Shown one piece after another: positions 1 to 64,000 of a DNA stretch of 64,000 bases (its first letter is position 1; each line of letters opens with the position of its first letter). The notes under the pieces were generated by a model that made no database searches, was not told where the DNA came from, and worked only from the letters and a program-made list of their open reading frames with translations. Source of the stretch: Petasospora fabianii (lineage: Eukaryota; Ascomycota; Saccharomycetes; Phaffomycetales; Wickerhamomycetaceae); contig CP048718.1 in NCBI GenBank assembly GCA_022641835.1, positions 1,116,001-1,180,000 of the forward strand. The letters run 5' to 3'. A program made the position numbers and the translations under genes.

Positions 1-434
1 GCCCACAGAATCAAATGGTTAAATCTCTTAGTGTTATTGAAAAGAAGAAATTCTATGATGATGTCAATGCTCTTTTGAAATCCATTATTTCTATTCTTGC
101 ATCTACAAAGGGTATCATGAATGAATCAACGATTCTTAATGAGGTGAGACCATCACTTGCCTCATTAACTAAGGCAACTAAAGACGTTACAATCATGCTT
201 GAAGTTTCCTCATACCGTTTGATCAATGACACTTATGCATCTTCTTCTGCAGTACCACAATCTGCTACTACAGTTAATGCTCCATTATTGAGTGCTATCC
301 CATCTGTGATGAGTATCCCACAATTGACTACACCACTTGCATTTACAACTCCAATGCCAACTTCTACAGGAACGAACAATAGTAATCCATTTGAGGCATC
401 AATGGGTGCACACTTTTCCGTTGAAGGTGATTGA
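1..434 (+). CDS. SOG2-like protein, C-terminal part (cut by window edge)
   Basis: The reading frame is open from the first bases of the window and stops at 434, so only the last ~144 residues of a longer protein are seen. The visible part has an alpha-helical segment with the phrase LTKATKDVTIMLEVSSYR, then a low-complexity Ser/Thr/Pro/Ala tail. That phrase resembles the C-terminal domain of Sog2, the leucine-rich-repeat protein of the RAM signalling network that works with the NDR kinase Cbk1 in cell separation and polarity. The leucine-rich repeats would lie upstream, outside the window, so the assignment rests on one motif recalled from the family. It could be another helical scaffold protein. 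No start codon can be assigned. Confidence 0.45.
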   Translation, partial: PQNQMVKSLSVIEKKKFYDDVNALLKSIISILASTKGIMNESTILNEVRPSLASLTKATKDVTIMLEVSSYRLINDTYASSSAVPQSATTVNAPLLSAIPSVMSIPQLTTPLAFTTPMPTSTGTNNSNPFEASMGAHFSVEGD

Positions 435-678
435 GATTTGGCTTATATGGTACTACATTTATGTTCGCATTGTAAAACATGTGTGTATCAACTTATGTAT
501 GAATGGAATGAAAAGAATAGAACCCAAAATAAAGACAACTGGACAAATGAGGGACAATAGCAAGTAAAAGAAGCGTTATAACGTGTCATGATTCGTGAAA
601 TGTAGGCATGCAAGCGTGTGATAGAAAAGTCAAGAGTAGATCATTAAACAAGTGAAGTAGGGGTATCATGGACAGACA

Positions 679-1566
679 TCATTGGAACTGGTAACTTCCA
701 CTAACACCATGGTCTGGAACGTGACACAATTCCAATTGTTGGAACTTTTCAGAGCTCTTGTGGTAATAAAGACCACTAATGTCACCAGTTAGTTGGTTGA
801 AACTGATGTAATAGAAACCGGCAAAGGATGCACCTTCAATGGAATCTATTTGAGCGTCTGGAACCAAGAACTTCTCTTTCCATCTCATGTAAATGTATGG
901 ATGTGAAAGATAGTTTTGATGAGTATAACTCTTATCCATAATCTTCTTTACAGGTAGATCACGTTTCCAAGGCACAAATTTTGACCAATGTTGAATATCA
1001 ATCTCATCACTAGATCCCCATGATTTATCATCTGTATAGAAAGAGTGTGCTTCAGAGACAATTTCCGCTTCAAAGAAAGTGATAATCTCCGGGTGTGACT
1101 CAGTGAGTCCCTGGATCTTCAAGTAACCACAAAGGAATGATTTGCTCAAATCAACGTATTTCAATTCAACCTCGACTTCATATGTTGATCTTCCAGATTG
1201 TTGAGATCCCATGAACACGGCACCAGGTTTAAGAATCGACGATGTTTGCGGCGTAATATGGTTCTTAGAGATGTAATCGTTAAGGTTGCGGGTACCAACT
1301 ATGGAGTTGTTGTTGTTGTTGTTGTTGTTGTTGGTAGTGGCACCGTCAGAGAACTCCACTTGAGGAGAAGCTGGCTCCAAGATGGAATCATTTGTAGTGG
1401 TAGGTGTCAAAGTATTAAGGGAAGCAGATGATGATGCATTGGAATGAAGTTGCTGAGAGAGAGCCAGCAACTTGTTTTGAAGAGGTGTTTTTGAAGTAGA
1501 GGAACCAGACACACCAGCATAGTCTGGCACTTGAGGCAATTGATCAATAACTTCGTGGGCAGGCAT
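679..1566 (-). CDS. GID4: GID/CTLH ubiquitin ligase substrate receptor Gid4 (Vid24)
   Basis: Gid4 is the substrate receptor of the GID E3 ligase; it recognises N-terminal proline degrons on gluconeogenic enzymes when glucose returns. The protein is 295 residues. Residues 1-125 are low complexity, with an Asn run at about 79-87. The Vid24 beta-barrel domain fills about 128-295, with the family signatures FLCGYLKIQGLTESHPE (144-160), RWKEKFLVPDA (228-238), GASFAGFYYI (245-254) and EKFQQLEL near the end. The same phrases occur in S. cerevisiae Vid24 (362 residues). The first ATG in frame is at 1566; the frame stays open further upstream but without an ATG. It is divergent from BTS1 and shares with it a promoter holding paired E-boxes. 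Confidence 0.93.
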   Translation of the reverse strand: MPAHEVIDQLPQVPDYAGVSGSSTSKTPLQNKLLALSQQLHSNASSSASLNTLTPTTTNDSILEPASPQVEFSDGATTNNNNNNNNNSIVGTRNLNDYISKNHITPQTSSILKPGAVFMGSQQSGRSTYEVEVELKYVDLSKSFLCGYLKIQGLTESHPEIITFFEAEIVSEAHSFYTDDKSWGSSDEIDIQHWSKFVPWKRDLPVKKIMDKSYTHQNYLSHPYIYMRWKEKFLVPDAQIDSIEGASFAGFYYISFNQLTGDISGLYYHKSSEKFQQLELCHVPDHGVSGSYQFQ

Positions 1567-2223
1567 GTTATCAAGATGTATTAAGAGTGGATAAGGTGAG
1601 AGGACAGGGGGGTTGAAGTTGGACTCTAAAGTGTGGTGTTTTTCTTTGACGTACGCGTGACAGGTATCAGTGTGCACGTGAGGGGGGTCAATATGTGTGG
1701 GTGTGGGTGTGGGTGTTAAGGGACAAGCTGATGGGCAGTAGGTGTGGGGATAGTCTCAAATTCTGATCCAAAAAGACAAGATTATAAGATTCTTAGTGAG
1801 TTGTTAACCTATGATAAGATACTGAGATGGTAGAAGGAGATATATAAAGGCAAAAGAGATGACCTTTAAAACAAAATGGCAAAAACTTTTGGTGTCATTT
1901 CTTTTTCAGATGACGCATGTGTCCCCTTGTTCAAAAAAAAAAAAAAAAAGAAATTTTTATTTTCGCGAAAATGACGAAATGTTTTTATTCTCTTTAATAT
2001 CCGGAGGTGATCACGTGTGCTAGCACGTGAGTAATAATCCGAGCAATATTTTTTATTTTTATTTTTTATTTTTTCGATATCCGGTTATTATCACGTGCTG
2101 TCGCACGTGATATATAATCCGAGGCATACATCCACCGCGTCTTTTAGCGCCACCAGATTAAGTCTCTTTGTTCTCTTATTGTTTGATTTGTACCTCTTAT
2201 GGTGAAAGTATTATATTATACAA
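1567..2223. promoter_or_regulatory. Divergent GID4/BTS1 promoter region
   Basis: This 657-bp region between two divergent start codons holds C-rich and G-rich tracts near 1680-1740, a long A-tract at 1933-1949, a perfect TTTCGCGAAA palindrome at 1961-1970 and two 48-bp E-box units (listed separately). A GCGCCACC word lies near 2148. No additional gene is visible. Confidence 0.6.
1996..2123. promoter_or_regulatory. Duplicated 48-bp unit with paired CACGTG E-boxes
   Basis: Two units of equal length (1996-2043 and 2076-2123) share one layout: ATATCCGG at the left, CACGTG, a second CACGTG 12 bp further on, and TAATCCGAG at the right. E-box cores are at 2012-2017, 2024-2029, 2092-2097 and 2104-2109. 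The sequence between the anchors has diverged while the anchors and spacings are kept. CACGTG is bound by bHLH factors such as Cbf1 or Pho4 in yeasts; the ATCCG element is unassigned. Confidence 0.6.
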
Positions 2224-3266
2224 ATGGATCACACACCCTATGATAACACCTCTGGGGATCACAGTCTCCCAACTCATCCGCATTGGACTGATGAGCAGGA
2301 ACAAGTGAGTATAGATGTTCCCTCCCCTCTGCCTTATACATCATGTACAGAACTAACCTTAACCAGCTGATTACAGCACCATACACATACTTGGCCTCGG
2401 TAGGAGGGAAAAACCTTCGATCACAATTAATCTCTCTCTTCAATGGTGTTCTTCAGATCCCAAGTGATAAACTTGCACAGATCTCCAAGATTATTGAAAT
2501 GCTTCACACAGCCTCTCTGTTGATTGATGACATTGAGGATGGATCAACACTAAGAAGAGGTAAACCAAGTGCACATCTTGTCTATGGTACTCCATATGTT
2601 ATCAACTCTTCCAATTATATGTATTTCCTTTCACTACAGGAAACGCTCGCTTTGGAGAATACCGATTGCATCAGGGCATTCAATGAAGAATTACTAAATC
2701 TTCATAGAGGTCAAAGTCTTGATCTCTATTGGAGAGATAATTTGATTATACCACCAGAGACACAATATTTTGAAATGGTTATGAATAAGACTGGTGGACT
2801 TTTCAGACTCGCTGTTCGTATGATGGAATGTTTCTCTAAAGTTGATGTTGTGTCTCTTGTACCACTCTCAAATATATTGGGTATCATTTATCAAGTTAAA
2901 GATGATTATCTGAATTTACAAGGTGAAACTTTACAGAAGAATAAGGGATTTTGTGAGGATATATCAGAAGGAAAACTTTCGTTTCCTATAATCCACTCTT
3001 TAAGAAGCACAACAACTGATAACTCAAAACTCTTGGATATCCTCAAGTTAAAGACCGAGGATGATAAGATCAAACACACAGCTATTGAAATCTTGAAATC
3101 TACACAGTCATTTGAGTATACTCTAAACATGCTCAATTTGCTTAAGACTAAGGCACATGATTGGGTTTCTGAGGCACAAGCCAAGTGTACAGACTCCGGG
3201 CTTGACGAGCTCAATGACAACTTGAAACCATTCCACACTGCCATTGACACACTTTCACAAGTCTAA
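2224..3266 (+). CDS. BTS1: Geranylgeranyl diphosphate synthase Bts1 (one intron)
   Basis: Bts1 condenses farnesyl diphosphate with isopentenyl diphosphate to make the C20 isoprenoid used for Rab/Rho prenylation. Exon 1 is 2224-2304, the intron 2305-2366 (GTGAGT donor, AACTAACC branch near 2351, CAG acceptor), and exon 2 2367-3266, giving 326 residues. The junction joins WTDEQEQ to LITAPYTYLASVGGKNLR, which matches the S. cerevisiae Bts1 N-terminus (335 residues). Unspliced RNA would stop within about 20 codons. The first Asp-rich motif is DDIED at 81-85, the form typical of yeast Bts1, and the second is DDYLN at 206-210. EELLNLHRGQ and MVMNKTGGLFRL are further family signatures. Confidence 0.93.
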
Positions 3267-3846
3267 CTCACTTCTCCTACTTGATGATTGACCATCACAT
3301 GCTCGATACCCCAGATCAGTCCTAAAGATCACATGTGAAAATTGACAAATATCAAGACAACACTTTTCACAGAGAGAAGAGAAAGAGAAAGATCAAAAAC
3401 TACTGAATCAACCTAATGAATAATTTGCTAATGAATCAATCAATGAATATCAGAACTCTTTATCTCTATTAAACTAAAACTAAACTAAATATGAATATGT
3501 CCCCGCGTAATATATAAAAGAACTGGTTTGCGCACGTCTCGTGCCTGTAATTTTTTTCTTTGCCTTCGCTCGTCGCTTTGGCCACAATTTGATTCTCTTT
3601 TCTAAGGAACTTGCGGAATATTCGGTCTTGTCTTTGATAAACCGACACAAACGAACTTCCTGTTGGACCTTTTATTACTTGACTTCCAACTCATTTGACT
3701 TCCCTAGGTCAATTCTTCATTTTGGTGGGACTCAAGAGTATCATACTAGTGTTGTTTTGTTGCTTTCAAAGGCACCCATATACACAGTCTTCTTAATTGA
3801 CAATTTGCTGATCCGACCTAGACCACCTTCTTATCATACAAACATA
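3267..3846. other. Intergenic: BTS1 3' region and CDS1 promoter
   Basis: A 580-bp spacer. Its first half is AT-rich with purine runs. The frame of CDS1 stays open back to about 3541, but the first ATG is at 3847, so the stretch is read as promoter and leader. No separate gene or RNA is visible. Confidence 0.5.
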
Positions 3847-5148
3847 ATGGGCAAGAAGACCGATAAAAAGACACCCACAAAGCAAAAGGCACCAGTTGTC
3901 GAATCACTTGTTGAACCCGATCAATCAACAGTATCAAACACTAAGACCAATGAAGTTAACACGGCACGTGAGAAGAAGAAGCAAGATTTTATCATTAGAT
4001 TCATTTGGACTTTGGTAATGGCTAGTGGATTCATTGGGGTGATATGTATGGGTCATATCTGGATTGTTTCTTTAATCTTTGTGTGTCAAATTTTGGTATT
4101 TAAAGAGTGTATTGCTGTCACGTCTCAACCTTCTAAGGAGAAGAATTTGCATTTAACTAAGAGTCTTAATTGGTATTGGTTGTTTACCACCATTTACTAT
4201 CTTGATGGTGAATCCTTTATCTTGAATTTCAATCATTTGATCTTTACAAACCAATTCTTAACCCCATTGGCCACTCATCATAGATTCATTTCATATTGGC
4301 TCTACATCTTTGGATTTGTCTTCTTTGTTGCTACATTACAAAAGGGCCACTTAAAGTTCCAATTTGCTCAATTGGCTATCACACATATGGTTTTATTACT
4401 TGTTGTGTTCCAAGCTCATCTTATCATCAATAACATCTTCAATGGTATGATTTGGTTCTTAATGCCAGTGTGTCTTGTTATCACTAATGATATCTTTGCC
4501 TATCTGTGTGGTATCACATTTGGAAAGACTCAACTCATTGCTATTTCTCCAAAGAAGACAGTTGAAGGATTTGTTGGTGCTTGGGTCTTCACTTCTCTCG
4601 CTGCATTGATCCTTGCTAATGTTCTTAGTAGTTATAGCTACATGATTTGTCCAGTGCATGATCTTGATGAAAACATCTTTTCCCACTTGAGTTGTGATGT
4701 GAATCCGATCTTCTTACCACAACAATACAGAATCCCACCAATTATAGCAGAATTTGTTGAGATGGATGTTATAACATTGAAACCAATTTATTTCCATTCA
4801 CTTAATTTGGCTTCATTTGCATCTCTAATTGCTCCATTTGGTGGATTCTTTGCATCTGGATTAAAGAGAACCTTCCAAGTTAAAGATTTTGGTCATACTA
4901 TTCCAGGTCATGGTGGTATAACAGATAGGATTGATTGTCAATTCCTTATGGGTTCATTTGCATACCTTTATTATGAGACTTTCCTTAGTACTAACAGATT
5001 TAATGTTGGTCTATTGTTGCAAATGACTGTTACTAACTTGGATCCAAAGCATATCATTGAACTTGTTCAAAAATTGCAATTGTATCTCTACAATCTTGGT
5101 GCTATTGATGAAAAGACTTATACTGCATTGAACAAGGCATGGAACTAA
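3847..5148 (+). CDS. CDS1: CDP-diacylglycerol synthase (phosphatidate cytidylyltransferase)
   Basis: Cds1 turns phosphatidic acid and CTP into CDP-diacylglycerol in the ER, the branch point for phosphatidylinositol, phosphatidylserine and cardiolipin. The protein is 433 residues (457 in S. cerevisiae). The N-terminus (MGKKTDKKTPTK) is Lys-rich and cytosolic, followed by about eight hydrophobic segments. The family signature is clear: SPKKTVEGFVGAW in the middle and KDFGHTIPGHGGITDRIDC near the C-terminus, which contains the cytidylyltransferase motif. The start is the first ATG in a longer open frame; the family does not carry the extra upstream residues. Confidence 0.95.
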   Translation: MGKKTDKKTPTKQKAPVVESLVEPDQSTVSNTKTNEVNTAREKKKQDFIIRFIWTLVMASGFIGVICMGHIWIVSLIFVCQILVFKECIAVTSQPSKEKNLHLTKSLNWYWLFTTIYYLDGESFILNFNHLIFTNQFLTPLATHHRFISYWLYIFGFVFFVATLQKGHLKFQFAQLAITHMVLLLVVFQAHLIINNIFNGMIWFLMPVCLVITNDIFAYLCGITFGKTQLIAISPKKTVEGFVGAWVFTSLAALILANVLSSYSYMICPVHDLDENIFSHLSCDVNPIFLPQQYRIPPIIAEFVEMDVITLKPIYFHSLNLASFASLIAPFGGFFASGLKRTFQVKDFGHTIPGHGGITDRIDCQFLMGSFAYLYYETFLSTNRFNVGLLLQMTVTNLDPKHIIELVQKLQLYLYNLGAIDEKTYTALNKAWN

Positions 5149-5722
5149 ACCGTCTGAGATGTAAATAGGACATACGACCAAAATAAGCATAATATATACC
5201 ATACGGTAAGCCATCAACTAAGTAGTACTCTAAGCAATAACTTAAATAACAACTTAAGTAACAACTAAGTAATAGCTCAAGTATAACTTAAGTAACAGTT
5301 TATGTGATAGTCTACGACCTGGACGGGGCAACACATGGTTTTTTTTTCTTTTTTTTTTTTAAAAATAATAATCCTCGCTTACATAATCAACAGTTTCTTT
5401 TCGCGAAAGAGTCTAACGCCACATTTGTCATCCATAATCTTCTCTCTCCTCCCACAGTTCAACTCATTCCATTGAACACACTTTGTCCATCTTCCATTTC
5501 ATAAAGAGATACGTATAATTGGATCCGCCCTATCCATTTGTACAATACTGCACATTCTCAGTGTCTCTTTTCCTTAGAGACGATTCTTTCTCTGTACCGC
5601 CGCATATCTCCACTAAGCGCCGTTTAAACCCAGTACAGATTAAGGTGCCGCCAACGCCACCCGAATCCCGAATACCCTTTCTTCACAAGACACATTGGAT
5701 ATAATACACACACACACACACA
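5149..5722. other. Intergenic: YAP1 promoter and leader
   Basis: A 574-bp spacer with diverged repeats of an AAGTAA-like word at about 5220-5300, a T-tract at 5339-5360, a TTTCGCGAAAG element at 5398-5408, an AACGCCACC word near 5652 and a CA repeat at 5708-5722 next to the YAP1 start. No gene seen. Confidence 0.5.
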
Positions 5723-7180
5723 ATGAGCTCAGAACTGTTGACAAAGAGACAATTCAGTGAAGTGGCTGAATCGCCTGCTTCAGAGGCTAAGAGAGCTGAG
5801 ACGGCTAAGAAGGGAAGCAAACCAGGTCGTAAGCCTCTTGAGACTGAACCAAAGAATAAGCGTACCGCTCAGAACAGAGCTGCTCAAAGGGCGTTCCGTG
5901 AGAGAAAAGAGCGTAAGATGAAAGAACTTGAAGAGAAGATCTCTCAACTTGAAGAGGAGAAGAAATCTGCTCATACTGAATCCGAATTCCTTAGAGTCCA
6001 AGTTCAGACCTTGATGGCTGAGTTGTCTAAGCATAGAGGTCCAAATGCTATCAATGACTTGAAACTTCCCGGCTTCAACAAGGCAGCACTGAACACTGGT
6101 GGTCTTAGTGCTACTCCATCAAGCAGTGATGTTTCTAGTACTTTCTCTCCCAACGGATCTGAATCAACTTTAAAATCTCTCTCTAATGCTGTCTCTGGTG
6201 GAAGTGATGCTGGTGATGGTAGACCTCAATTCTCATTTGAATTCCCATGGAGTCGTAAAGGTTCAATTCAAATCAACCCAGATTCATCTTCTCATTCAAC
6301 ATTATCTTCTTCAAATAACGTTCCCGGTCTATCGTCTGATGGCTCTGCTTCATCTTCCTCCACATCATCACCTTTTGAACTTTACAACAATGATGATACA
6401 CAAGAATTACCAATGTTCAACAAACAAAAGGATAAGTCTAACCATCAGGAATTTAACTTTGATGATAACTTCAACGAAGGTGTAAGCGAGTTTTGCAATG
6501 ATCTCGGTTCTGCTTGTGGTACTAAAGATTGTCCAGTGCCGAAGTCTCAGAGTGCAGCTCCTACCCCATCTGACACAACAACAACAAACAAGAAGGGTCT
6601 CACTACACTCGACACTACAACACATAACGTTAAGGCATCTGATGATCCACTTGCTTTCCTCAGAGACTCGAATCTTGATTACAACTTTAGTTCTTTCGAC
6701 CCATCACTTGCCTTTGACGATAATAACAATGAAGTTGATGATATCCTTAACCCACCTGACCCTCTCGCCTACCTTACGACAGAGGAGTCTATCTATGATC
6801 CATTTGGTATGTTTGGAGGACAACGTCGTGCCTCTAACCACAACAACTCAACACCCAACAACCCTCAGAACAATGTTAAACTCGATGCTCTCCTTGGTGC
6901 TCCAACGGCTGCTAGCACCACCATCACCGGTACTGCGGGAATCACCACTGGTGGTGAAGAGCAAGATTTGGAGTCAGAGGTTGTTCCATCGACTGAAGGT
7001 CGTCTACTCAAATGTACTGAGATTTGGGACAGAATTACAAGTCATCCAAAATATGCTGATATTGATATTGATGGTTTGTGTTCTGAATTGAGGGCAAAGG
7101 CAAAGTGTTCAGATAAAGGTGTTGTGATTGATTACTCTGATGTCAATAAAGTGATCATGAAGTCTTTACATGGAGAGTGA
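5723..7180 (+). CDS. YAP1: AP-1-like bZIP oxidative-stress transcription factor Yap1
   Basis: Yap1 is held cytosolic by Crm1 export and moves to the nucleus when peroxide or thiol-reactive agents form disulfides between its cysteine-rich domains. The 485-residue protein has a basic region at about 47-65 (RTAQNRAAQRAFRERKER) with the QNRxAQRAFR signature of the fungal Yap family, then a leucine zipper to about 105. A long Ser/Asn-rich activation region follows. The n-CRD reads EFCNDLGSACGTKDCPVP, with three Cys spaced as in S. cerevisiae Yap1. The c-CRD has Cys431, Cys453 and Cys462 around IDGLCSEL, which overlaps the export signal. All redox cysteines are present, so the sensor looks functional. 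Confidence 0.95.
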   Translation: MSSELLTKRQFSEVAESPASEAKRAETAKKGSKPGRKPLETEPKNKRTAQNRAAQRAFRERKERKMKELEEKISQLEEEKKSAHTESEFLRVQVQTLMAELSKHRGPNAINDLKLPGFNKAALNTGGLSATPSSSDVSSTFSPNGSESTLKSLSNAVSGGSDAGDGRPQFSFEFPWSRKGSIQINPDSSSHSTLSSSNNVPGLSSDGSASSSSTSSPFELYNNDDTQELPMFNKQKDKSNHQEFNFDDNFNEGVSEFCNDLGSACGTKDCPVPKSQSAAPTPSDTTTTNKKGLTTLDTTTHNVKASDDPLAFLRDSNLDYNFSSFDPSLAFDDNNNEVDDILNPPDPLAYLTTEESIYDPFGMFGGQRRASNHNNSTPNNPQNNVKLDALLGAPTAASTTITGTAGITTGGEEQDLESEVVPSTEGRLLKCTEIWDRITSHPKYADIDIDGLCSELRAKAKCSDKGVVIDYSDVNKVIMKSLHGE

Positions 7181-7469
7181 TTATTTGCTTTTTCTCATGA
7201 TGTCAAATGACATTCAGGAACGGTAATGGATTTATGGGATACGACTGCTTTTGATTTTGTTGTTTTTTTTTTTTTCTTTTGTCTTTAACCTGCTTTTGAA
7301 GTGTTTTCTGAAGTGTGTCTGTGTGATCAGGATTGCTCCAATCACGACATAAAGATATACTTTTTACATAATAGGACCATATTGAAACGCATTGATTGCA
7401 GTAGAGTAATAAAATGTTAAACACACTTTGATTAACATGACGAAGTGAAATGAATAATGAATTTATGAA

Positions 7470-8489
7470 TCAATCAACGTTAATGTACAAACGGTTGAAT
7501 CCAAGAAGGTTAACCTTATTGAGAATCTTAAAGACCCATAAGAGTGCCTTATTAAGCATACCGACGGCATTTCCACCCTTGATGTTCAACTCAATGCCAT
7601 TTTTATATTTTAAGAAGTTTAAGATCATGAGAACAATCAACAAGTCCACAATCAATCTCTTAACGATACCAATGACGATTCGCATCAACCATATGATAAT
7701 CTTTTTAACATTCTCGGGCCAATCTTTCTTATCTTTTTCACCTTTAACTTTTTCCAATTCATCATTAACTTTCTTTAAGGCACCAGCAAGCTCCACTTTT
7801 AATGCACTAACATCTCTTTCGATACTTCGACGATCATCAAAATATGCCGTTGATCCATACATAGATCCATTATATGTACTTAATCTTGGTGTGATTGGTG
7901 GTGATGGTGATGGTTCCATATCTTTAATTTGATCCCAAAGATATTCTAATTCTGAAAGTAATTCACGAGCTTCATGAGTTCCAGAAGCGTATTTCTTCAT
8001 CGTCTCGATAAGGAAGGCAATGTATCGACGCTTTGCCTCGGTCTTAGATGCACCTTCTTCCCCCTTCCAAGCGTCCCTAAACCGTCTTGTTAGTATTTGT
8101 CATCAAATGACATGTATAAAACGGATAAAGATCAACTCACCATTTCCGTCTAGCGCTTTCATCTTCAGGTCTGTGACCTGTTGGTCTCTCCATGATACCT
8201 TCAACGTTACCCTCTGGAAGACATAATGTTAGTATATTGATCTGGAAAGAAGAAGGAAATTGAGAAATGACGTACCAGTAGCCTGCTTATACAGACCATA
8301 GAGTTTGATTCGACTGTCCACAGGTGGACGAGGAAGTGAACCATATCCTGTGCGGGTAGAGAGAGCTCGAATTGTGGAGATTGCCTTAACGAAGACACGA
8401 TCTATAGCGGTGATTAGTATTGCTGCTTTCAATAGAAGAGGTTGCAAAAGAAAACCAATAGATAAATACCTACCGATAGAATCAGCCAT
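7470..8489 (-). CDS. Atg37-like acyl-CoA-binding membrane protein (four exons)
   Basis: Four exons: 8474-8489, 8276-8401, 8141-8213 and 7470-8076. The introns have GTAGGT, GTACGT and GTGAGT donors, TACTAAT/TACTAAC branch sites and AG acceptors. Splicing gives 273 residues. Residues 1 to about 110 form an acyl-CoA-binding domain with the signatures KLYGLYKQATEGNVEG and RRKWDAWKGEEGASKTEAKR; each splice junction falls inside a motif and restores it. A coiled-coil stretch follows (SALKVELAGALKKVNDELEK), then a hydrophobic anchor at about 198-230. An ACB domain with a C-terminal membrane anchor matches Atg37/ACBD5, a peroxisomal protein needed for pexophagy in Komagataella and absent from S. cerevisiae. 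It could instead act in ER-peroxisome lipid contact. The last ~40 residues are unassigned. Confidence 0.85.
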
Positions 8490-9269
8490 AATGGAATGAA
8501 GCCAATAAAGAAGACCCAAAGGTGTAGAACAACTATCTCTAGAAGGTTGTTATTGATAGTTTATATCTCGTTGCCAATGTTTACAATTCGCGATCTTGCT
8601 GACATAACCCTCTGGCGTGCTGATTACATAAGCAATCAGCACTAAAAAAAGGGTGTGACGTTACTGTTCATCTTCTTATAGTCTACATTACCTGTGGGGA
8701 TTCCCAGTTCTTTTCTTTGTTGATGAGGTATTTCTTTCTGTCATTCATGTTCCATATATAGGTCCACACTTTATTACTTTGTTTCTGGAAATGTCTTCAA
8801 GATCTCAAAAGAAAGTGTGTATGTTTGTACTTGAGATGTATGCTATTGAAAATGGACCAATACAATCACGAGAAACCTGTACCGAAGCACAAGTTATATA
8901 AAGGATTGTCTTGGTGAGTAAGTTAGCAATGGATCTTGTTTGCACCAAAATAGGAACTTAGTATAGCTCAAGGGACACGTAGACCAAAGAGACTAAGCAC
9001 CAGAGTGTTGGCAAACTGAAGTTATATAGTTGACAGACACACACACACATTTCTTCTGAGCCATTTGAAATGGATGACACATAGGATATAAAGTGGAACC
9101 TGTTTTGGAAGTTAAAATGAAAGAAGTAATACCCAATCTCAAGCAAAAACAACAAATGGAAACTCAACACAGCAGCAATTACAACAGAAGTGTCTGAAAC
9201 ACTCTGATGGATAAAACGAAAGCCCTTTTAATCTCAATATACAAACATTAGAAATGATCATCAACAAAA
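8490..9269. other. Intergenic: ATG37-like promoter and RPL12 3' region
   Basis: 780 bp. A strong inverted repeat at 8617-8642 (GTGCTGATT, 8-nt loop, AATCAGCAC) is followed by A7 and lies about 130 bp upstream of the ATG37-like start. A CA repeat is at about 9038-9048. A short ATG frame of 36 codons at 8790 has no support. No tRNA or snoRNA could be recognised. Confidence 0.5.
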
Positions 9270-9767
9270 TTAGTTCTCTGGGATGTCAATCTCACCAGCG
9301 TTGATGGCCTCAATGATGTCATGTGGGTTCTTGTAGTTGACTCTGCAACCAACGGACTGGGCAGTACCCAAAATCTCCTTGGTGACGGAAGCCAAAGTCT
9401 TACCGAAGGACTTCTCTCTCATCTGTCTAGCAATCTCAATGATCTCTTCGAGGGCAATGTTACCGTTGTGCTTAATGTTCTTCTCTTTCTTCTTGTCTCT
9501 AGCTGGCTCCTTAAGGGCGGTAATGACGAGGGAAGAAGCAGATGGAACGACAGAAGCGGTAGCCTGTCTGTTCTGAATCTTAAGCTCGACGGTAACCTTA
9601 ATACCCTTGAACTGCTTAGTAGCCTTAGCGATATCCTCACCAACCTTCTTTGGAGAAAGACCGAGTGGACCAATCTTTGGAGCGAGGGAGGCGGAGTTAC
9701 CAACCTCACCACCGGTGGCTCTGAGGTAGATGTACTTCACTTCATTTGGGTCGAACTTTGGTGGCAT
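9270..9767 (-). CDS. RPL12: 60S ribosomal protein L12 (uL11)
   Basis: uL11 forms the base of the ribosomal P-stalk and helps recruit GTPase factors. The 165-residue length and the N-terminus [20 protein letters not shown] match the eukaryotic family closely, and there is no intron. Codon use is strongly biased (GGT, AAG, TTC, CTT), as expected for a highly expressed gene and unlike most neighbours. It lies upstream of MAK10 in the same orientation relation as RPL12A-MAK10 in S. cerevisiae. Confidence 0.97.
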
Positions 9768-10134
9768 TTTGGCTTCTTTATTGATTGGTGTCCTTTGTAT
9801 ATTAATCGCTGGTGTAAGTTAACCCTTCAAAATGTGTTGATTTTTTTCACCCAGAGCCCAAACCGACAGACGATGCGCCCAACTGTGACCGCGAAAAATC
9901 GCGAAAATCGCTCCATAATCGTTAACATTCAGTGCGGCTAAAACTGAGGAGACTCGGTAAAAAAGAGAGCTCTATGCTAATGGTGTTCGGGTGTTTCTTG
10001 TCGCGAATGATTAGGTCTGGGAGATGTTTTAGAAGTAGTCACGTGAGATAAATAGGGCAACAATTTATAGTCTACAGATACAATAATTGTACGTAAAACC
10101 ATTATGCATTTGATCTTTTGGTTTGCTATGTCTC
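9768..10134 (-). promoter_or_regulatory. RPL12 promoter with CGCGAA repeats and a CACGTG site
   Basis: The 367-bp region upstream of RPL12 has two CGCGAAAA-type elements at about 9890-9910, another TCGCGAA near 10000 and one GTCACGTGA site (core 10040-10045). In yeasts outside the Saccharomyces lineage, Cbf1-type sites are known in ribosomal protein promoters. Assignment to Cbf1 here is inference. Confidence 0.5.
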
Positions 10135-12306
10135 TCAGACGGTCTTTATGATTGGGAAATAGCGATGGAATCCGTCTCTTTCCACTCTTGGACGTCCATC
10201 TGCTGATTCTTTAAAGATGATGAGTGAGAGTCCAATAGATGATCTTTGAATGTCTCTATACCAATTGAGCCAATCCTCTTTACAAATACGATATCCCGTA
10301 GCGTCATCATCTTTTTGGATACACTCAATAATGTTCTTGATGTTAGTAAGGAGCTTACCCTTAACTCCTTGCAGTTCCTGCGGAGTGTGTTTAAACTGTG
10401 GTCTCATGAAATGATTAAGATCACGTTGATAATCTTTATATGTTGGGCATTGAGGAACACCAACTGTGGAGAATGGTTTCATTCGAAGCTTGAATAAGAT
10501 ATCAGGACTCTTCATGAAGGGATAATTGGGCACTTTCAAATGACCAAGTCTTAGCAAATTATCAAGATGAATCATCTCAAGATGACAAACACCACGAGTG
10601 ACTTCATACTTGGTCACGAGTTTCTGTAAAGTGTCGACACTCTTCTCCAACATCACTAACTCATTCATCTGTTTCTGTTGCATCTTCTCCTTGTATCTCA
10701 CTTTCTGATCACCTTTCTTCTTCTTGAGTTGCTTACTCATATTCTTAATCTTTTCAACCTTATACTGGTTGAACTTGATCACCCTATCAAGTAACATTAA
10801 GATGTGATCATGCAAATTAACAGCATACCAATACATCGGATGATGTTCCCAGACATTGTAAAGTTCCAACTCAAACCCTCTCATAACAACTTGCAACATA
10901 ATCTCCATTTTCATATAGAATATCCATGATGTTAATGGTAATGCTGGCACCACTTCAGAACCATATTCAAACTCATCATATACTTGAAACACATCCTTAA
11001 TATGCATCTCCAATTCCTCACTCTTGGCCTGTAATGTATCAAACATCACGATGGCCCTGCTAAGATGTTGTCTTTGTCGACAAGGGTTCTGATTCATAGC
11101 ATTGAGCCATTCAAAATATCCAACACTAATCTCTTGTAAGATATCTGTAAGCTTGGCTTTGACAACTTGATTTTCTGTGGTGAACCATTCACTATCACAA
11201 CATGAGAATCTCAACAACTCTTCAATGAGTAAATCATGGAAGGATTCCTCACCGAGAACAGTACGATCATCACGGATTAAGAAAAGTGGATAGAGGGCAC
11301 GAGACAAGACATGATGCTTTGTATTGGCGAAATTGAGAGCATGATTGATGATGTCATGTGAAGTTTTACGTTGTGATATGGCGAGGATCTGTTCAATATC
11401 ATCGAGGAATAACGAGAATGAAGTGTAATCCTCACTAAGTGGGGAAATGAGTTGACGAGTTGGCGATCTGTTATCAAGACGCTTTTGGATACCCATGGTA
11501 AAGCAACCTTCAATGGGCTCTAGTTTGTTGAGGTATTCGAGATTTTCACGTAAGACATCTGTATAGGTTTTCATTGAATCGATAATGGATGTGTTGAGGA
11601 AGTTTCCGGCCTTGGAGACTTTTGTAGAGAGATAATAAGGAATATCGATAAGCTTTGCAAGGATCTGAAGAATTGCCTGGAGAACCATTGAGTCCTTCTC
11701 ATCAGCAAATTGCTTTTGAAGATAGATAATCGACCCTTGGATCTCCTTAAGGATCTCATCAGATGGCACAAGTGAAAGCACATCGAGATGCATGTTGTGA
11801 GTGTTTATATCCTCTTCTTCATATACGACACCTGCTTGACCCAACGTGAGACACAATCTAACAAAATGTAGCACACCGAGAACAACACTTCGAAGTACCT
11901 TATGCACCAGCAAGTAGTTGACATCACTCTTGATCTCAGTCTTACCGAATTTGCAACCTGCTAAACCGGCACCTGGGTCCTTTGTGTAGTTCACCAACAA
12001 CTCTTCGACGTAACGACAGCTAAACACCGTCACACTGAGTGACGAGTTATTGAGCCAAGTGAAGATTGATCGCAGTAGTGAGTCGCTGACCCATAGCACT
12101 TTCGTCAATTCCAGTAGAGCAGTACAATCGAAGTTCTCTTCGGCATCTGTGAGCGTTATAAGACCGCTATCGAGCTTGTCGTTGTCAATCTCGAGAGCAT
12201 GAGTTCCTTGGAAGAGAGAGAAATGTGGTGACTTAACCACAGCATCGGTCTTCAACGCAGCAGCTTTTCGCAGTAACAACGAAGTGATATCCACAAACTC
12301 AGCCAT
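10135..12306 (-). CDS. MAK10: NatC N-terminal acetyltransferase auxiliary subunit Mak10 (Naa35)
   Basis: Mak10 is the large scaffold subunit of NatC, with Mak3 (catalytic) and Mak31; NatC acetylates N-termini beginning Met-Leu, Met-Ile, Met-Phe or Met-Trp. The 723-residue protein has the family signature near the N-terminus (HFSLFQGTHALEIDNDKLDSG, residues ~28-48, then LWVSDSLLRSI) and the later conserved PSPDILFKLRMKPFS-like stretch (here MKSPDILFKLRMKPFSTVG). A Lys-rich helical segment (KKKKGDQKVRYKEKMQQKQ) lies at about residue 520-545. Length matches the fungal family (733 in S. cerevisiae). Its start faces SYF1 across a 225-bp divergent promoter. Confidence 0.9.
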   Translation of the reverse strand: MAEFVDITSLLLRKAAALKTDAVVKSPHFSLFQGTHALEIDNDKLDSGLITLTDAEENFDCTALLELTKVLWVSDSLLRSIFTWLNNSSLSVTVFSCRYVEELLVNYTKDPGAGLAGCKFGKTEIKSDVNYLLVHKVLRSVVLGVLHFVRLCLTLGQAGVVYEEEDINTHNMHLDVLSLVPSDEILKEIQGSIIYLQKQFADEKDSMVLQAILQILAKLIDIPYYLSTKVSKAGNFLNTSIIDSMKTYTDVLRENLEYLNKLEPIEGCFTMGIQKRLDNRSPTRQLISPLSEDYTSFSLFLDDIEQILAISQRKTSHDIINHALNFANTKHHVLSRALYPLFLIRDDRTVLGEESFHDLLIEELLRFSCCDSEWFTTENQVVKAKLTDILQEISVGYFEWLNAMNQNPCRQRQHLSRAIVMFDTLQAKSEELEMHIKDVFQVYDEFEYGSEVVPALPLTSWIFYMKMEIMLQVVMRGFELELYNVWEHHPMYWYAVNLHDHILMLLDRVIKFNQYKVEKIKNMSKQLKKKKGDQKVRYKEKMQQKQMNELVMLEKSVDTLQKLVTKYEVTRGVCHLEMIHLDNLLRLGHLKVPNYPFMKSPDILFKLRMKPFSTVGVPQCPTYKDYQRDLNHFMRPQFKHTPQELQGVKGKLLTNIKNIIECIQKDDDATGYRICKEDWLNWYRDIQRSSIGLSLIIFKESADGRPRVERDGFHRYFPIIKTV

Positions 12307-12531
12307 AGCAGTAGATCAGAATGTGGTTGTAGGGAGCTGGCTCTCTAATGAGCTTGAAATAGTAGTTGTAGTGCTGAAGAGTAAAGTACACCTTTAAGAC
12401 CTATATTTATTGACACGTGTGGAAATGACAGACATATGCTATGTAACAACAATGAACTCTCATCTACGATCTCTTTCCTCTCTTTCTCTGTTTAAAAGGG
12501 CACTAAATCACAACACAGAGGACCTATTAAG

Positions 12532-14862
12532 ATGGTTAATGATAAGTTGAAGCCCCAGAGGATGGACTGCTCGCTTATTACGGACTCAGACGTCCAGTAT
12601 GAGCTTCAAATCATCAAATCCCCCGACGACATCACCACATGGCTTCGATACTATTGGCATAAAGAGACAGAGTTGGACCAGTTGTTTGTGCTACGAAGAG
12701 CATGTTACCGATTGAAGAGAAGCTATAAGCTTTGGGTGATGTATTTGGACCTTCGTGTTGACGTTTGCAAGAGACTTAACAGTGTAGAGCATAAGCAGGA
12801 ATACATCAAGGTGAATGATGAGTTTGAAAAAGCTTTGGAACTGTTACAAAAGATGCCATTGCTGTGGGTCAAATATCTCGAGTTCTTGTTACTTCAACCA
12901 GATGTCACACTGATACGGAGGAAGTTTAACGAAGCTTTGAGGACGCTACCATTAACACAGCATCATTGGATTTGGCCATTGTTCATCCAGTTTGCAGATG
13001 AGGTTGGAGGTGTCACAGGTGCTTTGATATACAAGAGATATCTGACTTTTACCCCTGAAAAGCTTGAAGATGTTTTGGAAAAGCTTATGGAGTTCAATGA
13101 CATTGATGGGAGTCTTGAACTGTTTACCAAGATCATCAATGATGAGTCTTTTGTATCACAACATGGCAAATCACCACTTGATCTTTGGCTTGAGTGCTTT
13201 GAACTTCTCAGTAATGTCAAGAAGCCGACACATAAGCACGATACTCGAGTTGAGACTTTCATTAGAGATGGATTACAGAAATTCCCCGATCAACAAGGTA
13301 AACTCTACGTTAAACTTGCTACTTACTTCCTTAAGCACAAAGATTACACTAGGGCCATAACGGTTTTTGATGAAGGGATCCATACTGTGCTTACTATCCG
13401 TGATTTTACAATGATTTATGATGCCTATACGGAACTACTTGAATCTCTCGTGACACGGTCAATGACAACCATTGAGATGCTTGAATCTGCTGGACGTGAC
13501 ACCTCTGAAGAGACATCACTTCTTGATTTTCGCCTGGGGAAGTTTGAAAGACTGATGGATGATCGTCCATTCCTCATTGATGATGTTAAGATCCGTCAAT
13601 CACCCAATGTGGTGGAGAATTGGATCCATAAAGCCTCGCTATACCAAGATCTCTCAATGGTATTACAAACCTATGTCCAAGCCATCACTAAGATTGATCC
13701 TCGTCAAGCTACTTCAGGTCTTGCGACATTATGGACAAAATACTCTCAAGTTTATGAAGATAACGGTGATTTGGATACTGCTAGGACCATCTTGGATAAA
13801 GCTGTCAATGTGTCTTATAACGATGTGGATGAACTTGTTCATGTATGGATTCATTGGTCTGAATTGGAATTGAGACAAGATGATTTAGAGATGGCTATCA
13901 AAGTACTTGAAATTGCAACGAGGTCAAGGGATAAGACTGTTGAATTCCAGGATAGGAAACGTACTGTTCAGGAAAGGATCCATAAGAGTATTAAGTTATG
14001 GAGTTTTTACTTAGATCTTGTCGAGAGTTCAGGTGATGTTCAAAAGACTTGTGAAGTTTATGATACTGTCTTTGAACTAAAGATTGCTACTCCACTCACT
14101 GTTGTGAACTATGCTAACTTCTTGGAGGATAATAACAGATTTGAAGATGCTTTCAAAGTGTATGAAAGGGGTGTTAATATCTTCAAATACCCCGTTGTAT
14201 TTGAATTGTGGAATATCTACTTAACAAAGGCAATGAAGCGTCATTTGAAACTTGAAAGAATGAGAGATTTGTTTGATCATGCATTGATTGGTTGTCCTCC
14301 TGACATGGCTAAGACTATCTATATCCTTTATTCAAAACTTGAAGAAGATAATGGATCTGTTCAAAGATGTGTCAAACTTTTGGAGCGTGCGTTGGATGTC
14401 ATAGACGACAAGTCTAAACCAGAAGTATTTGAGATTCTCTTGCAAAAGACATTAACTCACTTCGGTGCACCTTCCACAAGACCAATTTACACTAGGGCAT
14501 TGGAGACACTTCCACCAACCAAGAGTATCAATTTTGTCCTAAGGTTTGCCCAAACTGAGAAACAATTACACGAGTATTCACGTGTCCGTGCTATCCTTCA
14601 ACATGGTGCCATGTTACAATCACCATCTAAGTCACAACAGTTATGGGATTGGTGGTCTCAATTTGAAGTGGAGAATGGTGATAAGGATAGTTATAAGGAT
14701 ATGTTACGTTGGAAAAGAAAAGCTAATGATGAATTCTCTACTGAGTTTAACACTGAATCTCTTGGGTTTATCAAATCTACAGATGGTCCAAAAGTTAGTT
14801 CAATCAATGCTAGTGAAGAGCAACCAGTTGAGAATCCAGATGCTATTGACTTGGATATTTAA
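12532..14862 (+). CDS. SYF1: Pre-mRNA splicing factor Syf1 (XAB2, NineTeen complex)
   Basis: Syf1 is a HAT-repeat scaffold of the NineTeen/Prp19-associated complex in the activated spliceosome. The 776-residue protein is built almost entirely of half-a-TPR repeats: the N-terminus (LQIIKSPDDITTWLRYYWHK, then RACYRLKRSYKLWVMYLDLR) carries the paired Trp/Tyr motif of the family, and further repeats such as IWPLFIQFADE, VYERGVNIFKYPVVFELW and LWDWWSQFEVENGD recur to about residue 725. The acidic C-terminal tail is short. S. cerevisiae Syf1 is 859 residues and sits next to RPL12B, so the position near RPL12 is conserved. Confidence 0.92.
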   Translation: MVNDKLKPQRMDCSLITDSDVQYELQIIKSPDDITTWLRYYWHKETELDQLFVLRRACYRLKRSYKLWVMYLDLRVDVCKRLNSVEHKQEYIKVNDEFEKALELLQKMPLLWVKYLEFLLLQPDVTLIRRKFNEALRTLPLTQHHWIWPLFIQFADEVGGVTGALIYKRYLTFTPEKLEDVLEKLMEFNDIDGSLELFTKIINDESFVSQHGKSPLDLWLECFELLSNVKKPTHKHDTRVETFIRDGLQKFPDQQGKLYVKLATYFLKHKDYTRAITVFDEGIHTVLTIRDFTMIYDAYTELLESLVTRSMTTIEMLESAGRDTSEETSLLDFRLGKFERLMDDRPFLIDDVKIRQSPNVVENWIHKASLYQDLSMVLQTYVQAITKIDPRQATSGLATLWTKYSQVYEDNGDLDTARTILDKAVNVSYNDVDELVHVWIHWSELELRQDDLEMAIKVLEIATRSRDKTVEFQDRKRTVQERIHKSIKLWSFYLDLVESSGDVQKTCEVYDTVFELKIATPLTVVNYANFLEDNNRFEDAFKVYERGVNIFKYPVVFELWNIYLTKAMKRHLKLERMRDLFDHALIGCPPDMAKTIYILYSKLEEDNGSVQRCVKLLERALDVIDDKSKPEVFEILLQKTLTHFGAPSTRPIYTRALETLPPTKSINFVLRFAQTEKQLHEYSRVRAILQHGAMLQSPSKSQQLWDWWSQFEVENGDKDSYKDMLRWKRKANDEFSTEFNTESLGFIKSTDGPKVSSINASEEQPVENPDAIDLDI

Positions 14863-14912
14863 TCTAATGATATGACAGTAAACGTTTACTAAAAGAAAAA
14901 CAACAAAAACAA

Positions 14913-15964
14913 TCAGAAGATGACATCATCCTCCTGCTCAGCAGTGAGGTTAGTTCCCTCAGCCTTCTCTTCGAGAGCCTCGACCTGCGCAGCCTCATCA
15001 ATGACGGTATCAGCCGTCTTATTCAAAGAGTCACTAGTTTCACCTTCAGCAACGGCAGCTTCTTCAAGCTTTTTAGCCTTTTGAGCAGCATCTTGAGCAC
15101 GAGTAGCTTGATCTTTCTTCTCTTGAACTTTCTTCAATCTATAAAACTCCTCTCTCTCGAGTTCATCAAGTTCACTCATGATATATGCAATTGTGTTCTC
15201 AGTTCTTGGGATAATAACGTGTTCAATGGCATTAACACGTCTGTTTGTAACTTTAATCACCTCGTCCAAGATGATGAAGGCTGTTTGCAGCGAGGCTAAC
15301 TCAACAAGTGTCTCAACAGCCCTTGAGTAAACGAGTTTAGCCTTTTGAATCTGTTGACCACCACGACCAAGACCCGTGAGTTTGAAATCATTGATCGAAT
15401 CATCAATGTATTTCTCAAACTGTGGAAGATAAACACCAGAGACATTCTCCTGACGAGCTCTAACTTTGAAACGAGCATTCTTAACACTCTCTTGCACTTG
15501 ATAACCAATGTTATCACCAGTGGCATATGTCACTTCAGCGAGTGAAAAGGCTGCTGTTTGCATCACACGACCCATTTTCCGTTTAGCATCATCAATACGT
15601 TTAGTGATATCTCTAAATCTCTTTGTCAATGCTTCAGATTTTCTCTTTAGAAGGGAATGTCCCTGTTGAGCACCTTTAAGCTTACCCTTCATTAGACCAA
15701 GGGTCATACGGGTCGGAAAGACCGCTTCTCTAATATATCGTTAGTACTGTATGAAACTGACAATGTAATGATGATGGACTGATGATGAAAGCTGATTGAA
15801 GGGTACACTAGCTTATCATGGACATTCAACGATAAGTGATAAGACTATCATATGTACCCGACCATTGGAGTTAACCAGCTCACCAAACACACCAAAGCGC
15901 ACCAAAATTGAAGCGTTTTAATACTGGAATGATCACCAATAACATACCTATTAGCACCAGACAT
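14913..15964 (-). CDS. VMA8: V-type ATPase subunit D (Vma8), one intron
   Basis: Subunit D is the central rotor stalk of the V1 sector that couples ATP hydrolysis to proton pumping into vacuole and Golgi. Exon 1 (15948-15964) is only 17 nt; the intron is 15730-15947 (218 nt, GTATGT donor, TACTAAC branch close to a TTAG acceptor); exon 2 is 14913-15729. Splicing yields [20 protein letters not shown], nearly the same as the S. cerevisiae start [19 protein letters not shown], and 277 residues in all. The coiled-coil body has [20 protein letters not shown] and [13 protein letters not shown]. The acidic C-terminal tail is longer than in S. cerevisiae (256 residues). A Met inside exon 2 could start translation but would lose the conserved N-terminus. 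Confidence 0.96.
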
Positions 15965-16708
15965 CTATCAATAACACTAATATCTTAATAGATCCTGTAG
16001 CCTTTATACAATTGGAAGTGTAGTCCTCCTATATGGTCCTTTCAAACAGGCGCCAACGCAATTTTGGCTGCCTGGATTTTTTGGGGGGGCTTCGCGAATA
16101 AAACAGGTTCGCGTAAAAAAGCTGTGTTCGCGAATAAAACATGTTCGCGTATCGAACAGGTTCGCGTATCGTGCGAGTTCGCGTGTGGTAGGGGCACTTA
16201 GCCTCTTTCTTATATAGTCTTATGAGTTAATGTATTTGAGTGTTTGTTTCTTTCTTTTAGAGTGTAATTAAGTATTATCTATATATATGGTATTATATAG
16301 TCTGTATGTAATTGATGTCAGAGTTATTATATTGTTATAGGTATTGTGTATACTACAACTGTCTATGTTCTTACTTAAGGCCCTATGTCTAAGGGCTACA
16401 GCAAGGAAGACCCCTAGTTAGTAATATCACCCATATTCTAAGTTGTTAAACGATTATTAGAAGATATCATCAAAGTAGTATCAATGAAATAGATATCATT
16501 AGACTATAACAACTATTACCCTCCGCTAATGGAAGTACTATAGTTCTATCGGTGATAGGACACCGCAAAAAACTCTCACCACCGAGAACAGAAAAGTAAT
16601 CCGGACGTCATCGTCCGTCATCGTCCATTTTACTTTACTCTTTATTCGCCACCTTCAGACCTTCCACTTAGACCTACATCTATCAACTGAGATATATATT
16701 TCTTACCA
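15965..16708. promoter_or_regulatory. Divergent VMA8/LTN1 promoter region
   Basis: 744 bp between divergent starts. Next to the TTCGCG array (listed separately) is a G7 run at 16083-16089. Closer to LTN1 are a TAATCCGGACG word near 16598 and TTCGCCACC at 16645-16653, one base different from the reverse complement of the PACE box GGTGGCAAA. No RNA gene recognised. Confidence 0.5.
16091..16183. promoter_or_regulatory. TTCGCG tandem array, 17-bp period
   Basis: Six TTCGCG hexamers begin at 16091, 16108, 16127, 16144, 16161 and 16178: intervals 17, 19, 17, 17 and 17 bp. The spacers are related AT-rich words such as AATAAAACAGG, so this is a diverged tandem repeat whose core has stayed constant. 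It sits about 130 bp from the VMA8 start and 530 bp from LTN1. CGCG-core sites bind RSC subunits Rsc3/Rsc30 or MBF-type factors in other yeasts; which factor acts here is unknown. Confidence 0.6.
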
Positions 16709-19700
16709 ATGTCCTTTGGAAATCCCTTTGCAGTCTCACAAACTGGTAACGTTGTCCAAGGACTCGGACACTCTGGGTTTGAAGTGTCTCTCAACTACGT
16801 CGCTGGACTTCCAGATCCAAATATAGTGGCTAATTCCAGTATTAAGCTTTGGTTTAAGTCATTACTTAAAAGAGATGAGACTACTAAAGAAAAGGCATTA
16901 GCTGAGTTTGTTCAATATGCTTCTTTACCTCAAAACGTGAAGGAACTCAAAGATGATCTTGTGCTCATCACTTGGGTTCAACTATATCCAAAGCTGTCCA
17001 TCTCAGAGTCAAAGACAGTGAGGTCCTTAGCTCATCAACTTCAAACACAACTTATCTCATCGTTACAAAAGAGCTATGTCAAGTATCTTAAGGACACTGT
17101 ACCGGTTTTACTCTCGGGGACTTATGACCTTGATACCTCAGTCTGTAACTCGACAGTTAAGAACATCTCTAGGGCTTTCAACGACGATCAAAACAAGATC
17201 AACAATCTTTGGATCATCTTTCAGAATGAGATACTCAACTTTGCCGATCAGGCTCTTAATAAAGAGACAGTTGACACCATCTCTGATGATAGATTTGTTC
17301 CACGTGATGAAGCAGAACTCAAGTATCTTCGTCTTATTAATGCCACCATTTCAATGGCATCACACATGATTCAAGTTGGATGTAAACTTCATCCTGATAA
17401 GATTGAGAAATCAATTGATTCATATCACACTTTTTTCACATATGAGAACCTTTGGCATTATCTACTCATCAATTCCAATTCTAACAACCAACGAATCTAT
17501 AAGGCTCTTCTTCAATTGATTAACACTGTTGTTCACTTGAATCCAGACTTGTTTACTGACAAATCATGGAAACTCATGTCTAAACGTCTTATCAAATCAC
17601 TCACGTTTGTTAAGAAAGTTGATGTCAAGTCAACAAGTTCAATGATGTACTCATCCATGATAGTTCCAATCTTATCAACTCTCAACATCTTGAACCAAAA
17701 GAATCCAGATTTCTTCCAATATGATAAGTCATACAAGGAGAGAATCTTTGGATTCCTCAAGATTGGATCTTTAAACTCTGATCCTTCATACTACACAAAG
17801 CTATCACAATTCATCACCACTGCAACTACTGTCTTCTCCACTGATGATGACATCATAACACTGGAGACCATCCTCCATGAAGACTTCACCAATGAAATCT
17901 CCAAGAACTCCAAGTTAAGAACCGGTATACCATTCATCGTTAACTCACTCACTACATACCTTGAAGTGATAACACATTTTGACAAGGCTGAGTTAAGTTC
18001 CAATATCATTGATGAGATTATGGCAATCCCATCAGGTCCATTAGCTACACAAATCATTGAACCATTATCAAAGCTTATTCCCTCATCGATCATTTCTGAC
18101 TTCCTCAAGCAATGGTCGACTAAAGACTCGGGTAATATCACCATTTTGCTTTCAGTTGCACTTAAGACCTCCATCTCACTACAGTCATCTCTTGAGAGCT
18201 CTCTTGAAGACTTAAGACTTCGTTCTGATGATGATGAAGAGGGAAAGACATCCATTAATCATCCAGCATTCACTATGTTTGATTTCATCATCAAGCAAAA
18301 CCTTAGAGATTATTCTAAACAAGTTGAAGAATTCCTTGATGAGCTTCCTTCTTTCATCACTCCACTTATCATTGAACCACCAATTGAGATCCTCAAGAAC
18401 TATTCCAAGTCTATATTCTATAACTCAGACTTGTTTGTTGAGATCTTTGATAGCTTTGTGATTAAATTGGACTTTATTGGTCAAAAGAAGACAATCTTAT
18501 CCAAACTTAACACTTTTGATCATAAGGATGAGTTACTATCCAAGTCCGAAGAGTTACAAACGGCATTATCTGAACAAACCACAATCTATGACTTTGAAAA
18601 TGATGAACTATTCAAGAGTCATCTTATCTCTAAGGATTCTGCTGTTTCACTTTGGGATCTGGCAAAGGAGAAGAATAAACAGAGTCAATTCACTGAATAC
18701 TTCTTGCAAAACAATGCATCGAATCAAGAACTGTGCTCTGATATCATCTTTGAAACTGATTTACTCGATGAGATGCTCTTTAAGAGTCCAAAGCTTTATA
18801 ATGTCGTCTCTGGGCTCTTGGATACCCCTGAGATCTTGAACAAGTATGTTCAGTTGTTAAAGAAACAAGTTGAAGCCTATGGTGCTTCCACTGATCTAAT
18901 CAGTCAAGTGTCCTCTGTTATCAAATCACATCCATCTTTGATCTCAGAATTGATTTCTAGTAATCTGTTAACTCTCTTTGAATCCAAATATGGCTCCTTT
19001 GTTGATTCAAGACTCTCAATTGGTAACCCATTAGAGACCAACATCTACTTGCTTCCAACTAAGGATGACTGCTTTGCATTTACAGACATTATTGGTACTA
19101 TAAGATACGCTGTTTTCCTTCATGAGATCGGTATTGAACTGTCAGATGAACTTCTTGTCTACTTGGGTATCATCTCTGAAACTATTGATGATTATGTGTT
19201 CTTAAATGAAGGTTCTCATCCATCTCTCCCATCATCCATTGTTAACTTCCAATCATCCATCAAATCCAAACTTATGGATAAGTTCTCTAACTATACATAC
19301 AAACAACTTGTCCAGTCTCTTATCTCTAATACCGCAGAAGCTCCACTGGCACTGCTTATTCCAACATCTGAGAACAACATCATTACTTCATTCTACACTG
19401 TTCGTCTCCTTAAGCATATCCTTTCATCTCTGGTTGACTTAGAGTCTGCTTCGACAATCTCAGAACTCGATATTGATAAGTATACCCGTACAGAGCTTCG
19501 TTCCAAGTCCAAATCATCCTTACTCCTCTTCTGTACTGTCATCTCGACATTGTCCCCATTCCTGTGTGATGAAAAGTATGATCGTGTTAAGAACCTTGTC
19601 TCTTCTGAACTCATTGGGTTACGTCCATCTGAGATTATTGATAATGGTGTTATCAAGCTTACTGTCTTGACCAATTTCATGCGTGACCTTGGTGATGGTA

Positions 19701-21265
19701 TGCCTCTTCAACCTCAGAGATTCAATATGATTGTACAAGATATAAACAAATGGCTCGATTCTGATGTTGCTTATGAGCCTGAGTTTACAATTGTAAGAAT
19801 CCAATTGTTAAACTTGTTTGTCTTGTGGAATGTTGCAAAGTTTGATAAGACTGACTCTTTTAAAGATCTCTGTGTAAGAGTGTTACAGGATGCTACGGGT
19901 CTTGTGAGCTTAGATGATGGTGATCACTTGCTGGAATTGAAATACTGGAGTTTGAAGTTATTCCTTGCTTTGCAAAAGAATGATTCTCTTGAAAAAGAGG
20001 TTGTTAAGGAAGCTGAGACTGAATTATTAGAAGGATATGTTAATGATCGAACTGTTAATGTTAACATGCCTATCTTGATCTATAACGAGTTGTTAAACAG
20101 ATTCTTACACAATGTTCCAAATGCCAAGTTTGCCGAACATGAAGACTCCCTGTTTGAGAAGTTCCAAATGACTAAGAACTTTGAATTGAAGAGACAATTA
20201 CTTGATATCTTGAGAAAACTCATCTTGTCCAAGCAACAAGATCTTGTTGTTGAGTTTGAACTGAGTAAAGATGGTGATGATTTGTCCCAGTTTAAGATCC
20301 CACAGAAGCTTATTGATCTGATTGCTACATCTCCAGAATTCACCGATTCAGTTTCCATTGAAGAGGATGAGAAGCTTGTTAACTACTTATGGTGTTGGAT
20401 GCTTGTATTGTTCAACTTCAAGGATATCACACTAAAGTTGAGAACACTTTACATTCAACAGTTGCAAAATGACAACGATGAACTTGTGACGAGATTCTTA
20501 AACTTCATCTCTTTTATAATCACTGATGATGATGAAAAAGAGTTCTTGAGCCGTATTGGTGATGATCATTCTATCTTTATCAACTATACATTTGATAATG
20601 ACATTGGTGACATCTCTGAAGAAGTTAGAGTGTTATCGATGCATATCTATTATAGTGTCTTGGTCTCAATTGGTTCACTTGCTTCTAATTGGTTCAATAA
20701 CATCAAAGATCGTGGGTTTAAGGCTAATATTGAACAGTTTACAGCCAAGTTCATCTCACCAAGTTTGATCTCTAACAAACTTTTGACATTTGAAGAACGT
20801 ATCTCTTCATTGACTAAAGAGAATGATAATTTGACCATTAAGGTTAACAGAGTCACTAATGAGATCAAATCGACATATTTAATCGATGAACAACATTTGG
20901 AGATTGTGTTCAAGATTCCATCGAGTTATCCACTTGCAAACATTGAAGTTAGTGGTCCACAAAGAGTTGGTGTTAAGGAGACACAATGGAAAGCCTGGCT
21001 CTTAGCTTGTCAACGTATTGTGACTTTACAAAATGGTGAAATCTCTGAATCATTAGAGTTCTTTTTGAAGAATGTCAGTTTCCATTTCAAAGGATTTGAA
21101 GAGTGTTCTATTTGTTATTCTATCTTACATCAGGATAACTCTTTGCCTTCAAAGACATGTGGTACTTGTAAGAACAAGTTCCATGCTGGTTGTTTATACA
21201 AATGGTTTAAGTCGAGTGGTTCAAACACTTGTCCATTGTGTCGTGCACCATTTAACTTTAAATGA
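16709..21265 (+). CDS. RKR1: Listerin E3 ubiquitin ligase Ltn1/Rkr1
   Basis: Ltn1 binds stalled 60S subunits in the ribosome quality control complex and ubiquitinates nascent chains. The protein is 1518 residues (1562 in S. cerevisiae) and largely alpha-helical HEAT/ARM-like. Its N-terminal domain begins MSFGNPFAV and has the conserved SIKLWFKSLLKRDETTKEKAL. The C-terminus carries a RING-variant finger, CSICYSIL then CGTCKNKFHAGCLYKWFKS and CPLCRAPF, at about 1465-1515, preceded by an RWD-like stretch (FKIPSSYPLANIEVSG). This N-domain, HEAT, RWD and C-terminal RING order is diagnostic. The promoter has a PACE-like word. Confidence 0.93.
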   Translation: MSFGNPFAVSQTGNVVQGLGHSGFEVSLNYVAGLPDPNIVANSSIKLWFKSLLKRDETTKEKALAEFVQYASLPQNVKELKDDLVLITWVQLYPKLSISESKTVRSLAHQLQTQLISSLQKSYVKYLKDTVPVLLSGTYDLDTSVCNSTVKNISRAFNDDQNKINNLWIIFQNEILNFADQALNKETVDTISDDRFVPRDEAELKYLRLINATISMASHMIQVGCKLHPDKIEKSIDSYHTFFTYENLWHYLLINSNSNNQRIYKALLQLINTVVHLNPDLFTDKSWKLMSKRLIKSLTFVKKVDVKSTSSMMYSSMIVPILSTLNILNQKNPDFFQYDKSYKERIFGFLKIGSLNSDPSYYTKLSQFITTATTVFSTDDDIITLETILHEDFTNEISKNSKLRTGIPFIVNSLTTYLEVITHFDKAELSSNIIDEIMAIPSGPLATQIIEPLSKLIPSSIISDFLKQWSTKDSGNITILLSVALKTSISLQSSLESSLEDLRLRSDDDEEGKTSINHPAFTMFDFIIKQNLRDYSKQVEEFLDELPSFITPLIIEPPIEILKNYSKSIFYNSDLFVEIFDSFVIKLDFIGQKKTILSKLNTFDHKDELLSKSEELQTALSEQTTIYDFENDELFKSHLISKDSAVSLWDLAKEKNKQSQFTEYFLQNNASNQELCSDIIFETDLLDEMLFKSPKLYNVVSGLLDTPEILNKYVQLLKKQVEAYGASTDLISQVSSVIKSHPSLISELISSNLLTLFESKYGSFVDSRLSIGNPLETNIYLLPTKDDCFAFTDIIGTIRYAVFLHEIGIELSDELLVYLGIISETIDDYVFLNEGSHPSLPSSIVNFQSSIKSKLMDKFSNYTYKQLVQSLISNTAEAPLALLIPTSENNIITSFYTVRLLKHILSSLVDLESASTISELDIDKYTRTELRSKSKSSLLLFCTVISTLSPFLCDEKYDRVKNLVSSELIGLRPSEIIDNGVIKLTVLTNFMRDLGDGMPLQPQRFNMIVQDINKWLDSDVAYEPEFTIVRIQLLNLFVLWNVAKFDKTDSFKDLCVRVLQDATGLVSLDDGDHLLELKYWSLKLFLALQKNDSLEKEVVKEAETELLEGYVNDRTVNVNMPILIYNELLNRFLHNVPNAKFAEHEDSLFEKFQMTKNFELKRQLLDILRKLILSKQQDLVVEFELSKDGDDLSQFKIPQKLIDLIATSPEFTDSVSIEEDEKLVNYLWCWMLVLFNFKDITLKLRTLYIQQLQNDNDELVTRFLNFISFIITDDDEKEFLSRIGDDHSIFINYTFDNDIGDISEEVRVLSMHIYYSVLVSIGSLASNWFNNIKDRGFKANIEQFTAKFISPSLISNKLLTFEERISSLTKENDNLTIKVNRVTNEIKSTYLIDEQHLEIVFKIPSSYPLANIEVSGPQRVGVKETQWKAWLLACQRIVTLQNGEISESLEFFLKNVSFHFKGFEECSICYSILHQDNSLPSKTCGTCKNKFHAGCLYKWFKSSGSNTCPLCRAPFNFK

Positions 21266-21460
21266 TTGGTTAATACATATAACTATGGATAGAACTATGG
21301 ATAGAACTATGGATGTAGAAGATAAGATGTGATGTGTCAATTATGGTCAATCTATATACATTCAATTGATCCACACTATCATCTTAAACCAAAAAAGCCA
21401 AAAAAAAAAGTACCATCGTAATCATCATATAATGCAAATGCCTTCTGTCTCTCTTTGTAT

Positions 21461-22090
21461 TTACACGCGCTGTTCAACAGCTCCTTCAATAGCAGCCTCT
21501 TGAGCTCTCAATTGTTTAAACTCAGCTCTTGCCCTTTGTCTCAAGTCTTCCAAGAGAGCCTTTGGTGTATGTAATGCGACTCTATCCATGAGTTCATGCT
21601 CCACAAGATCTTTATCCCAGTTACTAAGATCACCTTTTCTCCATTCATCTTCCCAATGGATCTTAGTTTTACTTTGAATATGATCAATAGTAGTGGCAAG
21701 ATCCGAAACTGCCTCTTGTGTATAAACTGGTCTAAACTGTGCAGAATACCAAATGTTACCATCTTTGTTTCTTGGTCTGAATCTCATTGCAACGTCTTTC
21801 AATGTAAGATCTCTCATTGATCTAAGTCTAACAAGTGTCTCATAAGCTTCGACAGCAGCTTCATACGATTCAAAATCGGACACAGCCATGATACGCCATA
21901 TGTCTCTTCTCAAAGATGGTTTACGGTTTTCCCAGTTGGGTCTTTGGAATTGGACTTTAAGCTGATAATCTGTAAATGTTGGAAGTTGAGAGTAAAGCAC
22001 TTGACCTGATTCGATGTTTCTAAAGAGGAAAACCTGTGGACCATAGCCATTCTTTGCAAGCCAGTTGGCTGTTCTGAATCTGTTGGACAT
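21461..22090 (-). CDS. MHR1: Mitochondrial ribosomal protein mL67 / recombination protein Mhr1
   Basis: Mhr1 is a mitochondrial large-subunit protein (mL67) and, in S. cerevisiae, a homologous-pairing protein for mtDNA. The 209-residue product shows the family signatures PQVFLFRNIESGQVLYSQLP (residues ~18-37), FQRPNWENRKPSLRRDIW and WYSAQFRPVYTQEAVSDL, all matching S. cerevisiae Mhr1 (226 residues). An N-terminal basic stretch could act as targeting sequence. It is divergent from SUR2; the MHR1-SUR2 pairing is also found in S. cerevisiae. Confidence 0.92.
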   Translation of the reverse strand: MSNRFRTANWLAKNGYGPQVFLFRNIESGQVLYSQLPTFTDYQLKVQFQRPNWENRKPSLRRDIWRIMAVSDFESYEAAVEAYETLVRLRSMRDLTLKDVAMRFRPRNKDGNIWYSAQFRPVYTQEAVSDLATTIDHIQSKTKIHWEDEWRKGDLSNWDKDLVEHELMDRVALHTPKALLEDLRQRARAEFKQLRAQEAAIEGAVEQRV

Positions 22091-22241
22091 CTTTGTAGAT
22101 TGGTGGAAAGCAGATAGCTCTAAAGAGAGATAGAAAGAGAGATAGAAAGAGAGTATAGTACTTTATGTCCATTTCGATGAATTTTTCAACTTGACGCTTG
22201 AGCATAAGTCGAGTTACAGTAGTTGTGAGTGTTATGCTGGT

Positions 22242-22347
22242 CACATGACTGATCATGTGACCTCTTCATTTTGAGATCACATGACTCACCACGTGATTGT
22301 CATCACGTGATATATAAGTATATATATATCACATGATCACTCACGTG
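22242..22347. promoter_or_regulatory. Cluster of seven CACRTG-type E-boxes
   Basis: Seven bHLH-type cores within 106 bp: CACATG at 22242, 22278 and 22330; CATGTG at 22254; CACGTG at 22290, 22304 and 22342. CATGTG-type sites are the core of the Ino2/Ino4 element in lipid genes and CACGTG is bound by Cbf1-like factors. Since SUR2 makes phytosphingosine, lipid control is plausible, but MHR1 shares the region. Confidence 0.55.
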
Positions 22348-22619
22348 ATCATATATGGTCACCCCCTTTTTCAAAAAAGAAAAAAAAAAAAAGTTGCCTT
22401 AAAAGTCTCGCCACGGCATTCTTACTCATTATATAAATATTTATAAAGGACTCATCTCTTTAACTATTCTGCTCCTTTAACTTGGCCTCTACATCTTTCA
22501 CAATCAATACTTTCCAATACTTTCCTTATTTAGCATCAAGTACTTTCAAACTCTCTCTACTTCTCTCCTATTCCTTCCCCATATTTATACCATCTTGTTT
22601 CCTCTCCACTCTTTAACTC

Positions 22620-22620
22620 C

Positions 22621-22694
<74 letters not shown>
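22620..22694 (+). repeat. (CAA)25 repeat in the SUR2 leader
   Basis: Twenty-five perfect CAA triplets end 19 bp before the SUR2 ATG. No ATG precedes them in the pyrimidine-rich leader, so they are untranslated. CAA repeats are unstructured in RNA and are known to support efficient scanning. Copy number is likely to vary between strains. Confidence 0.85.
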
Positions 22695-22695
<1 letters not shown>

Positions 22696-22713
22696 AACAG
22701 TTACAACTACAAC

Positions 22714-23814
22714 ATGAACATCACACTACCAGAGTATAAGCTCACACCAAGACCTTCACTTATAGAAGGTGTCTCTGATAGTGTGCTTGCCCTTGCATCA
22801 CCCATTGTGGCTTATTGGTCATATTCTGCCTTCTTTGCTATCATTGATGCATATGAAGTTGCTGAGATGTACAGAATTCATCCACCAGAGGAAGTTGCAT
22901 CAAGAAACAAGGCATCTAAATGGGATGTTTTCAAAGATGTTGTTCTTCAACATATCATTCAAACGATTGCCGGATACGCTGTATCATTCTTAGAACCGGA
23001 ACAAATGACTGGTGATGAAGAGTATCGTATCATTAACATGTATAACTCATTCCCATTATTACCAAAGTTTGTACATGCCTTCATGTTCCATTATGGCTTC
23101 TCTGCAATCAGAATTGGTATTGCTTTTGTTATCATTGATAGTTGGCAATATTGGCTTCACAGAATCATGCATATGAACAAGACTCTTTATAAGCATTTCC
23201 ATTCAAGACATCATAGACTCTATGTTCCATATGCATTTGGTGCTCTTTATAATGATCCAGTTGAAGGGTTCTTACTTGATACAGCTGGTACGGGACTTGC
23301 TGGTCTCTTGACAGGGTTAACACCAAGAGAACAACTTGTCCTTTACACTTTCTCTACACTTAAGACAGTTGATGATCATTGTGGTTATGCATTACCATAT
23401 GATCCATTCCAACGTCTTTTCCCAAATAACTCGATCTATCATGACATCCATCATCAACAGTTTGGTATCAAGACTAATTTCTCACAACCTTTCTTCACTT
23501 TTTGGGACATCTTCCAAAATACAAGATACACTGATTTGGATAAGTACAGAGAAGAGCAAAAGCAAGTCACTATTGAGAAATACAAACAGTTCTTACATGA
23601 TAGAGAACAACAAAAGAAGCAAAAGATGAATTCGATCTATGGTACAACCTCTGTTAATGCTTCTGGTAATGACGCTTCTGATAACACTCTGAACCCAACC
23701 AAAGAAGTTATTGAAGAAAACACTGATGAATCTGCTCCAGAATCTACTGAAGTTCATTCCGAAGATACTGCAGAGACTACTGAAGATGAAGTTGAAGAAA
23801 AGAAGGATAAGTAA
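22714..23814 (+). CDS. SUR2: Sphinganine C4-hydroxylase Sur2
   Basis: Sur2 hydroxylates dihydrosphingosine to phytosphingosine in the ER. The 366-residue protein belongs to the membrane fatty-acid hydroxylase family: the three histidine boxes HRIMH, HFHSRHH and HDIHH are all present within about residues 150-250, with hydrophobic segments before and between them. The N-terminus (LPEYKLTPRPSLIEGVSDSV) matches the fungal family. The C-terminal ~75 residues are an acidic, Thr/Ser/Glu-rich tail with a Lys-rich end. Confidence 0.94.
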   Translation: MNITLPEYKLTPRPSLIEGVSDSVLALASPIVAYWSYSAFFAIIDAYEVAEMYRIHPPEEVASRNKASKWDVFKDVVLQHIIQTIAGYAVSFLEPEQMTGDEEYRIINMYNSFPLLPKFVHAFMFHYGFSAIRIGIAFVIIDSWQYWLHRIMHMNKTLYKHFHSRHHRLYVPYAFGALYNDPVEGFLLDTAGTGLAGLLTGLTPREQLVLYTFSTLKTVDDHCGYALPYDPFQRLFPNNSIYHDIHHQQFGIKTNFSQPFFTFWDIFQNTRYTDLDKYREEQKQVTIEKYKQFLHDREQQKKQKMNSIYGTTSVNASGNDASDNTLNPTKEVIEENTDESAPESTEVHSEDTAETTEDEVEEKKDK

Positions 23815-24110
23815 TAGTAGCATACGCAAGCGTATGCTACTCCATATACTGTTCCCCTCTCTATGACCAAACTATACCACACAATACATTGCACAGATGC
23901 AATCAACATGACTCGTTTACGTCCAACTAATAATTAACATGAATATCTAATCAATTAATCTGTCTGTTCTTTATATCTTAATAACTGTTGTATATCACAA
24001 TATAGCACTATAATGAGTATGATCTATGTAGTATGTCAACCCGCGACCGATCAAATAATGTCTAGATAGATCAACTCAACCATAGTAATAGATGTATTAG
24101 ATGAGACCCC

Positions 24111-24629
24111 ATGCTCGCTCGACAACGACGTATACTTGATAAAGATGTTCTATCTCCTTGGCTAATGAGAGACATTCTTAATGAGTACTCAAATTCACCT
24201 TCACCAAACATATGTCTTAGATCTACACGTGTCGTTAAACTTCTTAAGTATCTCAAACTTGATGATGGATCACTCTTATGTTCTATTAGTGATTCAAACT
24301 TTGCCATGATGGCAATTATAACACAGGATTGTATTAGATCTTATGAAGTTGTTAACAGATGTCGAATCACAGAGTTTACAACGAATACTATTGTGTTATT
24401 ACTTGATGCTCATGTTGAATGGTTACAACCAAGACAATTCTATTCAATGTTTGGTAATGTCGTTAAAGAGATGAAATGTCATTCATTTGCAGTGTTAAAG
24501 ATAAAGAGATTAGAAGTTTATGATGGTGATCAAGATCCATTAAGGATTATGTTAAAGTTGATATATGAAGAGAAGGAGTACTTAGATACAGTGACACCTT
24601 TTGTTACTGACCTTATGATTGATAGTTAG
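24111..24629 (+). CDS. EST3: Telomerase subunit Est3
   Basis: Est3 is a small OB-fold subunit of telomerase, related to the TPP1 OB fold. The 172-residue product (181 in S. cerevisiae) shows LSPWL near the N-terminus (Sc LQPWI), then TRVVKLLKYL, ITQDCIRSYEVVNRCRIT and EFTTNTIVLLLDA, which follow the S. cerevisiae order (SQECVSNFERTHNCRIT, SETTN). In S. cerevisiae and several relatives EST3 needs a programmed +1 frameshift; here one uninterrupted frame covers the full length. It converges on RML2 with 73 bp between stops. The call rests on recalled motifs in a fast-evolving family. Confidence 0.8.
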   Translation: MLARQRRILDKDVLSPWLMRDILNEYSNSPSPNICLRSTRVVKLLKYLKLDDGSLLCSISDSNFAMMAIITQDCIRSYEVVNRCRITEFTTNTIVLLLDAHVEWLQPRQFYSMFGNVVKEMKCHSFAVLKIKRLEVYDGDQDPLRIMLKLIYEEKEYLDTVTPFVTDLMIDS

Positions 24630-24702
24630 ATCTATTATATCAGATTGTTTTACTATATCAGATAGTTATGTACACATGCATTATCATAAAGAGTATATAC
24701 AA

Positions 24703-25869
24703 TCAACCTCTAACGTTTCTACCAGCTTTACCTCTTGGTCTATCTCTAACCTTCATGTTGTTCTGATGTTTACCTCTTCTAGTCTTATAACCTTTAGCCA
24801 AGACACCCCATGGAGACATGGATAACTTGTTAGATTTAGACTTACCACGACCACCACCATGAGGATGATCACATTTGTTCATAGCAACACCACGAACTGA
24901 AGGTCTAAAACCTCTATAACGAGCACGACCAGCTTTACCCCATTTAGCATGTTGATGATCAATGTTTGATACAATACCCAATGTAGCACATGAATCTAAA
25001 TGAACATAACGATGTTCACCTGATTGTAATTTAACAACGGCTCTCTTCTTATCAGGAAGCTTTTGCATAAGACGTCCATAAGTACCTGCACTTCTGCAAA
25101 ACTTGGCTGGACCATCACGTGTGACACCAATAGCATGGATAACAGCACCAATTGGAATCATTCTTAGGGGAAGACAATTACCCTTTTGATTTGTTCTAGC
25201 ACTAAGAATTGCTGGATCAATTCTACCACCCATCTCTTCCATAAGATCCTGTGGGATACCCTTTCTGTAAGATTCAATAACATCACCTGCTCTCAAGCCA
25301 TCACATGCAAGAATATAAGACATCTTCTTTGTATCGACATTCTTAACAAGTGCAATGTGTGCAGTTCTTGTTGGATCGTATTCAATACGCATAACACGTT
25401 GCTTACCGGCATCCAATCTATGGAAGTCGACAAGACGAGCACGACGTTTATGACCACCACCTCTAAATCTAACAGTGATATGACCAGTGTTATTACGACC
25501 ACCTGAACCTGTAAGAGCCACAGTTAATGGCTTATATGGAGTACCTTTCCAAAGATGAGAATAAATTGGTGCTCTATACCATCTTTGACCTGGTGAACGT
25601 GGTTTGAATTTCTTAATCTCTGTAACGGTCTTGGCGAGTTTACGACGACGTTTAATGATTTCATCTTGTTTCTCAAGTGCTGTGAGATCAGAATCACGTG
25701 GTGGTATTGTCAATAGTGATGTTCTTGACAAGAGTTTTGTAGCTTCATTGGATGGAGTTGATGTTGATGATGTTGATGTCACTGTCGACTGACAACGAAC
25801 ACCCAAGACTTGTGAAATTGCCCAGACCTTCTGAGATCCGCTAGTACGCGGTAGAAGGTTCCTGAGCAT
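24703..25869 (-). CDS. RML2: Mitochondrial ribosomal protein uL2m (Rml2)
   Basis: uL2m is an essential mitochondrial large-subunit protein near the peptidyl-transferase centre. The 388-residue protein has a Ser/Thr-rich N-terminal presequence, then the L2 domains: [18 protein letters not shown] near residue 130, [12 protein letters not shown] in the middle, and [19 protein letters not shown] at the C-terminus, which includes the conserved His of bacterial L2. Translation is placed at the ATG at 25869; the frame continues upstream without an ATG. Divergent from ATP5. Confidence 0.95.
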
Positions 25870-26176
25870 AGTATAGTCTGTCAAATATCCCTTATATATA
25901 TCATTAATACTAAGTATAAGTTATTCACCTTCCAAAAATGTGACGGAATTTTTCGAAGTGGGTTCGGAATTCCTCTTCTTGCCCTCGTATTATACTATAA
26001 GTAGATAGCTACCATATACAGATATTACCATATTATCCAACCAATCAGAGACGCCTCTCGCGAAAATCCCACCCAAAAGTCAACTTTCCCAAACGGAAAA
26101 TGATCAATTGAGAAGAAACACGTCTTTAATTGGACCAAACTAAAGAAGTTAACTTGTTCATCTCAATTGTCTAATA
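25870..26176. promoter_or_regulatory. Divergent RML2/ATP5 promoter
   Basis: 307 bp shared by two mitochondrial genes. It has one CTCGCGAAAATCC element at about 26057 and AT-rich flanks. Nothing else recognised. Confidence 0.45.
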
Positions 26177-26794
26177 ATGTCTGCTAGACTCGTCTTCAAG
26201 CGTACTTTGGCCTCTGCTGCTTCTGTTAAGCCACCAGTCCAGCTCTTTGGTTTGGATGGTACTTACGCCACTGCCCTTTACACTGCTGCCGCAAAGGCTT
26301 CAAACTTGGACTCTGCTGCAAAGTCTCTTGAATCTTTGAAGACTGTCACTGCTGACGCTAAGGTTGCTTCTTTCCTTGAGAACCCAGCTCTTTCTGTTCA
26401 GGACAGAGCCATTGTTGTTGAGACTCTTTCTCAACAGGTTCCATCTATTGATTCCTCTGTCTCAAACTTCCTTAAGGTTCTTGCTGAGAACAACAGACTC
26501 GATTTGCTTCCATCGGTCATTTCTCAGTTTAAGGTGCTCATTGATGCTCACAGTGGTGTTGTTGAGGCCATTGTCACTTCTGCTGACTCCCTGGACTCTA
26601 AGATCTTGAAGAAGATTGAAGCTGCCGTTGGTAAATCCAAGTTTGTTGGATCTGGTAAGTCTCTTAGACTCACTAACAAGGTTAACCCAGATATTCAAGG
26701 TGGTTTGATTGTTGAAGTTGGTGACAGAACCGTTGACTTGTCTATTGCTTCTAAGATTGCTAAGTTGAACCAGGCTTTGAAAGAGTCTATCTAA
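26177..26794 (+). CDS. ATP5: Mitochondrial ATP synthase OSCP subunit (Atp5)
   Basis: OSCP joins the F1 head to the peripheral stalk of mitochondrial ATP synthase. The 205-residue protein starts with a short basic presequence ([14 protein letters not shown]) and has the family phrases [38 protein letters not shown] and [16 protein letters not shown]. Codon use is optimised, as for an abundant protein. The conserved Leu after the central Ser-Ala-Asp stretch is encoded by CTG, consistent with standard decoding. MHR1, SUR2 and ATP5 are contiguous in S. cerevisiae; here EST3 and RML2 lie between SUR2 and ATP5. Confidence 0.95.
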
Positions 26795-27064
26795 GTTTAC
26801 TCTATCCATATTCCTCTCTTCATCTCTTCATACAATCACATTGATGACTCTCACATCCTACAACACATTCCCACACAACTACAAGAGACATCATCTCTTT
26901 CAATATGACGCATGGTGATTGGGCATTCTTTACTCATGCTTCAAAAGATGGGATCCCCACTGGTGTGGATCTCAAATATTTGTTGGGTGTACATTAGGCT
27001 CTATCACTGAATAATGGTGTTTATGATATTACAAAAATGAATATTTTGTTAGACAAATTACTTA

Positions 27065-27919
27065 TTATCTCCTTATTGCTGTTATAGATACATTTCTAGA
27101 ACTTATTGTGTAATCAAACATTATGTCCTTTGAGACATTGTACCCTTGAAGCGCATCCATACGATCTTGATGCACAATTGATTCTAAAATTGAAGATAAT
27201 GGACCTTTCTCTAACCTCCATTGTTCAATTGATTCATCTTGAGCTTCAATTTGATACTTTTGCATGATTTCATCTTCAGTTAAAGCTCCAATGTCTTGAT
27301 CAGAACACTTTGTCAATCCACTCAACACATCATAAGCATCATAATCATAAATGGTAAGCAATCTTGTACATTTATGGAAACAACATGCAACAAAGCAACA
27401 TCCAATAATATCAATTGGACTATGACCAGTCTTAATAAACTCCACAATCTCAGTTCCCAGATCTCCACAAACATCTAACCCAATAACAAACCCTTTTGGT
27501 ATACCACAATTACTCTTCTTTCTTGCTCCAATGAACTTTTGAACCTCTTCACCATATACACTATTCAACTCCCGTACATAGAACAAATCAATCACTCCAA
27601 TCATTCGATCCATACGTCTTGCAATACAAACACGTCTCATATCCTCTTCAACACATACAATGGGTACTCTTAACCGCATATTAAGTGCTCTAGAGAGATG
27701 TGCACCACCAGATCCAACATCTATCAAGAAATCAAATTGATAAAGATTGTGTAGATCAGTGATATATCCAACCATTTGTGATATCTCATGTGTTTTACGA
27801 GGTGAAAGTGTTGTTGGTAGTGTAGGATAATGAGGTATCGTAAGCGTTGTTTTGGTCTTTGGTAGAGATAAGTCTGTGTCAGACTGAAGATGTCTATATA
27901 GAGAGATTAACTCATTCAT
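27065..27919 (-). CDS. METTL25/RRNAD1-type methyltransferase-domain protein
   Basis: The 284-residue protein has a SAM-binding motif I, FLIDVGSGGAHLSRAL (about residues 64-79), preceded by SPRKTHEISQMVGYI, the Lys/His-containing lead-in typical of the Methyltransf_32 (METTL25/RRNAD1) family, and followed by VCVEEDMRRVCIARRM as motif II. Later, GLDVCGDLGTEIVEF and DIIGCCFVACCFHK match the Cys-rich family core, where human members have a GLHxCGDL phrase. The family's substrates are poorly known. The gene is compact compared with animal homologues. No membrane segment or signal peptide is seen. Confidence 0.6.
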   Translation of the reverse strand: MNELISLYRHLQSDTDLSLPKTKTTLTIPHYPTLPTTLSPRKTHEISQMVGYITDLHNLYQFDFLIDVGSGGAHLSRALNMRLRVPIVCVEEDMRRVCIARRMDRMIGVIDLFYVRELNSVYGEEVQKFIGARKKSNCGIPKGFVIGLDVCGDLGTEIVEFIKTGHSPIDIIGCCFVACCFHKCTRLLTIYDYDAYDVLSGLTKCSDQDIGALTEDEIMQKYQIEAQDESIEQWRLEKGPLSSILESIVHQDRMDALQGYNVSKDIMFDYTISSRNVSITAIRR

Positions 27920-28106
27920 GTGATGTCTGGATTATCTTATGTTTGGTATGGTCTTTGGTAGATGTATCTTTATCTTTGGTAGATGTATATGTCCCAATGT
28001 TTTTTCTTATCCTTTGATGAAGCGCGTATATTAGTCAAGTATTACGTTATAATCGGTTCAATAGACACATAATCAGTTGTATTAGTTATATAATCAGTTG
28101 TATTGT

Positions 28107-29297
28107 TTACTCCTTAACGATTTCAAACTCATGGTTACCTAACTCCACGGCATAACCTAATACCAACTTTGTAAACTCAGCAATATGATCAAAACTTAGT
28201 CTATCCAAAGTATCACCTGTAGAATGAATATATGGAGAAGTGTACTTGAACTCACTCTCGATGATGAAACTAGATGGATAACCGTTCTTTAAAGCACTAG
28301 CATGATCAGAACATGCGTACCCACAAGAAGTTGCCCTCCATGGGATTGAAAGGTATGTATCAATGACAAGTTTGACAAATTCAGTTAACTCTGGGTTAAC
28401 ATTATCATAAATAACACCAACGTGTTCTTCAATTCCATTATCAAGTGTCTTTTGAACGTATCCTGTCATATCCTGTTGAAGCATAGCAACAACTTTCTTC
28501 TGTTGCTTCTTATACCAATTGAAGATATCTAATGATCCCAAGAGACCACCTTCCTCTGCTGAATAGAAATGGAATTCAACAGTGTTTTCAGGGGCAAATC
28601 CATTAGACAAAAGGATTCTTAGGGCTTCAAGATTAGTTGTAACTCCTGAACCATCATCATCAGCACCTGGTGCTTTCATCAATGTTGGAAACAACAAATT
28701 AGTAGAATCTTGATGACATCCAACAACAACGATATCATCTGGTCTCTTTGATCCTTTAATACTAACAATAATGGAGAATTGAGTCCAATCATGATGGAAG
28801 GGGGCCAATGTGACATTAACATCCAAATCACTTCTAGTCTTAACAAGTGTTTTCAACTTCTTTAACAACCATACAGCACTCTCTCTACCGGATTCACTCT
28901 TATAGTATCTTGAGAAGAAACTAGAAAACTCTGCAAGGTTATCATGCAATTTCTCCTTATCAATATTCTCAATGAGTGATTCAACTTGTTCCAAGTGAAC
29001 TGCCTTAACAGGATAGTTATACTTTGGTACAACAACCTCTTCTTTCTCAGTAAAGAACCAAGACTTATGCTCGGTAACATCAAAGAAGTTAACACCACTG
29101 CGTTTAAGTTTAAGCTTCTCACGTTCAGAAACGGTAATTGGGGCAGAAGTGTCAGATGTAACGATGAGACGGTCAGCAACGTCTAAAGAGAACGAAGGGA
29201 GTAAAGACTGTGCTGTATGAAGGGCATCAAGAACGTGAAATGCAGTGACATCAAGTATCACTAATGACAAAAGAACACCAGTAGAGAGTAGTTTCAT
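28107..29297 (-). CDS. Secreted/vacuolar M28 leucine aminopeptidase
   Basis: A zinc aminopeptidase of MEROPS family M28 (M28E-like). The 396-residue precursor begins MKLLSTGVLLSLVILDVTA, a clear signal peptide, followed by a propeptide-like region to about 85. Metal and catalytic residues are visible: VVGCHQDS (His and Asp), GADDDGSG (bridging Asp), SAEEGGLLGS (catalytic and binding Glu), QQDMTGY (Asp), and the late HSTGDT (His). Paired Cys in SCGYACSD may form the disulfide seen in this family. The start is the first ATG; the open frame runs a little further upstream without one. Two CACGTG boxes lie about 105-130 bp upstream. Confidence 0.85.
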   Translation of the reverse strand: MKLLSTGVLLSLVILDVTAFHVLDALHTAQSLLPSFSLDVADRLIVTSDTSAPITVSEREKLKLKRSGVNFFDVTEHKSWFFTEKEEVVVPKYNYPVKAVHLEQVESLIENIDKEKLHDNLAEFSSFFSRYYKSESGRESAVWLLKKLKTLVKTRSDLDVNVTLAPFHHDWTQFSIIVSIKGSKRPDDIVVVGCHQDSTNLLFPTLMKAPGADDDGSGVTTNLEALRILLSNGFAPENTVEFHFYSAEEGGLLGSLDIFNWYKKQQKKVVAMLQQDMTGYVQKTLDNGIEEHVGVIYDNVNPELTEFVKLVIDTYLSIPWRATSCGYACSDHASALKNGYPSSFIIESEFKYTSPYIHSTGDTLDRLSFDHIAEFTKLVLGYAVELGNHEFEIVKE

Positions 29298-29401
29298 CTT
29301 ATAGTCCTCTTTATGTTGTCTGTTATACAATTATCTTAGAGAATGTGGTGATAGAAGAATCAATTGCGGAGGAGTTTATATTTAATCCCTTGAAGCAAGG
29401 T

Positions 29402-29426
29402 CACGTGACTTTTGTCTGGTCACGTG
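29402..29426. promoter_or_regulatory. Two GTCACGTGAC palindromes upstream of the aminopeptidase
   Basis: Two copies of the same 10-bp palindrome (cores 29402-29407 and 29421-29426) spaced 19 bp apart, in the 212-bp gap between the aminopeptidase start and the AFG1 stop. Probably bHLH (Cbf1-like) sites acting on the aminopeptidase gene, since AFG1 is upstream in the same direction. Confidence 0.45.
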
Positions 29427-29509
29427 ACTTACGTGGTTTTTATCTTTATACCATATAAAACATGTATAAATATATATAAACATATATAAACAGCTCTATA
29501 TATGAAGTA

Positions 29510-30931
29510 TTACTTCTTAAGTCCATTCTGATCAACCCAATCTTGTGTAGACATGTGTGATAATCTTGATAATGCTCTTGCAAAGGCAAATCTCTCTTCA
29601 TCCAATTGGAACATCTTTGCATTCTTTGCAGCCTTTTTACTAAAACCATGAGTCTTTACAAGTTCATCATTCTCTAATTCTTCCTCTTGACCTTCAGGTT
29701 CATCCTTCTCAACAACATTAAGTTCATATCTGTTCTTCATCTGTTCTGGTTCAACAAACAAATCTTCAAATGGTGCAGCAGCAGTGACACATAGTCTTCC
29801 ATGATTATCATAAACTGCATCTAAAAAGGTAATGAATCTTCTCACAAGGTCACGACGATCCACTGAGAGATATGGGATATCAGTGACGATAAAAGTGTTG
29901 TATGTAGTTGCGAGAGATAAGTAATCACCAGCAGCTAATGGCTTACCACACAGGTCATCAAATGTGAATTGTGCAACGTATGGTGGAGATGATTTAGGAA
30001 CTTTAAGTTGACGACCCCAAATTGTAAGCTCAATGTCCTTCTCAGCTTCATGACCTTGGGAGAAGAAGTTATACCAGTTTTCAACGTGTGCTGAAGCTGA
30101 TGCCCTTGAAGCAGCAGCGTTAAATGAAACACCTGGGTTTGGTGTCCAATACACCGAGGAGATTGGCTTGGGGACTTTTCTATAATCTGTTGGTGAATCA
30201 AGGAATATTGTTTCAGTGCGTGTTTTGATCAATTCGATGCATGGAATAAATGACTGTCTTTGAATTCCATTTATGTATAACTCATCTGGTGCTCTATTCG
30301 AAGTAGCAAAGAGTACTAAGCCATGATCTGGCGCAAGTACAGTTTCAATAACACGACGCAAGAGCATTGCATCAGCAACGTCAGTTACTTGGAATTCATC
30401 AAAGCAAAGAACTGTAGCTTCTTGTGCCATTTCAGCAGCCAAGATTGGAATAGTATCAATATCTGGAGATCCATGTTTTTGAATCAATTGATGACGTCTC
30501 TTATGAAGTCCTTGCATAAATTGATGGAAATGAAGACGTTTCTTAGTTAAATGTGGTGGAATTGTAGAATAGAAAAGATCCATAAGCATTGTCTTACCAC
30601 ATCCAACATCACCATATAGGTAAATACCCTTTGGAATGGAATCGTATTGAGATGGATCTGAAATAGACTTATTGTTATCCTTCTTCTTACCAAAGATCTT
30701 AGAGAAAAACCCTGTATTTGGAGTCAAATCATCAATATCTGGGATCTCAACTTTTGGTGGTGTATAATCACATAGATGTTTATGTAATGAACCAAGATTA
30801 GATATGATCTTACGTTGATATGGGTCATCTCGTAGTTTCCCTTTAGAGACGAGGGAATCATACTCAGCGATAGGAACCTTAACAGTGTTTAACCGTCTCG
30901 CTGAAGTCGACAGTAGCCTTTTGAGAAGCAT
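29510..30931 (-). CDS. AFG1: Mitochondrial AAA ATPase Afg1 (LACE1 family)
   Basis: Afg1 is an inner-membrane-associated P-loop ATPase that helps degrade unassembled mitochondrially encoded cytochrome oxidase subunits. The 473-residue protein starts with a basic presequence (MLLKRLLSTSARRLNTVKV). Walker A is GDVGCGKT and Walker B LCFDEFQVTD; RLHFHQFMQGLHKRRHQ between them is typical of the ZapE/AFG1 family. The arginine-containing ATSNRAPDELY follows. The C-terminus ends RALSRLSHMSTQDW, matching the family's conserved tail. In S. cerevisiae AFG1 lies between MAK10 and VMA8; here it has moved about 15 kb away. Confidence 0.93.
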   Translation of the reverse strand: MLLKRLLSTSARRLNTVKVPIAEYDSLVSKGKLRDDPYQRKIISNLGSLHKHLCDYTPPKVEIPDIDDLTPNTGFFSKIFGKKKDNNKSISDPSQYDSIPKGIYLYGDVGCGKTMLMDLFYSTIPPHLTKKRLHFHQFMQGLHKRRHQLIQKHGSPDIDTIPILAAEMAQEATVLCFDEFQVTDVADAMLLRRVIETVLAPDHGLVLFATSNRAPDELYINGIQRQSFIPCIELIKTRTETIFLDSPTDYRKVPKPISSVYWTPNPGVSFNAAASRASASAHVENWYNFFSQGHEAEKDIELTIWGRQLKVPKSSPPYVAQFTFDDLCGKPLAAGDYLSLATTYNTFIVTDIPYLSVDRRDLVRRFITFLDAVYDNHGRLCVTAAAPFEDLFVEPEQMKNRYELNVVEKDEPEGQEEELENDELVKTHGFSKKAAKNAKMFQLDEERFAFARALSRLSHMSTQDWVDQNGLKK

Positions 30932-32478
30932 TTCACTATGTCAAACTGATCCTTATAAGGCTGTGGGAAGCTCTTAGTGTCGCTTTAACTGAGATAAGTT
31001 GGTTAAGTTGAATTGGGAATTCGGAGATTTCGATAGGCGGGGCCGAGTGTGGCCGTACCAGTTGGGCAGCAGTAAATATCAACAGGATAATTAACTATAT
31101 ATAAATATAAGTGCTTTATATTGGTAAGTGTATCTATGAGGTAGGTATATAATGTGTTTTGAAAGATAGTATATCTTTTAAAAGAAGCTTTTCTTATCTA
31201 TTTTGATAGTTTTAGAGAGACATTACAGAGAATCCGCTCTCAGGACATAAATACTTAACATATCTTGTCATATACAATCTATATCATAACACCATAACAC
31301 TATATATCAACAATTCACTGATCTAAAAAAGGATTACCTATAGATCTCCATTCTTATCCCTACACATTCATTTATCAATATAATATAATATTATATGATA
31401 TAAATATTTAAAATGGTGTTCGGATGTTTATGTTACGTAATGTCCGGGTGTAAGGAGAAGTATCACCCGACCCGACCCCAACCCCACCCACACCCCTGCC
31501 AAGTATTAAACATTTAATAACTCTTATTTCGGTTGTTTTAAGAGTATTTGAATTATACAGGTCATGTACTACTCTCTTGGCATAATTTCTTGGCTATATG
31601 ATTGAGCGAATGGTTGTGATGATCTTTGATCATTAGTTAACTTCTATGAGACATGCTCCCGGTATGCTCCGATAACTTGTAAATCTTTAGTGTTAGGTTA
31701 AAGCAACAACTTCTTGTGTCTTAAAGTGTTGTATGAGTTTTGTTGACCCCGCACAAGCTCATCTGTTGAGCTCGTGGGGTGGTATGATAAGATCTTAGTA
31801 TTAGTACTCATGCATAGTCCAATAGCTCTTTCGAGACATAACCAAACATCTTAGCTATTATGCTATACAACTATCATGCTATCCAACTATCATCCTATAC
31901 AATCTAATGTAGTATATATAGGTTCCCATGTTCATTGTACTCCAAAGGGCACTCCAAAGGGCAAGGGAGAGTGATGCAAGGGTCTAACCTAATGCACAAC
32001 ACCCAATTTATCCCCACATTCCCCACTAGGAGTTTATAACCGCAGATACAGATTATTGCGGGAACCTTTGATAGGCAAATGTTCCAATTAGGAAATGGCA
32101 CCCTAAAGATACTTGGATACTTCGAAACGGTCACACTCCCCGGAGGTTGAGCGAAGTGAGAAGACATGGACTATACCCATACACTCAACAGAGCAGTATA
32201 CCTATTCACTCTATCACTCTGCCAATCCAAATAGCAACATATAACACCTCTACAGACTATAGACTAACTAATCTAATCTAATCCTGTCAGGACACACGCG
32301 ACATAACTTGAACGGAACCAATCGGACGTAGATCCTCCCCGCATTTGACAACCAAACCCCAGATTCTTACCCTTGCAGCAGATCCTTGTCCCCTGCTCAG
32401 TGGTATAGGTATAAATAGAGGTGTCTGCTGTTGGAATTGGTTTAGTTGTTTGATTACGTCTTCATTAGACAAACAGTT
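30932..32478. other. Long intergenic region upstream of AFG1 and the JEN-type transporter
   Basis: 1.5 kb between divergent starts. Contents: an AT-rich segment (31080-31420); TTACGTAA, a palindromic bZIP/Yap-type site, near 31436; a C-rich tract at 31467-31498; a stable inverted repeat at 31746-31780; CCGG/CGG-containing words near 32130. A long, element-rich promoter fits a carbon-source-controlled transporter. No ORF with family resemblance and no recognisable RNA gene. Confidence 0.5.
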
Positions 32479-33975
32479 ATGGGATTCACTACATATACCT
32501 TCTCAGATCTTAAGGAATACCTTAGATCACGTCCAAGAACACTTGTTCCATCACGCGATGAATGGGAAAGAGAGAAATCTCATGTTAATCCATTACCTGG
32601 ACTTCGTCAAATGTCTTCTAGAGAATGGCAATTCTTTTTAATTGGATTCATCTCTTGGACATGGGACGCTTTTGATTTCTTTGCCACGTCTCTAAACGTT
32701 ACAAACATGTCTGAGACATTTGGAAGACCAGTTAAGGATATAACATGGGGTATCACTTTAGTCTTGATGCTTAGATCTGTTGGTGCTATTGTATTTGGTT
32801 ATTTTGGTGATAGATATGGAAGAAAATGGCCATTAATCATCAATTTAATGTGTTTGATTGTTATTCAGATTGGTACTGGGTTTGTCAATACATATAAGGC
32901 ATTCCTTGGTGTTAGAGCATTGTTTGGTATCTTTATGGGATCAATGTACGGTATTGCCGTGTCTACAGCTCTTGAAGGTGTTCCAAATGATGCACGTTCT
33001 TTCTTATCTGGTGTTTTCCAACAGGGTTATGCATTTGGTTATTTACTTGTTGTTGTATTCCAAAGAGCTCTTGTTGATACTACTGAAAAGGGTTGGAGAT
33101 CAATCTTTTGGTTCTCTGCTGGACCACCTGTTCTCTTCTGTATTTGGAGAGCTATGTTACCTGAAACTGATCAATTCTTACAACAGAAATTACATTTGGA
33201 GAATAATAAGTCCTCGTTCTTTGGTGATGCAAAGAGAGCTCTTCAAAGGGAATGGCTAAAGATGGCATATATGGTGATTATGATGTCAGGTTTCAACTTT
33301 ATGTCACATGGTTCACAAGATCTATATCCAACATTGTTAACTAAACAGTTGGAATATGGTTCAGATCGTTCTACTGTGACAAATTCCGTGGCTAACTTGG
33401 GTGCTATTGCAGGTGGTATGACAATTGGACATTTCTCTGGATTCATTGGAAGAAGACTTTCGGTTATGATTTGTTGTATCTGTGGTGGAGCACTTATCTA
33501 TCCATGGGCATATTTACGTAATTCAGGTATAAATGCTGGAGTTTTCTTCTTACAATTTATGGTTCAAGGTGCTTGGGGTGTTGCTCCTATTCATCTATCT
33601 GAATTATCACCACCTGAATTTAGAGCTTTTGTTGTTGGAGTTTCTTATCAACTTGGTAATTTAGCATCTTCAGCTTCTTCTACAATTGAATCTACAATTG
33701 GTGAAAGATTTCCTCTATATGATGAAGATGGGGTTAAAAGGAAAGATGTTTATGATTACTCCAAGGTGATGGCAATCTTTATGGGAGCTGTATTTGCCTT
33801 CTTACTTATTGTTATGTTATTGGGTCCAGAGAATAGACATGCTAATATCAATTATGTTATATCTGAAGAAGAACAATTGGATCTTATTGGTCAAGGTAAG
33901 ATTATCACTCATAGATCTGATGAAGAGATGGGTGATGATAAGGCTATTGCTTATCATAAGGAGGTTAAAGACTGA
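32479..33975 (+). CDS. JEN-family carboxylate:proton symporter
   Basis: Jen proteins import lactate, pyruvate or dicarboxylates with a proton across the plasma membrane. The 498-residue protein has about 12 membrane spans. It matches the family at REWQFFLIGFISWTWDAFDF, VKDITWGITLVLMLRSVGAI, GDRYGRKWPL (the MFS loop 2-3 motif), FLGVRALFGIFMGSMYG and the fungal Jen segment QQGYAFGYLL. The N-terminus is shorter than S. cerevisiae Jen1 (616) and closer to the Jen2 dicarboxylate branch, so substrate is unresolved. The start at 32479 is the first ATG. Downstream lies a long AT-rich repeat. Confidence 0.85.
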   Translation: MGFTTYTFSDLKEYLRSRPRTLVPSRDEWEREKSHVNPLPGLRQMSSREWQFFLIGFISWTWDAFDFFATSLNVTNMSETFGRPVKDITWGITLVLMLRSVGAIVFGYFGDRYGRKWPLIINLMCLIVIQIGTGFVNTYKAFLGVRALFGIFMGSMYGIAVSTALEGVPNDARSFLSGVFQQGYAFGYLLVVVFQRALVDTTEKGWRSIFWFSAGPPVLFCIWRAMLPETDQFLQQKLHLENNKSSFFGDAKRALQREWLKMAYMVIMMSGFNFMSHGSQDLYPTLLTKQLEYGSDRSTVTNSVANLGAIAGGMTIGHFSGFIGRRLSVMICCICGGALIYPWAYLRNSGINAGVFFLQFMVQGAWGVAPIHLSELSPPEFRAFVVGVSYQLGNLASSASSTIESTIGERFPLYDEDGVKRKDVYDYSKVMAIFMGAVFAFLLIVMLLGPENRHANINYVISEEEQLDLIGQGKIITHRSDEEMGDDKAIAYHKEVKD

Positions 33976-33984
33976 TCTATCCTT

Positions 33985-34340
33985 ATATGGTTTATACTTA
34001 TGCTTATATGCTTATACTTATATGCTTATACTTATATGCTTATTCATATATACTTATACTTATGATTCATATAAGTCATATATACTTATACATATGATAT
34101 ACATATGATATTCATATGATATACATATGATATTCATATGATTTACATATGATATTCATATGATTTACATATGATATTCATATGATTTACATATGATATT
34201 CATATGATTTACATTTGATAAACATATCATATTCATATGATATTCATATATACATATGATATACATATGATGTATATGATACTCATATGATATATATGAT
34301 CTATTATTCATATGATACATATGATATACATATGATCTAT
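33985..34340. repeat. AT-rich palindromic tandem repeat (CATATGAT-type)
   Basis: Two overlapping arrays. First a CTTATATG/CTTATACTTATATG repeat (about 33990-34090); then a long array of about 22-bp units, each made of CATATGATATT and CATATGATTTA words (about 34085-34330). The CATATG core is itself palindromic, so single strands could fold or the duplex could extrude cruciforms. Not coding; sits 3' of the transporter and about 0.8 kb upstream of RPN4. Confidence 0.75.
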
Positions 34341-34702
34341 AGTCTTATAGTTATAGTCTTATAGTTATAGTTATAGTCTTATAGTCTGTAGTTTAACTAA
34401 ACAAGCACACACTAAATTATGATATAGTAGTTGTCAACTATAAACTTTAATCAATATCATATGGATACCTAATACTATAATCTTATCTATAATACTACAC
34501 TAAACGTTAGTTGCTTTATATCACTTGCTATTGATAAGAGGGTATCACCAACAAGGATGAGTCATAAACACAAGATTAAAGGATACTAATAGTCATAAGA
34601 AGTACATGTAATAGTAATGTATAGTTATATAAGTATAACTAAAGACTAAGCAACGGCTTTAACGCAACGTAACTTATCAAAAGAGGCAAAGCTAAAAAGG
34701 AA

Positions 34703-34715
34703 TTCTGGAACGTTC
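34703..34715. promoter_or_regulatory. Heat-shock element (three perfect units)
   Basis: TTCtgGAAcgTTC matches the Hsf1 consensus of alternating nTTCn/nGAAn units with no mismatch, about 400 bp upstream of RPN4. Hsf1 is known to activate RPN4 in S. cerevisiae. Confidence 0.7.
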
Positions 34716-34995
34716 GATTTCCTAATTGGGTGGACCATAATCCTTTAAAGGGTTACCCTGTCTGTCAAAAAGAATTTCGCGAAATACTCATTTATCTTAC
34801 AAATCAAAACTCCTTACAAATTCATTTCTCTCACTTATCTTCTTCAATAACTAAGGAATAAAGCTTACCGCTGTTTTCAAAACCAAGGAATCAGATTCTT
34901 TATTGTTATTGATTCTGATAAACAACTCAACAGCTACAAATTGATACCAAGAAATAATCACTTTTTTTAAGTAATTGTTCTTGCCGCCGAAACTA

Positions 34996-35004
34996 TTTGC
35001 CACC
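34996..35004 (-). promoter_or_regulatory. PACE box (Rpn4 binding site) upstream of RPN4
   Basis: TTTGCCACC is the exact reverse complement of GGTGGCAAA, the proteasome-associated control element bound by Rpn4. It lies 110 bp before the RPN4 ATG, suggesting self-regulation. Confidence 0.6.
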
Positions 35005-35113
35005 CTTAAAAAGAGATCTATCTCTTTATAACTATCAACAAACACTACAAACACTACAAACACTACCAAAGTTGTCTTCAAACTCATTTTCTCAAGAGAA
35101 TTATTCATCAGAA

Positions 35114-36490
35114 ATGACTTCTCTAGCAGTTTTCCCAACTCTTCGTCGTACTTTAACAGATGTTATGGAAGATGAGCTCTATGACGTTCCGCAACATTTT
35201 AGCAATTGTCAGCAGCAACCATCACAACAGCAGCAGCAACAGCAGCAACCACAACAACAACAACAACAACCAAACATGAACTTCTGGAAACAGTCTCCAT
35301 CATTTACACAACCAAAACTTTACAGAAATCCATCAGCTATGAATTCAGAAGAAATGCTGACAATTCCTGATGATTACACACATCTACCACACTTCCAGCC
35401 AAACCACTCGACAACAACAACTACAAGTACAACAACCCAACCAGGTATCATGTCTCCACTTCATAACACAGTTCACCCGGAACAACTTCAAAGAGTACCT
35501 TCTCATGATATGTACTTTGACATTCCAGATGAACCTCGTAACGTGTTTAATGAGTTTGCTAATCCAAACTTGACAACTACAAATCAAAATTTGGATCATG
35601 ATCTGCAACCAATGGATGCATCGAATCAACCACAGAAGTTGTTGAAGTTTAATGAGGACTTAACACTGGAATATTTCAATAACGATGACGAGTCACAGTT
35701 TGTTGTTTTCCCAGGATCACTAAGTCCTAATATGATTCCCGAAGATATTGAAGATGAAGAACTTAGTGATGATGACGATGATGATGACTTTGATATGACT
35801 TATTTGGATGATTCTACAATTACCCAAATTGCTTCAAGTCAACTTGAGAACAATATGTTGCAACCATCTCAGCAAGTTGAGCAACTTGAGCAACCACAAC
35901 AAACACAAGAACAACCAAGCAACACACATTATCATCCACAACAGTTCTTACATGATACAAGACCAAACTTATCAAGAGATTCTACAGAACTTGAATCTGA
36001 TGTTGATCGTATGAGTTTAGCTTCTGATGATGAAGATACTTCTGATTCTGTCTTGGAAGAGGATGAACCATCTTTCAAGTCTAAGATGAAGACAAAGAAG
36101 AGAGCATTCTCCATCTCGAATCAACCACAGAAGCAACTCATTTCTCCAACACCTAACACCACCACTACAACTTCAGAGATGATGCGTTCTTCTCCATCAG
36201 ATGAAAATGGTCAACATCAATGTACTTTGATCAATCCATCTAATGGTGAAATGTGTTTGAAACAATTTTCAAGACCATATGATTTGATTAGACACCAAGA
36301 GACTATTCATGCATCAAGAAAGAAGGTGTTTAGATGTATGGTTTGTAATCAACTTGAAGGTGGTCTTTCAAAGAAGACTTTTAGTCGTGGTGATGCTCTG
36401 TCAAGACATGTTAGAGTAAAACATGGTTTGACCGGTGATGAAGTTGCAGAAGCTATCAAATATGCTAAGGACAATGTTGAGTATGTTTGA
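35114..36490 (+). CDS. RPN4: Proteasome-gene transcription factor Rpn4
   Basis: Rpn4 is the short-lived zinc-finger activator of proteasome genes, itself degraded by the proteasome. The 458-residue protein starts MTSLAVFPTLRRTLTDVMED; RTLTDVMEDELYDV matches the S. cerevisiae N-terminal degron region (RTLTDILEDELYH). A poly-Gln tract follows (about 37-53), then acidic clusters including SDDDDDDDFD. The C-terminus has two fingers: an atypical C2H2 with a long Cys-Cys interval (CTLINPSNGEMC, then RPYDLIRHQETIH) and CMVCNQL...RHVRVKH, as in S. cerevisiae. The frame is open further upstream, but 35114 gives the conserved start and leaves the PACE box in the leader or promoter. Confidence 0.9.
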   Translation: MTSLAVFPTLRRTLTDVMEDELYDVPQHFSNCQQQPSQQQQQQQQPQQQQQQPNMNFWKQSPSFTQPKLYRNPSAMNSEEMLTIPDDYTHLPHFQPNHSTTTTTSTTTQPGIMSPLHNTVHPEQLQRVPSHDMYFDIPDEPRNVFNEFANPNLTTTNQNLDHDLQPMDASNQPQKLLKFNEDLTLEYFNNDDESQFVVFPGSLSPNMIPEDIEDEELSDDDDDDDFDMTYLDDSTITQIASSQLENNMLQPSQQVEQLEQPQQTQEQPSNTHYHPQQFLHDTRPNLSRDSTELESDVDRMSLASDDEDTSDSVLEEDEPSFKSKMKTKKRAFSISNQPQKQLISPTPNTTTTTSEMMRSSPSDENGQHQCTLINPSNGEMCLKQFSRPYDLIRHQETIHASRKKVFRCMVCNQLEGGLSKKTFSRGDALSRHVRVKHGLTGDEVAEAIKYAKDNVEYV

Positions 36491-36734
36491 TTAAGATATC
36501 ATTACTTATTACTGTTAACCTATACCCAGATGACCGCACAAATATAACTTAATGACCAATAGCGGGGGAACAGATAGATACCTTGTGAATACGACTTGCA
36601 ATTATGACTTTAACCATATAGTTTGTTGTAGAGATTGAGTAGAACTGAGTTCATTGTAGAGATAGAGTAGAGACACTACTGAGAGTATTATAGAGAGACT
36701 ACTGAGTTCATTGTAGATGACTGTAACGAGTTCA

Positions 36735-37478
36735 TTAGATACTACTAAACCCCTCCTTTGCAACCTCTGCTGCTCTTTTCTTTGCATCTTCTGGATCAAG
36801 ATAGAAATCCCTACCAATAGATCTTAGATGATCATCAACTTCAAGACACATGGGGATACCATTTGGAATGTTAACATTCTTAATCTCTTCTTCACTTAAT
36901 CCTTTAACAACTTTAAGTACAGCTCTCACTGTACTTCCATGAGCAACAATGAGTACAATCTTACCACTCTGTAACACTGGAAGTACTTTCTCTTTTAAGT
37001 ATGGTTCTAATCTTTCAATAACCATTTGTAATGATTCTCCCTTTGGTAACTCTTTTAAGACATCTTTATACCGATCATCAAGTGATCTATCACCTTCATG
37101 TTCCACCAAGGGTGGAACACCATCATATGCTCTTCTAACATGCATATATTCTTCTTCACCAAGCTCTGCTAATACTTGAGACTTATCACGTCCTTGTAAT
37201 GCTCCATAATGTCTCTCATTAAGTCTCCAACTCTTATCAACGTCGATCCATTCACGATCAAGTTGTTCCATAATGATACGGGCAGTTTGACAAGTCCTAG
37301 TTAACTTTGATGTAAACACATGATCTGGAATCAGATCAAACTGTTTGATTAATTCAGCTGAAGAACGAGCTTGGTCTTGACCTTTAGGAGTTAAATGAGC
37401 GTCGAGCCAACCGCAAAAGATGTTGAGGTTGTTAAACTCTGATTGGCCATGACGCATTAATAAAAGCTTATGACCCAT
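36735..37478 (-). CDS. Phosphoglycerate mutase-family protein (divergent, Gpm2/3-like or Gpm1)
   Basis: The 247-residue protein is a cofactor-dependent phosphoglycerate mutase by sequence: LLLMRHGQSEFN (catalytic His), FTSKLTRTCQTA, WRLNERHYGALQGRDKSQ and VAHGSTVRA. It diverges from yeast Gpm1: the second histidine motif is AHGSTVRA where Gpm1 has AHGNSLR, and the leading residue is Met in LMRHG. Codon use is ordinary, not the strong bias expected of the main glycolytic enzyme and seen here in RPL12. It may be a Gpm2/Gpm3-type paralogue; it could still be the only copy. No targeting sequence is visible. Confidence 0.8.
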   Translation of the reverse strand: MGHKLLLMRHGQSEFNNLNIFCGWLDAHLTPKGQDQARSSAELIKQFDLIPDHVFTSKLTRTCQTARIIMEQLDREWIDVDKSWRLNERHYGALQGRDKSQVLAELGEEEYMHVRRAYDGVPPLVEHEGDRSLDDRYKDVLKELPKGESLQMVIERLEPYLKEKVLPVLQSGKIVLIVAHGSTVRAVLKVVKGLSEEEIKNVNIPNGIPMCLEVDDHLRSIGRDFYLDPEDAKKRAAEVAKEGFSSI

Positions 37479-37912
37479 ATTTAGACTGTATGCTGTAATG
37501 TGATTGGATAGAATGAATGAGTGGATAGTCAGTAGTAGTAGTAGTAGTAGTAGTAGTACACTGGAATAAGTGGAATCAAGTGATGTCCAATGCTCGTTAT
37601 CAACGTTTCGCGCACTACTCAGTACTTGTTCTACTTATCACGTGTTGGTTTATAGACTATCTATTCGACTAATGAGTATATGGAGGTGTATGATATAATA
37701 TGAGTTGCTATGAGATACTATGAGTTGCTATGAGATACTATGAGACTCTGAGTGGTTGTAGTGTATGTGTTTCTCTTCTCTGCTCTGCATGGGTCTAATC
37801 AGATCTCATCTACTATGATACTACATTAACTAAGAGGTCCTTCAACAAGTTTGTATATTATATCCACAAGCAATTAGTTTAGTTCATCAGTAACAAGTAA
37901 TAAGCTAAGCAA
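37479..37912. other. Intergenic with two simple repeats
   Basis: 434 bp between the mutase start and the DHA2 stop. It has about nine AGT triplets at 37531-37558, a TTTCGCGCAC word near 37605, a CACGTG at about 37639, and two perfect copies of a 20-bp unit at 37701-37720 and 37721-37740. No gene seen. Confidence 0.55.
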
Positions 37913-39715
37913 TTAAACCTGCTGTGGCTTATCCTCCTCTTGTTGGTCCTCCTGTCCATTAGCCTCCTCATTAGCCTCCTCATTAGCCTCCTGTTTATCC
38001 TTCTCAGTATCATCCTCAGCTCTCTTCATTACATGCTCAGCAGCTGGAACTCTTCTATTGGAGAAACACACCACAAATACAACAGTTAAACAAGAGACTG
38101 CTGTAGCAGTGTAAAAAACGTTACGGATAGCACCCATAATGGCCCTTAAAATGGCCTGCGTACTCTCTGATGGAAGAGAACGAAGTAAATCTGGTCTATT
38201 CAATGCTCCTGTGATCTCTGACATTGAAACACCAGAGAAGGCAGATGGATGATTAGAAACAGCTTGCTTTAGCTTATTCTTAACAGATGAATTGAAAATG
38301 GCTTGGGCAAGATCAGCTCCTATAGCACCACCTAAAGAACGGGCAAAGTTGAAAAGTGCAGTGGTTAAGATAGTTGAACCAGCAATCTTTGGTGCTTCTA
38401 ATTGAGATGACATGATACTTGTTTGAAGTAAGATACCAATAGATGCACCTGGAAGAATCAAATATCCGATTTTCTGTCCACGATTAGAATCAACTTCAAG
38501 TAATGTCATTAGTCCACAACCAATAGCACCAATAACAGCTCCAAACATGGCAAATGGCTTGATATATCTCGTCTTCTTTATAAGAATACCCGTAGAGATA
38601 CTAGAAATGACAAGAGCAATGATCATTGGGAAGAATTGGATACCAGTGGATAGAGGACCACTCCCCTGGACAACTTGGAAATAAGTAGATAAGAACACAA
38701 TCAATGACATAAAGCAGAAAAACACACAAAATAGTGTCAAGACGGGGAAATCAACTTTCCAAACTTTGATAATGTGAAGTGGAATGATTTGTTTATCAGA
38801 GAATCCAAAATTCCAAATACAAAAGATGATTAATAGAGAACCACCAATGACAAAGCATGAGATGACAGCACCAGAGTTCCATGCAAACTCTTGACCACCA
38901 AACGTAAGGGCCAATAGGAAGATAACAAGACCTGAAGTGAGTAAGAAAGTTCCAATATAATCAATTGCACCAAATTTTTGCTTCCAAGTGTACTTAGGTA
39001 ATGGAGGATTAAAGAAAAGGAATAGACAAGTGAATGCAATGGCACCAAGGGGTAAATTGATATAGAAACACCATCTCCAAGTAACATGTTCAGTGAAACC
39101 ACCACCGATAAGAGGTCCAACAATGGTAGATATCGAGAATGAAACACCAAAGAATGCAAATGCAAGTGATCTTTTATCAATTGAAACCATTTCTGTACCA
39201 ACGATGAAGACAAGTGTTTGAATACCACCACCACCGATACCTGCAAGGATTCTTCCACCAATTAAGACATTCATATCATTAGCTAATGCACACATTAATG
39301 AACCAGCTTCAAAAAGGATAATTGCACTTAACAATGAGTATTTTCTTCCAAAGATAATAGAGAATTTCCCCCATGTCTGTGCAAATACAGCCATTGTAAG
39401 CATATAACCCGATGCTATCCAACCAATCTTGTCATATGCATTAAATTTACTTCCAACATCTTCCAAGAGTGTAATAACAATAGTTTGATCAAGTCCAATT
39501 AAGAAAAGTGATATGAAACATGAAGCAAAGCAAAGATAAAGTGGTATACCTGTTAGATATTGATCAAAGACAGTAGTACCATCTCCTGCATTAGACTCAA
39601 AGAACTTATCACCACCAGTGTTCTTTGGCTGTTTCTCCAAGTCTATAGAACCTGGATGAGCTTCTTGATCAACTGTTGTCTTGTCGTGTGTAGAAGTAGT
39701 GGACATAGTGGACAT
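37913..39715 (-). CDS. MFS drug:H+ antiporter, DHA2 family (14 spans)
   Basis: The 600-residue protein has about 14 hydrophobic segments. Family motifs are visible: LDQTIVITLLEDVG (first span, the motif D1-like LDxTIV of DHA2), GKFSIIFGRKYSL (loop 2-3), GGRILAGIGGGGIQTLVFIV and VGPLIGGGFTEHVTWRWCFYINLPLG (motif C and the WRWCFYINLP signature). This is the Azr1/Sge1/Vba-type group, exporters of azoles, dyes, organic acids or basic amino acids; the substrate cannot be told. The C-terminal tail repeats EANEEANEEAN and is acidic. Start is the first ATG; a second Met lies three codons on. Confidence 0.82.
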   Translation of the reverse strand: MSTMSTTSTHDKTTVDQEAHPGSIDLEKQPKNTGGDKFFESNAGDGTTVFDQYLTGIPLYLCFASCFISLFLIGLDQTIVITLLEDVGSKFNAYDKIGWIASGYMLTMAVFAQTWGKFSIIFGRKYSLLSAIILFEAGSLMCALANDMNVLIGGRILAGIGGGGIQTLVFIVGTEMVSIDKRSLAFAFFGVSFSISTIVGPLIGGGFTEHVTWRWCFYINLPLGAIAFTCLFLFFNPPLPKYTWKQKFGAIDYIGTFLLTSGLVIFLLALTFGGQEFAWNSGAVISCFVIGGSLLIIFCIWNFGFSDKQIIPLHIIKVWKVDFPVLTLFCVFFCFMSLIVFLSTYFQVVQGSGPLSTGIQFFPMIIALVISSISTGILIKKTRYIKPFAMFGAVIGAIGCGLMTLLEVDSNRGQKIGYLILPGASIGILLQTSIMSSQLEAPKIAGSTILTTALFNFARSLGGAIGADLAQAIFNSSVKNKLKQAVSNHPSAFSGVSMSEITGALNRPDLLRSLPSESTQAILRAIMGAIRNVFYTATAVSCLTVVFVVCFSNRRVPAAEHVMKRAEDDTEKDKQEANEEANEEANGQEDQQEEDKPQQV

Positions 39716-40248
39716 ATTTGAGCAATGTTGTGTTAAGACATAGAGCGGACAGTCATTCAAAAGAGGATCCAAGTCTCTTTAAGTATTAAATTTGAGAAGA
39801 TCATTACCATAGATACTTTAGGAAAGGGTTTAAACGGCATTGAAGGGTTAAGTAAAGAGAAACTACACTAAGTATAACTCCGTTGTCACTATTACCGATT
39901 AAATCCGTGTCCGCCGCGGGTGTAAACCCTAATGGGGAAGTATGCACCGTTATGTCCGTTCCCCGACCCGGATTTAGTTTCCTTTGGTAGTTTATAAATG
40001 CGTATCTCTAAGCTTAAACTTGTTGATCAAGGTTATTACAAATGATAATAACACATGGTGTTGATTACACCTTATTACACTCCTTTATGGGTCCGTGTGT
40101 TCCGGGTATTCTAGCAAGATTGGGTTGATAGATTATCTTGTAGTGGTTAATCTAACACTACCAGGGTGTTTTGTTAACATCTGCATATAGATCGATTGTC
40201 TACCAGTTGTTTGTCTACAGAACATGTCCACAATCATCACATTACAGA
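39716..40248. promoter_or_regulatory. DHA2 transporter promoter region
   Basis: 533 bp. TCCGCCGCGGG at 39910-39920 and further CCG/CGG half-sites up to 39970 resemble targets of Zn2Cys6 regulators such as Pdr1, fitting a multidrug transporter; the match to the PDRE consensus TCCGCGGA is imperfect. No gene seen. Confidence 0.4.
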
Positions 40249-40977
40249 CTAATAAAGAATAATCTTTGTACCAGAGTAATTTTTCAAAAGTTGAGTTAAT
40301 TTTGGTTCATCAAGTACACTATGTGTCTTCATATCATGATACGAGGCATCAAGTATAATAGACTTAATCTCATACTTGCCGAAATCCAAATGTAAGAGTC
40401 TTTCAGGGGTACCAATAACGTATTTTGTATCATCTCTCATTTCAAATTTATAACCTTTACCAACTTTAATTGCATTAGATTTTGGACCAAGTGATTTAAA
40501 GAGATCACCAATTCTAACTCGACTAATTGCCACTATAAGTGTAAGACCCTTATTGTATTTCCCCGTGAAATCTTTGAAATTATCAAGTGAACGTTTCTCC
40601 TTATACTTAGATGCATCAACAAAGTCACTTTTCTTAAAATAATCCAATTGTGTAGCATCTGCATTGTGCTTAACATGAAGTTGTGTAAAGAATTCAGCTA
40701 ATGTAATAGAATCAGATAATGGGATACTCTTCTTCTTATTAATGTCCTGTTCCATCTTAACTCTTTTCTTCTCTTTAAACTTATCATCTGTCTTACGTCT
40801 CTTCTTACCAGAGACTTCACTCTTAGGACTAGAAGAATCACTATCTTTATGTATCACAACTTGTTCATCATCATCTTCATCTTCATCCTCGCGGATCTCC
40901 ACTCCTAGAGCCACTTCCTCTTCGGAGTCAACGGCATACTCGAGACCGTCATCAAGATCATCTGGATTATTACTCAT
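40249..40977 (-). CDS. CMS1: Small-subunit processome protein Cms1
   Basis: Cms1 is a nucleolar protein of the 90S pre-ribosome (U3 snoRNP-containing). The 242-residue product starts MSNNPDDLDDGLEYAVDSEEE, an acidic N-terminus like that of S. cerevisiae Cms1, followed by a Lys-rich segment (KKRRKTDDKFKEKKRVK). The C-terminal half is the Cms1 domain, which has a degenerate helicase-like fold: LIVAISRVRIGDLFKSL, VGKGYKFEM, YVIGTPERLLHL and SIILDASYHDMK. The TPERLLHL phrase recalls the TPGR motif of DEAD-box proteins, but no Walker A is present. Divergent from YTA12 over 273 bp. Confidence 0.86.
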   Translation of the reverse strand: MSNNPDDLDDGLEYAVDSEEEVALGVEIREDEDEDDDEQVVIHKDSDSSSPKSEVSGKKRRKTDDKFKEKKRVKMEQDINKKKSIPLSDSITLAEFFTQLHVKHNADATQLDYFKKSDFVDASKYKEKRSLDNFKDFTGKYNKGLTLIVAISRVRIGDLFKSLGPKSNAIKVGKGYKFEMRDDTKYVIGTPERLLHLDFGKYEIKSIILDASYHDMKTHSVLDEPKLTQLLKNYSGTKIILY

Positions 40978-41089
40978 GTTTCACCTAATCAATCACACTC
41001 TATTCTATCACCTCTCCATATAATCTCCCCCGTATAAAGGACATGTTAAAATTTGTCTAATGTTGGCCCTTGACCAAAAATCACATATA

Positions 41090-41120
41090 CGCGAATATAC
41101 GCGAACTCGTTCGATTCGCG
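41090..41120. promoter_or_regulatory. CGCGAA/TTCGCG cluster between CMS1 and YTA12
   Basis: CGCGAA at 41090 and 41100 and TTCGCG at 41115 form a three-site cluster in the divergent promoter. The same hexamer recurs in other promoters of the window. Confidence 0.5.
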
Positions 41121-41250
41121 GAAACAATTATACTTCACCAAAATATCAAAAGTCTGTCAACTGGGCGGTTAACTTAACTTCTCTATAGTCTTATAAAAGG
41201 AGTACACAAGCCGCTTAAAAGCGACTTAAAACAACAAGAAGATACATAAA

Positions 41251-43902
41251 ATGCTTATTAAGCGTTTGCTTCCAACAGCAACGCCACTGAGGCAACTTGC
41301 CGCCCATTCCGCTACGCGGACGATGATCCGTCCACTCGCTGTTCACGCCACCCGACCAACCCCACTTACAAAGAGTCGACCATTCCATTCAACATCAAAG
41401 ACGAGTTTGTTTAATAAGAATGGGTTCTTTGATTTCTCCAAGTATAAGAAAGTGTTAGATGCAGCTGGTGTTGGTAAAGAGGATCCACGTCTTGTGGATC
41501 GTAAGAGTCAACTTCTTCTCCAGGTGATATTGGGATCAGAACCTGATATGGTTCAATTGAAATCAGAACTTGTATCGTTGGTTAAAGATGGTGCCTCGGT
41601 ATCACCTTTCATAAAGGCATTGATCGATACAACAGAGGGGAAGACGGATCCTGCTGTTGTTCAGAAACGTGAATTGCTTGAAGAGTTGTTAACATTTGCT
41701 AAGCATGAAGAGTCGAGACTCACTGGTGGTTCAGTGTTTGAGGAGGTTTTAAACTCTGAATCTAAGGAGAAGTCTAATAGTGAACCTTCTGAAACTGAAA
41801 AGAAGGAGATCGAGGAGAACTTGAAGAAAGAGAAGGAACGTTTGGAGGATGAGATCTCTTTTAACAAATGGCAGAAACAAAATGAAGAACGTATGAAGAA
41901 AGCCGAGGAGGATATCTCTAAGGGGTCTAAACGTTTCATTAAGGATACAAGTGATCCAAATAACAGAGTGTATGCATTCCGTATTGATCCATTGGAGATC
42001 TTCCTATTTGCCCTTGCAGTTTCCTACATCATCTATTCAACATCATCAGGTGAAGGTTCACAAGAGATCACTTTCCAAGAGTTCCGTACAAAATTCTTGG
42101 ATAAGGGATTCGTCGAGAAAGTCATCGTTGTCAATAAGAGTCTAGTTCGTGTTGTTCTCAATGATAACGGTCGTCAATTCATGGGTGGTAATGGTCAAGA
42201 TTATTACTATTTCACCATTGGATCAATTGATAACTTTGAACATAAATTACAAAGAGCTCAAGATGAAAATGGTGTTCAAGGAGATTTCCGTATCCCAGTC
42301 AATTATGTTCAAGAAGGTCATTTCATGCGTACAATCTTCCAATTCATGCCAACTCTTTTAATGCTTGCAGGTTTGTTCTGGATTACAAAGAGATCTGCTC
42401 AAGGTGCAGGTGGTGGTCCAGGTGGTATCTTTGGTGTTGGTAAATCTAAGGCTAAGAAATTCAACCAAGAGACTGATGTTAAAGTTACATTTAAGGATGT
42501 TGCCGGAATGTCCGAGGCTAAGGAAGAAGTTATGGAATTTGTTAGTTTCTTGAAGAACCCAGAAAAATATGAAAAACTTGGTGGTAAGATCCCTCGTGGT
42601 GCTATCTTGTCAGGTCCTCCAGGTACTGGTAAAACTTTGTTAGCTAAGGCCACCGCTGGTGAAGCTGGTGTACCATTCTACTCGGTTTCAGGTTCAGAAT
42701 TTGTCGAAATGTTTGTTGGTGTTGGTGCCTCTAGGGTTCGTGACTTGTTCAAGACTGCTCGTGAAAATGCCCCTGCTATTGTCTTTGTCGATGAAATTGA
42801 TGCTATTGGTAAGGCACGTACTAAGGGTAACTTTAGTGGTGCTAATGATGAACGTGAAACTACATTGAACCAATTGCTTGTTGAAATGGATGGTTTCCAA
42901 TCATCTGATCACGTTGTCGTTTTAGCTGGTACAAACAGACCAGATGTTCTTGATCAGGCTCTTATGAGACCGGGGAGATTTGATAGACACGTTCAGATTG
43001 ATAAGCCAGAGCTAGAAGGAAGAAAAGAGATTTACCAAGTGCATTTAAAGAAGATCACATTGGATATCGCTAAGGAAGGTGAACCATTTGTTGAACTTAG
43101 TGGTAAATTAGCAGCCTTGACACCAGGATTCTCCGGTGCAGACATTGCCAACGTTGTTAACGAAGCTGCTCTCATTGCCGCTAGACACAACGATAAGACT
43201 GTGACTCTCTCGCATTTTGAACAGGCAATTGAACGTGTTATTGCCGGATTGGAGAAGAAATCTAAACTCTTGTCACCACATGAAAAGAAAGTTGTCGCAT
43301 ATCATGAGGCTGGACACGCGGTTTGTGGTTGGTATCTTGAAAATGCTGATCCATTACTCAAAGTTTCTATCATTCCAAGAGGTCAAGGTGCCCTTGGTTA
43401 TGCTCAATACTTACCACCGGATGTTTATCTCTTATCTGTGAACCAATTGGTTGACCGTATGACTATGGCTCTTGGTGGTCGTATCTCTGAGGAATTACAT
43501 TTCGATTCTGTCACTTCTGGTGCCTCTGATGATTTCAAAAAAGTTACAAGTATTGCTTACAACATGGTTACAAAACTTGGTATGTCAGAGAAGATTGGTC
43601 CATTAGCTTATGAACGTAAGGATGAATCTGATTTGACAAAACCTTTCTCTGAAGTGACTGGTACTTTGATCGATGAAGAGATCCAAAGAATTGTTAATGA
43701 ATGTGCTGATAAGTGTCGTGCCCTATTGACTGAGAAGGCTGATGATGTTGAGAAAGTTGCCCAGTTGTTGTTGAAGAAGGAGGTTTTAACGAGAAACGAT
43801 ATGATTGAGTTATTGGGTCCAAGACCATTCCGTGAGAAGAACGATGCATTTGAGAAGTATTTGGATCCAAAGGACAGTGTTTCTCCAGCTCCAGTTGCTT
43901 AA
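41251..43902 (+). CDS. YTA12: Mitochondrial m-AAA protease subunit (Yta12/Afg3 family, nearer Yta12)
   Basis: m-AAA proteases degrade and mature inner-membrane proteins on the matrix side. The 883-residue precursor has an Arg-rich presequence, a charged region with a coiled coil (about 185-230), two membrane spans (about 248-268 and 365-378), an AAA module with Walker A GPPGTGKT near 455, the pore and Walker B region ([11 protein letters not shown]) and the second region of homology, then the M41 protease with HEAGH near 685. The C-terminal section ([31 protein letters not shown]) follows S. cerevisiae Yta12 more than Afg3, though the last residues ([16 protein letters not shown]) recall Afg3. 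Yta12 is preferred. Confidence 0.85.
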
Positions 43903-44041
43903 TAAGCTGGCTTGTCATTTGTTCTTGTACATAGAAAACATATACATGTATGCATAAAAAGATGCTGATCGCTGTATTGACATTATTATTGAGCTCTATA
44001 GTACAGTTTTTGTAGTCATTGGTAAATCGAGTATATAGGTT

Positions 44042-45530
44042 TCACACCAGCGTTCTTTCATACTCCTGTTGTTGTAAGATTGCCCTCTTTGTCTCTTCAT
44101 CAACGGAATCAGCAAATACTTCAAGTGGGACATCTTTAAGACCTGTCTTGGTGGCCATGTGGGGCAAACTCATCACAGTTTCAAAAGTGAGTTTTCTTCT
44201 CTTTCCAGAGTTATCGATATCTGGGTTGACAATCTTGGTATATTCAACATGTGTTGGTTGTGTTACACCGGGGACAAAAGTTGTTCCCGTGTATGGGTCT
44301 CTTATACCTCTGGCTAGGGCATATCTGTTTTGAAGTAGCAATGTGTCAACTTCACGTATAGCTGCAGCGTGTTGAAGCATCCAGTTATCTTCACTCATAA
44401 GAGTGTTGTGTTTCAATGCCTTCATTGTTTTCAATTCCAAGGATTCAAAAGCTGGAACAGCAGCTGGTTGGTGATGTGTTGTTCCTTGATGGTAAACGTT
44501 GGAGGCGCCGTGCCATGCGACAAATTGGTTTTTGTTATAAGGTTGTCCTTTGGCAGGTAGCACATCATCTGGTTCAGCAAGGGTACCTTCCTCAACTGTT
44601 CCCAATTGACGGATCTTATTGGCATAGTAGTCATCAGTGATGTTTTTACCACCAACGACAATCTTGGCTCCAAATTCACGGAACACGGAACGGGCAGTCA
44701 CGAGACCAATGACACGACCCTTGTATGAATGTGGGATGATCTCACGTTCGATGAGGTCAAACTTCTCATCGTGATCAACGACAACTTTGTACAATGTACG
44801 GTGTTTCTGGAAAAGGAGATAAGAGTCACGGAATCCCATACAACGTGCCGGTTCCGTTGAGAGCATGTAGAGTTTATCACCTTTACCCTTGACTTTGAAC
44901 GTTCTAACACGATACTCACGTCCACCTTTAAGCGCACCATTCTCATCAATCTTAGTATCACCTTCTTCGTCACTCGACACGTTATACTCGTCATCAACCA
45001 CTGTCAGCACTCGACCAGCGTCGCTGCGTAGTGTCCCCTCTGGTGCCACGGCAGGCTTACGTCCTCTTTTGTTCTTTGCCCTCGGTGTCGAAGAGTCCGA
45101 ATCAACATGATGACGATTGGAATTGGAACGAGTCTCGTGCTCGTTCTCATCGTCTTCAAGGTCATCGTCATCTTCAACTGTTGTTTCCACAACGGGTCTC
45201 TTCTTCGGAGGACGACCTCTACGTCTCTTTGGGGGAGGCGCCACAATCTCTTTCTCCTCTTCTGGTGACAATTCAACTTCTTCATCGTCGTCGTCATCGT
45301 CTTCTTCTTCTTCAGCATCGTCTTCATCTTCCTGATACTCGTTGTCGTTCTCCTCCTTGACAATAACAGGTTCTTGTTCCTGTTGTTCATGTTCATGTTC
45401 GTGTTCGTGCTTAGGCTCTACAGCCCCTGCCGCCGCCAGACTCCGACGTGCTATTGCGGATCTTGTTAGTTATTTAAGCGCGGTAAAGTCTGAATAAAAC
45501 AATATATCACATACATCTTCTCTCAGACAT
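44042..45530 (-). CDS. NPL6: RSC chromatin-remodelling subunit Rsc7/Npl6 (one intron)
   Basis: Rsc7 is an accessory subunit of the RSC complex. Exon 1 (45515-45530) is 16 nt; the intron is 45451-45514 (64 nt, GTATGT donor, ACTAAC branch, ATAG acceptor); exon 2 is 44042-45450. Without the intron the large frame has no ATG at its N-terminus. The 474-residue product has an acidic, Glu/His-rich N-terminus, an AT-hook-like KRRRGRPPKKR and a second KRGRKPAVA, then the CRC-subunit domain: GGREYRVRTFKVKGKGDKLYMLSTEPARCMGFRDS-region, SYKGRVIGLVTARSVFREFGAKIV and QPYNKNQFVAWHGASNVYH. S. cerevisiae Npl6 is 435 residues; Swp82 is a weaker alternative. Confidence 0.85.
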
Positions 45531-45736
45531 CTTTTTATCTGAGTTAATTGATAATTGGTTGAGATTGACGGCGGCAAAGTTGGCGTCTCTTGTTGTTTTG
45601 TTTTTCATCTTCGATCAACTTTTCGCGAAAACGTTTGAGAAAAAAAGTCGCGCATTCGACATTAACTTAGGTGATCTAATGGTTGGTTGATTAAGAGGTA
45701 ATCCCTTGGTATAATCCCATTATTGATACTATAAAG

Positions 45737-47821
45737 ATGATGCATAGGCTCAGGAAGAGCTCACGGAGCTCTCAGAGTTCGTTGGGGTTGTTTGTGCGGC
45801 TTCATCAACCTTCACACTCGCACAGATTCGTCCCCATGCCTATACCTTCTGTACGGAGAGCTATCTCATCGGCTTTACAAAACTCATCTTCTTTGCCCAG
45901 AATCTCAGAGACTGTGCCTCACCGTCTCTCTGTGACATGTGAAGGTGATATGGAGACAGCTGAGCTTGTGAAATCTACGCGAGAGGCTCTCATCAGTATC
46001 ACTAATGGTGAGAAAGTTGATCTCGTACAACTACGAAGACAGCTTAAACAGTTGCAAAGTGCCTTTGCAACTGCATCTGCATCTACAGACCTCACACAGC
46101 TTTTTGAACCAGAGCTCCGACATCTGTTGGCTCTCGTGCTTTGTGGAGACAAGAACCAGATGTACTTCAACCACACACTCTCAACCCAGATCAGAGATAT
46201 CATAAGAGACACTGAGGACCCATTACAGGCATTCAACAGGGCAATGTCCCTGTTAAACCTCGCTTGTAATGTGGCTAGTCTACAAGGATACACCAGATCC
46301 ATCAAACTTAATAAAGTGACGCTCAAGACATTAGCAAATCTCGCTGTGTCGACAAGAACACATCGTGAGTTGTTTGAGTTTATGGTGAAGAATAGAATGG
46401 ACGTTACGGGTCCACAACTTAACAAAGTACGGTATCAGCTTCGATTTGGGCCAGAAGAAGATATTGACTTCTATGAAAGAGCAGAGATGTTTGATGAGAT
46501 CCAACCAAGTCTCCAGGAAGAACTCATGATTGATTTTGTTATGACATACTCCACTGATATGATTAGACACATCCTTCACAGGCACATCAAACTCAATAAC
46601 CAGATTCAATCCGTGAGGTATCTTGAGTTACTTATCGCAAGGTACTCATTGGAGAAGTCTATGCTTTCGAATCAAGAACAACTTAGGAAAAAGACAACAC
46701 AATTGTACGAAATGATTGGTTACGTCTCAGTGTCTCTATGGAACTACCAAGCTATCTTAGGAGTCCTCAACACAATGAAGAGTAACAACATCCCAATTAC
46801 ACCCAAATTTTATGTCATATTAATGGCTTCACTAAGAAAGAAGAAACAGCATGAAGCTGGACTCATGTTGATCAGACAAATCCCACAACTTTTCCCTCAT
46901 CCATCTAACAAGTTTATCAAATTCTCTACAAACGAATTGATCAGATTCATAAGAGAACGATTCCCAACTGATGGTAAAGTTGTCCTTGCACATCTTCTCG
47001 CTGTTTATCCCAAGGCTTCATCACTCCTCAATCAATTAGGAATCCCAGGGTTACTTTATCGTAAAACTGTGTGTCAAATTGAAACTTTTGAAGGAGAGGT
47101 TGCCATTGCCAACCTTGACAAATACTTCCAACGTCCGAATCTTCAACCACCAAGATATACAATCAATGAGATGTATGCCTCGTTGTTTGCACACATGTCT
47201 CATCATGACCTTAACACTCCAGAGAACTACATGATGCTCTTTAAGAGATACATCTCTTCCATCAAGAGAGGACTTATAAACTCGAATGAGGTCGACTCAG
47301 CAGTGGTGGAGCAATTCATCTGTAATGCCATTACAAAAGTTCGTAAACCTTCAATGGCACTCTTTATGCTTCGTGAGTTTCTTAAACTTGGGGAACCTCG
47401 CAACTTCAACAAGCAATTGATCACATTAATCTTTTATCATCATGGTTGTCGTGCTGGATCCAAGGAATTTGATGAGTTTACCTCGCTCATGGCAAAGTTT
47501 GAAGTTGTACCTGATTTCAAACTTATGGCTTCATTAGCTGTGAAGGATTCGTATCAAGGTGAGATGTGGTATTCAAGAATGAAAGAGATGGGGTACGTAA
47601 TCAAAGATGATCGAGTTAAGAGAAAGGCTATAGCTAAAGGTTGGGACACTGAGGAGAGTTTCGACGTTGGTACTGAGTCTTATAAAGATTTTCAAGTTGG
47701 AGATGCTGAATGGGATTCAGATGTTGGAGATGCTTGGGAAGATGATGTTGATGGTGAGTTTACTGATCGTTTGCAACAGGCACTCAAGAGTATGGAAGTT
47801 TCTGGTCAAAAAAGACAGTGA
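45737..47821 (+). CDS. Unrecognised protein, probably mitochondrial and helical-repeat (PPR-like)
   Basis: I do not recognise this 694-residue protein with certainty. The N-terminus is rich in Arg, Ser and His and free of acids for about 55 residues (MMHRLRKSSRSSQSSLG), as in mitochondrial presequences. The body is alpha-helical with pairs of amphipathic helices of about 35 residues, for example LWNYQAILGVLNTMKSNNIP and PKFYVILMASLRKKKQHEAG, which resemble pentatricopeptide repeats. The C-terminus is acidic (DAEWDSDVGDAWEDDVDG). Yeast mitochondrial mRNA-specific translation or stability factors such as Aep3, Atp22 or Rmd9 have this general make-up and diverge quickly. Assignment to any of them would be a guess. 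Confidence 0.65.
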   Translation: MMHRLRKSSRSSQSSLGLFVRLHQPSHSHRFVPMPIPSVRRAISSALQNSSSLPRISETVPHRLSVTCEGDMETAELVKSTREALISITNGEKVDLVQLRRQLKQLQSAFATASASTDLTQLFEPELRHLLALVLCGDKNQMYFNHTLSTQIRDIIRDTEDPLQAFNRAMSLLNLACNVASLQGYTRSIKLNKVTLKTLANLAVSTRTHRELFEFMVKNRMDVTGPQLNKVRYQLRFGPEEDIDFYERAEMFDEIQPSLQEELMIDFVMTYSTDMIRHILHRHIKLNNQIQSVRYLELLIARYSLEKSMLSNQEQLRKKTTQLYEMIGYVSVSLWNYQAILGVLNTMKSNNIPITPKFYVILMASLRKKKQHEAGLMLIRQIPQLFPHPSNKFIKFSTNELIRFIRERFPTDGKVVLAHLLAVYPKASSLLNQLGIPGLLYRKTVCQIETFEGEVAIANLDKYFQRPNLQPPRYTINEMYASLFAHMSHHDLNTPENYMMLFKRYISSIKRGLINSNEVDSAVVEQFICNAITKVRKPSMALFMLREFLKLGEPRNFNKQLITLIFYHHGCRAGSKEFDEFTSLMAKFEVVPDFKLMASLAVKDSYQGEMWYSRMKEMGYVIKDDRVKRKAIAKGWDTEESFDVGTESYKDFQVGDAEWDSDVGDAWEDDVDGEFTDRLQQALKSMEVSGQKRQ

Positions 47822-47897
47822 TAATGATATGTATATATACACGAAGTTATGAATGATTACATTACTATAGATTCATGCCAATATCTAATCCATTAAC

Positions 47898-50657
47898 TCA
47901 ATTTTGAACCCGTCTCAAAGTACTCTCCCTAGCACTTAAACTCTTTAACAGACTCTTGTAAAGCCCCTTCTTCAAATTGAGCCTCATCTTCTCTTGTCCC
48001 ATACTGACAAACACTTGACTAAGATAATTGTATTTCAACCCAGCATCATCAATAGACTCAATAACATGCTTCACTTCTTCAGATCTTTCCATCCCGGTCT
48101 GTAACGAATGAAGTGACAACTTGGAAGAATTCATAAAGCTAATGGCAAGTTTAGCATCGTGTCTTAGTAACCACATTCCAGTTTCACGTATAAAGTCTTC
48201 ATCATCGCACTTCTTCGAAAGCTCACAAATGATGTGTAATGAATTTGAAGAGTCAAACCCTTGATCAGTGATCTTGTGATCAATGAGATCTTTATGGATA
48301 AAGATGGCACTCTTTGGATCTTCACGTTCGGCCAGGATGTGTGCAAGGGCAAGATGCTTCCCATGTTGTCTTAAGATTGGAACCACATCCACCGTGGACA
48401 CCAATTTTAGAGTCTGTATTAGTTGTTGTGGATTGTTAAGATGATAAAGCACTGTGGTTAGTTCGATTGTAGTGATGATATCTCGATTCTCAACTGTATG
48501 CTTTAAGAGCCATCTCTCTAGGAAGAGCTCAAAGAATGTGTTAAATGCGGTCTCTTTGATACTCTTCTTCAGTTTCAGAGTTAATGGAATGAGACCTCCA
48601 AATATGTATAGATCACCATGGACTTCATATCCAAAGATGTAAATGAGAATGCGTGGGTCAACTGTTCCATTGGTCCAAGATTCCAGTGCTGCGTCGTAAT
48701 TGTGTTCAACAAGTCTCATGAGAGATATCTGAAGATTGAGATACTCGACTTCAATCACAGTGAGTTCTGTTGTTGCCTGACTCGTGGCCAGTTCCTTCTC
48801 TAATACTTTGAGTTTGGTGACGGACTGAAGTCTCTCGAGTCGTGATTGAGGTACAATAGTTTCCACAAGGGTCTCAGAGAAGATGAGGATAGAGCAATTG
48901 ACTTTGGAGATCGATTGGGCAAATTCAAGTTCCTTAGCATCTCTCTTAGGGTCTGACCCGACGATTGGTTTCAATGTGATCAATTCAACAAGTTTCGAGG
49001 CATTGACACTTAACGGTTCTACTCTTGTGACATGGACCCTTTGGGAGAAAGTCCAAGTTTGAAGCTCTCTTTGATCTTCAAGGGAATAAGCAGTGACTTC
49101 ACCACCTCTCACAGTTATTACGGCATCGTTATCAGTGAGCACAGAATCAGGATACGACAACATGGGGATTGTGCCCCTCGAGACGTCACCTTTCAAGTTG
49201 ACAACGAGACCCATAGCTGGATCATCTTTTCCTGTACCACAAACAAGCAGGAATTCATCGTTACCGACACCTTCGACGAACGGAGTAAGTTGATGCTCTT
49301 GGTCAATGTCAGCACCTGCAGTATTCACTGGGAAGAGCATTGTTCTGTTGTTGAGCTCTCTTTTGATGTCCAGCATCTCGTATTGTCCATCATGAGCTAC
49401 AATGAGTCGATCTTCACGTCTCTTACCGCAGACGGCACCGCATTTGACATCTTTAACGAGTCTAAGAGCCTGTTTGGTAACGTTAACGATACGAAGTTGT
49501 GACTTGGTCATAATGGCCACATGAACACCATTTTCGTCACATTTAGCTTTCTTGTTAAGATCGAGTTCGATCGAATTGACATCCTTGATACGTCCAATAC
49601 TCAGAGGTGAAGTGGATGGAAGGGAGAAACATTGGAGCAAGTGTCCCGAGACAACTAATAGTATCTGGAGAGTTGGGAGGGGAAGGAAGTGTGTAACGGG
49701 GAGCTGACGTGTCTGATGGAAGGGCACCTGTGAGGTAAGAATGTATTCTGGGCCAGGGATTAGTGTGTATGTGAGGATGTACCCTAGAGACGTACCAAGA
49801 TAAATGTTGTTCTCGTGATGACAGATGGCTGTTGTTGTACCTAAGGATGGTGGAACTTCGAGATGGAGACTCGACAAGGTGTATGGTCCCGGTGTTACTG
49901 AGAGGAGTGTGTTTAGTGTCTTATCTTCTATCTCTTGCTTGTCTTCTGGTGCAATATCTGAGCTTTTAACCGGCTCAACTTGAGCATCTTCTGTCTCTTC
50001 GACATTGGGCGTGCTGATCTCAGCAACTTCTTTATCAGTAGCCAAGCTCTTCCCATCAGGCTTTGTCTCGTCTTCAGCCTTGTCAGCATTATCAGCTGTG
50101 TCATCTTGCACCTCTGTCACTGTGTCGGTGTCTTTCTCTTGCTCTTGCTCTTGCTCTTGTTCTTGTTCTTGTTCCTCATCTCCATCATCCGGACCAGCCT
50201 CTACTGTAGACTCGTGAGTCTCCTCCTTCTTCTCGGACTGAATGTCGTTATCTGACGGTTCAATTGAGTCTCGGTTAGCACTGTTGTCATCTTCAGAACG
50301 TATCACAGTGTCATTATCGTCATCATCGTCGTCATCGCCATCATGATCATTTGGTATCTCGATAGAAGTAGGATCAGCCGGGGGAGTCTCAGAGTTTTCA
50401 GTGCGGTCCTGCCGCATCACATCCTCTTCACCTGTCTCAACACTAGACTCTGGCACTTCTGATTGCAATTTCTCTCCTGTTACACTCTTAGTGTCATCTT
50501 GTAGGTCATTTTGTGTATCATTTTGCGTGTCTGTTTGACTCGTGGTGTCTTCTGCATGCTTAACACTTTGCTCGACTTCCTCCGCCACCACGGACTCTCG
50601 CGAGGATTGTTCTTGACTCTTCTTAACCTTGGATTTGCTCTTCTTCTTCTTGGCCAT
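47898..50657 (-). CDS. CNH-domain vacuolar sorting protein, likely CORVET subunit Vps3
   Basis: The 919-residue protein begins MAKKKKSKSKVKKS and has a highly acidic low-complexity region to about 260, including a Gln/Glu repeat (EEQEQEQEQEQEQ). A CNH-like beta-propeller follows: LGTTTAICHHENNIYLGTSL, PVTHFLPLPTLQILLVVSG and GHLLQCFSLPSTSPL are typical propeller strands of Vps3, Vps39 and TGFBRAP1. The C-terminal half is helical, like a clathrin-heavy-chain-type solenoid. A charged, Lys-rich start plus CNH and about 1000 residues fits Vps3 of the endosomal CORVET tether (1011 in S. cerevisiae). Vam6/Vps39 of HOPS is the main alternative. Confidence 0.65.
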   Translation of the reverse strand: MAKKKKSKSKVKKSQEQSSRESVVAEEVEQSVKHAEDTTSQTDTQNDTQNDLQDDTKSVTGEKLQSEVPESSVETGEEDVMRQDRTENSETPPADPTSIEIPNDHDGDDDDDDDNDTVIRSEDDNSANRDSIEPSDNDIQSEKKEETHESTVEAGPDDGDEEQEQEQEQEQEQEKDTDTVTEVQDDTADNADKAEDETKPDGKSLATDKEVAEISTPNVEETEDAQVEPVKSSDIAPEDKQEIEDKTLNTLLSVTPGPYTLSSLHLEVPPSLGTTTAICHHENNIYLGTSLGYILTYTLIPGPEYILTSQVPFHQTRQLPVTHFLPLPTLQILLVVSGHLLQCFSLPSTSPLSIGRIKDVNSIELDLNKKAKCDENGVHVAIMTKSQLRIVNVTKQALRLVKDVKCGAVCGKRREDRLIVAHDGQYEMLDIKRELNNRTMLFPVNTAGADIDQEHQLTPFVEGVGNDEFLLVCGTGKDDPAMGLVVNLKGDVSRGTIPMLSYPDSVLTDNDAVITVRGGEVTAYSLEDQRELQTWTFSQRVHVTRVEPLSVNASKLVELITLKPIVGSDPKRDAKELEFAQSISKVNCSILIFSETLVETIVPQSRLERLQSVTKLKVLEKELATSQATTELTVIEVEYLNLQISLMRLVEHNYDAALESWTNGTVDPRILIYIFGYEVHGDLYIFGGLIPLTLKLKKSIKETAFNTFFELFLERWLLKHTVENRDIITTIELTTVLYHLNNPQQLIQTLKLVSTVDVVPILRQHGKHLALAHILAEREDPKSAIFIHKDLIDHKITDQGFDSSNSLHIICELSKKCDDEDFIRETGMWLLRHDAKLAISFMNSSKLSLHSLQTGMERSEEVKHVIESIDDAGLKYNYLSQVFVSMGQEKMRLNLKKGLYKSLLKSLSARESTLRRVQN

Positions 50658-51322
50658 TTCAATCGAGCACAAGTGTCTTTTCTGTTGAGTTTAAGTGACA
50701 GTTTATGAAGAGATTTGAGATTTGGGGGATCAAAGAAGGAGTCTCCGGAGATGTCGCATTTTTCGCGGGGCTGACCATAATGAAGTGTATATGGGTGTCT
50801 ATTAATGAAGAGTTAATAGAGTTATAAGGGGGTTATTAGATTAGGTTAAGAGTGAGATGCCTCTCTGTTGGAGGAGTTGGCCGAGGCAGAGAGCTGGTGG
50901 TGGATTGGTCATCAAATAGTATGATTGTGGGGCTCAGAGTTGTCGGGAGTTTATCTTGATCTCTCATGATAGTAGTTAAGCTTCAATAGGAGAGCTCAAA
51001 GCATTGTTATTTAGATAAGCAAGATATACCTACTCGACTTCTCCTATCACTACACTTAGAGCCATAGTTAGGTAATTGAATTAGACCCTTGGGGAATCTA
51101 TCTCTACAACACGTACGTACAGAATATATCATATCATCAAAAGCAAATCAAATAGAACCTATAGCACACACACCACACAGAGATAAGACACTTGTTGAAA
51201 ACTGTCACTCTATGAACTAAAAGTGTGCAGATGCAAAAAAAAACACAACGCACACAACCAAATGGAAGACTCTCATCTTCATTTATGCTCTTTTTATCGT
51301 TTTATCTTGTTTCAATCTCTGA
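50658..51322. other. Intergenic: VPS3-like promoter and ERG6 3' region
   Basis: 665 bp. It holds TTTTTCGCGGGG at about 50758 near the VPS3-like start, an inverted repeat CTCTCTG ... CAGAGAG at about 50862-50900, and CA-rich sequence near 51160. No gene or RNA recognised. Confidence 0.45.
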
Positions 51323-52441
51323 TTAGTCCTTAGCATCCAATGGCTTCTTAGCAACAAAGAGCATCATTGGAGTGAACAACTTCTGCTTACCACCGGCAAC
51401 AAGACCAATAGCAGCCTCCTCCAAGGCATGAGTAACCTTTTGAGAACCAGCTGGGGCAAGACCCAAAGTCTCCATGAATCCAACAAGGGCAGTGGTGATC
51501 TTTCTACCAAAGGAAGAAGTTCTGAAGAAAGTGGTGATATCGTAAAAGGACTGAACGTACTTCCATTCACCGGTCAATGGGTAATACCATGGAATCTCAT
51601 CACCCATATCAGCAAGATCCTTTTCAAAATCAATCTCGAAACCGACATTCTTCAAAGCTTGTCTAGCAACGTCAACTTTGTACATCTTTGGAATACCATC
51701 ACCAAGTTCAATTTCATAAGCAATCTTTCTGTGTTCTTCGTTTGTCTCATCGTACTTATCGGTCATGACCCACTCATAAACACCAAATACACCACCTGGC
51801 TTCAAAACTTTGTAGATCTCACCATAGACACCTTCGAGAACAGGAGCATGCACAGTGGCCTCAATAGCATACACAGCGTCAAAAGTCTCTGGCTCAAAGT
51901 CCATCTTCATGAAATCACCCTTAACAAACTTCATCTTTGATGCAAGACCAGCCTTCTGAGCATACCAATTAGCCTTCTCAATCTGGTAATCATTGTTGTT
52001 CAATCCAGTAATGTTACAGTTTGTAAATCTGCAAATCTCACGAGCTGGACCACCAACACCACAACCAACGTCCAACACGTTCCAGCCGTCCTGGATGCCA
52101 ATCTTGGAGGCAAGGTAATGCTCATGACGAGCAGTGGCTTGAGTGAATGGTTCTCCCTTGTAGAATCTTGAGAAATGGAAAGATGTACCCCATCCATACT
52201 CATAGAAATCAGTGACAACGTTATAGTATGAGTGTGTACTCTGGTTGTAATCCTCTAAACGTCTCTTTTCAGCCTCATCGTCGGTCTTACCGTCCCAATG
52301 CTTAAGGTAGGCATCAACAGCAGCCTTTTGAGCAGCTTTGTCCTTGGAGAGAATGGCACCCATTCCACTCTTGGAACCAGCGTTTTCACCGTGAAGGGCC
52401 TTTGAGAACTCGGCCTGTGTCTTTCTAAGATCAGCTGACAT
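51323..52441 (-). CDS. ERG6: Sterol C24-methyltransferase Erg6
   Basis: Erg6 methylates zymosterol at C24 with SAM, an ergosterol step in the ER and lipid droplets. The 372-residue product aligns over its full length with S. cerevisiae Erg6 (383). It has the sterol-binding aromatic segment [21 protein letters not shown] motif [34 protein letters not shown] and [11 protein letters not shown], and the C-terminal [18 protein letters not shown]. The frame runs further upstream without [12 protein letters not shown] matches the family start. S. cerevisiae ERG6 is next to YAP1; here they are 45 kb apart. A CA/T-rich short 3' region precedes the VPS3-like gene. Confidence 0.97.
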
Positions 52442-52910
52442 CGTCTGTTTTAGTGTTGAAACTTTTTGCGATGGCAAAATCAAGAGAGAGACAAGAAGAG
52501 AAGAGTGGAAAGAGGAATGCCCACCGCTGTTTTTTTCTTTGGTGTTGACGGTCCAAACCGCGTCTGGGAGCTAAACGAGATGCCGAACGCGTCGAGGCGC
52601 GAGATCGGGAACGAGCAAGAGAGTTCCTCGCGATATGGCGCTAAACGAGAGATACGAACCCCATTATGTTATATATATAAATGTTATATGAGCATGGGTG
52701 GAGTTTTCGTATCCTGTTTTGGTAATATACAGAACTTGCTATATATATCATACAGTTAGTATGTCTGGGACATACATGCTTGGACAAATAAGCGCGTATT
52801 ATATATCATAATGGCATCAGAGTTCATCTATATTTTTTATCATATAGCATTGCGTTCTTTGCGGTGGATCTATATATATATATTATATATACTTATTCCC
52901 GCGGCACTTC
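52442..52910. other. ERG6 promoter and AT-rich spacer
   Basis: Next to ERG6 lies a GC-rich piece (52550-52660) with CGCG words and two related GCTAAACGAGA words (52569 and 52640). It is followed by AT-rich DNA with runs of TATATA (to about 52890). No gene seen. Confidence 0.45.
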
Positions 52911-55010
52911 GTGTAGGACTTAACTTGCTGTTAGTCCCTTGATATATATTTATATAGCACGTCGTATAGGAACTACGGTTGTTCTAGTCCCTTACCTTCT
53001 ACTCTGCAATTAGTGACACAGAGGACTAATCATATACTTATGTCCTTCAAAGACCAAGGCAAACACTGTCTCTCTAATAGAGTTAGTTGAGCCAACGTAG
53101 TAATCTCTGTAAACATCAGGGGTAAAAAGTTTAAAAAGGTAAATATTGGAGTAGTGCTCCTACCGTAACACCGCCTATTCCCGAGGCCCATGTCTTTTGT
53201 GGCAAACTAATTAGTTCATATGTTTCCCAGGTGAAACCCATAAAAATCCTTATGAGTCCCCTAATACCCATTCTCAGTTACAACTCTCTTTCCAAATTTG
53301 CCAAACAGCCATCATGGAACCCTCAGTGCTGAGTTTGAAGTCACAAACGACATGGTCTAACATAGGCTCAATAGCTATATGTGTCCTTGCATGGTAGTCA
53401 TTTGGATTAGCTATAAGTCAAGGCAGGAGTGCTAACTGCCTCCATTCCATTTGTCGTTGTACTCCATATGAAACACTGGGATCTATGAAAACTTTTAACC
53501 CATTTGCAGTAATATTGTGGTCATGTTCAGTTTTCAAGTTAGTTGGGATGAGAGTGGTGTCTTACCACGTATTTTCATACGTGTGAACTTGCATTTTAGG
53601 AGTGTTGCGGTACTCCTATCTATAGGTCGAGGGGAAGAGCTTAACTGCTTTTCATTCACTATTTTCACCTACTGATAAGACTCTGAACTAACGATCCACT
53701 TTCCCCCTCTCCGAGCCTTATGGGTCAATGGACACTGTGGTTCTCCGGTGCTACGTCTGATGGGTTATTGGTTTAACACATGTTTGCATGTGTGTCCTTG
53801 CATGGTATGTCTTTGACGTATCTATAAGACAAGGCAGGTGAGCTAACTGCCTCCATTCCAGTATCTCGTCTTGACAAAGCACTGTAGCTATGAGCTCTCA
53901 CAGGGCTCTTTGGACCACCGTTACTGTTGAATGTTCATGTATTGACTCAGTTAAGTTGCTGGATGTGATGTATAATCATGTGTCTTCACATGTGTCCTCG
54001 CTTTGTCGAGGCTGATGAGCTAACTGCCTTCATTCATTACTACCGCACTCTGACAAGGTACTGAACACCCATGTCATATCTTAGGCTGTCAGTTGACAGC
54101 TTCTCAGAGAGGTGGATTGGTCTCAGGGGAATCGTCCACATTTGGTTACCATTCGAACCGGAGTTGAAGGATGCCCAGCCAAAAGAAGAGTTGCGAGCAG
54201 GGAGGAGTCCGTTGCCTTATATCACACCCAGCTTGTATATACTACATGTCTAGGGTGCCCTAAGGGCCAGTGCTTCTTCTGGGTCAGTGTCTGCATGGAG
54301 GTCGGTGTTATACCTCTTAGTTGAAGGACTCCGTACACCTCCCGCTGGCCCCATCTAACGAGGGGGAAGCCAGTATGGCCTCGCACATGACGGTGGACTA
54401 GACCTACCACGACAGTCATCGGGGTGTGAGCTTCCTTCTTGGGACAGTGACATGGGGGCTCGTGTGCACCTCATTAGTAGGCTCCGGATTCCCCTGTGCC
54501 TGGCAACCCGAACGGGGGAAGTCGGCAAAACCTAGGTGGTGTCCCTCGCAGACAGGTGGAGAAATCCTGGAGGGTCATCCCAGGATGTCGGACACTTCTC
54601 CCCCCAGGTAAAGACTACGGAGATGGTCGTCAGAGTGCCACCTAGGATGGAATAGGAAGGAATTGGTGGTCTCTGGACACGACTATCCCGAATAGTCCCT
54701 GGCAGTGGGAAAAGCCTTACGCTGACCCAAAAGTAGATCCGCGGCCCCTGGGAAGAGGTACTAACGTTGAACATAGACAGGGTGGACAGAGTGATGGATG
54801 ATACCCCGGTGGTGTTGTTCGTCCCCCAGGTGGGGATACTCAGGTGGCCATGAATCGTCATAGGCAGTGAGGTGATGCCTCTCACCATAGTGAGGCATCG
54901 GACAAATTCACTGGGGCCCAACTCTTTGCACACAACCTGTAGTTTCAGCGTAGAGGCCACCATTAAAGCAAGAGGCCCTTCCTTGCTATATTAATGGTCC
55001 CAGTGGGGTC
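52911..55010 (+). ncRNA. Candidate large structured non-coding RNA locus (identity unknown)
   Basis: A 2.1-kb block with no recognisable gene in any frame but with dense inverted repeats. From left to right: two related short hairpin units (52911-53005), a spacer, four diverged ~200-bp units with conserved hairpins (53290-54060), then a GC-rich block (54085-54900) of nested stems. Two counted 60-bp lines in this block are 58% and 63% G+C, well above the AT-rich DNA around it. Some paired arms contain G-U pairs only if the + strand is transcribed. A TATA-rich stretch lies just upstream on that strand. It could be a telomerase-like or other lncRNA, a centromeric element, or decayed selfish DNA; boundaries and strand are inferred. 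Confidence 0.4.
53290..54060 (+). repeat. Four degenerate tandem units (~180-210 bp) with covarying hairpins
   Basis: The anchor CTAACTGCC (CTTAACTGCT in the second unit) lies at 53432, 53640, 53843 and 54020, giving intervals of about 208, 203 and 177 bp. Around each anchor the same order recurs: a CATGT/GTTAAGTTG-type lead, a short hairpin, GTGTCCTTGC, a TCTATAAG stretch, a second stem, the anchor, CATTC, then a TGACAA..ACTG-type word. Sequence identity is modest, but hairpin positions are kept. Confidence 0.65.
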
Positions 55011-56515
55011 AAAAATGTTGGGTAATCATGGGGGAGCGGGGGCATGTCCGATTTTTCGTAGGTATAGGGTCATAGCTCGCTATGTTGTAGGAAGGCGTTG
55101 GAGAGAGAAGGAGGGCAGTTATGCATCTCTAGTGTACATGTAGCGATCCATTAGGCTCGAAGTAGTAATATAAAGCTTGTTTCGTGCTTGTAGATGATGC
55201 GCTGGCCGTGTTATGGTAAAATGAAGTAAAAAACGGGTGGTGTCATGACACGTCAGGGAGACATGTAGTCTTTAATTTGCGCGTATATGACCGAATACAG
55301 GACTCTAAAGTAAGTTTAAGTGGTTGGTATATGATCTCAAGTGCGAAGTTATGTGAAAGAATAGTTTTAGGCCGTGAAACGTGGTTGTCTACTAGAAATT
55401 TAATGGAGTGTAACCGGATACGCTCTACTATCGTGACAAGACACCATTATGGTCTCCACATTCAGCCTCTCTGGGGACAGATGAAGTGATTTTAGCTTAT
55501 AGGGCTGTAATAGGAAGGCAGGAAATGACACTGAAGACAAGTACGGGCTGTTTCAACAGCGTTTCACGACATATGGTCCATTTTAACGATCACAGAAGCT
55601 GCGTGATTTTGGAAAAGGAACGCCACGCAACTGGGACAATCATATACAAAGGAATTGAGCCACAAAGCTGTATCCTGTTGCTGGTATAGTATCTGGCACC
55701 TCTGGCTACGCTCTTCATACAGTTTCTGGTGCTAGTTCTCGTTAGTCATTGCGTATGATTGTAATACACTGGTATAAGACAATTTGATCTAGGAAGCCGT
55801 ACCAGCTGCAAAGACACATGAGAGATATACCTGATTAGCCTGTCCTATGATTTAGGAATAGTATGATTCAAGAGCCTGTAAACTACATGTTATATTGATA
55901 GTATTCCCAAGCTGTCAACCGAGGGAGCTAGTGTATATGATCGTCTGGTATTTCAGTTGATTTCGTCAATCTTTTCTGTACTTTCCTGCACTTTTCGCGA
56001 AGAATATGCACTTGTATCGTAAATATATGCACTGTATTGGTTATGCATTAGTATGCATATTTGTGCATTGATGAAATAAGCTACGCGCTGTCTGTCATAA
56101 TGCTTGATCGAGCTTCCTGTCATGCTCCAAAGTGGACTGATGTGCGATTAAAAGTTTAGTGGTATGGCCTCTGTCTGAAAATATTGAGGATACATATATA
56201 TCTTAACTTGTACAGCATCATTAATCACTGGCTATTGCGAAATTATCATAAAATGAGATGTGGTGTCCGGATAACATCGAAGAGCTGTTTTGACCCTTTC
56301 AATCATCGATTGGAGCTTATACTATTGATTCCAGTGAGACTATTGTTGTTCTTTGATTACGTACAGCAGAGGAAAAGAGACACATCTCCTACTACATGAG
56401 ATATTGTGGGTACAGACGAAAACAATCTTTGATAACTTGAATAACTACGCACGGAAGTAAAATATAGTAATATAGTACAACTATCTATTTTGTATAGAGG
56501 ATATGAACCAACAGC
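55011..56515. other. Gene-free stretch 3' of the GH76-like gene
   Basis: 1.5 kb of mixed composition. No frame has a convincing ATG-started protein, and no tRNA or snoRNA is recognised. A TGTTGGG word at about 55016 recalls LTR ends but has no partner. A TTTTCGCGAAG element is near 55991, and the words TATGCACT/ATGCATA recur at 56005-56070. Nothing else is seen. Confidence 0.5.
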
Positions 56516-57766
56516 TTACTTAGCATTGATTTCTGGACAAACACGGGCACCTTGGAACCAGATTCTAGCAGCAGCACCGGAACCAATCAATGTCTTCACC
56601 ATTGGCTTCTCACCAGCGGAACCTTTACCCTCTTGTGCTCTTTCCTCAGGGTTTGGATCAAACTTCTTGATAGTACCAAATTGCTCCTTAACAAGCTCGT
56701 AATGCTCCTCAGAGAGTCTCCAAACTTCAAACATCTGGAAATAGAGTCCATCCTTTGGATCATAGTGGTATTTTCTGAAGAAGTTCAAATGTCTCTCAAT
56801 CTCATTTTTACAAGCATTGGCAGTAGATTCTGGTGCCTTATCACCAACTACCAATAAGTAATCAGCCAAACCTTCAATGAGAAGTTGGATGAAGTATGAT
56901 GGATCACGCCAGAATCTTCTTCCAGCTTCGACCCAGTCTCTGCAAAAGAGTGACTTGTTACGATTGGTGGCAGCAGCGGCCAAATCATTAGCATGTTTAA
57001 GCCATTTTTCATCCTTTGTAAACTCATACAAGAGGGAACAGGCACTGAGGGCACAACCAGTGTTATAAGTCCACTTCATACCATTAGGACCGTCACTGTT
57101 CTTATCAATACCATCCAACACGGTGTACTCTTTCTTGTCCAACAAGGTATCCAACAACCAATCGGTACACTTAGCACCAAATTGGATATATGTCTGAGCC
57201 TCATTTGGAATGAACTTGGCCAATCTCAAACAAGCTAAAGCAGTCTCACTAGTGGAGATAGCACTGATGTATGGCTTATCTCTGTGCCACAGAACACCAC
57301 CTTGAACCTTGGCACGCTTCTCATTATTCCAACCACCCATCAAATATCTGACAAGCTCACGACCACGATCCAAGTATTCCTTCTTTTGAGTCACTTCATA
57401 AGCAGTGATCAATGCTGAGGCAACTTGTGCGTCATCATCGTAATAGATATCACCGTTACCGTTAAAGTTCTCAACGGCACAGTAACCATACTTATCTGGG
57501 GATCTGTAACGGTACAATGCATTAACAGCTGGTTCAATCAATGGGCCAAGCTCATCTGGATAGATTCTAGCACCATCAACAATGGCCTGTGTAGCAACAG
57601 CAACTGACCAAACATTAAATTTGTTTTCATCACCATAAGTACCAGAACATTTTGGACGAGGAGAGATAAAAGTTCCCTTTTCTGGACTCCAAAAGTGTCC
57701 CCACATGTTTCTCACAACATTATAACCTTCGAGATTCGGATTGTTAACAATTGGGTTCTCTGGCAT
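56516..57766 (-). CDS. GH76-like six-hairpin glycosidase without signal peptide
   Basis: The 416-residue protein starts MPENPIVNNPNLEGYNVVRN, with no signal peptide or membrane segment, so it should be cytosolic. The body looks like an (alpha/alpha)6 barrel of the glycoside hydrolase 76 type (alpha-1,6-mannanase family): YYDDDAQVASALITAYEVT carries the Asp-Asp pair of that family, then YLDRGRELVRYLMGGW, SAISTSETALACLRLAKF, MKWTYNTGCALSACSLLYEFT and FFRKYHYDPKDGLYFQMFEVW follow as successive helices. Secreted yeast relatives (Dfg5, Dcw1) are GPI-anchored wall enzymes; this one must have another role. Codon use is rather biased, suggesting good expression. Catalytic activity is not proven by the motif alone. 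Confidence 0.7.
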   Translation of the reverse strand: MPENPIVNNPNLEGYNVVRNMWGHFWSPEKGTFISPRPKCSGTYGDENKFNVWSVAVATQAIVDGARIYPDELGPLIEPAVNALYRYRSPDKYGYCAVENFNGNGDIYYDDDAQVASALITAYEVTQKKEYLDRGRELVRYLMGGWNNEKRAKVQGGVLWHRDKPYISAISTSETALACLRLAKFIPNEAQTYIQFGAKCTDWLLDTLLDKKEYTVLDGIDKNSDGPNGMKWTYNTGCALSACSLLYEFTKDEKWLKHANDLAAAATNRNKSLFCRDWVEAGRRFWRDPSYFIQLLIEGLADYLLVVGDKAPESTANACKNEIERHLNFFRKYHYDPKDGLYFQMFEVWRLSEEHYELVKEQFGTIKKFDPNPEERAQEGKGSAGEKPMVKTLIGSGAAARIWFQGARVCPEINAK

Positions 57767-58282
57767 TGTGTCCTGTCCTGTCCTTGCTGGATATGTCTTG
57801 TCTTGTCTGGATTGAAAGGTTGCGACAATGTGTCGAAAAGAAAGTGTTGGGTGCGGTTGCGGGTATAAGCTTTTAGAAGTTATCGGTTATGTGAGTTAGA
57901 TCTGGGACGTTTAACCGATGTGTATATGGGATTTTTTCAATATGAGAATATATCTATATAGATATAATGCATTGGTGGGGGGCCCATATGCGGTTTTTAT
58001 ATATGACGAAGCACCCCCCGTGTGCACATCATGAAATTTGGCAGTGCCCCGCGCGTACGCTGGCGCGCCAAACTAGCAAGATTGCTGGTTCCCCGGCCGC
58101 TGCGGAAAAACGTCAGAGGCGTTTTGAGCGTCGGGAAAAGGGCAAGGCTTGACACTATATAGCAAAACAATAAGCGATATATTGATTTATTGCATATTGG
58201 AAGATTTTGGCGAAAAAAATCGACTCCGCTTACAAAATTGGCGAAAATTCACACTATATATTGATCTGAGTATACTATCGAT
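57767..58282. other. Divergent promoter with a GC-rich insert
   Basis: 516 bp. From 57967 to about 58145 the sequence is much more GC-rich than its flanks and has several inverted repeats: GGGGGG with ACCCCCC (57974-58020), AGCAA-GA-TTGCT (about 58076), and AAAACG with CGTTTT (about 58107). An open frame of 61 codons crosses it but resembles nothing known. Confidence 0.45.
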
Positions 58283-58456
58283 ATGTCAAGTACACGTGAT
58301 TCAGAGATTAAGACACTTCAAGGAGCTGTGCAAGTGCTAAAGGGAATTGATGAGATAACAAAGAGCATGACGCGAGATCTTGAAATCGCCAGCAATAATC
58401 AAGTCGTTATACAGCAATCTCTAAGTCGTCTACAAAAGAATACTAAGAATATGTGA
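58283..58456 (+). CDS. Small coiled-coil ORF, 57 residues
   Basis: An ATG-started frame encodes MSSTRDSEIKTLQGAVQVLK and continues as one amphipathic helix to the stop: hydrophobic residues at heptad spacing (LQGAVQVLKGIDEITKSM, then IQQSLSRLQ), Asn/Gln/Lys/Asp elsewhere. It ends only 33 bp before the stop of the convergent GPHR-like gene. Such helices are typical of small subunits of kinetochore (DASH), BLOC-1 or tethering complexes, but I cannot match it to a named one. The start is the only ATG in reach. A longer spliced form with an upstream exon was looked for and not found. Confidence 0.5.
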   Translation: MSSTRDSEIKTLQGAVQVLKGIDEITKSMTRDLEIASNNQVVIQQSLSRLQKNTKNM

Positions 58457-58489
58457 TCAAATGCAGTTGTGTGAAGATTCCTTCTTTCC

Positions 58490-60136
58490 CTATACAATCT
58501 TACCCATAAGTTCCTGTTCTTCAAACCCATCATCTCTCCATACTTCACCAACACGAATCACTATTCCAGTGAGTACCACAGAGACCAAAAACACTTTATC
58601 GAACCAATGATCCACCACATTCATCTCAAGCCCCGTTGTTAGCATCAATGCATTCAACTTTAATCCCATTGTCTGTGTCAAGTTCGACTTGAGGATGTTG
58701 ATGGTCGCAAGGACATATATACCCATCAATTGAGAAACAAATAGATTCTTAATGACACTAACTGATTTTGGGTTCCGTTTCGTTGATGATGACTTGTCAC
58801 TAGAGGAATCCAATTTACTCAAGTCAATTGGGAGGAATCTGTAAAGATGTGTCAATGTCAAGAAAACACCATTGAATGAACAGAGGAATAACACACCAGA
58901 GATTATGAAACTTAATTGGTTGATGAGGAATTCTTCATCTTCAATGGTGAAAACGAATTCTGTTATATGGGTAAGTGTAAGGACCAATGGATCCGATTTT
59001 GAGGTATTGATGTCATTTGAACGGAAGAATTGTATCGAATGTACGATTGACACTTGAAGGATCTTGAATAGACAGTAGAAAGAGACACATTGGGCAACAA
59101 TACCCGAGATTTGATCTTTGTATGATGATTTCCCCGTCAGTTTGGCTTGTTGATTGTCGAGTGTCTGTTGAGCTCGTAGAAGCTTAACATAGATATCATT
59201 CTTGATCATCTTTAATGAATTGATTTCAGTTTGAAGTGTTGATTGCTCTGATGGTGACTTATTGAAAATATGAAGCGATTGGAGGTCCATAAATGATCCT
59301 TTCGGTCTCAAATTGGTTCTTCTATTGAGTTCACTAGCATCATTAGTAGTATCACCGATGCGATTCTTGAGTTCGACTTCCTTCTTACTGATCATATTAT
59401 CTGTGTTTTGTAAAGACTTCTCCAATGATTGAACCCTTTGCTTTGCTGTATCAGTGCTTACTTTTTGTTGTGGAGCTAATCTCTTATAGAGATAGTAGTA
59501 AACAGTGGAGAAGGAACCGACTCCATTAAGAACCGCCATCAAAGTCACACCAAGGATACTTATCCTTTGAACGTAGTACGATAGCATACCAGCACCCTCA
59601 ACAACGGCCAAATCGGTAAAGATGTACGATTTTGAGACAAAGATCAACCAGATCACCATAAGTGAGAAACTCGTTATAAGCTTTGTTGAGTCGTTGTCGA
59701 GGATGTTAGACTTGAAGATCTTGTTGACGAGTAGATAACACATAGCAGCCGGTTGAACAAAGACAAGACACAATACAATGGTTGAAAGAAGGATACCCCA
59801 TAACGTATGTTCTGGTGATGATGCATCGATGTCTCTGTTGAGCTCAATGAGGATAAACTCGATCATCACGACTGTTGAGGTGATGGTAGCTGTGAATGCT
59901 GCCCTAGCAATTGCCTTTACGAGTTGTGCATGTTTCCTCGTGACTTTATCCTCATCATCTGAAGCTGCTATTAATTGAAGTATATTAGCTGAAGATGCTG
60001 TATGGATCAATGAAGGGATTGGATTCGAAGCATTGTTGAGAGATTCAAACAGATGAATGATGTGGAACCATGTGTACTTGTATGTGTAGAACGCAACGAA
60101 GAACCCCGTTAGGATGAAGAGGCTCAGTGCATACAT
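58490..60136 (-). CDS. Golgi pH regulator-like membrane protein (GPHR/GPR89 family)
   Basis: The 548-residue protein has about nine hydrophobic segments: four or five before residue 215, a long polar coiled-coil loop (about 225-330, with KVSTDTAKQRVQSLEKSLQ), and four more spans after it. RISILGVTLMAVLNGVGSFSTVYYYL matches the GPHR N-terminal domain, where animal and plant members read IGVIGVTVMAxLSGFGAV; the region after the loop fits the ABA_GPCR domain. The family is a Golgi/ER anion channel or a GTG-type protein, and S. cerevisiae appears to lack it. Length fits (455-540 in other eukaryotes). Confidence 0.78.
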   Translation of the reverse strand: MYALSLFILTGFFVAFYTYKYTWFHIIHLFESLNNASNPIPSLIHTASSANILQLIAASDDEDKVTRKHAQLVKAIARAAFTATITSTVVMIEFILIELNRDIDASSPEHTLWGILLSTIVLCLVFVQPAAMCYLLVNKIFKSNILDNDSTKLITSFSLMVIWLIFVSKSYIFTDLAVVEGAGMLSYYVQRISILGVTLMAVLNGVGSFSTVYYYLYKRLAPQQKVSTDTAKQRVQSLEKSLQNTDNMISKKEVELKNRIGDTTNDASELNRRTNLRPKGSFMDLQSLHIFNKSPSEQSTLQTEINSLKMIKNDIYVKLLRAQQTLDNQQAKLTGKSSYKDQISGIVAQCVSFYCLFKILQVSIVHSIQFFRSNDINTSKSDPLVLTLTHITEFVFTIEDEEFLINQLSFIISGVLFLCSFNGVFLTLTHLYRFLPIDLSKLDSSSDKSSSTKRNPKSVSVIKNLFVSQLMGIYVLATINILKSNLTQTMGLKLNALMLTTGLEMNVVDHWFDKVFLVSVVLTGIVIRVGEVWRDDGFEEQELMGKIV

Positions 60137-60627
60137 CTGGGATTACTCTATGGTGATACAAAGCTTAAGCTATAAGTAAACAAATGGTGAAGTAGTAGTT
60201 AAAAGCTTGTGTCATCTCGCGCCATATATATGAATGTAGTTGGTGATAGTGCGCCTACCACTTTTCTACAAAGGTAATATATACTCTTTTAATACATCTA
60301 CATCCTTAATCCGATGGAAAGTAACCATAAAATTGTCTGTATAAAACTCGCACACCATCATCATAATCATCATAAACAAGAACAAGATGCTGTGGCGTGA
60401 AGTGAAAATCAACTGAACAAGAGCCCAAAGCAATCCTTGCAAACCGAACTTTACTTCTTCTTCTTCTTCTTCTTTTGCAATCAACCCGAAAAGACAAAAA
60501 GAGGAAAGACAAACAAATAGGTCGAGAAAAAAAGGGATTGGCAAATTGATATGAAGGGAGGGAAAACCAAACCAAAACAGGGAAACAACTCAAGAGAAAA
60601 AACATCAAGTGGTAGCTAAACGACACC
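60137..60627. other. Intergenic: GPHR-like promoter and PAL1 3' region
   Basis: 491 bp. It contains CTCGCGCCATAT at about 60216, a TTC triplet repeat at about 60453-60473 and purine-rich DNA next to the PAL1 stop. No gene recognised. Confidence 0.45.
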
Positions 60628-62446
60628 TCAAGATCTTGATCTACCAACTTTCAAACTCTTGACTCTTTTAAGCAAGGAGTTACCATTACCACTTTCAACT
60701 TGCAATGCATCGGCGGAATTGGCACGATTGTACGAAGGCATGTTAAGTTTAGCTGGTTGAGATTGAGGAGACGTGTAACTATCACCTCTAATTCTTTGCT
60801 TAATAGATTTCTTTCTTCCCAAACCAGAAGAATTCTTGTTAGCCTCTTCGGCGATAGCACTTTGAGCAGCTGGTGCACCATCGAGGAAAGTTGTTGATCC
60901 TAGACCCAAAGTAGTTTCACCATGGACAGGTGTTGCTCTGCCCTTAGCATCAAATGAAGTGATCTTGACATCGTTCTTGACAGCAGCGAGTGTACTGTCG
61001 GAGCCATTAGCACCACGAGCATATGTGTTTCTTGGTGCAACGGTGGATGGTGGAGCATAAAGGTCATCATCTTCTTCATCTTCACGACCTTGGATGTATC
61101 GCAGTGTAGCATCCTTGTTAACATTTGCTGTGCCTCTAATTGAGTTGTTTGGACCATCAGCTGGGAAGGCAAGCACCGGTGCTGATTTTTGATCTTTGTT
61201 TCTGTGTGGGGTACAAGCGTCAAATGGACCATCATGATGGAATGCACCGCCAAAGAGTCCAGTAACGTCAAGTTTGTCAATTGTATCGACATTCTTAGCT
61301 GGTTTAGAGTCCTTCTCTTTAGATTTAGAGGAACGACTCTTATGTTCTCTGTCTGATCTGTGTCTGTCTGATCTATGTCTTTCAGAGCCTGATCTATGTT
61401 CACGAGATGAACGGTGTCCAGTTTCACCTTCTCTTGTAGATCTTGATCTGTGTGTACCGGAATGAGAAGATGAATGTCTCGACTTGTGTTCTTCAATGTA
61501 CAGTTGCTGTGACTGAGCCGCAGTCTGCTTTTCACGCGGGTATTCCTTCTTGGCTGTGCGTGGACCAGCAGCTTCCTCATAGGAAGGTGGGAGTTCACCA
61601 CCAGACGTCTCTGTGGCATGTCTTCTTGATTTTTCATCAGTGTTGTAATAGTCTGTGGTGGTATTCTTTGGGTTAGATGGCAAACTTCCTGAATTACCAT
61701 TGTGTCTGCTGCCTGTTGAAGAGCGAGAGACTGGAGCAAACGGATCTGTAGAGCGTGGTGGAGGCATCGAGTTACTAAGCATAATGTGTTAGTATATATA
61801 AATCTTTTGATAACCCTTTTCACACCTTGATCAATGGGACCTCTGTGTAGTTTATATTGTGTCATGTAAGGGGGCACTGGGGGCAAAAATAGATAGTAGC
61901 TCAACCTGCAGGTCTAGCCATTGCCCCATTGCGTCTCTTGCTCTGTTGCGAGAGAGAGCCATGAAACAGGGCAAACGTCTCAATGCGGAATGACGAGGCT
62001 TCAGCAGGCTGCGCAGCTGCTAGAGACAAAAAACAAGTCTCAACATTACCCTGGTTAACTGCTTCTCCTTGTATATATTGACCATCTTAGCCGCCCAGTA
62101 CATGTGGCAATGACGTGCTAAGAGAGCGCGAGGTCCCACACCATTCAATCATGGGAAAAAAGGGGCAAGAGAATAGAAGAAACGAGTAAGGGAAAAAAGA
62201 TACTTACGATCCATTGCTTGTAGTTCTTTCATAACCTGGTCTTTGTGGTTGGAAAAGTTCACCTTGTTCATCATCAGAACTGAAACTCATCTGACTTTGA
62301 TTACGTTGAACCCAAGAGCTGAATCCAGGATCACGCCCAATGTTAGAGTCTTGCGACGCGTTACGGAATGGGTTATTAGAAGAGAAAGGACGCGAGAGTG
62401 AAGGTCTCTGTTGACCGCCCGTAGAATGGTTTCTATGAACGGACAT
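60628..62446 (-). CDS. PAL1: Pal1-family cell-morphology/endocytosis protein (one intron)
   Basis: Pal1 proteins act at cortical endocytic sites and in polarised growth. Exon 1 is 62208-62446, the intron 61775-62207 (433 nt, GTAAGT donor, TACTAAC branch, TTAG acceptor) and exon 2 60628-61774; the product is 461 residues (499 in S. cerevisiae). Exon 1 has the NPF motif in SSNNPFRNASQD, a ligand for EH-domain proteins such as Ede1. Exon 2 opens with a second PF-containing segment (STDPFAPVSRSS), an ELPPSYEEAAG motif of the PPxY kind, a long Ser/Arg/His-rich region, then the family core LDVTGLFGGAFHHDGPFDAC and TPHRNKDQKSAPVLAFPADG. The basic C-terminus ends KSLKVGRSRS. Confidence 0.88.
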
Positions 62447-63210
62447 GTCTGTTGTTATATGTCTGTTGTATGTCTTTGTTGTGTTCTTCTCTTTGATCAC
62501 CTCTGGGCGGCTAATACGTATCAAGTTTGCCCTTTGTTTTGCCTTTTGTTTTGTTTGAGAGCGTTAACTTTTCCTTTCGATCCCCGCGCGGGTGTCCGGG
62601 TTTATTTGTCCTTTCTTCAATGTTTTATCACCCTTTTGTTTCAATTTCTAGCCGTTTCCTTGATGGGGTGTAATTTGAATTGTAGACTAGTAAAGTAATT
62701 GGTACCGTACCTTTTTACTTTTACTTTTCCTTTCTTGCTCTTTACTCTTTTTATCCGTACCCCTTACCGGCAAAAGTGGCGGAGCCCATTTCTTGGGGGT
62801 TTTGCTCAACTTCCTAAAACTGAAATTGCTCCGCCCTTAACTTCTGCGCCACACAAGTCCCAATAAGGAAATATTTGTATTACTTTGCCCCAGATCGCGC
62901 AATTACCATATTTGGATGAATAGCGCAGAAACGCGTAAACATCTTTCTCGCCATTAGCTCAATTAGGTAACTTCATATGTTTCAATCATTATAGAGTGCC
63001 ATCTCCCAGAGCGGAGTAGTGTATCTCCTGATAGGAGGGGTGTATCAAGTAGCTATTGGGAATAAAGCATCATAAACTTCTCTTATATATATATATGATA
63101 TAATATCAGCAGCTTACAAGCACAACGATCCATGTAATGGTCCAGCCATTATATGGTGTCTAATCTCAATAGTGCATCCAGTGCACATGACAATAAATCA
63201 ACACACAACA
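62447..63210. other. Intergenic between PAL1 and the PIB2-like gene
   Basis: 764 bp. It contains a CCCGCGCGGG palindrome near 62583, pyrimidine-rich DNA (62520-62770), an ATCGCGCAATT word near 62886 and an AT-rich end. No gene or RNA recognised. Confidence 0.45.
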
Positions 63211-64000
63211 TTAGAAAGAACTCCAACTCCAATCAGCAGGAACACTTGACATCTCTCTTTGTCTCCCATTAACAGAGTTACTGGGCTCCATACCATTTTG
63301 TGTCTGTGTTTCGAGTTTCTTATTATGACCTTTAAAATCAGGCATCATATCAATTTTGAAACTGTCAACCAAATATGCCCCCCATTCTTTACCACAACTA
63401 AAGCAAACTTTGCACAGGATACCATTAACATCAAATCTGCAATTATAGTTTAATTTAGCCTTTGATAACAAGCATTTCCCACAAAAGATCTCACCACATT
63501 TACGACAATGATGACGACGATTCATCAATGAGAAAGTACAACCACAATCAGAACAATTAACAGTTGCATTATTTGGTTTCCAATGATCACGAGACACCAT
63601 GGTACTTGAACTATCAATAACGCCAGCGTCATCATCATTAGTCCCCATATTGGACTGTGGTGGATGTTCAAGTGGTCGTAAGACACATGGTATATAATTT
63701 GGTGTCTTTGGATCATCAACAGGTCTGATTGGAGTTAGGGCAAACCGTGGTATTTTGCGATTGGTAAGCATAGTGATTGATTCATCAGAGTTTTTCTTTG
63801 ATGAAAGTGGTGAAGTATTTGAAGTTGACGGTTCATGATTGGCAATCATATTACCAGATGACATATAATCAGATAAAGTGTAATTAGTCATGGCAGACGT
63901 TGAAGGTGCAGGTGATACACCATACGTGTTGGATCCAAGTGCAACTTCTGCAGGTTGATATCTGCGACCAGATGATGAATGTTGTTCCGTTGGATGATCA
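63211..64000 (-). CDS. FYVE zinc-finger protein, probable Pib2 (cut by window edge)
   Basis: The frame is open to the right edge, so only the C-terminal ~262 residues are seen; internal ATGs (for example at 63891) are unlikely to be the true start. The FYVE domain begins RDHWKPNNATVNCSDCGCTF and has the PI3P-binding signature RRHHCRKCG, then CGKCLLSK, YNCRFDVNGILCKVC with the full set of Cys pairs. A linker and the C-terminal tail PADWSWSSF follow. A FYVE finger plus a conserved Trp-Ser-Ser-Phe-type tail fits Pib2, the vacuolar activator of TORC1 in response to glutamine. Other FYVE proteins lack such a tail, but I recall the tail motif rather than having aligned it. Confidence 0.65.
   Translation of the reverse strand, partial: DHPTEQHSSSGRRYQPAEVALGSNTYGVSPAPSTSAMTNYTLSDYMSSGNMIANHEPSTSNTSPLSSKKNSDESITMLTNRKIPRFALTPIRPVDDPKTPNYIPCVLRPLEHPPQSNMGTNDDDAGVIDSSSTMVSRDHWKPNNATVNCSDCGCTFSLMNRRHHCRKCGEIFCGKCLLSKAKLNYNCRFDVNGILCKVCFSCGKEWGAYLVDSFKIDMMPDFKGHNKKLETQTQNGMEPSNSVNGRQREMSSVPADWSWSSF

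Follow-up and report, generated by a model that had tools for sequence, protein, structure and literature searches.

A Tandem Array of Four Predicted Four-Way-Junction RNA Domains with Pairing Kept under Sequence Change in a Budding Yeast

What is encoded in a 3949-bp gap without credible open reading frames (positions 52570-56519) in an otherwise gene-dense window of budding yeast DNA? The window here is the whole 64-kb stretch that was analysed, and the gap is flanked by two minus-strand genes, one for an ERG6-like sterol methyltransferase (Pfam Sterol_MT_C) and the other of the GH76 family. Gap sizes were computed from stop-to-stop frames of at least 150 aa, and one frame, on the minus strand at 54535-54990 (152 aa, without a match in Pfam), was omitted from the count; the second-largest gap of the window measures 1506 bp. 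The gap houses a tandem array for which the sequence-only reading saw no protein explanation, and this holds as far as we tested it, since any frame of at least 60 aa that overlaps the units runs for no more than 65 aa from stop to stop. That reading had proposed a selected RNA structure, on the grounds that four units carry a short hairpin at the same place with different arms, together with a second stem that changes through a wobble intermediate.

Elsewhere in the window, the snR80 snoRNA at 8836-9020 is the sole Rfam match at the gathering threshold, and the tRNA search returned no tRNA. For the ATP synthase OSCP protein the best solved relative, 5lqx, is one that we take to be a Pichia angusta structure. 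CTG is probably decoded as leucine in the window, because, by our reading of a SYF1 alignment, six of seven CTG codons face Leu, Ile, Met or Phe and none faces Ser or Ala.

Four predicted closed domains and their probable origin

All the hairpin arms named earlier are present at the places given, with start-to-start distances of 206, 210 and 201 bp between successive copies of this hairpin (H1). The array is therefore real, but its extent, previously put at 53290-54060, should read 53312-54071. In predicted folds of the plus strand the hairpins proved to be the tips of four larger closed domains, each of about 140-185 nt, in which a closing stem of 22-34 pairs opens into a four-way junction that bears the hairpins H1, H2 and H3. 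The units stand in direct order, separated by spacers of 28, 46 and 43 nt.

Unit 1 (U1, type A) spans 53312-53488 and has 34 closing pairs (53312-53355/53447-53488) and three branches: H1 at 53360-53382, which is longer than had been claimed (ACATA GGCT / AGCT a TATGT), H2 at 53385-53423 with an inner hairpin at 53391-53414, and H3 at 53426-53443. Unit 2 (U2, type B; 53517-53699) likewise has 34 closing pairs (53517-53559/53657-53699) and three branches, with H1 at 53566-53583, H2 at 53588-53631, its inner hairpin at 53597-53618 and H3 at 53634-53653. The closing stem of unit 3 (U3, type A'; 53746-53884) is shorter, with 22 pairs (53746-53771/53858-53884), and its three branches comprise H1 at 53776-53793, the inner hairpin at 53804-53822 and H3 at 53832-53852. 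Unit 4 (U4, type B'; 53928-54071) has 30 closing pairs (53932-53970/54035-54067) and again three branches, H1 at 53977-53992, a short H2 at 53996-54011 and H3 at 54014-54034; it has lost the inner hairpin, and the outer part of its H3 is only 0.47 probable. The H1 loops all have four bases (CAAU, UUUC, UUUG and UCUU in U1 to U4).

The second stem of the sequence-only reading fared less well. Its arms are present as described, at 53385-53389/53419-53423 in U1, within 53796-53834 in U3 (CCTTG/CAAGG in both) and at 53996-54000/54007-54011 in U4, and the U2 form (CTTG at 53588-53591, CGAG at 53628-53631) contains one U-G pair on the plus strand. This is, however, the weakest helix of the domain: its pair probability is 0.42 in U2, and in U3 it competes with H3, which replaces it in the minimum-energy fold. 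Better support comes from two elements absent from that reading, namely the long closing stems and the hairpin inside the second stem, whose arms differ between units and whose pair probability is 0.71-0.98 in U1-U3.

The only strong conservation of primary sequence lies around H2/H3, with invariant UAACU and the consensus GCUAACUGCCUYCAUUC. It is strongest in the H3 loop and 3' arm, where the U1 copy reads GCTAACTGCCTYCATTC (53431-53447, plus strand). Counterparts occur in U3 (53842-53858) and U4 (54019-54035) and, more diverged, in U2 (53641-53657), and TAACT is invariant in all four units in our alignments. This region corresponds to a direct repeat family (D2) of three copies.

End to end, the U1-U2 block aligns with U3-U4 at 263 identical positions among 346 ungapped columns, with a score of 71.4 against -10.7 (sd 5.1) for shuffles. 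Informative columns that group U1 with U3 and U2 with U4 numbered 14, against 6 and 2 for the other groupings, in two alignment modes, and 12 against 6 and 2 in a third. Duplication of a two-unit block is thus the probable origin of the array. This history is not certain, since local scores place U1 and U3 together (56.5) but U2 no closer to U4 (27.5) than U3 is to U4 (27.5) or U2 to U3 (29.0). A core covariance model for which U1-U4 served as input found these units again and revealed no fifth copy; its next match had an E value of 5.6 in the window and 0.41 in an unfiltered search of 52400-56600.

Pairing kept while the arms diverged

The compensation claim was examined by a swap test, in which the folding energy of the units' own arms was compared with that of arms exchanged between units over 24 assignments. 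On the plus strand the own-arm assignment ranked first of 24 for the whole closing stem (mean -31.3 kcal/mol, versus -21.2 when swapped), and also for H1, for the halves of H2 and for the inner stem P2. Ranks on the minus strand were equally good (1/24 for closing stem, H1 and H2; 2/24 for P2), and the test therefore shows that the arms are matched to each other but identifies neither the type of nucleic acid nor the strand. H3 failed (5/24 on plus, 15/24 on minus) and so lends no support from compensation. A narrow window restricted to P1 ranked 9/24 on the plus strand and 4/24 on the minus, against 1/24 on both strands for the full closing stem.

Further controls bore on the closing stems and the core. 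When the closing-stem arms were randomly substituted at 20-40%, mean energies fell between -16.3 and -20.3 kcal/mol, compared with -22.2 to -33.3 for the real stems. Shuffled arms reached the real stem energy in 0, 1, 7 and 28 of 1000 trials for U1, U2, U3 and U4, respectively; the U4 stem is the least distinctive and the weakest case. In the core alignment A2, 91.9% of cells at 16 chosen pairs are paired, whereas partners slid by 1-3 columns give 21-61%. Of 500 letter shuffles, 2 reached the real value for each of percentage paired, covariation score and doubly changed cells, whereas the number of doubly changed pairs (4/16) was matched by 80 and that of pair types by 340. Shuffles of this sort can be exceeded by sequences that are related to each other, and the A2 structure was partly derived from the same rows. 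Three of the seven H1 pairs are changed on both sides. At one of the H1 pairs (columns 5/21) U1 and U4 have U-A where U2 and U3 have C-G, a pattern that conflicts with the U1+U3 grouping and hence implies at least two separate double changes under it. Scored with RNAalifold against column shuffles, three MAFFT alignments had z scores of -2.2, -4.1 and -4.6 on the plus strand and -1.1, -0.8 and -4.2 on the minus, the spread between modes indicating that this measure is alignment-dependent.

Across these four paralogues, a set below R-scape grade, pairing is maintained by compensating changes beyond chance. The earlier claim of selected RNA structure stands to the extent that pairing is kept under sequence change beyond the swapped-arm, slid-partner and most shuffle controls; selection itself is not proven by four paralogous rows, and the wobble count does not rise above its swapped-arm control. 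Selected RNA structure is nevertheless the likeliest reading of the kept pairing.

Strand, stability and neighbouring structures

Folded as the plus strand, U1 to U4 have minimum free energies of -54.5, -60.5, -52.4 and -39.0 and z scores of -2.57, -4.29, -4.79 and -1.74, respectively; the minus-strand z scores are -2.75, -2.89, -2.34 and -2.34, so that U1 and U4 are about equally stable folded as the minus strand. None of 300 plus-strand shuffles was as stable as U2 or as U3, and 19 were as stable as U4. With slightly different edges the z scores became -2.15, -4.26, -4.37 and -2.30 on the plus strand and -2.53, -2.67, -1.61 and -1.37 on the minus. Folding of 53300-54080 in fixed windows gave means of only -0.58 (plus) and -0.52 (minus), because only windows that match the domain edges reveal the signal and fixed windows miss most of it.

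A span-limited fold of the whole window on both strands, made in 500-base pieces without supplying the positions of the units, recovered 46 domains that have three branches and 22 or more closing pairs, four of them within 0.76 kb of the plus strand; the scan's size range, 115-185 nt, was chosen after the units had been seen. Within 53312-54071 on the plus strand the domains of this kind are exactly U1-U4, and the scan also lists a three-branch domain with 14 pairs at 53398-53551 and a two-branch domain with 24 pairs at 53885-54022. The Poisson probability of four such domains in 0.76 kb of one strand is about 1e-4, a figure that is only rough since the units are homologous.

The topology is retained in all four units on the plus strand and in two, U1 and U4, on the minus. 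G-U outnumbers A-C 32:9, which differs from a 50:50 expectation (p 0.0004); swapped arms give 89:46, and at p 0.18 (Fisher) against this control we did not take the wobble count as proof of strand. The topology and the predicted folds of U2 and U3 favour the plus strand, short of proving it.

Downstream of the array the plus strand contains a long imperfect hairpin at 54613-54698 (z -4.80, versus -2.78 on the minus strand) and, at 54766-54949, an element (D5), a candidate fifth domain, with a closing stem and three hairpins as in the units (minimum free energy -77.2; z -3.87, versus -1.89 on the minus strand). Neither resembles the units in sequence, with similarity z scores of -1.3 to 1.0 for the hairpin and -0.1 to 1.7 between D5 and U1-U4, and D5 was missed by the covariance model. 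We conjecture that both may be part of the same RNA as the units. Other plus-strand folds occur at 54359-54441 (z -2.3) and 54958-55001 (z -3.6), and the segments 54187-54356 (z -1.0), 54362-54495 (z -0.4) and 54714-54873 (z -1.5) are unremarkable.

Outside the gap, a further three-hairpin domain with 34 closing pairs lies on the plus strand at 62359-62509, between the frames of its flanking genes (z -4.2, versus -1.3 on the minus strand). Its sequence is not clearly similar to that of any unit (best z 2.2, with U3), and 61800-63300 gave no Rfam match at E values up to 1.

A proposed RNA, its alternatives and its relatives

The computations show four predicted domains that share a topology and have kept their pairing while the sequences of their arms diverged. 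Our preferred reading, to which we give a probability of roughly 55%, is that a noncoding RNA is encoded on the plus strand from about 53.3 kb onwards, and that its four paralogous four-way-junction domains serve as tandem protein-binding modules. The domains would be transcribed as one RNA, because spacers as short as those observed leave scant room for separate promoters; transcription might start divergently in the AT-rich sequence that lies upstream of the sterol methyltransferase gene, and it might continue through the downstream structured elements to about 54.95 kb. The fixed shape together with the conserved H2/H3 sequence would form a binding site for one protein, and the array could then act as a multivalent scaffold or sponge that holds several copies of that protein at once. 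We infer such multivalent binding from the presence of a fixed shape and a conserved loop in four tandem copies, with which it is consistent. More tentatively, the locus might produce a large modular yeast RNA of an undescribed kind, of about 1.7 kb or more, comprising U1-U4 from a duplicated dimer plus the elements at 54766-54949 and 54613-54698; such a multivalent protein scaffold would have had its sequence largely replaced while its three-hairpin shape was kept.

Alternatively, each domain might act alone as a small RNA of about 140-185 nt, the four being cut from one precursor in the manner of polycistronic snoRNAs. In polycistronic snoRNA clusters several closed structured RNAs share a transcript with short spacers, and long stems can be RNase III substrates. 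The closed domains, their spacing of 28, 46 and 43 nt and their long closing stems, which could be such substrates, are all compatible with this arrangement. The snoRNA motifs, however, are not consistently present in U1-U4. No unit has an exact box C (RUGAUGA), with one-mismatch forms in U1, U2 and U4; U2 and U4 have CUGA on their 3' side, and U1 and U3 lack it there. The units thus do not all carry the two boxes that box C/D snoRNAs have at the base of a terminal stem. H/ACA snoRNAs have ACA three bases from the 3' end; with the edges used here, ACA falls within the last 8 bases in one unit of four, U4. Nor do the H1 loops conform to the AGNN rule. The Pol III B box GWTCRANNC has no match on either strand of 52900-56500. 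Rfam 15 gave no match at the gathering score in 52400-56700, the best of five sub-threshold hits reaching 21 bits against the required 80 (E 1.2). We regard separate small RNAs as unlikely.

Somewhat more doubtful is an origin at the DNA level, in which the units are inverted repeats of a decayed satellite or centromere-linked repeat and template-switch correction has kept the arms alike. The 3.95-kb gap falls within the size range of yeast centromeres, for which PMC12711049 reports 2.2-9.3 kb in Wickerhamomyces canadensis. The near-equal stability of U1 and U4 on both strands, the equally good minus-strand swap ranks of three helices and the unproven strand bias also speak for this origin. 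Inverted repeats account poorly for the retention of topology in four units on the plus strand versus two on the minus, for the conserved H3 loop sequence and for the direct order of the units. Wobbles, bulges and indels, moreover, lie at differing places in each unit, and the arms are therefore not perfect palindromes.

That the array is part of a known large yeast RNA, chiefly telomerase RNA, that has diverged beyond the reach of Rfam is improbable. One Sm-like site, GATTTTGG, occurs at 55605, but by a rough estimate a single such match in 3.6 kb is unremarkable, and we know of no repeated four-way or tandem paralogous domains in telomerase RNA, such domains being the feature that sets the array apart. 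The likeness is to a long, fast-evolving structured RNA missed by homology models, as yeast telomerase RNA is portrayed in PMC6115765. Chance hairpins in a diverged tandem repeat are scarcely credible: three-branch domains are not rare in the window and the region does not stand out in its mean folding z, but the register common to four units, the swap tests and the compensated pairs all speak against chance.

An intron reading was rejected, as GTATGT, GCTAAC and CAG are aligned in a single unit, U3, and not across the array; GTATGT occurs once on the plus strand of 52900-56500.

As for relatives of the proposed protein-binding RNA, XIST (in its A-repeat) and roX are noncoding RNAs in which a module occurs in tandem diverged copies and is proposed to recruit more than one molecule of a protein. 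The predicted units resemble them as tandem diverged copies of one structural module, but the modules of XIST and roX are short hairpins, whereas those of this budding yeast are 140-185-nt four-way junctions on long stems. CsrB and RsmZ are bacterial sponge RNAs with simple GGA hairpins; by analogy, an array of similar hairpins could titrate one protein, although titration by the units here is conjectural and the domains differ from such simple bacterial hairpins. The excerpted text of PMC8216456 reports 17 fungal structural RNAs and describes none of this kind. Its conserved intergenic structures 1-4 are likewise unassigned structured intergenic RNAs of ascomycetes, but structures 1, 3 and 4 combine an H box with a single hairpin, in contrast to the tandem four-way domains found here. 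In the open-licence literature, no title or abstract opening that our search terms brought up describes such an array. A gapped pattern searched against viral contigs and a 26-base pattern searched against bacterial and archaeal genome contigs gave no exact match, a result with little bearing on fungi.

If transcribed, the array would represent a large structured RNA family of budding yeasts that is missing from Rfam, and one genome would suffice to read its structure, thanks to the four internal paralogues. The array would also offer a tractable fungal model of tandem RNA domains that diverge in sequence while keeping their shape, and of the roles of multivalent RNA scaffolds.

We made several minor observations in the window. 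Close to the far end of the gap, at 55960-56080, several TATGCAC/TATGCAT-like motifs occur within 120 bp, and this segment has a minus-strand fold with z of about -2.9. A small 63-aa frame on the plus strand at 58265-58453, upstream of the GH76 gene, is possibly a real gene; judged by eye, its product presumably resembles a DASH-complex subunit. A short array of 17-bp units, TTCGCGTATAAAACAGG and GTTCGCGTATCGAACAA, lies at 16091-16184, and a minisatellite at 34087-34336 comprises about 23 copies of the 11-bp unit TATACATATGA.
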